Virus record (IMG/VR): IMGVR_UViG_3300017758_000097
Span: 1 to 26,929 of that record
Length of the DNA: 26,929 bases
Direction: 5' to 3' (one strand)
Source of the DNA: a virus
The notes beneath the pieces are model-generated. The model did not search any database, had not been told where the DNA came from, and saw only the letters and a list, made by a program, of their open reading frames with translations. Shown here one piece after another: positions 1-26,929 of the stretch. The translations under genes and the position numbers were made by a program. The first letter of the stretch is position 1; each line of letters begins with the position of its first letter.

Positions 1-507
1 TCCTCTTGGTTTTGGTTTACTTGTATTGATTATTGGTTTACTTGCTTTTTCACCATCATCATCTTCTGAAGGTAACCCATACAATGACTGTAAAGTGTAT
101 CTCTTTGCATAGGTTATTGCTGATCCAACTGCTTGACTGTTAGCTTTTTGTGCATCAGATAACATTATAGGTAACTCAGATACAAATGTAGCATCATCAT
201 GTATATGTCTTACTGTTGTTCTAACTACAACATCAGAACTACTATCAGCATGAGATGTATATACATACACAATCTCTTGTGTAAAATATAAACCAAACTG
301 ATTACCTTGTGATACTGCTGCAATAACATCTTCTAGTTTGGCATACGTTCTTTGTTTGCCACCATGTGTCACTTGTGCAGTACCACTTTTCTTTGCACCA
401 ACTTGTAGCTTTTGAAACTCAAGTAATGCTTCGCCAAGAGTATATTTCTTGACTGCCCAGACTTTACTAGTCTCTGCTTTTTTGGTATTAGTTTTAGTAT
501 CTGTCAT
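1..507 (-). CDS. erf: ERF-family single-strand annealing recombinase, 3' end cut by window edge
   Basis: I translated 169 codons leftwards from ATG at 507-505, which has a GGAGGT-type ribosome binding site just upstream; the frame stays open to base 1. Residues about 21-60 hold the ERF-like N-terminal core, including YAKLEDVIAAV. Near residues 128-152 is the family signature: GSAITYAKRY followed by LYGLPSEDDDG. ERF proteins anneal complementary single strands during phage recombination and genome circularisation, usually after a 5'-3' exonuclease has resected the ends. The next gene upstream in the operon is such an exonuclease, which fits. The tail after the acidic motif is lysine/proline rich and its end is not in the window. 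The motif match makes the family call fairly secure. Confidence 0.85.
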   Translation of the reverse strand, partial: MTDTKTNTKKAETSKVWAVKKYTLGEALLEFQKLQVGAKKSGTAQVTHGGKQRTYAKLEDVIAAVSQGNQFGLYFTQEIVYVYTSHADSSSDVVVRTTVRHIHDDATFVSELPIMLSDAQKANSQAVGSAITYAKRYTLQSLYGLPSEDDDGEKASKPIINTSKPKPRG

Positions 508-554
508 GTGTAACCTCCATTATACAGATAGTTGAAGGGGTGAGTTGGGTCTAC

Positions 555-1352
555 TCACCCTTTCTTTGTTATACGAATTGACCCTCGTTTATCTCGCTTG
601 ATTGACAGAACATCATTGTAGATCTCTGCTTCATCAGGTTTGATCTCTTCTTTGATTAGCTTCTTTGCATTCTCAAATTTCTTGGCAGTATCTTCAAACA
701 TCATGTAAGCATTAGTAGCTTCTGTGAAACTGTTGCTCTTGGATACATCTCGTTTTGTTTTACCATTGATAGGTATCTTGTTTGTCATTAGCTTGTCGAC
801 AACAGTGGCAACATCATCAGGCTCATTACCATGTACTACACATTCCCAAAACATTTTGATTCTGTCTAGCATGTAAGTTTGATACTCATCACTTGCATCA
901 ACAACTACTGCATCATATGTGTTACCAAATATTACAGATAACAATCCTTGCTTTGCACCTGATAGATACATATAGAATTGTATCTGTGGCATATAGAAAT
1001 CAATCACAGTCTCCATGTCATTACGACTATGTGTATGTTTACATTCTATAAGTACTTTGTTTTCGTAGTCATAACCATCAAGTGTACCTTGTAGGTTTAT
1101 GCTGCCATATTGTTTTTTGAATGGAACTTGGTTAGCAAATTTATAATCATAATTTTGTTTTGCCCAGTCCATGTTAAATGATTCGGTGAATGTACCAAGA
1201 TTTACATTGAACAAATGGGATAGATCTTTACGACCTATCTGACCCATCTTGATTTTGTATAACTCATTCCATTTACCTTGCATCAAAGATACCATGTCGC
1301 TACCTCTGATAAAGTCCTCACGATTAGGTGAGTGTCGTGCATCTACTGTCAT
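555..1352 (-). CDS. YqaJ-like PD-(D/E)XK phage exonuclease
   Basis: A 265-aa protein. I place the start at ATG 1352 (MTVDARH) because GGAGGT lies 4 nt upstream; an in-frame ATG at 1379 is open but lacks such a site. The PD-(D/E)XK core is visible: E57 in the motif GTFTESF, D92 in GTLDG, and E103/K105 in LIECKHT, followed by the PQIQFYMYL helix (about 122-130) with the glutamines typical of YqaJ/lambda-exonuclease relatives. This family resects double-stranded ends 5' to 3' to give the single strands that an annealing protein uses. It sits directly before the ERF-type gene in the same operon, the usual phage exonuclease plus annealase pair. The C-terminal 70 residues are lysine rich and probably helical. 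An alternative is a Cas4-like nuclease, but no cysteine cluster is visible. Confidence 0.8.
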   Translation of the reverse strand: MTVDARHSPNREDFIRGSDMVSLMQGKWNELYKIKMGQIGRKDLSHLFNVNLGTFTESFNMDWAKQNYDYKFANQVPFKKQYGSINLQGTLDGYDYENKVLIECKHTHSRNDMETVIDFYMPQIQFYMYLSGAKQGLLSVIFGNTYDAVVVDASDEYQTYMLDRIKMFWECVVHGNEPDDVATVVDKLMTNKIPINGKTKRDVSKSNSFTEATNAYMMFEDTAKKFENAKKLIKEEIKPDEAEIYNDVLSIKRDKRGSIRITKKG

Positions 1353-1407
1353 TGAAACCTCCATTTCTGCTATCAGCATACAGTATTTATGTAATTATAT
1401 CAAGTGT

Positions 1408-1578
1408 TTAGATATAATCTTTGTGGTTAGATGACATACCTGCAGGTTGCAAGTTGTCATTTTTATCAGGATAAAATAATATCTTCTGATAAAATTCGTA
1501 GTAACTTTTTAGTTTGATTCTACCAACACGATCTAGTTCATCTAGTTCTTGTGGCACATCTTCAAATCTATCTTCCAT
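1408..1578 (-). CDS. Hypothetical 56-aa acidic protein
   Basis: I do not recognise this protein. The start is set at ATG 1578, preceded by GGGAGAG with a 4-nt A spacer; the longer reading from 1599 has no binding site. The N-terminal third is strongly acidic (MEDRFEDVPQELDELD) and the middle is tyrosine/phenylalanine rich. It overlaps the end of the upstream gene by 11 nt, so translation is probably coupled. There is no signal peptide, membrane segment or cysteine motif. The operon position, between replication genes and the exonuclease, suggests an early accessory role, but the sequence shows nothing more specific. Confidence 0.55.
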   Translation of the reverse strand: MEDRFEDVPQELDELDRVGRIKLKSYYEFYQKILFYPDKNDNLQPAGMSSNHKDYI

Positions 1579-1771
1579 TTTTTCTCTCCCATTCATCATC
1601 TTCTATTTGTACTTGTCTGTTCCATAATACTAATCCGTAATCATATCCTTGTTTATAATAAGCAGAGAATAATTTACTCTCATCTTGCTTGCCTATAAAC
1701 AAACCATCAGCTACACCATCTTTAAAGAATGATAAGTAATTCATACGTTTTATTTCTTTAGGATTTTCCAT
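1568..1771 (-). CDS. Hypothetical 67-aa protein
   Basis: I do not recognise a family with certainty. ATG 1771 is supported by GGAG 8 nt upstream. The protein is aromatic rich, with a repeated tyrosine-glycine pattern (KQGYDYGLVLWN) around residues 41-52 after a FFKDGVADGLF segment, and a charged C-terminus (EDDEWERK). This glycine-spaced helical pattern occurs in small phage proteins of unknown function. It overlaps the upstream 58-aa gene by 14 nt and the downstream 56-aa gene by 11 nt, so it belongs to the early operon. Confidence 0.55.
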   Translation of the reverse strand: MENPKEIKRMNYLSFFKDGVADGLFIGKQDESKLFSAYYKQGYDYGLVLWNRQVQIEDDEWERKNGR

Positions 1772-1934
1772 TTGCTTTACTCCGTACTAATGCTTGTGCT
1801 AAGTCATAAATCATATGATCTATTTCCCAGTGCTTTATATTATGTTCTTCACATTTAGTTTGAAATTTATCTACTTTCATAGATGTAACTTTGTTCAATG
1901 CTATTTGTAAATCCCAACTTTCTTTATCACTCAT
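1758..1934 (-). CDS. Hypothetical 58-aa protein
   Basis: Found by reading the minus strand from ATG 1934 to TAA at 1760-1758. An AGGAG site lies 7 nt before the start, and the ATG overlaps the TGA of the upstream 50-aa gene as ATGA. The product (MSDKESWDLQIALNK and so on) is predicted to be helical and charged, with two cysteine/histidine positions but no clear metal site. Function unknown. Packing with both neighbours and the good binding site are the evidence that it is a real gene. Confidence 0.55.
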   Translation of the reverse strand: MSDKESWDLQIALNKVTSMKVDKFQTKCEEHNIKHWEIDHMIYDLAQALVRSKANGKS

Positions 1935-2083
1935 TTATAACTCCTATTTTTAGTTTGATTTTTTATATCGTTTACTAAACTTTGTTTGCTTTCCCATTCA
2001 TTATTTAAAAAATTAGTTATTGTTTCCCAATAATCAATGTACGTTTCTTCAAAGTACCATTGTACTTGTTCTTTATTTAACAT
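1931..2083 (-). CDS. Hypothetical 50-aa protein
   Basis: Reads from ATG 2083 to TGA 1933-1931. The ATG overlaps the stop of the upstream 204-aa gene by one base (TAATG), and AGGAGAT precedes it by 5 nt. The product is rich in tryptophan, tyrosine and glutamate (QWYFEETYIDYWE, residues 8-20) and has no recognisable domain. Translational coupling on both sides makes it a credible small early gene of unknown role. Confidence 0.5.
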   Translation of the reverse strand: MLNKEQVQWYFEETYIDYWETITNFLNNEWESKQSLVNDIKNQTKNRSYK

Positions 2084-2697
2084 TACTTATCTCCTATTGA
2101 TGCTATTAGTTTACTTGATATCAACTCCACCAGTGACTTACGATAGTAAAGCTTTGGCTCTACATATTGATAGATCTCTGCCAGTGATGGGAAGAACTTA
2201 CTGTTGAGACATATCTTGTGACACGCATCACGCAATATATCTGCAGGTATATGACCAAGCTTTGTGGCATAGACTTTTGCCTTGAGTGCCATGTCTCTCT
2301 CAGTCAAGGCAGATTGTTTGGCAGTACATACCATGACTTCCATAATCCAATCTTGAATATCTTTGGGATCAGCTACAGTCATAGCTTCCTGCATAGTCTT
2401 GATGATGAGTTGCTTCTTGTCATTGAGACGAGTAGCTACCTCTGATATGGAAGGCATCTCCCATCTGAAGAATACAAAAGAACTGTTGACTCGTTCATTT
2501 ATCCTGCAGTTCAGAGTAGACTCTAGCATAGAATGAATCTTCTTTGTGTATCCGTTTGGATCTGTACCCCACTGTTGCACGAGAGTTTTTGCGATCGGTC
2601 TGTTTGTCACACCATCTGCAATACTCTTGATCCCAGTCTCCTCTACGATACTGGTTGTTAATGTAGAAATGTTTGAAGTATTTAGTTTCTCTGTCAT
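2083..2697 (-). CDS. Putative replication protein / helicase-loader-like protein
   Basis: A 204-aa protein starting at ATG 2697, which has one of the strongest binding sites in the operon (AAGGAGG, 5 nt spacing). The C-terminal part (about residues 138-185) has a run of helices ending in ILRDACHKICL then FFPSLAEIYQYV. That pattern (small helices, then a hydrophobic-Pro-Ser-x-x-Glu-Ile motif) is seen in phage replisome organiser or helicase-loader proteins of the lambda P/G39P kind. I infer a role in loading the host replicative helicase. The family match is by pattern only. Its first 203 nt overlap, in another frame, the 3' half of the DnaT-like gene, which is unusual. Alternatively the true start lies further downstream, for example at the internal Met of MLESTLN. 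Confidence 0.5.
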   Translation of the reverse strand: MTEKLNTSNISTLTTSIVEETGIKSIADGVTNRPIAKTLVQQWGTDPNGYTKKIHSMLESTLNCRINERVNSSFVFFRWEMPSISEVATRLNDKKQLIIKTMQEAMTVADPKDIQDWIMEVMVCTAKQSALTERDMALKAKVYATKLGHIPADILRDACHKICLNSKFFPSLAEIYQYVEPKLYYRKSLVELISSKLIASIGDK

Positions 2698-2764
2698 GGT
2701 TAACCTCCTTGTATTTGTCCATGATTGCTTGGCTTGGTTGCCAATCTTTAGATAGAATGTTCAT
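2495..2764 (-). CDS. DnaT-like DNA-binding protein (89 aa)
   Basis: The start is set at ATG 2764 (MNILSKDWQPSQ) with GGAG 9 nt upstream; an ATG at 2809 is also in frame but unsupported. The product has the spacing of the DnaT-type single-strand-binding helical domain: Trp-Gln-Pro near residue 8, then Phe-x-x-His-Phe around 29-33, then DWDQEYCRWCDKQ (about 43-55) with the paired tryptophans. In DnaT and phage relatives this domain helps pass the helicase onto single-stranded DNA. It overlaps the putative loader gene by 203 nt in another frame, so the two may act together. The family assignment is moderate; the C-terminal 30 residues are basic. Confidence 0.5.
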   Translation of the reverse strand: MNILSKDWQPSQAIMDKYKEVNHDRETKYFKHFYINNQYRRGDWDQEYCRWCDKQTDRKNSRATVGYRSKRIHKEDSFYARVYSELQDK

Positions 2765-2969
2765 TGTGTTTGCTCCAGTAATCATTCCATAATTCTGTAG
2801 CGATTGCATTACACCAGTCTTTGTCTGACTGATAGATAGGTTTCATTTTGTAGTTGATGTATCGCTGTAGTTGTGACACATGTTCTGCTTGCTCAACTTG
2901 CTGCTCAAGACCATCAAGTGATACTACCTGATCGTAATAATCTTGCCATAGTTTTTTATACTTATTCAT
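2748..2969 (-). CDS. Hypothetical 73-aa protein
   Basis: I do not recognise it. ATG 2969 is chosen because GGAGAT lies 4 nt upstream; the ATG at 2981 would start inside that site. The protein is rich in aromatic residues and glutamine (KLWQDYYDQVV, LEQQVEQAEHV) and probably forms two helices, the second ending in ELWNDYWSK. It overlaps the zinc-binding gene by 8 nt and the DnaT-like gene by 17 nt, so it belongs to the replication block. Confidence 0.5.
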   Translation of the reverse strand: MNKYKKLWQDYYDQVVSLDGLEQQVEQAEHVSQLQRYINYKMKPIYQSDKDWCNAIATELWNDYWSKHNEHSI

Positions 2970-3156
2970 TTTTATCTCCATTTAAAAGTGACATTTGCAT
3001 ATCAGTGAATCTCATTGGTAGCACTATAGTTTTGTCGCATTTGCTACAACATCTTCCATCTGCTACTGGTAAGGCATCATTGCCTTGATCCCAATACATT
3101 TCACCATCTTCTGTGTATTGTTTTTCTATTTCTTTTTTACATATGACACACATCAT
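2962..3156 (-). CDS. Small zinc-binding protein (64 aa)
   Basis: Starts at ATG 3156 with AAGGAG 8 nt upstream; the ATG overlaps the upstream stop as ATGA. Cysteines C3 and C6 (CVIC) and C36, C37 and C40 (GRCCSKC) give a two-knuckle zinc ribbon, separated by a WDQGNDALPV segment. Small proteins of this layout (CxxC, then a Trp-x-x-Gly-Asn-Asp/Asn-Ala-x-Pro segment, then GRCCxxC) are frequent in marine phages and of unknown function. A structural or nucleic-acid-binding role is inferred only from the metal site. The C-terminal part is not conserved in any way I can see. Confidence 0.65.
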   Translation of the reverse strand: MMCVICKKEIEKQYTEDGEMYWDQGNDALPVADGRCCSKCDKTIVLPMRFTDMQMSLLNGDKNE

Positions 3157-3464
3157 TTTATTATCTCCTTAAATATTGTATCTGGAATGATGGCAACCCA
3201 TCTTGGATCACCAGTCTTACGTTTATACATTGCAATATCTTTTCCGTCTAACACCTTGAAAACATTAGGGAATCCATCTACTGCTCTGTATTTTATTTCG
3301 ACAACATACTCTACTCCTTTGATAACAAGTTTGATGTCACCAGTATGTTCACCACCAAGACTACCTGATAGTGGTACTTTTTTTACTGGTAACTTCCATG
3401 ATGTGAATAGTTTTACAAACCAATTCTCATGATAGTTACCTTTGATCTTGCTTTTACTTGCCAT
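3153..3464 (-). CDS. Holliday-junction-resolvase-like PD-(D/E)XK nuclease
   Basis: A 103-aa protein of typical size for archaeal Hjc-type and phage resolvases. The catalytic layout is visible: an early acidic residue (E13 in YHENW), a glycine-rich strand SGSLGGEHTGDI carrying D43, and E56-x-K58 in VEIKYR. This family cuts branched DNA, and in phages clears junctions before packaging. The ATG at 3464 is preceded only by a GGGTG stretch and overlaps the 52-aa gene by 11 nt, so translation is probably coupled. The gene completes a recombination set with the exonuclease and ERF-like protein downstream. A different PD-(D/E)XK nuclease role (for example a VRR-like enzyme) cannot be excluded. Confidence 0.7.
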   Translation of the reverse strand: MASKSKIKGNYHENWFVKLFTSWKLPVKKVPLSGSLGGEHTGDIKLVIKGVEYVVEIKYRAVDGFPNVFKVLDGKDIAMYKRKTGDPRWVAIIPDTIFKEIIK

Positions 3465-3612
3465 TATTCACACCCATCTTTTCTAGTTCTTCTTCCAGTT
3501 CACGAACTGTACTTTTTAATTCATTGATAAGTTTGTGCAGAATAATTATCTTACCTTGCAGGTAAGACCAATCCATGCTTTCTTTGATTAGTTCTTTCAT
3601 TTTATTAGACAT
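3454..3612 (-). CDS. Hypothetical 52-aa coiled-coil protein
   Basis: Reads from ATG 3612, overlapping the stop of the XRE-like gene by one base (TAATG), with GGAG 7 nt upstream, to TAA 3456-3454. Residues about 22-47 form an amphipathic heptad pattern ending in VRELEEELEKMG, so it is probably a short coiled coil. No enzyme or DNA-binding motif is visible. Coupling with the regulator upstream suggests they are made together; a role as a partner of that regulator is only a guess. Confidence 0.5.
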   Translation of the reverse strand: MSNKMKELIKESMDWSYLQGKIIILHKLINELKSTVRELEEELEKMGVNNGK

Positions 3613-3842
3613 TAGAATTCTCCATCATCATGTGAAATTGTAAGGTAAACTTGCAATGCTTCACACCAACATAGCAAATTAAATAGTTTTGGCTCAACAA
3701 GTTTACGTTCCCATTGACCAAACAACTTTGTGTTTATACCAATAGTCATAGCTAATTTTTCCTGCGATATCTTACGTTCTTGTCGCAGTAATATTAGCTT
3801 ATCTATCAGTGATATGTATTGATATCGTACTGTGTTTTGCAT
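3612..3842 (-). CDS. XRE-type helix-turn-helix regulator (76 aa)
   Basis: Residues about 13-62 match a Cro/CI-type HTH: LILLRQERKISQEKLA (first two helices), then IGINTKLFGQWERKLVEP (turn and recognition helix), then a hydrophobic helix. It is likely a DNA-binding repressor or modulator of early transcription. The start is uncertain. ATG 3842 (MQNTVRY) lies just after a 13-bp hairpin; ATG 3863 (MRGYTKA) lies inside the hairpin; neither has a clear binding site. I prefer 3842. The gene is followed at once by the coiled-coil gene (TAATG). Confidence 0.65.
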   Translation of the reverse strand: MQNTVRYQYISLIDKLILLRQERKISQEKLAMTIGINTKLFGQWERKLVEPKLFNLLCWCEALQVYLTISHDDGEF

Positions 3843-3851
3843 AGCTTTAGT

Positions 3852-3885
3852 GTAGCCACGCATCAAGGAGAAGATGCGTGGCTAC
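3852..3885 (-). promoter_or_regulatory. Perfect 13-bp hairpin before the XRE-like gene
   Basis: The arms 3852-3864 and 3873-3885 are perfect inverted repeats (GTAGCCACGCATC), with an 8-nt loop. No T-run follows on the minus strand, so a simple intrinsic terminator is unlikely. It lies between the 90-aa gene and the regulator gene and covers one possible start codon of the latter. It could be an operator, an RNA processing site or an attenuator. On the minus strand the loop reads TTCTCCTT, complementary to the AAGGAG binding sites of this operon. Confidence 0.6.
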
Positions 3886-3903
3886 TACCCAACCAACTAG
3901 GGT

Positions 3904-4176
3904 TCAGTTAAAACTGTGTTTGATCTGAGTATCCATCATATCATTGAGAATATCAGATGCTTCTTTGCCTTCCCAATCTTTGGGAGCATTGTTTGCTTCC
4001 CATATTTTGATTGTCTTGGCAGTCATTTTGTTGATCCAAAACTCAGGGTGATTGTAGCCATATGGTTTAGCTACGTCACACATATGATCGTACATTATCC
4101 TGAAGTCTTGTGGTGTACCAAGTCTAGCATATACTTGGCACATTTTTAGTTCTGATGTTGTGTAATTGATGTCCAT
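3904..4176 (-). CDS. Hypothetical 90-aa protein
   Basis: I do not recognise it. ATG 4176 has GGAGGT 4 nt upstream; the ATG at 4188 overlaps that site. The protein is mostly helical, with several tryptophans (FWINKM, IWEANNAPKDWEG) and an acidic stretch near the end. It follows the DUF932-like gene by 11 nt and precedes the regulator hairpin. It has no membrane segment or cysteine motif. Confidence 0.55.
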   Translation of the reverse strand: MDINYTTSELKMCQVYARLGTPQDFRIMYDHMCDVAKPYGYNHPEFWINKMTAKTIKIWEANNAPKDWEGKEASDILNDMMDTQIKHSFN

Positions 4177-4187
4177 TATAACCTCCA

Positions 4188-5039
4188 TTAATTGAACATT
4201 GAGTCTGACTTAGACATATATGATAGCATCTTACTGTTACGTTCGACAATAGTTTTGTTCGTACTACTGACATTTTCAGGGTGAGATATCCAATGAGTTA
4301 CTGCATTGTATAATGCCCATTTGTTTTTACCAATTTGATTTTCATATTTACCCCATAAACCAAGTAAGTTTACAAACTGAGTTTCGTTACGATATCTGCC
4401 ATCAACAGTTGGCTTTGGTGTCCAAGTTAATTTATCAAATAAAGTTATTGCATCATCATCTCTTACTTTGGTGTTGTACCACTCACGAAAGCGAGGCTCG
4501 TTGTCACGAAACAAATTGATTGAGTGTTTAATATGATCGAAGTTGTAATTGAAACGACCATTATGTTTCTGTCTGTAGTTGGCAATTTTATCAGGTGTAG
4601 TGCAACCATTCATGCACCACAGACGTAGACCATCAGCTTGTATCATCACAGACCATACTCCATTGTAAGAGTTACGAACTGTAATTTGAAATGCAATGTA
4701 ATCTTGCTGTGCAGGATCATCAAAGCAAATCTCTTTGCATATGATTCGTGCTTCCATCATAGCACCATTATCAATCATGTTTACTTGTGTAATGTATGGT
4801 GTATTCATACTGTCCACAATATCAATGATTGGATCAAGTACTTTTGCATGAGTGACAGGTCTATATGATTTAGAATGATTGCCAAGATACTCTTCTGTAT
4901 CTGCTCTGATAATCATAACACGATCATCACAGTTGATTAGTTTGTCATCACACATACCTTTCATTGGTATAGTTTCTATAGGAAAGTTATACTCTGCAGG
5001 TTTGTCGATTAGTTTAGCTAGTTGTGTCATGTGGTTCAT
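4188..5039 (-). CDS. DUF932-type phage/plasmid protein (283 aa)
   Basis: The ATG at 5039 follows AAGGAGGT by 4 nt. The protein has the DUF932 pattern: an N-terminal strand pair with YRPVTHAKVLDPI (about 59-71), a central sheet with FQITVRNSYNG (about 118-127), then the RLWCMNGCTT segment (about 139-148) that corresponds to the conserved Arg-x-x-Cys-x-Asn-Gly of the family, and a helical C-terminus with WALYNAVTHWIS. Members occur on many phages and plasmids near recombination and replication genes; their biochemical role is unknown. It lies at the head of the early operon here, so it is made early and probably in quantity. Confidence 0.7.
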   Translation of the reverse strand: MNHMTQLAKLIDKPAEYNFPIETIPMKGMCDDKLINCDDRVMIIRADTEEYLGNHSKSYRPVTHAKVLDPIIDIVDSMNTPYITQVNMIDNGAMMEARIICKEICFDDPAQQDYIAFQITVRNSYNGVWSVMIQADGLRLWCMNGCTTPDKIANYRQKHNGRFNYNFDHIKHSINLFRDNEPRFREWYNTKVRDDDAITLFDKLTWTPKPTVDGRYRNETQFVNLLGLWGKYENQIGKNKWALYNAVTHWISHPENVSSTNKTIVERNSKMLSYMSKSDSMFN

Positions 5040-5050
5040 AGTTACCTCCT

Positions 5051-5155
5051 TTATAAACCAGTTGTGTTAAATGCTACCAAACAAAACATGAATGCAGCAA
5101 ACGAAATGATACAGAAGATTACCCATATCAAATATATTATAAAGAAATTGTCCAT
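5051..5155 (-). CDS. 34-aa single-span membrane peptide
   Basis: Reads from ATG 5155, which overlaps the TAA of the 58-aa gene by one base (TAATG), to TAA 5053-5051. Residues about 4-30 are one continuous hydrophobic segment (IIYLIWVIFCII, then SFAAFMFCLVAF), with almost no other sequence. Only a weak AAGAAG precedes the start, so it depends on coupling with the upstream membrane gene. The two together look like a membrane pair; function unknown, with lysis or superinfection exclusion possible. Confidence 0.5.
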   Translation of the reverse strand: MDNFFIIYLIWVIFCIISFAAFMFCLVAFNTTGL

Positions 5156-5331
5156 TACTTCTTTACTTTCTTTCTTGTATTGGCAAGTCCATGTTGGAAT
5201 GTTGCCAAGCTTATTGTGTATGCAACAATGAAGTTGAATACATATGGATCAGCACCTGACCATTCATATGCATATATGATTGATAGTACAGTGCCAACAG
5301 TACCTAAGATTATACATGAAATGTAAATCAT
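5155..5331 (-). CDS. 58-aa two-span membrane protein (holin-like topology)
   Basis: Starts at ATG 5331 with AAGGAG 8 nt upstream. Two hydrophobic stretches are visible, residues about 2-21 and 32-50, joined by the polar turn EWSGADPY, and the protein ends in a basic tail (NTRKKVKK). That is the layout and size of class II holins such as the T7 type. But it lies first in the early operon rather than with late lysis genes, and no endolysin gene adjoins it, so holin is a topological suggestion only. It could equally act in superinfection exclusion. Confidence 0.55.
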   Translation of the reverse strand: MIYISCIILGTVGTVLSIIYAYEWSGADPYVFNFIVAYTISLATFQHGLANTRKKVKK

Positions 5332-5364
5332 ATTTGATTCTCCTTTTTAATTATTGATTCAAAA

Positions 5365-5515
5365 CGATCGGTGAGTTTGTCGCTGACTTGCTATTACACG
5401 ATCAGGTTGACAACTCCCCCACCAACTACAGCCTGAGCATTTGTAGTTAGCAAGCTACCCAGAGTATGAGATGGAATCTCATAGATTAGTAGAGCCTCGT
5501 ATGGCGATACTAATC
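5365..5515 (+). ncRNA. Candidate structured RNA 1 (or folded leader) between early operon and 193-aa gene
   Basis: No gene fits between 5332 and 5576. Helices visible: 5424-5430 with 5442-5448 (7 bp), 5465-5472 with 5476-5483 (8 bp, loop GGA), and 5484-5491 with 5508-5515 (8 bp) followed by GA/GA and 5494-5496 with 5503-5505. On the plus strand the GA/GA internal loop could form tandem sheared G-A pairs. 5387-5393 with 5448-5454 (7 bp) and 5370-5381 with 5409-5423 (imperfect) would cross as a pseudoknot. The strand is inferred only from the G-A loop. It could instead be an early leader read leftwards. Confidence 0.35.
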
Positions 5516-5525
5516 TTCAAGGTTT

Positions 5526-5562
5526 GAAAATAAAAATAAAAGGTAGAGCATTACACTCTACC
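5526..5562 (-). terminator. Intrinsic terminator of the 193-aa gene
   Basis: Arms 5542-5548 (GGTAGAG) and 5556-5562 (CTCTACC) form a perfect 7-bp stem with a 7-nt loop. Read on the minus strand it is followed by a T-rich tract (TTTTATTTTTATTTT, 5527-5541). It lies 15 nt after the stop codon of the leftward gene 5577-6158 and would separate that transcript from the early operon. On the plus strand it is followed by only CTTTATAT, so it would be weak there. Confidence 0.8.
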
Positions 5563-5576
5563 CTTTATATAGTGCT

Positions 5577-6158
5577 TTATGATTTCGCTAGTGCCTTGTC
5601 TTTGGCAGTAACTTTCTTCTTAGCTACAGTAGGCATTGGTTGTTTCGCCAACTTGTACTGTTTCTTGTTTATGTACCACTCTATGCCGTAGTTTGGTTGT
5701 ACCTTACCATTCTCCGTTGCCCAATCATAACCCATGATCTTAGTGAAGAGGGTAGTGAATTGATCATACAGTGCCTTACATAATTCGTATTTGTCTTGAG
5801 CCATCATGTATGCAATCTCAACATATGTACCACGAACCTCATCTGCTGACAGTCTTTCGACGTCTTGATTGTAGGTGTATTGTGTACGATCAAGATAATC
5901 TTTAGCAGATTTGAGAGAGTATGCAGTAGATAGTGACATACCTCCGTAGATTAGAAACAGATCCAAGTTGTATTTTGGATTCTCCATACGTTCGGACTGT
6001 TGTATACCAGTCTTTGAGTATGATGTTTCTCGTTGTGTACCATCAGCATTCATTGGTCGGTCGATAAGAAAGTTGTCGACGTCGTTGAATAGTGAATCAG
6101 GTGTTTCACTTAGTAGTACGTTAGATAGTTCAGTTATGTTTTTAAATGTATTTTTCAT
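5577..6158 (-). CDS. Hypothetical 193-aa protein, monocistronic
   Basis: I do not recognise it. The start at ATG 6158 (MKNTFKNITELS) is chosen for the AAAGGA about 9 nt upstream; in-frame codons further upstream would intrude into the RNA-like region and lack a binding site. The protein is helical, with tyrosine-rich segments (TQYTYNQDVERL, GIEWYINKKQYKL) and a lysine-rich tail (KKKVTAKDKALAK). It has its own terminator and is not packed with the early operon, so it is probably expressed under a separate leftward promoter within 6160-6500. A DNA-binding or early take-over role is possible from the basic tail, but no domain is visible. Confidence 0.65.
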   Translation of the reverse strand: MKNTFKNITELSNVLLSETPDSLFNDVDNFLIDRPMNADGTQRETSYSKTGIQQSERMENPKYNLDLFLIYGGMSLSTAYSLKSAKDYLDRTQYTYNQDVERLSADEVRGTYVEIAYMMAQDKYELCKALYDQFTTLFTKIMGYDWATENGKVQPNYGIEWYINKKQYKLAKQPMPTVAKKKVTAKDKALAKS

Positions 6159-6180
6159 GATTTGATTCCTTTCATATATC

Positions 6181-6507
6181 ATGGTTAATGTATGTACTAA
6201 ACAAAAACTGCAAAGTACGATATCACTCGTCACACTTAGTCAAGTGCGATAGTCGGCTTGCCGATAATGCGAACCAACATATCTCACAGACATGACTATT
6301 GAAACGGGGTGAAGCATTACACTTTACAAGTGTGGTAAAATAACAGAGGCGTTTTGCAGTTTTTGTGCCTCGCAGAGTAAAGGGAGTGTGCGAAGAGAGG
6401 GATATTGTCGCATGAAGAGTCAAGAGATCTGGGCGATCTTCAGATCTTTTGATCCTCGAAATACGAATGTGTTTAGAGGATTCACAGTCATTGGTATCAT
6501 TAACCAT
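6181..6507 (+). ncRNA. Candidate 327-nt structured RNA closed by a perfect 10-bp helix
   Basis: 6181-6190 (ATGGTTAATG) pairs perfectly with 6498-6507. Inside are helices 6191-6197/6215-6222 (one bulge), 6233-6237/6242-6246, 6253-6256/6261-6264 with a CUUG tetraloop, 6316-6324/6328-6336 (9 bp, two U-G), 6346-6352/6365-6371 (two wobbles), 6387-6393/6408-6414 (two wobbles), 6421-6431/6441-6451 (11 bp, one G-U) and 6452-6457/6476-6481. All wobbles are G-U on the plus strand and would be A-C on the minus strand, so a plus-strand RNA is inferred. An open minus-strand frame here (6223-6507) has an unprotein-like composition and no binding site. RNA class unknown. Confidence 0.55.
6209..6223 (+). repeat. 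15-bp element, copy 1 (TGCAAAGTACGATAT)
   Basis: This 15-mer recurs at 7214-7228 with one C-to-T change. One copy lies in the 5' part of the structured RNA candidate and the other in the gap after the small terminase gene. Both sit in noncoding sequence. A shared transcription signal is possible but unproven. Confidence 0.45.
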
Positions 6508-6576
6508 TGTTTATTATATGTAATCATGAATTGTTATGGTGTGATCTCACCAGTCTGTCTGTGAATCCCTGCGACC

Positions 6577-6707
6577 CAAATGCCTTGAACACCGAGCAAA
6601 TGCAAGAGGGGAAGAGGTTGGGCTACTAGCGATAGTTAGCCTTGTTCTTACAAGGCTTACTCTTAGCTTGTAGGGGAACTCTTGCATTTGTGAATGGGCA
6701 TGGCATT
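6577..6707 (+). ncRNA. Candidate structured RNA 3 / late leader with alternative hairpins
   Basis: Nested helices: 6579-6584 with 6702-6707 (6 bp), 6597-6608 with 6679-6690 (12 bp, perfect), 6623-6630 with 6666-6673 (one T-T mismatch) and hairpin 6638-6645/6650-6657 (8 bp). A competing hairpin, 6621-6628 with 6633-6641, has a GCGA (GNRA) tetraloop on the plus strand and shares bases with the last two. Mutually exclusive helices are a feature of regulatory leaders. It lies upstream of the promoter at 6765, so it is either a separate RNA or the DNA structure of an origin or operator. The stretch 6508-6576 shows only a small hairpin (6538-6541 with 6548-6551). Confidence 0.45.
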
Positions 6708-6764
6708 AGGCACAGTGTACATGGAGGTGAAATGTCCAATAAATACAAGGTGTTACAAATGCCC

Positions 6765-6793
6765 TTGACAAGCATTTGATTAGTGTTCATAAA
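6765..6793 (+). promoter_or_regulatory. Sigma70-like promoter for the late (virion) genes
   Basis: A perfect -35 TTGACA (6765-6770), a 17-nt spacer and CATAAA (6788-6793, 4 of 6 match to TATAAT). It is the last signal before the rightward gene block and lies 22 nt before the proposed start of the small terminase. The -35 overlaps a CAAATGC/GCATTTG inverted repeat (6756-6762 and 6772-6778), a possible operator. Transcription would begin near the G-runs at 6795-6809. Confidence 0.55.
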
Positions 6794-6814
6794 AGGGGGG
6801 TAAGGGGGGATCTC

Positions 6815-7186
6815 TTGTTAACACAGATTAGATTGACCAAGAAACAAAAACTACTTGTTGATACGATCGTAGCAACTGGTTGTAGTGTAACAGATGCTAG
6901 TGTCACTGCAGGATATGCCAAAGGTGAATCAGGAAGAGTGACAGCCAGTAAGACTTTGCGACTGCCTCATATCCAAGAGTATATGCAACAAAGAGTGAGA
7001 GAAAGTATTGGATTGAATGCTACGAAAGCCTCGAATAAGATGCTTGAGTTAAGTAGTAGCGCTAAGAGTGAGTACGTGCAGTTAGAAGCTAGTAAGGATA
7101 TACTAGATAGAGCAGGATACAAACCAATAGAGAAGTCTATGAACTTAGTCACTGGTAATATAAATGTTAGTATAGACTTGACATAA
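6815..7186 (+). CDS. terS: Terminase small subunit
   Basis: A 123-aa product if translation starts at TTG 6815, which follows AAGGGGGGA with 5 nt spacing. The frame is open back to 6776, but that would begin upstream of the promoter -10. The N-terminal part matches small-terminase HTH proteins: LTKKQKLLVDTIV, then VTDASVTAGYAK, then TLRLPHIQEYMQQRV, followed by a helical linker and a second segment LEASKDILDRAGYKP. TerS recognises the phage packaging site and regulates the large subunit. It is the first gene of the rightward block, separated from terL by several small genes. The family pattern is clear, the start less so. Confidence 0.75.
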   Translation: MLTQIRLTKKQKLLVDTIVATGCSVTDASVTAGYAKGESGRVTASKTLRLPHIQEYMQQRVRESIGLNATKASNKMLELSSSAKSEYVQLEASKDILDRAGYKPIEKSMNLVTGNINVSIDLT

Positions 7187-7213
7187 ACAGATGTGTAGAG
7201 CTACAGATATAAA

Positions 7214-7228
7214 TGCAAAGTATGATAT
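7214..7228 (+). repeat. 15-bp element, copy 2 (TGCAAAGTATGATAT)
   Basis: Second copy of the element at 6209-6223, differing by one base. It lies in the 122-nt gap between terS and the next gene, shortly before a G-rich run (7233-7254). TATGAT at 7221-7226 resembles a -10 box, but no matching -35 lies at the right distance. Confidence 0.4.
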
Positions 7229-7247
7229 ACTAGGGGTGGGGGTAAAA

Positions 7248-7316
7248 ATGTGGGCGAGTACTACTACAACACCTCTCATACAAACATTATTCTTTAAAAA
7301 GGTACGTTATGGCTAA
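7248..7316 (+). CDS. Possible 22-aa leader peptide
   Basis: An ATG at 7248 follows GGGGG with 5 nt spacing and opens a 22-codon frame (MWASTTTTPLIQTLFFKK and four more residues) whose stop overlaps the start of the next gene by 8 nt. It would couple translation into that gene. Length is too short for a firm call and the G-run could serve other purposes. Confidence 0.25.
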   Translation: MWASTTTTPLIQTLFFKKVRYG

Positions 7317-7611
7317 GACACCTGCATGGACTAGAAAAGAAGGTAAGAACCCTAAGGGTGGATTAAATGCTAAGGGTCGTGCCTCATATAAAGGTGGCAC
7401 ATTAAAAGCACCAGTAAAGAGTGGTGACAATCCTAGACGAGCTTCCTTCTTGGCTCGTATGGCAGGAATGAGAGGACCAGAGAAAGATGCTAAAGGAAAA
7501 CCTACTAGGTTATTATTATCGCTTCGTGCATGGGGTGCTTCAAGTAAGGCTGATGCTCGTGCAAAAGCTAGAGCAATATCGAAACGAAACAAGTCAAAGA
7601 AAAAGACTTGA
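7309..7611 (+). CDS. Small basic phage protein (DUF6321-like), 100 aa
   Basis: Starts at ATG 7309, with an AAAAAGG stretch upstream. The protein is about one third lysine and arginine and contains WTRKEGKNPKGGLNAKGR (about 7-24), PRRASFLARMAGMRGPEKD (about 43-61) and KGKPTRLLLSLRAWG (about 63-77). This order of motifs matches a small family common in marine phages (from memory DUF6321), of unknown function. Its charge suggests nucleic-acid contact. It is the first of a cluster of basic proteins between terS and terL, so it may aid DNA packaging or be a minor virion component; that is inference. Confidence 0.7.
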   Translation: MAKTPAWTRKEGKNPKGGLNAKGRASYKGGTLKAPVKSGDNPRRASFLARMAGMRGPEKDAKGKPTRLLLSLRAWGASSKADARAKARAISKRNKSKKKT

Positions 7612-7669
7612 CGAAATTCATTTAAAAGTTGAATTATTAAGATATAAACTTAAAGAAAGGAAAGCTAAG

Positions 7670-7801
7670 ATGCCAATGGGAAAAGGAACATACGGAACTA
7701 CTAAGGGTCGACCACCTGCAAAGAAGAAGATGACTGCAAAGCAAAAGACATTACCTACTGCTTTACAGAAAAAAATTATGGCATCTAAGAAGAAAAAGTA
7801 G
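7670..7801 (+). CDS. 43-aa lysine-rich protein
   Basis: Starts at ATG 7670 (MPMGKGTYGTTKGRPPAKKK) with AAAGGAAAG upstream; an overlapping longer frame from 7487 would run through the previous gene and is not credible. The product is mostly lysine, glycine and proline, ending KKIMASKKKK. Short proteins with this MPMGKGTYG opening occur in marine phage genomes next to the DUF6321-like protein. Function unknown; DNA binding by charge is possible. Confidence 0.6.
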   Translation: MPMGKGTYGTTKGRPPAKKKMTAKQKTLPTALQKKIMASKKKK

Positions 7802-7969
7802 ATGGCAGTTAATGCAGCAGGAAACTATACAAAGCCTTCAATGAGAAAGGCTTTGTTTAATAGGATCAAAGCGAGTAACAAAGGTGGCAAGTCTGGTCAA
7901 TGGTCTGCTCGTAAGGCACAGATGTTAGCTAAACAATATAAAGCTAAAGGTGGAGGTTATACTTCCTAA
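7802..7969 (+). CDS. 55-aa basic protein
   Basis: Starts immediately after the previous stop and ends at TAA 7967-7969, sharing one base with the next ATG (TAATG). The product has the motif KPSMRKALFNRIKAS, then KGGKSGQWSARKAQML and a C-terminal AKGGGYTS. Similar short Gly-Lys-Ser-Gly-Gln-Trp-Ser-Ala-Arg-Lys proteins are widespread in phages and some bacteria, without known function. The strict coupling with both neighbours shows it is part of the basic-protein cluster. Confidence 0.6.
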   Translation: MAVNAAGNYTKPSMRKALFNRIKASNKGGKSGQWSARKAQMLAKQYKAKGGGYTS

Positions 7970-8229
7970 TGGCTTTGAAGAAATCACAGAGGTCGCTTCG
8001 TGCATGGACAAGACAAAAGTGGAGAACGAAATCAGGTAAACCTAGTACACAAGGGTCAAAGGCAACTGGCGAACGTTATCTACCTGAAAAAGCAATTAAA
8101 GCTTTATCGGACTCTGAATACAAAGCCACTACGGCTGCTAAACGCAGAGCAATTAGAAGAAATAAACAAGTATCTAAACAACCCAAAAAGATTGCAAGCA
8201 AAACGAAAAGCTATAGATCTTATTCATAG
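7969..8229 (+). CDS. 86-aa basic protein
   Basis: Starts at ATG 7969, overlapping the previous stop by one base. It contains SLRAWTRQKWRTKSGKPS (about 8-25), then GERYLPEKAIKALSDSEY (about 34-51), and a basic tail with QVSKQPKKIASKTKSYRS. This matches a small family of viral and bacterial proteins (DUF5872-like, from memory) of unknown role. About one third of residues are Lys/Arg. An overlapping frame at 8000-8245 is a shadow. The cluster is probably co-expressed with the terminase genes. Confidence 0.65.
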   Translation: MALKKSQRSLRAWTRQKWRTKSGKPSTQGSKATGERYLPEKAIKALSDSEYKATTAAKRRAIRRNKQVSKQPKKIASKTKSYRSYS

Positions 8230-8237
8230 GATAGAGA

Positions 8238-8360
8238 ATGATTGATATATACTTCCAACTATTTAAATTTTTTAATAAGCTAGGTAATTTTTTTTATAAT
8301 AAGTACTGTAAGGTACTTCATGAGAAACAAGTGAATCGTAAGACACGAGTTGTTAAATGA
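8238..8360 (+). CDS. 40-aa hypothetical protein
   Basis: Starts at ATG 8238 with AGGA 6 nt upstream and ends in TGA overlapping the next ATG (ATGA). The N-terminal half is aromatic and hydrophobic (MIDIYFQLFKFFNKLGNFFY), probably an amphipathic or membrane-bound helix, followed by a basic tail. Function unknown. The tight coupling supports it as a gene. Confidence 0.5.
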   Translation: MIDIYFQLFKFFNKLGNFFYNKYCKVLHEKQVNRKTRVVK

Positions 8361-8551
8361 CATTCTTACATACTCTCAAGATTGAAGAGAGACGAATACT
8401 TAGAGAAGTCGTTAAGAGAGTTCACCTGAAACACCACCCTGAACAATTCTGTACTGATAGGGAAGCAGACAAAGTAATAGCTGTTATTGGTCCTGAGACT
8501 GTAGACACTCTTCTTAGAGTCGGAGTTAATACTCGCATTGATACAATTTAA
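8357..8551 (+). CDS. 64-aa hypothetical phage protein
   Basis: Starts at ATG 8357 by coupling (ATGA). Motifs KIEERRILREVVKRVH and FCTDREADKVIAVIGPETV match a small protein often found just before terL in marine phages, function unknown. The C-terminal end overlaps the TTG start of terL by 14 nt. Because it precedes the large terminase and is translated with it, a packaging-related role is possible but unproven. Confidence 0.6.
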   Translation: MTFLHTLKIEERRILREVVKRVHLKHHPEQFCTDREADKVIAVIGPETVDTLLRVGVNTRIDTI

Positions 8552-10058
8552 ATACAAACCTGATGGACAAGTTATCAAGGACTTCATGAAAGATAATACT
8601 TTCTTTCGTGGCATAAGAGGTCCAGTTGGTAGTGGCAAGTCAGTAGCTTGTAGTATTGAAATATTTCGTAGAGCCTTAATGCAAGAGCCTGATAAGAATG
8701 GTAAGAGAAAAAGCAGGTGGGCAATCATTAGAAACACTAACCCACAACTAAGAACAACGACTATTAAGACTTGGCTTGATTGGTTTCCTGAGAATGAGTG
8801 GGGGAAGTTTATGTGGTCTGTGCCTTACACTCATATGATAACAGCAGGTGACTTAGAGATGGAAGTTATATTCCTAGCACTTGATAGACCTGAAGATGTA
8901 AAAAAATTACTTTCATTGGAACTTACTGGTGTATGGGTCAACGAGGCTAGGGAAATACCTAAGTCAATTATTGATGCTTGCACTATGAGAGTTGGCAGAT
9001 ATCCTAGTGTGAAAGATGGTGCTGCAACTTGGAGTGGTGTTATCTGTGATACTAACAGTCCTGAAGAAGATCACTGGTGGTCTATCATGAGTGGCGAAGT
9101 TCCAGTGCCTGATCATATTTCTTTGGAAGAAAGTCGTATGTTAGTCAAGCCTGACAACTGGCAGTTCTTTACACAACCTAGTGGTATGATAGAAGAGAAA
9201 GATGAAGATGGTGCTGTTACTGGATACAAGCCAAATAAAAAAGCAGAGAACAGATTAAATATATTGGAATCATATTATCCTAACTTGGTTCAAGGTAAGA
9301 CTAAGAGTTGGATAGATGTGTATGTAATGAACAGACTTGGCAGTATTCAAGATGGTAAGCCAGTCTATAATATGTTTGTACATGAAACTCATGTAGCTAA
9401 AGAAGAAATACCAGTAGCTGATGGTGTGCCGTTATATATTGGATTGGACTTTGGATTAACTCCTGCTGCAGTCTTTGGGCAAAAGGTAAGAGGCAGATGG
9501 TTGATACTGCAAGAGATAGTAGCCTTTGATATGGGAATTGTTAGGTTTGCAGAATTGTTAAGGGCAGAGATAGCTACAAGATATGCCAACTGTGAAGTAC
9601 ATATTTATGGAGATCCTGCAGGTGACTTCAGGGCGCAGACTGATGAATCCACCCCTTTTCAGATATTAAGAGGTGCAGGATTAAGTGCCAGACCTACAAC
9701 AAGTAATGATGTTGCCTTAAGAATTGAGTCTGTTGCATCTGTATTAAATAGAATGGTTGATGGTAATTCAGGAATATTGATTGACTTTAGGTGTAAAGAA
9801 TTGGTAAAAGGGTTTGAGGGAGGTTATCAATATCGTCGTATGCAAGTGTCAGGAGAACGATATGAAGATAAACCTCTTAAAGATCGATACTCACATATTC
9901 ATGATGCCATGCAATATTTGATGTTAGGGTCAGGCGAAGGAAGGCAAGTACTAGGCATGAACAAAAAGATTGAAACCTTTAATGCTAGAGTAGAATATGA
10001 TGTCTTTAATCGTAGACCTAAGCATCAGAAACGGCAGGGATTATGGGCAAGAATGTAA
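8538..10058 (+). CDS. terL: Terminase large subunit
   Basis: A 506-aa packaging motor. The N-terminal ATPase carries Walker A GPVGSGKS at 28-35, and a Walker-B-type strand VWVNEAR with the catalytic Glu at 136 (an Asn takes the usual Asp place). The C-terminal nuclease has the RNase-H-like acidic residues D304 (GLDFG), D359 (GDPAGD, with D363) and D456 (HDAMQYL). It pumps DNA into the prohead through the portal and cuts the concatemer. The start is TTG 8538, inside the previous gene; no ATG precedes Walker A closely enough except Met17. The order terS, small genes, terL, portal fits a podovirus late operon. Confidence 0.92.
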   Translation: MIQFKYKPDGQVIKDFMKDNTFFRGIRGPVGSGKSVACSIEIFRRALMQEPDKNGKRKSRWAIIRNTNPQLRTTTIKTWLDWFPENEWGKFMWSVPYTHMITAGDLEMEVIFLALDRPEDVKKLLSLELTGVWVNEAREIPKSIIDACTMRVGRYPSVKDGAATWSGVICDTNSPEEDHWWSIMSGEVPVPDHISLEESRMLVKPDNWQFFTQPSGMIEEKDEDGAVTGYKPNKKAENRLNILESYYPNLVQGKTKSWIDVYVMNRLGSIQDGKPVYNMFVHETHVAKEEIPVADGVPLYIGLDFGLTPAAVFGQKVRGRWLILQEIVAFDMGIVRFAELLRAEIATRYANCEVHIYGDPAGDFRAQTDESTPFQILRGAGLSARPTTSNDVALRIESVASVLNRMVDGNSGILIDFRCKELVKGFEGGYQYRRMQVSGERYEDKPLKDRYSHIHDAMQYLMLGSGEGRQVLGMNKKIETFNARVEYDVFNRRPKHQKRQGLWARM

Positions 10059-10068
10059 GGAGTTTACA

Positions 10069-10296
10069 ATGTGTTTAGGTGGTAGCCGACCAAAACCTCC
10101 TCCTCCAACAGTAGAGGAGAAAGAGGAAGAAATGGAAAGAGAAGCTGTTAAAGAAATAGAAACAGAAAAAAGATCAGAAGCAAGACAAGATGTTCTTGAA
10201 GAAAATATAACTCGAAAAAGAAAAGGTAGTGGTAGACGATCTTTGCTCCGAGGTTCAGGTGGTGGCATAGGTTTCTATAACGAATACGATAACTAA
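10069..10296 (+). CDS. 75-aa proline- and charge-rich phage protein
   Basis: Starts at ATG 10069 with AAGGAG 7 nt upstream and ends one base into the portal ATG (TAATG). The layout is MCLGGSRPKPPPPT, then a long Glu/Lys/Arg helix (EEKEEEMEREAVKEIE), then RKGSGRRSLLRGSGGGIGFY. Proteins starting MC-x-GG-x-x-P and ending in an RRSLL-Gly segment stand before the portal in many podoviruses. Function unknown; a minor head or packaging role is usually guessed. The N-terminal Cys might be used for anchoring. Confidence 0.6.
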   Translation: MCLGGSRPKPPPPTVEEKEEEMEREAVKEIETEKRSEARQDVLEENITRKRKGSGRRSLLRGSGGGIGFYNEYDN

Positions 10297-11843
10297 TGCA
10301 CGAGAAAACTGTAGAACAAATGCTTCAAAGCTATGAGAAGGCTCAGGCTGTAAGGCTTAACTTTGAAGATCTTTATGATGAAATCTATGAGTATTGCTTA
10401 CCTCAAAGACAAGGATTTAAAAACTTTTCAGTAGGCGAAAGAAAAGATGACAAGATCTTTGACGAGACTGCAGTCGTAGGTATTCAAGAATTTGCATCAA
10501 GACTACAGTCAGGATTAACTCCTAACTTTGCAAGATGGGCAGACTTTGTAACTGGACAAGAAGTTCCTGAAGAAGAAAAAGATGATGTTAATAATGCACT
10601 TGATGGTGTCACTGATTATGTATTTGAAATACTACAGACATCAAACTTTGCTCAAGAGATACATGAATGCTTTATAGACTTGGCACTTGGTACTGCAGTT
10701 ATCTGTGTCATGGAAGGTGATGCTGTTAATCCAATTCGTTTTCAATCAATACCTTTACCTCATGTTGTTTTAGATACTGGACCTGATGGTAAGGTTGATC
10801 ATGTGTATCGTGAACGTATGATAAAGAACGAAGATATACCAATAGCATATCCTAATGGTATTCTTACTCCACAAATGGCAGAAAGAATAAGCAGAAGTCC
10901 TGAAGCTAAAACAAAAATCCTTGAAGTATCATGTCGTTTATATGATGATCCTAACGAAGAAAAGTATGGATATTATGTTATAGACATAAATGAAAAAGCT
11001 ATGATTATGTCAGAAGTCTATACTGGTGTTGGATCAAATCCATTTATAGCTTTTAGATGGAGTAAAGCATCAGGCGAAGTCTATGGCAGAGGACCTGCAT
11101 TAAATGCTCTTAGTGCAATCAAGACCTGCAATCTTACAATAGAAATGATACTTGAAAATGCACAGATGGCTATATCAGGTATCTATCAGATTGATGATGA
11201 TGGTATAATTAATGTGGATACTATTAACCTAGTTCCTGGGACTGTCATTCCTAAAGCACCAAACTCACAAGGACTACAGCCAATTAGAGCGGCAGGATCA
11301 TTTGATGTTGCTAACCTTATTTTAAATGACATGAGAAATAATATAAAGAGAGCTTTGTATAATGATATGTTAGGTGATCCCAACAGAACACCTGCATCAG
11401 CTACCGAAGTTGCAGAACGTATGGCAGATCTATCTCGTAAGATAGGCTCTGCATTTGGTAGACTGCAATCTGAAATGGTACAACCATTACTGCAAAGGGT
11501 AGTCTATATATTACAGAAGCAGGGTCGGATAGAAATGCCGACAGTTAATGGTAGAGAAGTTAAGATACGAAGTGTTTCTCCCCTTGCACAAGCACAATCC
11601 AATCAAGATATTGTGTCGTTGAATAGATTCCTACAAACTGTGGCAGGATCATTCGGTCCTGAGATTTTAAATATATTAATATCTTCAGAAGAAACAGCAC
11701 TGTATTTAGCTAAGAAGTTTGGTGTACCTGATAATTTAATTAGAGATGCAGACGAAAGACAACAGCTAGTGCAGATGGCACAACAAATGCAACAGCAACA
11801 ACAACAAGGAGCATTGCCAAATGCCTCAACACTTGGGGGTTGA
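10296..11843 (+). CDS. Portal protein (T7-like head-tail connector)
   Basis: A 515-aa protein, close in size to T7 gp8 (536 aa). It has the connector order: N-terminal helices with RLNFEDLYDEIYEYCLPQR (about 19-37), LQSGLTPNFARWADF (about 71-85), wing-region strands, then YGRGPALNALSAIKTCN (about 263-279), the stem and clip (TPASATEVAERM, about 368-379), and a glutamine-rich tail (QMQQQQQQG). The portal forms the twelve-fold ring at the capsid vertex, docks terminase and later the tail tube. It starts at ATG 10296 by coupling with the 75-aa gene and overlaps the next gene by 23 nt. Confidence 0.92.
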   Translation: MHEKTVEQMLQSYEKAQAVRLNFEDLYDEIYEYCLPQRQGFKNFSVGERKDDKIFDETAVVGIQEFASRLQSGLTPNFARWADFVTGQEVPEEEKDDVNNALDGVTDYVFEILQTSNFAQEIHECFIDLALGTAVICVMEGDAVNPIRFQSIPLPHVVLDTGPDGKVDHVYRERMIKNEDIPIAYPNGILTPQMAERISRSPEAKTKILEVSCRLYDDPNEEKYGYYVIDINEKAMIMSEVYTGVGSNPFIAFRWSKASGEVYGRGPALNALSAIKTCNLTIEMILENAQMAISGIYQIDDDGIINVDTINLVPGTVIPKAPNSQGLQPIRAAGSFDVANLILNDMRNNIKRALYNDMLGDPNRTPASATEVAERMADLSRKIGSAFGRLQSEMVQPLLQRVVYILQKQGRIEMPTVNGREVKIRSVSPLAQAQSNQDIVSLNRFLQTVAGSFGPEILNILISSEETALYLAKKFGVPDNLIRDADERQQLVQMAQQMQQQQQQGALPNASTLGG

Positions 11844-12072
11844 TGGATACCCTAGATCAAAAGAAAAAGACGAACAAATTTCCAAAGTTATAGAATCAGT
11901 ATTTAAAACTCCTAATGGAATGGAGATGTTAAAGTATTTAAAGTCAATTACTATCGAAGCAATTAGTGGTGCTAATATATCAGATGCAGAACTTAGACAC
12001 CTTGAAGGGCAAAGATATTTAGTGGCTTTAATGGTTAAAAGAATCAATCATGCAACGAGGTTAAAACAATGA
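11821..12072 (+). CDS. 83-aa phage protein (Bbp19-like pattern)
   Basis: Lies between portal and scaffold, overlapping both (23 nt and 4 nt). Residues about 27-75 give VFKTPNGMEMLKYLK, then ISDAELRHLEGQRYLVALMVKRI. This helical pattern is like the small Bbp19-type proteins found beside portals in many phages, whose function is not known. The conserved Leu-Glu-Gly-Gln-Arg segment is the most recognisable part. Confidence 0.55.
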   Translation: MPQHLGVDGYPRSKEKDEQISKVIESVFKTPNGMEMLKYLKSITIEAISGANISDAELRHLEGQRYLVALMVKRINHATRLKQ

Positions 12073-12806
12073 GTGAAGAACAAACAACACAAACAGAATC
12101 TGCTACAGAGACCCCAACAGAAGTAAACTCACCTCCAATTACAACTGAATCTGTAGCAGAACCAACTCGACCTGAAGGACTACCTGAGAAGTTTGCTACT
12201 TGGGAAGATATGGCTAAGTCATATTCTGAGATAGAATCTTGGAAAGGTAAGAAAGAAGAAGATATCAAAGCAGGACTTATGCAGGAACTTGAGACAGAAG
12301 CTTACTCTAATAGACCTGCTACTTCAGGTGACTATCAAATACCTGAAGTATTAGATGAAGGTGAAGCTGCAACTAATCCTCTTCTCAAATGGTGGGCAGA
12401 TTATTCATGGGAGAATGGTTTGTCACAAGATGAGTTTAACGAGGGTATAACTAAATGGGCAGAGCATACTGGATCGAATCAACCTGACCTTGAATCAGTT
12501 AAGAAAAGTTTAGGTGATAATGCAAATGCTAGAGTAGAGGCTACTCAACTATTTGTTAATAAGTTCTTTCCTGAGGATCTAAGAGATGCAGTATCTGAAC
12601 TAGGTAGTAGTGCTGAGGGAATCAAAGCATTAGAACTTATACAAAGATCAATGCAACAAACAAATATAAATCCACAAGCAACGTCACCATCTAAAACAAC
12701 CATTGAAGATCTTATGGCTAAGATGAAAGATCCAAGATACTATGATCCTGCAAGAAGAGATAGGGCATTTGTTCAAGAAGTGACTGATGGCTTCAAGAGA
12801 ATTTAA
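12069..12806 (+). CDS. Scaffolding (capsid assembly) protein
   Basis: A 245-aa protein, acidic and rich in Glu, Ser and Thr, with a disordered N-terminus (residues 1-33), then RPEGLPEKFATWEDMAKSY (about 34-52), a typical motif of T7-like scaffolds, and a basic helical C-terminus with YDPARRDRAFVQEV that may contact the coat. T7 gp9 is 307 aa, so this one is shorter. Position between portal and capsid supports the call. ATG 12069 overlaps the previous stop as ATGA. Confidence 0.85.
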   Translation: MSEEQTTQTESATETPTEVNSPPITTESVAEPTRPEGLPEKFATWEDMAKSYSEIESWKGKKEEDIKAGLMQELETEAYSNRPATSGDYQIPEVLDEGEAATNPLLKWWADYSWENGLSQDEFNEGITKWAEHTGSNQPDLESVKKSLGDNANARVEATQLFVNKFFPEDLRDAVSELGSSAEGIKALELIQRSMQQTNINPQATSPSKTTIEDLMAKMKDPRYYDPARRDRAFVQEVTDGFKRI

Positions 12807-13320
12807 TGGTGAGGGTATCTATGATGGATACCCAATCATCAAATCTAATCTTAGTCATGTAGATTATCTGCAAAATAATATGCGAGATGCTGATGTAAGA
12901 GAGTGCATTATACATGGTGCAACTCCTTTTCGTGCATTGATGGCAGGATTACGAGAGCCAAATGGTGAGACTTATACAGTTATGGTTGATAATAATCCTG
13001 CTTTAATCTTTGGTTGCAACCCAATATATACAAATATGATAGGTAAAATATGGGCATTAGGCACATATGATATACATAAAATAGAAAAAAAGTTTCTTAA
13101 ATGGTGCAATCCAGTGGTTGATTACTATCAAAAACAATATTATCAGCTAGAAAATGTAGTACCTGCAGATCATGCACACACCTTATCATGGCTCAGTTTT
13201 GTAGGTTTTGAGATACTTGACCCACCAGTTATGTTAAATGGTTTTGCAGTTTTACGATTTGTACGTTGCAAAGGCGAAGAAATTTTGGTAAACAAAGAAT
13301 ATAGCCCAGTATTTAGCTGA
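12787..13320 (+). CDS. gp13-like GNAT-fold phage protein (DUF2833-like), 177 aa
   Basis: Residues about 23-60 and 80-160 follow the T7 gp13-like family, related to the GNAT acetyltransferase fold: HVDYLQNNMRDADVRECI, then NPALIFGCNPIYTNMIGKIWALGTYD (in two parts), then TLSWLSFVGFEIL and FAVLRFVRC. In T7, gp13 is needed for virion maturation and is not retained in the mature particle in quantity. No acetyl-CoA-binding loop (RGxGxG/A) is clear, so enzymatic activity is doubtful. The start at ATG 12787 overlaps the scaffold gene by 20 nt and has only a weak binding site. T7 gp13 is 138 aa, so this one is longer. Confidence 0.7.
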   Translation: MASREFNGEGIYDGYPIIKSNLSHVDYLQNNMRDADVRECIIHGATPFRALMAGLREPNGETYTVMVDNNPALIFGCNPIYTNMIGKIWALGTYDIHKIEKKFLKWCNPVVDYYQKQYYQLENVVPADHAHTLSWLSFVGFEILDPPVMLNGFAVLRFVRCKGEEILVNKEYSPVFS

Positions 13321-13330
13321 TAGCCCTAAC

Positions 13331-13365
13331 GGATAACTAGATGATGCTAAGATGGATAACTAGAT
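13331..13365 (+). repeat. Direct repeat before the capsid gene
   Basis: GGATAACTAGAT occurs at 13331-13342 and again at 13354-13365, a 23-bp period (about two helical turns). The pair lies in the only sizeable gap before the capsid gene. It could be a binding site or a promoter part; nothing confirms this. Confidence 0.5.
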
Positions 13366-13376
13366 AAAATGTAACA

Positions 13377-13401
13377 TTAACTTTTTTTGAGGAGAACTAT
13401 A
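13377..13401 (+). promoter_or_regulatory. Strong translation-initiation leader of the capsid gene
   Basis: TTAACTTT at 13377-13384 is followed by a T-run and then GAGGAG (13389-13394), 7 nt before ATG 13402. TTAACTTT matches 8 of 9 bases of the enhancer (TTAACTTTA) upstream of T7 gene 10. It fits the need for very high capsid synthesis and decides the start against the ORF opening at 13387. Confidence 0.55.
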
Positions 13402-14217
13402 ATGGCTAACACAATAGACACAGCCTTTATTACGCAGTTCGAAACAGAAGTTCATTTAGCTTATCAAAGAATGGGTAGTAAATTAAGAAATACTGTCCGT
13501 ACTGTAGCTAATGTGAGTGGAAGTACAGCACGATTTCAAAAGATCGGTACTGGAACTGCATCAACTAAATCCAGAAATGGACAAGTAACACCAATGGAAT
13601 TGGCACACACCACAGTAGATGTGAGTATGTCTGACTTCTATGCTGCTGAATTTATCGACAAGTTAGATGAATTAAAGACTAACATAGATGAAAGACAAGC
13701 CGTAGCAACAAGTGCTGCTGCTGCTCTAGGTCGTAAGACTGACGAGATCTTATACACTGCTATGGACTCAGGTGCTAACTCATCTCAATTACATGACACA
13801 AGTTCTGCAGTAGAAAAGGCAGACTTACTAAGTGCATTTGAGACTTTTGGTACAAATAACATACCTGAAGATGGTGGCAGATATATTGCTATGCACCCAA
13901 AGGGATATGCTGACTTATTTTTAATTACTGAGTTTGCATCATCTGACTTTGTTGGTGATCAGAATTTACCATTTGCAGGTGGCATGAGTATGAAAGAATT
14001 CTTAGGATTTAAGATATTCTCAACTGCTGCAATTACTGCAGGTAAGAATATGGTCTATCATACAAGTGCAGTAGGATTAGGTATTGGTGCTGACGTAAGT
14101 ACAGAACTAAACTATATTCCTGAGAAAGTATCTCACTTAGCAACCTCAATGATGTCTATGGGTGCTGTTGTTATTGATAACAATGGTGTCTATGAACTTC
14201 TTGACAACAACTCATAG
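13402..14217 (+). CDS. Major capsid protein
   Basis: A 271-aa protein, short for an HK97-fold coat (T7 gp10A is 345 aa). It has typical phage coat features: an N-arm with FITQFETEVHLAYQRMGSKL (about 8-27), a helix/strand region QVTPMELAHTTVDVSMSDFY (about 64-83), an alanine-rich spine helix with ERQAVATSAAAALGRKTDEI (in two halves) and a C-terminal strand MGAVVIDNNGVYEL. It follows the scaffold and precedes a decoration-like gene. The start at ATG 13402 is set by the GAGGAG site. Capsid identity rests on position, size and family likeness. Confidence 0.88.
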   Translation: MANTIDTAFITQFETEVHLAYQRMGSKLRNTVRTVANVSGSTARFQKIGTGTASTKSRNGQVTPMELAHTTVDVSMSDFYAAEFIDKLDELKTNIDERQAVATSAAAALGRKTDEILYTAMDSGANSSQLHDTSSAVEKADLLSAFETFGTNNIPEDGGRYIAMHPKGYADLFLITEFASSDFVGDQNLPFAGGMSMKEFLGFKIFSTAAITAGKNMVYHTSAVGLGIGADVSTELNYIPEKVSHLATSMMSMGAVVIDNNGVYELLDNNS

Positions 14218-14226
14218 GAGGGTCGA

Positions 14227-14493
14227 ATGGCTTATAGTGCAAGTGGTCTTCACAAAATTGGTGGTGCTAGTGGAGTATGTTTATGGATTTATCAAACAGC
14301 AGATGCGATTGCTGCAGTAAATTCAGCAGGATACTTTACTGGTGAAGCAGTTAATATGTTGAACGTAAGAGATTTAATTATTGTTCAAGATACTAATACA
14401 CCAACAACAAACTTTGTTACTGTTTTATCAAACAATGGCACAACAGTTGATGTCTCTGACGGAACTGCAGTGGCAGAAACAGACGGAGATTAG
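14227..14493 (+). CDS. Probable head decoration or head-fibre protein (88 aa)
   Basis: Begins at ATG 14227 with AGGAGG 6 nt upstream, just after the capsid stop. The product is small, low in charge and rich in Ala, Gly, Thr and Val: LHKIGGASGVCLWIYQT (about 8-24), then AGYFTGEAVNMLNVRDLIIV (about 34-53), then strands ending in TVDVSDGTAVAE. Similar small beta proteins follow the coat gene in many phages and are assigned to capsid decoration or fibres. The family match is by pattern and place only. A terminator follows it. Confidence 0.6.
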   Translation: MAYSASGLHKIGGASGVCLWIYQTADAIAAVNSAGYFTGEAVNMLNVRDLIIVQDTNTPTTNFVTVLSNNGTTVDVSDGTAVAETDGD

Positions 14494-14496
14494 GAG

Positions 14497-14523
14497 TAGG
14501 GGGAGCAATCCCCCTATCTTTAT
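14497..14523 (+). terminator. Terminator with GCAA tetraloop after capsid block
   Basis: TAGGGGGA (14497-14504) and TCCCCCTA (14509-14516) form a perfect 8-bp stem with a GCAA (GNRA) loop, followed by TCTTTAT. It sits between the capsid/decoration genes and tail tube A, the same position as T-phi of T7, which lies after gene 10. The T-run is short, so it is probably partial, reducing expression of the tail genes. The next start codon has no binding site outside this stem. Confidence 0.7.
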
Positions 14524-15111
14524 ATGACAAGTACAGTAGCAAATTCAGCAATAGACATAGCATCAAGAGCATTAGTTCTTATAGGTGCAGAGCCTATTAC
14601 TTCTTTTGACTCATCAAGTACAGAAGCATTAGTAGCAAGTAATATGTATGAAGATACAGTTCGTGCTACTTTAGCTACTGCAAGATGGAGATTTGCTACA
14701 GAACAAGCTGTATTGAATCAACTTACAGACACACCAACAGGTCGATTTGATATTGCACATCAATTACCAAGTGATCTTCTTATACTTCATGCCGTAACTA
14801 TTAATGATAGATTAATTGAATATACTGTGTATGGTGACAAAGTATTTAGTGATTCAACAACTAATGACACATTGATAGCTGACTATACATTTAGAGCAGA
14901 AGAAGTAAACTTTCCTAGTTACTTTTCCTTAGCCTTGCAATATTCACTGGCATCTATCTTTGCTACCTCTATAGCTAGAGATGACAGACTAATGCAAATC
15001 ATGGAAACAAAAGCTAATATGTTAATGGCAAAAGCTAGAAACCTAGACTCACAACAACAAACAACAAGACGATTATCAACATCAAGATTTATAACTGATA
15101 GGAGAAGTTAA
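14524..15111 (+). CDS. Tail tubular protein A (gp11-like)
   Basis: A 195-aa protein, almost exactly the size of T7 gp11 (196 aa). It opens with AIDIASRALVLIGAEPITSF, followed by VRATLATARWRFATEQAVL, the hallmark of this gatekeeper family, and then RFDIAHQLPSDLLIL. The C-terminal half is helical with LALQYSLASIFATSIARDD. It forms the ring joining portal to nozzle. There is no ordinary binding site: ATG 14524 follows the terminator stem by 7 nt, whose AGGGGGA could serve poorly at 19 nt. The next gene starts directly after its stop. Confidence 0.88.
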   Translation: MTSTVANSAIDIASRALVLIGAEPITSFDSSSTEALVASNMYEDTVRATLATARWRFATEQAVLNQLTDTPTGRFDIAHQLPSDLLILHAVTINDRLIEYTVYGDKVFSDSTTNDTLIADYTFRAEEVNFPSYFSLALQYSLASIFATSIARDDRLMQIMETKANMLMAKARNLDSQQQTTRRLSTSRFITDRRS

Positions 15112-17391
15112 ATGGCAAGAGTAAGAGTGCCATTAAATAACTTTCAGTTTGGAGAAGTTAGTCCTGCCCTTACATCTAGGACAGATACTAAAGTATATAC
15201 TAATGCTGCAGAGCAGGTAAGAAACTTCTTTATTAGATCAGAGGGTGGTCTAAAGAAAAGAACTGGCACTAAAAGACTAGCTAACTTTGGTAGTAGTCCA
15301 TCATTCACAGCAACGGCAAGTCTACGACAAAGTGTTAGAATAGAACCATTTATATTTTCAGATGATGAAAAATATATAATAGCCTTTAGTAATACACGAA
15401 TTGAGATATTTCAGATTGATCCTTCTACTGGTGCAGTGGCATCTGTTCAGGCAATTACAAGTCAGACATGGTTAGTTAATACAACCTCAGCACCTTATCT
15501 TGAAGAGATTACCTTTGCACAGCAAGGTGATCTTATGTTTATATGTCACAATACATTTCAGACTAGAATATTAGAACGTACTGGACTTACTACATTTACA
15601 GTATCTACATTTAACTTTGATTCATCAAGAGATGGCAATGACATATTTCAACCATACTTTAGTTTTCAGCCATTAGGTATGACTATGGCTTGTAATAATA
15701 CAAGTGGTAATAGTAGAACATTAACTGCTAGTGCTGATTACTTTGTAGCAGGTCATGTAGGAGTTGATATACTTATAGGTGAAACTCGTTGTCGTGTTAC
15801 TGCAGTGGCAAGTGCCACTTCTGCTACAGTAAATATAGCAGGTACAATTAGACAGCAATTAGAAATAGATAGTATTAAAACATTTGAAGGTAGTGGAACA
15901 GTTAGAGTTACAAAAGCTTTGCATGGTTTAGCTACTGGTGCTTCAGTTACATTTGAAAGATCAGGTGCAGTAGGAGGTATTGCTAATAGTAATATAAATG
16001 GTGCAAGAACTATAACAGCAGTTCCTGATGAGAATACATTTGAATTTACTGCAGGTGGCAGTGCTACTGCTACATCAAGTGCTATTGGTGGTGGTAGTCC
16101 TCGTATTGTTACTGGTGCAGCAACTACTGAGTTTAGTGAACAAAGTTATTCTCCACTTAGAGGTTATCCTGCTGCAGTTACTTTTCATCAAAATAGATTA
16201 TGGTTTGGTGGTACATTGGCACAACCTGATGGCATTTGGGGTAGTAGGTCAGGACAGTTCTTTAACTTTGATATAGGTGATGCAGAAGATAATGATGCTC
16301 TTGATCTTACTGCAAACGTAGGTGAGATCTTTTCTATTAGACATTTAGTATCTAACAGAGATTTACAAGTCTTTACTACTGGTGCTGAGTTGTTTGTTCA
16401 AGCACCAACAGACAAACCAGTTACACCTTCTAACGCACAGATACGCAGACAAACTCCTTATGGTGCATCATTTGTAAAACCTACAGTGTTTGATGGTGCG
16501 ACTTTGTTTATACAGAAAACTGGTAGTGCATTGAGAGAGTTTCTATTTACAGACTCTGAAGCAGCATACACATCTGTGGCTGTGTCAGGTCTTGCACCTC
16601 ATTTAATACTTGATCCAGTTCAGATGACATCAATCAAAGGTGCATTGAATCGAAGTGAGTCATATGCTTTTCTTATAAACAATGATGGCACTATAGCTGT
16701 ATTTTATTCCGTAAGAGGAGATCAAAAAGCAGGTTGGACATTATGGGATACTGAAGGAACATGGCATAGTATATGTGCAGTGCATGAAAGATTGTTCGTT
16801 GTGTGTGCTAGAGATGATGGTTCAGGAACAACTAAATTGTTTCTTGAAGAGTTTCAAACAGATATGCCTATGGATTTCTGTGATACATTTAGTGGTAGTG
16901 CTAGTGTCTTTGGCAGTTTAGGATCACACTTTGCTAATGATGCTGTAGTTAAAGCTACTAATGGTAATGACTTTTTAGGATCATTTACTGTATCAGGTGC
17001 ATCAATAGATGCTAGTGCAGTAAAGAGTGGATTGTCTCAGGCATTTATAGGCTATGCTTTTACACCTACACTTAAAACTTTACCTATTGATGCCACTATA
17101 CAAGGTGGACCTTTGACTGGTGAGCCTAGACAAATACCAAAAGTCATACTAGATTTATTCTCAACACTAGCTGTAAGTGTTCAAGGACCAAGTACTACAT
17201 CAACTAGTAGAGACTTGGTTATAAGAAATACAACAGATACAGTGACAGGTGGCTTGATGGAAAGGTCTGCTGTTACTGGTAAAGAGGAGTTTAGATTGTT
17301 AGGATATAGTCGTGATCCAAGAGTTATAGTATCACAGTCTTTTCCTTTGGACTTACAAATTAACGGAATGATAGTAGAGGTAGCATTTTGA
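15112..17391 (+). CDS. Tail tubular protein B (gp12-like nozzle)
   Basis: A 759-aa protein against 794 in T7. The N-terminus is distinctive: FQFGEVSPALTSRTD (about 11-25), then NAAEQVRNFFIRSEGGLKKR and TGTKRLANF, a conserved start of the family. The rest is a beta-propeller-like protein with repeated short strands, and YPAAVTFHQNRLWFGG (about 351-366) and FGSRSGQFFNF-like segments (here WGSRSGQFFNFD) that are also typical. It builds the tail nozzle. ATG 15112 has AGGAG 7 nt upstream. A residue span about 265-330 rich in Ser, Thr and Gly may be a variable insertion. Confidence 0.88.
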   Translation: MARVRVPLNNFQFGEVSPALTSRTDTKVYTNAAEQVRNFFIRSEGGLKKRTGTKRLANFGSSPSFTATASLRQSVRIEPFIFSDDEKYIIAFSNTRIEIFQIDPSTGAVASVQAITSQTWLVNTTSAPYLEEITFAQQGDLMFICHNTFQTRILERTGLTTFTVSTFNFDSSRDGNDIFQPYFSFQPLGMTMACNNTSGNSRTLTASADYFVAGHVGVDILIGETRCRVTAVASATSATVNIAGTIRQQLEIDSIKTFEGSGTVRVTKALHGLATGASVTFERSGAVGGIANSNINGARTITAVPDENTFEFTAGGSATATSSAIGGGSPRIVTGAATTEFSEQSYSPLRGYPAAVTFHQNRLWFGGTLAQPDGIWGSRSGQFFNFDIGDAEDNDALDLTANVGEIFSIRHLVSNRDLQVFTTGAELFVQAPTDKPVTPSNAQIRRQTPYGASFVKPTVFDGATLFIQKTGSALREFLFTDSEAAYTSVAVSGLAPHLILDPVQMTSIKGALNRSESYAFLINNDGTIAVFYSVRGDQKAGWTLWDTEGTWHSICAVHERLFVVCARDDGSGTTKLFLEEFQTDMPMDFCDTFSGSASVFGSLGSHFANDAVVKATNGNDFLGSFTVSGASIDASAVKSGLSQAFIGYAFTPTLKTLPIDATIQGGPLTGEPRQIPKVILDLFSTLAVSVQGPSTTSTSRDLVIRNTTDTVTGGLMERSAVTGKEEFRLLGYSRDPRVIVSQSFPLDLQINGMIVEVAF

Positions 17392-17861
17392 TTGAACTAT
17401 ATATAGCATCAGCACTTTTATCAGCTAAAGCATATAGTGATGCAGGAGCAGGTGCAAAAGCAGAAGGTGCATTAACTGCTCGTAATGTTAAGACTCAAGG
17501 AAAGATAAGAGCCTTGCAAGCATTGCAAGAGCATAATGATATTATGGCAAACTTACAATCTTTTAAGAATCAGAATGCAGCTATAGCAGGTGTTACTGGT
17601 AGAGCAGAAGATAGATCATATAAGGCATTATTAAAAAAAGCTGAACAAGATAATAAAACATTAGCACAAAGATCTAACTATCAGAACCTTGCAGAACAAA
17701 GTAAGTATTCTCAACAAGCAGTTATGGCAGTAACAAAAGCAAATAATATATCCAGAGCATATAGATATAAAGCATTTGGTACATTATTGAGTGCAGGTAT
17801 GAAAGCAGGTAGTGTTACTGGTGGTGACATGGGTACAAGTGGAAGTGGACTTTATACATAA
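17388..17861 (+). CDS. Internal virion (core) protein B, gp14-like
   Basis: A 157-aa protein starting at TTG 17388, four bases inside the previous gene, with GAGGT 7 nt upstream; no ATG is near. It is alanine rich and helical, with a short N-terminal hydrophobic segment (IASALLSAKAYSDAG, about 6-20), a long middle helix (NVKTQGKIRALQALQEHND) and a glycine-rich end (GGDMGTSGSGLYT). T7 gp14 is 196 aa with a comparable layout and forms the pore in the outer membrane on ejection. Identity rests mainly on order (B, C, D) between nozzle and the two long core proteins. Confidence 0.7.
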   Translation: MIELYIASALLSAKAYSDAGAGAKAEGALTARNVKTQGKIRALQALQEHNDIMANLQSFKNQNAAIAGVTGRAEDRSYKALLKKAEQDNKTLAQRSNYQNLAEQSKYSQQAVMAVTKANNISRAYRYKAFGTLLSAGMKAGSVTGGDMGTSGSGLYT

Positions 17862-20800
17862 TGGCAGAGTTTATTAGATCAAAACCTACTACATTTAGAA
17901 ACAAACCAGTTGGAGTTGTTCGTGCAGATACTGGTGCAGTTCAATTAGGTAATGCTGTAGCTGAGTTAGGAAACTCAATGCAGAAGATTTTTTGGGAAGA
18001 AGCTAAGCAAGATGCTATAAAAGATGATGTTCAAAGGGCAAAGACATTAGCTGTTGCTGATAATGGTAAAGTTGTATTTGAAAAAGCAAACTTTACTGAA
18101 GTAGGTACACCATATGCACAAAAGATATTAGCACAAAGATATAGCAATGCTATTGGTATAATGTCTAAGAGTGAGTTTGCAAAACTACAAAGTGAAAACA
18201 GATATGATAAAGATTCTTTCGACACACAAGCTAATACATATATAGAGGCTCATGTAAAAAGTTTTAAAGATAATGGCATGGAACAATACATACCTGACTT
18301 TATTACTAAGATTACAAATCAAAAGGTACTGCATTCTAATAAAATATTAAATGATACTATTGCTAGAGATGAAAGAGTAGCTGCACAAAATACTTTATTA
18401 ACAACTAGAGACAATATAAATTCATTAGCTACACTTACATATACAAAAGGAAATCTTGAAAAGAGTGATATAGAAGTAGAAGGTCCTGAAGTATTTAATC
18501 AAATAGATACAGATATAAATGAAACTGTAAAAGAAATAACAGATAATATTAATAGCCTTGTGCAAGACGGACATATTAAAGCACCTGCTGCTGCTGATTT
18601 ATTTTCAGAACTAAGAAGAAGTCAGGCACTTGGAACAGTGAGACATGTAGTTGATAGACTTGGTGAAAATGGTACAGCTATCAAAGGCATTGAACAAATA
18701 ATGCAAAGTAAAAAACCATCACAAAAACTTATTAATACGATTATAGAATTGTCAGATAATGCTGTAACGATAGATGATTTACAAAAAGTATTTGATTTAA
18801 AAAATAATTTAAATCTTTCAAGAACTGATATGGGTATTATTACTCGTGAAATTAGCAATAGATCAGGTGATGCAGATAAACTTATGACTGCTATGGGCGA
18901 AGATTATCAAACATCAGGTTTTGCTAATTTATTAAACGGCTCAGCAACTTCACCTACTATTTTACAGAACAATGACAAAACAAGAGATGGTTTAAATGCA
19001 GGTCTAAGTAAAGAGTTAGGCACAAAAATTACATCTATGAACTTATTAACTATGCCACAAGAGCAATATGATATGGCATTGCGAATGGTAAGGACACAAT
19101 CTGTTGTACCTACATCAATGCACGAGTTATTTAAACACCCTGATATAACAACATTAACTGCATTAGATAGTGCAACACGATCACAAAAAACACAGTATCT
19201 TAATAGAGTATTGGATATGTGGAACAATACTGCATATACAAAAGATGGTCGTTCTAAGTTAAAAGGATATGATGATGAATACTTTAAGTTTATTGCTATT
19301 GATGCAGTAGCTAGGGCTAATGGTGGTGACATAGTTGATGCGTTTAATTATTTCTCTAGGATACCTGCTACTGAAAAAGATTTAAATGAAAATATAAAAC
19401 TTGTTGTTCAAGAGTTTTTACCTGAAGCTACCACTACTTCTGTTGATAAAAGTCTTGAATCTGTATTAGCAAAAACAGATGTAAAGGCACAACATTGGAA
19501 TCAAATGAAGCCTTATGTGCAAAAACTATTAGTGTTTAAAAGATTAAAAGGTGTTGGTAATGAAAAAATGGCAGAGTTTAATCTTGAGAATATGATTAAA
19601 GTAATCAATGGCACTTATGATAAGTTATATATTGAAGATGAAACTATTTATGATGTGCAAAATCTAGGGCTAAAAGATCAAAGAACTAGATTTTCACCAC
19701 AAAGAAAATATGTAGATGGTAACTATGATAAGTTTAAATTGTATGTGAACAATATGGTTGCTGAAACAACAAAAGTAGATGGTGTTTTAGGATCAGAGTA
19801 TTTTCTTTTGCCTGATTATAGAAACTCACAGTTTGGAGATCAAGCATACACAATAGTAAATAGAGATGGTCGAGCATTGCTAAATAATGAAGGTGTTGAA
19901 ATATATTTTAATACTAAAGAATTTGATAAACAGTTAAGTTATGATGCAGAAGAAGCAAGAAAAAGAAGCATAAATCAAGTTTACAATTCAAGATTATCTA
20001 AACTAAAAGCAAAAATTCCAGAATCCGAACTATCTTTATATAAACCTAGTATAGAAAATATTAATTTTGTAGATTTTATTGGTAATGATAAGAGAGATCC
20101 TACTTACGTCTCAACATTAAAATCAGTAAAAAATTTAGAAACACCTATTATTTCAGGTGATTATGAATTGGCATCTGAAATATTTAAATCAAAGTCACAA
20201 CAAGAATTTGAGGACTATGATAAATTTGGTGTAAGACAACAAGCAGGTACAAATAATCGTGTAGTTGATATACTACAAAAGGGTACACTTAAAGAAGATG
20301 GCACAAGAGATAAATCATTTTCGGAATATGTAAATGGATTAGAAGATAGTTATATTGAAAAAAAGATAGCAGGTAAAGGATTTGAAAATCCATCTTGGCA
20401 ATTAATAACTCGTGCCGAAACAATGAAAGAAGGTATGTTAGATACAGTAAGAGAAATAAAAAATTCTCTTTATACACCTGATGTTGCTGTAGAAATACAA
20501 GACAATTTGATTGATATAGTAAATTACACTTCAGAAAAAGAAGATTTTAAAGTTGCTCCATACATAGATGCCAACACATTATCTATAGGCAGAGGTTTTA
20601 ACATTCAATATCTTACAGATAAGGATTATGACAAGATGCCAGACAGTTTAGTATCTAAGCTGAAACCACTACAAGCATGGCTTAATTCAAACTCTGATCG
20701 TACAACTGCACAGCTTAGAGAAAAAATGAATGACTTTAAAAGAGATCTAGGTGGCACAGAAGGAATGAAACAGCAAGTAGCTGATCTTATTTATACAGAT

Positions 20801-21166
20801 AAAATAAAAGAAATATATGAGCAGTATAGTAATGAGTTTCCTAATTTTGGAGAACTTGCTGTTGATAGGCAAAAGGCATTAATTGATTTCTCTTATCAGT
20901 TTGGTCATGACAGATTAAAGGATAAAGAAAGAGGATTTCCAAAATATTATGAATCCATCACAAAAGCTATAAATACAGATGATCCTGATTTAAGATCGTA
21001 TTACTTTAGACAAGCAGGTTTTCATCAAGCATATAATTATGGTGAATTCAATAATACTAAAACTAAAATACATTTACAGACAAGAGGTAGGGTAGGAGAT
21101 AGAGCTAATTTATTAGGCTTTGTTATAAGAGATAATGCTAACTTTATGGATCAGGAGCTTGGTTAA
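17861..21166 (+). CDS. Internal virion protein C with C-terminal lysozyme-like domain
   Basis: A 1101-aa protein in the T7 gp15 slot (747 aa there). Residues 1-870 are mostly helical and charged, without enzyme motifs. Residues about 885-1101 look like a T4-lysozyme (GH24-type) domain: EDFKVAPYIDANTLSIGRGF puts E894 and D903 nine residues apart as in T4 lysozyme E11/D20, with Ser908 where T4 has Thr26, and then DRQKALIDFSYQFG (Q1004) fits the family helix. This would let the ejectosome open peptidoglycan. In T7 the wall-cutting domain lies on gp16, so the enzyme has moved or been replaced. It starts at ATG 17861, overlapping the previous stop. Confidence 0.78.
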   Translation: MAEFIRSKPTTFRNKPVGVVRADTGAVQLGNAVAELGNSMQKIFWEEAKQDAIKDDVQRAKTLAVADNGKVVFEKANFTEVGTPYAQKILAQRYSNAIGIMSKSEFAKLQSENRYDKDSFDTQANTYIEAHVKSFKDNGMEQYIPDFITKITNQKVLHSNKILNDTIARDERVAAQNTLLTTRDNINSLATLTYTKGNLEKSDIEVEGPEVFNQIDTDINETVKEITDNINSLVQDGHIKAPAAADLFSELRRSQALGTVRHVVDRLGENGTAIKGIEQIMQSKKPSQKLINTIIELSDNAVTIDDLQKVFDLKNNLNLSRTDMGIITREISNRSGDADKLMTAMGEDYQTSGFANLLNGSATSPTILQNNDKTRDGLNAGLSKELGTKITSMNLLTMPQEQYDMALRMVRTQSVVPTSMHELFKHPDITTLTALDSATRSQKTQYLNRVLDMWNNTAYTKDGRSKLKGYDDEYFKFIAIDAVARANGGDIVDAFNYFSRIPATEKDLNENIKLVVQEFLPEATTTSVDKSLESVLAKTDVKAQHWNQMKPYVQKLLVFKRLKGVGNEKMAEFNLENMIKVINGTYDKLYIEDETIYDVQNLGLKDQRTRFSPQRKYVDGNYDKFKLYVNNMVAETTKVDGVLGSEYFLLPDYRNSQFGDQAYTIVNRDGRALLNNEGVEIYFNTKEFDKQLSYDAEEARKRSINQVYNSRLSKLKAKIPESELSLYKPSIENINFVDFIGNDKRDPTYVSTLKSVKNLETPIISGDYELASEIFKSKSQQEFEDYDKFGVRQQAGTNNRVVDILQKGTLKEDGTRDKSFSEYVNGLEDSYIEKKIAGKGFENPSWQLITRAETMKEGMLDTVREIKNSLYTPDVAVEIQDNLIDIVNYTSEKEDFKVAPYIDANTLSIGRGFNIQYLTDKDYDKMPDSLVSKLKPLQAWLNSNSDRTTAQLREKMNDFKRDLGGTEGMKQQVADLIYTDKIKEIYEQYSNEFPNFGELAVDRQKALIDFSYQFGHDRLKDKERGFPKYYESITKAINTDDPDLRSYYFRQAGFHQAYNYGEFNNTKTKIHLQTRGRVGDRANLLGFVIRDNANFMDQELG

Positions 21167-24100
21167 TGAGGCTTGAATATACTGGCACAAAACCACAAGG
21201 CTTTAATCCTACTGGTGATCTTGCTACACAAGTTGAGCCACTACATTCTATATATCCTGATAGTGAGGGTAGAGTTGATCCAACATTCTTTGAAGGAGTT
21301 AAGGCTAACTTTAAATATCAATGGCTACCTATTACTAATACTACTGCTGAATACTTTAATTTTATAGATACACCATATGATGAATCATTTGATTGGCTTG
21401 GTGAAATACAAAAGAATGAAGATTATTTTTATGCTGATGAACTATCAAGAGCCAAGAACATGGAGCATTATCAATATATAAAAAATGATTTGATGGCTAT
21501 GCAACAAAATCGTGAGGTGTTTCAAAGATCAGGTATAGGTGCAACATTGGTTGCAGGTGTAGTAGATCCATTAAATATAGCTTTCTTTCACCCAGTATTT
21601 AATACTGGGATAAGAGCAGCTTGGGCAGCTAAGTCTGCTTTTGGTGTGGCAAAGGAATCAGGTAAGATAGGATTTCTTTTTGGTATGGGAAGTGAAGCAC
21701 TACGAGCGCCTTTCGATCCATTCAATACTTATGCTGAATCAGTTACTAATGTAGCAGGTAATACTGTGTTTGCAGGTTTACTTGGTGGTGGTGCTAGAGG
21801 TATTACAAGTAAGTTTGGTAATATAGTTGCTAATCATAAAGCTAAAAAGAATCCTGATGCTAATGTTGGCAACAATAATTACAACTTAAAACAAACATTT
21901 ATTGATGGCTTAAGTAAGGGAGAAGAATTTCCTGATTATGTTTTTCATAGGACAAATAGAAATCCCAACATAAACAAGGAAGGTTTAGTTGGAGGTGGTG
22001 TTCAAGGTTTTAGACCAATATCAGATAAAGGATATGGTGATGTAGTTTATGTATTTAAAAGAGAAGATTTTCCATTTGATAAAGGGTTTGATGGTGGTGA
22101 TGTTGGTCTTCTTACAGAAGGATACTCCCCTGCAAAACCAGTTACAGCATTTCATATAGATGAAATTTCAGATCCTAAAGGTATATATAAACGAGGTGGA
22201 TCAAGAACAGATGAATTAGGGGATCAATCTGACGAAGAGGGTTACAGAAAGTTTCTTGGACAAAGTGAAGAGCAATTTTATGGTGCAGAGGCATTAGAGG
22301 CACAAAGGAAAATATTTGAAGAAACAGTACAACAACTAGATTCTGACTTTAAAATTAATCAAAAGTTTAATGTGCCACTAGATAAAGATCCAGTAATGAA
22401 AGGGTCAACATTAAAAGAATTAACTATAGATAAACTTAGTTTTATGAATAAATTAATTCCATCAAGACGTTTACACTTTGGAAAGTATGATGGACAAGAA
22501 GCACCTGATATAGTTAAAGACTTTAATATGCAGGTTGCTTTTAATGGTGCAGTATCTATGCAAGGTAGACCAGTACAATCTATAGATGTTATGCAACAAG
22601 TATATAATGCTAAAGGATTTGAAGTTGAGCAGTATATTGATAATCTTTATATGCAACAATTTTATAAAAGACAAGGCACTGGGAAGATTGCAGGTGTAGA
22701 TTACATTTCACCTTATCAATTTGCTCAAGATAAATTAGGTAAACAATTAGAAACTAAATATTTTAATGATGCAACACAAGATAATTTAAAAGCTATGCCA
22801 TCTAAAGAAGAGTTTAGGGCAGAGATTGTTGAGTTGCAGATACTTAATGGTAATCCTGCTTGGAATAAATCATACTTTGCAAATCTACCTGAGTATAAAC
22901 GTCAAGGTATGGAACGTATATCACAGTTTTATAGATACTTTGATGAGTTGGCACAAGATGTAGGTGTCTTTCATACACCTGATAGTGTGGCATCTGCACA
23001 AGTAAAGTTAAGTGGTCGTATTGATGACCTAGATACTAAGATTAAATCTGAAAGAGATCCTGCAGCTAAAGAAATATTTAAACTTAGTATGAAACGTTTA
23101 CTAGAACAACGATCATTTTATGAAGGATATCAACAAACTCGTAATAATTATAAGTGGGCTATATATTATGACAAGATGATGTTGATGAATGATCCTGAAC
23201 AACAGAAAAAGTTAGCCAATGTATTTGCTGATCATTATTTAGGACAAGGTTTTATTACTAGATGGACTGGCACAAAGAATGAACGACTACCAATTACAAG
23301 TTTAGAGCAAGCACAAAAGGCTGCAGACGAAGATGTATCACATATACTTTCTATGGGTGATGACCCAATGGGATACAGCACACCATTAGGTGTTGGTAAA
23401 GGTAAGCATATAATGATGAGGACTACCAACATACCTGAGTGGAAGGTTAAAGATTTTATAGTAAAAGATCTAGGTGTATTGTCACAGTATGCAAAAAACA
23501 TGGGTTTTAGAATTGAATATGCTAGAAAATTTGGTGATGATACTATTGATTATGTGACAGATATGTTAGAGGCTGAAATGCAATCAGCTAGAAAATCTAA
23601 TGGTGAATTGAAATATACACAAAGAGCCATAGCTAATATTAAATCAGATTTTTTAGCAGACTATGAAAGAGTTGCAGGACAAATGATTAGAGAGCCAAAC
23701 AGATGGGATACAAAGTTTGCTCGTATATCTAAAAAATTCTCAGGTGTTACCTATTTAACTGGAGCAGGTCTTACAGCTGTGACTGAAACAGTTGCAATGC
23801 CAATACTTGAACATGGTTTTGGGAATGTTATTAAAGGTGTGTTTAGAAGTTTAGATGGTAACTTTGATAACATGAAAGCTAATGCTAAACAAATAAATCA
23901 TGTTGGCGAAGGCTTAGAAATGAATCGAAATGTTGCTGTTGATAGATATTTAGGTGAAATGACAAGACCATTGCAAATGGGTAAGATAGAAAAAGGTGCT
24001 GATGCAATGGAGAACCTTTTCTATAAAGCTAATTTTCTTTCGCCAGTTACAACTATAGGTAAAATGGTAGATTCTTCTGTTAGAATTCCAAAGTTTTATG

Positions 24101-25011
24101 ACCAAATAAAAAACTACGATAGCCTTGATAGGTTTGATATTGATGAACTTGATAGATATGGAATAACAAAAGATTTAGCTAAACGATTATATGAGAATGG
24201 TGCATGGCAGTTTACTGACTCTGATATGCCATTGTTAAATATACAAGGGTGGGCAACTAAAACTAAAGCAGATAGAGAATTAAAGTCTCAAATGGAAACA
24301 TATTTAAATAATGGTGCTAGAAATACTATTATGCATGCAACAGCATTTGATAGACCAACAATGGCAGATGGATTTGTATTTAAAAAATGGAAACCATATA
24401 TGGCAAAGATGGGTATACAGCCTGATCCACGAGCATCTGTAGGTAAATTAGCTGATGGTACATATCGATATCCTATTGCTAGGATTGAATCAGGTGTAAT
24501 GACATTTCCATTTCAATTTTATAATTTTTCATTTGCAGCTAATCAAAGAATATTAAGACCTATGTTTGATCCTAATAAAAAACATAGATTGGCAGGTGCT
24601 ATAGCTTTGATGGGTATGTCTTATCTAGTATTGTCTACAAGGAAGCCTGATTGGTGGTTTAAAGATAAAGATTATTCAGAGTTATTTATGCAAGTAGCTG
24701 ATAGATCAGGAATACTTGGCTTATATTCTGAAATAGCTTATAGAGGAATAGAAGCATCTGCAGCATTTGGTATGCATAACCCTGATAACACATGGTTAAA
24801 AGGTAGATACAATGCTACTGGTTGGGATTCTGCATTTGGAATGGTAGGTGCTACACCAAATATGTACAGAGAATGGGTTGTTGGTGCTAACGATCTTCTT
24901 AACGATAGAACAGAAGAAGGATTAAAAACCTTATCATATAATGCACCAATATTAGGTTTGTTAGGATTAGATGATGACTTGCGATCTATAGCAGGTGGTA
25001 GAAATAGATAG
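21166..25011 (+). CDS. Internal virion protein D (gp16-like), with possible ART-like insertion
   Basis: A 1281-aa protein, near T7 gp16 length (1318). It has an N-terminal tail-like segment, a glycine/alanine helical region (about 125-215: GIGATLVAGVVDPLNIAFF, VAGNTVFAGLLGGGARG) and long helical stretches to the C-terminus, as core proteins of the ejection pore do. No lysozyme or transglycosylase motif is visible at its start. Residues about 255-345 differ: DYVFHRTN with His261 and Thr263, then GDVVYVFKRED (Tyr295) look like the His-x-Thr and Tyr strands of ADP-ribosyltransferase-type folds. The core role is fairly sure by order and size; the insertion is an inference. Confidence 0.75.
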   Translation: MRLEYTGTKPQGFNPTGDLATQVEPLHSIYPDSEGRVDPTFFEGVKANFKYQWLPITNTTAEYFNFIDTPYDESFDWLGEIQKNEDYFYADELSRAKNMEHYQYIKNDLMAMQQNREVFQRSGIGATLVAGVVDPLNIAFFHPVFNTGIRAAWAAKSAFGVAKESGKIGFLFGMGSEALRAPFDPFNTYAESVTNVAGNTVFAGLLGGGARGITSKFGNIVANHKAKKNPDANVGNNNYNLKQTFIDGLSKGEEFPDYVFHRTNRNPNINKEGLVGGGVQGFRPISDKGYGDVVYVFKREDFPFDKGFDGGDVGLLTEGYSPAKPVTAFHIDEISDPKGIYKRGGSRTDELGDQSDEEGYRKFLGQSEEQFYGAEALEAQRKIFEETVQQLDSDFKINQKFNVPLDKDPVMKGSTLKELTIDKLSFMNKLIPSRRLHFGKYDGQEAPDIVKDFNMQVAFNGAVSMQGRPVQSIDVMQQVYNAKGFEVEQYIDNLYMQQFYKRQGTGKIAGVDYISPYQFAQDKLGKQLETKYFNDATQDNLKAMPSKEEFRAEIVELQILNGNPAWNKSYFANLPEYKRQGMERISQFYRYFDELAQDVGVFHTPDSVASAQVKLSGRIDDLDTKIKSERDPAAKEIFKLSMKRLLEQRSFYEGYQQTRNNYKWAIYYDKMMLMNDPEQQKKLANVFADHYLGQGFITRWTGTKNERLPITSLEQAQKAADEDVSHILSMGDDPMGYSTPLGVGKGKHIMMRTTNIPEWKVKDFIVKDLGVLSQYAKNMGFRIEYARKFGDDTIDYVTDMLEAEMQSARKSNGELKYTQRAIANIKSDFLADYERVAGQMIREPNRWDTKFARISKKFSGVTYLTGAGLTAVTETVAMPILEHGFGNVIKGVFRSLDGNFDNMKANAKQINHVGEGLEMNRNVAVDRYLGEMTRPLQMGKIEKGADAMENLFYKANFLSPVTTIGKMVDSSVRIPKFYDQIKNYDSLDRFDIDELDRYGITKDLAKRLYENGAWQFTDSDMPLLNIQGWATKTKADRELKSQMETYLNNGARNTIMHATAFDRPTMADGFVFKKWKPYMAKMGIQPDPRASVGKLADGTYRYPIARIESGVMTFPFQFYNFSFAANQRILRPMFDPNKKHRLAGAIALMGMSYLVLSTRKPDWWFKDKDYSELFMQVADRSGILGLYSEIAYRGIEASAAFGMHNPDNTWLKGRYNATGWDSAFGMVGATPNMYREWVVGANDLLNDRTEEGLKTLSYNAPILGLLGLDDDLRSIAGGRNR

Positions 25012-25043
25012 ACATTTGTAACAAAAAAAGGTAAACGTAAATT

Positions 25044-26315
25044 ATGACAATAGCTTTAAGTGCAAATACACCACGAATAAGTTACACAGTTGCACAAGGT
25101 GTAACAAGAACTACACCTTTTGATACAGACTTTGTTTTCTTTACTGGATCAACAGATATAAATGTATTCGTTGATGGAGTGGCAAGAACATTTGATGCCT
25201 CAACTTCTAATACTACATTGTTTACTGTCAGTGGTGGGAGTGGATCTACTGGGTCTGTGACAACAACAGTTACTGGTGCAACTGGTGGTAGTACAGTATT
25301 GATTACTAGATCTGTACCTTTGTCTCGTACTACAGACTTTCCAAGTTCAGGTGCATTTGAGATATCTAAGTTAAATACAGAGTTAGATACTGTTCTTACT
25401 TTGATAGCTGATGCAGATGATGAGAACTCTAGGGCATTAAGACTTAAAGATTCTGATGTGGCTGTTGATCTTACCTTGCCATTAAAGGCAGATAGAGTTG
25501 GCACAGTTTTAGGATTTAATGCGACAACTGGTGCAGCAGAAGCAGGACCAACAATAGCAAACGTTAGTGCATTATCTGCTATTACTGGAAACATTAATAC
25601 ATTAGGTGGTATATCTGCTGATATAACTACATTAGCACATATAGAAGATGGCACGACTGCTAGTAATGCAATACAGACTGTTGCTACAAATGCTAATGCA
25701 GTTGTTACAGTTTCACAAAACACAACTAACATGACTAATATTACTAACAATTTATCAGCCGTACAAAATGCTAGTGCCAATGCTACACTTGCAGAGAATT
25801 ATGCAGTCAAGGTTGATGGTGCAGTTGAATCCTCAAAGTATTCATCTAAAGCTTGGGCGATTGGTGGTACTGGTGTAACTGATACAGCAGGGTCAGGTTC
25901 AGCAAAGTCTTGGGCAGTCGAAGCTGATGCAGTAGATGGATCAGAACATTCAGCAAAATCATACGCTATAAGTGGTAGTGCAATATCAGCAGGTTCAGCA
26001 AAACAATGGGCATTAGGTGGTGGATCAGGGTTTACAACATCAACTGCTGTATCAGGTGGGTTGTATTCAGCTAAGTATTACGCTGAACTTGCAGCATCTT
26101 CTTTCGATTCATTTGATGATAAATATTTAGGTAGCAAATCTAGTGATCCATCAACAGATAATGACGGAAATGCTTTAGCAACTGGTGCAATATTTTATCA
26201 TACTGGTTCATCAGCATTAAAGGTGTGGACTGGTTCTGCATGGAACACAGTTGCAGTAGATACATCTTCATTTGCAACCAATGGCTTTAGTGTAGCTATG
26301 GCAATAGCTTTATAG
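25044..26315 (+). CDS. Tail fibre protein, T7 gp17-like N-terminus
   Basis: A 423-aa protein. Residues about 12-125 match the T7 fibre attachment domain: ISYTVAQGVTRTTPFDTDF, then VFVDGVARTF, and VLITRSVPLSRTTDFPSSG. Residues 170-260 are a threonine/asparagine-rich coiled or beta-helical shaft. Five repeats of the pattern Ser-Ala/Ser-Lys-x-Trp/Tyr-Ala follow at 266, 285, 302, 317 and 341. The C-terminus (about 361-405) has YLGSKSSDPSTDNDGNAL and LKVWTGSAWNTV, a common phage-fibre end module. It mediates host recognition. The start at ATG 25044 has an AAAGGT stretch about 13 nt upstream. It is shorter than T7 gp17 (553 aa), so receptor-binding parts may be on the next proteins. Confidence 0.85.
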   Translation: MTIALSANTPRISYTVAQGVTRTTPFDTDFVFFTGSTDINVFVDGVARTFDASTSNTTLFTVSGGSGSTGSVTTTVTGATGGSTVLITRSVPLSRTTDFPSSGAFEISKLNTELDTVLTLIADADDENSRALRLKDSDVAVDLTLPLKADRVGTVLGFNATTGAAEAGPTIANVSALSAITGNINTLGGISADITTLAHIEDGTTASNAIQTVATNANAVVTVSQNTTNMTNITNNLSAVQNASANATLAENYAVKVDGAVESSKYSSKAWAIGGTGVTDTAGSGSAKSWAVEADAVDGSEHSAKSYAISGSAISAGSAKQWALGGGSGFTTSTAVSGGLYSAKYYAELAASSFDSFDDKYLGSKSSDPSTDNDGNALATGAIFYHTGSSALKVWTGSAWNTVAVDTSSFATNGFSVAMAIAL

Positions 26316-26324
26316 GAGTAGAAT

Positions 26325-26654
26325 ATGGCACAAAACTTTAAACAAATAAAAATGAGGAACATTGGTACTAGTGCCACAGACATTCCTGATGGAGCAGATT
26401 TTCCAAGTGGATTTCATACTCTGATTGGATTGAACATGGCTAACACGACAACCAATGCCATAACAATATCAGCATATGTTCAAGCTAGTTCAGTGAATTA
26501 TTATATAATTAAAGACATGACAATCCCTAGTGGATCAGCTTTTACACATGATTCAAAGATTGTTTTATTGAGTGGTGACAGATTGTTCTTTGTAAGTGAT
26601 ACAGCAACATCATTAGACGTTATTGCAAGTTATGTAGAAAACATTAGTACATAG
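26325..26654 (+). CDS. Fibre-side hypothetical protein, 109 aa
   Basis: Begins at ATG 26325 with AGGAG 6 nt upstream, 9 nt after the fibre stop. It is a small all-beta protein: FHTLIGLNMANTTTNAITIS (about 30-49), NYYIIKDMTIPSGSAFT, then KIVLLSGDRLFFVSDT and DVIASYVENI. Proteins of this pattern follow the tail fibre in many marine phages; they are thought to belong to the tail or fibre tip but their role has not been shown. Confidence 0.65.
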   Translation: MAQNFKQIKMRNIGTSATDIPDGADFPSGFHTLIGLNMANTTTNAITISAYVQASSVNYYIIKDMTIPSGSAFTHDSKIVLLSGDRLFFVSDTATSLDVIASYVENIST

Positions 26655-26662
26655 GATTTGAT

Positions 26663-26929
26663 ATGCCTTTTATTGGAAACACACCTGACGTAAACTTCAC
26701 TAGCTTTGCCAAGCAAGATTTAACTGGTGTTACTGGTAGTCCAGCTAAAAGAGGATATACCTTAACTCATGCAGTAGCCAATGCAAATGAGATTGAAGTC
26801 TTTGTAAACAACGTAAGACAAGAGCCAACAGATGCTTATACAGTAAATGGTACTGGTTTAACTATGACTGGTGATGTTGAAACTACAGATGATTTTTACA
26901 TTATTTATTTAGGCAAAGCCATACAAACA
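26663..26929 (+). CDS. Fibre-side structural protein, 3' end cut by window edge
   Basis: Translation from ATG 26663 stays open to the last base (89 codons seen). AGGA lies 7 nt upstream. The opening MPFIGNTPDVNFTSFAKQDL, then GYTLTHAVANANEIEVFVNN and VRQEPTDAY are typical of a marine phage tail-associated protein (MPxIGN...). The N-terminal module resembles fibre attachment domains (NNVRQEP is like the T7-type VFVNGV strands). The function beyond that is unknown, as the end is missing. Confidence 0.7.
   Translation, partial: MPFIGNTPDVNFTSFAKQDLTGVTGSPAKRGYTLTHAVANANEIEVFVNNVRQEPTDAYTVNGTGLTMTGDVETTDDFYIIYLGKAIQT

Follow-up and report, generated by a model that had tools for sequence, protein, structure and literature searches.

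A Covarying Multidomain RNA Precedes the Small Terminase Gene in Marine Phages Related to Pelagibacter Phage Hodr

Introduction

What occupies the long noncoding gap that precedes the small terminase gene (terS) in a marine tailed phage? The DNA analyzed here (26,929 nt, IMG/VR record IMGVR_UViG_3300017758_000097; hereafter the 26.9-kb window) covers part of the genome of a marine tailed phage. This phage is a relative of Pelagibacter phage EXVC031P Hodr, which was the only entry of the phage collection to match its TerS (57% identity; 65% for TerL). On the left side of the window, the minus strand encodes a RecE-like exonuclease, and on its right side the plus strand encodes the small and large terminase subunits, a head-tail adaptor, the major head protein and tail genes. 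An earlier note, made without database searches, had proposed that positions 6181–6507 specify a dedicated 327-nt plus-strand RNA, closed by a perfect 10-bp helix, of no recognized class but similar in principle to GOLLD. Here, we compared this region with its relatives, redefined the structure, and weighed what kind of RNA it may be.

Results

The Noncoding Gap Upstream of terS

A noncoding gap from 6159 to ≈6800 separates the terS operon from a divergently oriented leftward gene, which had no PHROG match (Table 1). About 600 nt of noncoding DNA lie between the start of the leftward gene (6158) and a promoter-like site made up of TTGACA (6765–6770), a 17-nt spacer and CATAAA (6788–6793). Of 88 relatives, 59 have this site in its strict form, and TTGACA was retained there in most of the remainder. 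The ORF caller placed the terS start at 6776, inside the site, with the −35 box on one side and the −10 box on the other; based on the promoter position and on relatives beginning at the same residue, the TTG at 6815 is the likely start. A protein-coding reading of the gap was rejected, as the longest open stretch changes its strand, frame and length from one relative to another, and indels are not in triplets. No terminator was found in 5900–7300, and consensus scans for a promoter of the RNA itself yielded only weak, inconsistent matches, none of them clear.

Table 1. Features of the RNA region and its flanking genes (positions in the 26.9-kb window).
Feature	Position	Strand	Basis
Divergent leftward gene, 193 aa	5577–6158	−	Homologues adjoin the RNA in relatives; left border of noncoding gap
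Putative promoter position and RNA start	6159–6198	+	Weak, inconsistent promoter-like matches
Domain 1 core	6199–6377	+	Covariation (alignment A2), model R1
Domain 1 outer helix	6201–6214/6353–6366	+	Alignment A2
Domain 1 long-range helix, bulged A and constant C-U mismatch	6231–6246/6320–6334	+	Alignment A2
Domain 1 hairpin, CUUG loop	6252–6265	+	Alignment A2
Domain 1 helix	6266–6270/6314–6318	+	Alignment A2
Domain 1 constant segment UGUGCCUCGCAGAG	6364–6377	+	Alignment A2
Domain 1 tail, pseudoknotted	6407–6452	+	Alignment A5
Middle hairpin, closed by 6478–6490/6556–6568	6478–6568	+	Inverted repeat, 13 nt, 92% complementary
Domain 2	6578–6717	+	Covariation (alignment A6), model R2
Promoter-like site of terS/late operon, TTGACA-17-CATAAA	6765–6793	+	Downstream of the RNA
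terS, small terminase subunit	6815–7186	+	phrog_2538, E = 2e-13

Covariation and Architecture of the RNA

Relatives were collected from IMG/VR through relatives of TerS and by pattern searches, the depth of the alignments being bounded by that database, and ≈20 distinct contigs were found to carry the same RNA. Domain 1, aligned in 14 sequences, had 94.6% canonical pair cells and double changes in 17 of its 33 pairs. Neither value was reached in any of 500 shuffles, and pairing with slid partners gave far lower values of 36–48%, so that covariation stood above the controls. A model of domain 1, R1, recovered L028/L029/L071, L095, L196, L092 and L094, all left out of its training, with E-values from 1e-16 to 3e-7; on other TerS loci it found nothing convincing. 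In a 25-sequence alignment built with R1, and hence biased towards it, 97.3% of cells were paired, with double changes in 22 of the 33 pairs. The outer helix is re-written across branches, reading ACAAAAACUGCAAA/UUUGCAGUUUUUGU in the window versus ACACGUGGGGAA/UUCCCCACGUGU in L039.

Downstream of the domain 1 core, a tail stem (6420–6431/6441–6452) carries loop bases (6432–6437) that pair back with 6407–6412, forming a pseudoknot. This block was 92.8% paired (double changes in 9 of 18 pairs), and in L196 a G-C pair replaces a C-G pair inside the pseudoknot. Domain 2, which was 95.8% paired (double changes in 10 of 22 pairs), is formed by helices at 6581–6587/6699–6705, 6598–6608/6679–6689 and 6623–6626/6670–6673, among which a constant internal loop, GGGGAAGAGGUUGGG/GGGGAA, is enclosed, and it includes a variable hairpin at 6634–6645/6650–6661. 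The corresponding model, R2, recovered L028, L071 and L095, all from outside its training set; the matches of both R1 and R2 in such relatives occupy the same location. For the tail block and domain 2 as well, none of 500 shuffles equaled the covariation, and slid partners scored much lower. Between the two domains, the middle hairpin was compared by eye in L006 and L091; the surrounding region, 6456–6580, had a fold z-score of −3.6. The region is almost certainly a real structured RNA, and its helices suggest a length of about 520 nt, from ≈6199 to at least 6717.

Folding energy by itself is insufficient to decide whether such an RNA is real. A scan in 150-nt windows did not single out the region, because its helices are long-range. 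The strongest fold-energy outlier of the whole 26.9-kb window was 3751–3900 on the minus strand (z = −7.1), which spans a perfect 13-bp inverted repeat, GTAGCCACGCATC...GATGCGTGGCTAC (3855–3889). This repeat lies where a small gene of the minus strand, with a helix-turn-helix-like sequence, begins, and it might serve as an operator or as a hairpin that controls translation.

The pairings described in the earlier note are present in the sequence, and positions 6181–6507 fold better than shuffled sequences on both strands (z = −6.1 for plus, −5.0 for minus), but two of the helices were unsupported in relatives. Positions 6181–6190 are an exact inverted repeat of 6498–6507 in the window. However, all relatives that differ there have either lost the 3′ arm of this 10-bp closing helix or carry one that is not complementary, and complementarity among relatives was at the level of shuffled sequences; in the window, the same arm also sits inside the competing middle hairpin. 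Likewise, the 9-bp stem at 6316–6336 was 57% paired, at shuffle level, with no double changes, and is lost in relatives, its 3′ side pairing instead with 6231–6237 in the long-range helix. Compensation was seen in the core, in the CUUG hairpin (6253–6264; pairing in 100% of cells, 2–3 doubly changed pairs) and in the 11-bp stem (6421–6451; pairing in 96% of cells, 6 doubly changed pairs). These last two helices were thus correctly recognized in the earlier note, which gave coordinates for three of its eight interior helices, so that not all eight can be identified. The 327-nt unit itself has to be replaced by the conserved structure from ≈6199 to ≈6717, which adds the pseudoknot, the long-range helix and the second domain.

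Strand of the RNA

Consensus folding energies favored the plus strand in two of three blocks (−12.5 vs. −8.0 and −33.1 vs. −25.2) and were equal in the third. For domain 1, minus-strand folding was as good as plus. There were 34 G-T cells vs. 3 A-C cells, and the corresponding test per pair (11 vs. 3, p = 0.057) was marginal. The plus strand, as proposed earlier from wobble pairs, is therefore favored by the consensus folding and the G-T excess and is likely the strand of the RNA, although it is unproven.

If the minus strand were transcribed, the structure would be a long 5′ leader of the leftward operon. Domain 1 does travel with the leftward gene, the minus strand folds well too, and the constant AGTCAAGGG reads CCCTTGACT there, a −35-like box. 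Against this arrangement are the preference of the consensus folding, the ratio of G-T to A-C cells, and the presence of domain 2 beside a very different left gene in L016 and L025. We regard a minus-strand leader as highly improbable.

Searches for Known Families and Further Homologues

No Rfam family matched the window or 20 relatives at the gathering score. When the threshold was relaxed to E = 5 for positions 6100–6850, a single chance match to SNORA19 appeared (E = 2.5), and ten relatives searched up to E = 0.1 gave no match. The GOLLD and ROOL covariance models found no member in the window or in the relatives scanned, and the window contains no tRNA or tmRNA near which such an RNA could lie. 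The Rfam comparison called for in the earlier note, together with the covariation in ≈20 distinct relatives, thus strongly supports its view of a dedicated, structured phage RNA outside the known classes. The literature searched contained no description of this RNA.

DNA similarity searches returned just two 44-nt matches (E = 0.07) in the phage collection and none in plasmids, and the domain 2 motif was absent from 84,980 bacterial and archaeal species genomes. A search with the leftward gene added a single new partial contig, L215. L100 and most matches from two of the searches with short patterns were counted as chance.

In L101 (3707–3825) and L102, a hairpin sharing the AGTCAAGGG/CCCTTTACT core of domain 1 was observed in unrelated DNA, with a different outer stem (GCAGACCGGAA/TTCCGGGATGC). 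L101 was missed by R1, and the kinship of these arm-like hairpins with domain 1 is only suggestive and may be due to chance. Beside the hairpin in L102 is an insertion that begins like a group II intron (GTGCGAC).

Variation of the Locus among Relatives

The gap upstream of terS is strongly folded well beyond the contigs that share this RNA. In 58 non-redundant relatives, the mean z-score of the gap (the last 360 nt before the promoter region, or the whole gap if shorter) was −5.4, compared to −0.15 for coding DNA, represented by 23 windows of 360 nt, all from the present 26.9-kb window (MWU p = 2e-11). The gaps sort into ≈14 groups by blastn, a grouping by sequence similarity that may split highly diverged copies of one RNA. 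In L015, L020, L024, L041, L046 and L047/L048, a different module, CUAGGUnnUAG...nnACGCUU, precedes terS. Its enclosing 12-bp outer helix is fully complementary in three versions, and the nn positions co-change. Domain 1 co-occurs with a leftward gene of the type found in the window, and L016 and L025 combine domain 2 with other modules and their own left gene. The locus therefore appears to host interchangeable structured RNAs.

Several other structures were noted in these gaps. L092, L094, L095 and L028 keep the domain 1 helices, and inspection by eye indicated a candidate H-type pseudoknot just downstream, in which a hairpin loop would pair with the sequence directly 3′ of it; compensation, also judged by eye, was seen between GGTACTTT/AAAGTACC in L095 and GTTCTT/AAGAAC in L092. 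A further noncoding module, GGAAGnnGTnAGnCTGACnGAnAGnGTAGTTT, is common to L016, L017, L025 and L030. In Hodr itself (OQ414635.1; L099:5657–5960), the noncoding gap ahead of terS is unannotated and folds into a very stable hairpin structure of another kind (z = −8.1).

Discussion

The covariation raises the question of how this RNA is made and used. We lean slightly towards a stand-alone, trans-acting, multidomain noncoding RNA transcribed from the plus strand. Transcription would start at a promoter in the short space to the right of the leftward gene, and the RNA would end short of the terS/late operon's own promoter. During infection, it would act in trans as a folded scaffold that binds host or phage partners, which might be a protein, the ribosome or copies of the RNA itself, and its modules would be exchanged because these binding partners evolve quickly. 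Two points make us favor the stand-alone form: terS has a promoter-like site in front of it, and the modules are larger and turn over more than known leader elements would need. The large, abundant RNA that phage ICP1 makes from an ORF-less gap (PMC7567579) offers a parallel. Against this reading, the lack of a recognizable terminator and of a clear promoter for the RNA calls independent transcription into question.

The same arrangement could also be read as a cis-acting leader of the late operon, in which transcripts begun upstream continue through the fold to terS and the genes of the virion, with the structure controlling transcription or translation; in one variant, transcription would be controlled by antitermination, as with the put RNA of phage HK022. 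The RNA shares the strand of terS and invariably comes immediately before it, in the same position in dozens of relatives, and no terminator was found in between. However, the conserved promoter-like site separates the RNA from terS, and 350–1000 nt of exchangeable modules are far more than leader elements of the put type, to our knowledge, require. A leader is the chief alternative, though an unlikely one, and stays under consideration because neither a terminator nor a clear promoter of the RNA was recognized.

The divergent arrangement of the genes, and the GC-skew minimum of the window at 5858, close to the gap, would also fit a role in genome replication, either as a ColE1-like structured primer RNA or as an origin between the divergent operons. 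However, divergent transcription alone yields such a turn in skew, and neither iterons nor other origin features were present among the direct repeats, which makes this role very unlikely. Packaging sites lie upstream of the terminase genes in some phages, and the region, being directly upstream of these genes, might be a cos or pac signal with hairpins acting as DNA, or encode an RNA part of the packaging motor. Yet the G-U and compensatory changes, the conserved pseudoknot and the constant internal loops are what is expected of an RNA, and the sequence does not persist across relatives, unlike terminase recognition sites, which as a rule are conserved. A packaging function is accordingly the most doubtful of the readings considered.

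There is about an even chance that, in this large group of marine phages, the space in front of terS is set aside for structured RNAs that are modular and evolve fast, with new RNA domains (domain 1, domain 2, CUAGGUnnUAG/nnACGCUU, the H-type pseudoknot and others) mixed and swapped like cassettes among relatives. Such cassette exchange would point to the host exerting strong pressure on these phage RNAs to diversify, and if so, the RNAs might have a role in evading defenses or in taking over host machinery. The literature searched offered no precedent for a fixed locus at which RNA modules are exchanged. Only a small number of large structured RNAs have been described from phages, and what they do is an open question. 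The present work adds a set of new phage RNAs, defined at the base-pair level by covariation and residing at one fixed locus, from marine phages related to an isolated phage of SAR11 (Pelagibacter). The many natural variants make function testable, and the module swaps in relatives reveal the parts that can be exchanged.

If the leader reading were right, the RNA would resemble HK022 put as a phage RNA structure upstream of an operon. The put element is a short structure of two hairpins; here, there are several hundred nucleotides of modules, followed by a further promoter-like site. The pRNA of phi29 is likewise a structured phage RNA with a possible location close to packaging functions, but its motor has no classical small terminase subunit, whereas this phage has both TerS and TerL and its RNA had no Rfam match.

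GOLLD and ROOL are large, elaborately folded and pseudoknotted RNAs of phages and prophages, of unknown function (PMC12286853). The likeness to GOLLD drawn in the earlier note is of this general kind: the present RNA is also large, ornate, pseudoknotted and phage-borne, with an unknown function, but it matches no Rfam model and has no tRNA nearby in the window. It also differs in its fixed place before terS, where neighboring relatives carry unrelated RNAs. GOLLD and ROOL are often located near tRNA genes, and GOLLD is typically over 800 nt long; the present RNA is shorter. Assembly into homo-oligomeric cages is a further mark of the GOLLD and ROOL families. In Vibrio phage ICP1, RNA-seq revealed an abundant noncoding RNA of ≈800 nt, transcribed from a ≈1-kb gap devoid of ORFs, with no tRNAs nearby and no known function (PMC7567579). 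By description, our RNA resembles it in being large and in lying in a long ORF-less gap with no tRNA nearby. The ICP1 transcript, for which we know of no covariation model, adjoins the lysis cluster, whereas the RNA described here precedes terS. By analogy, its mode of working may be similar to that of GOLLD and ROOL or of the ICP1 transcript.
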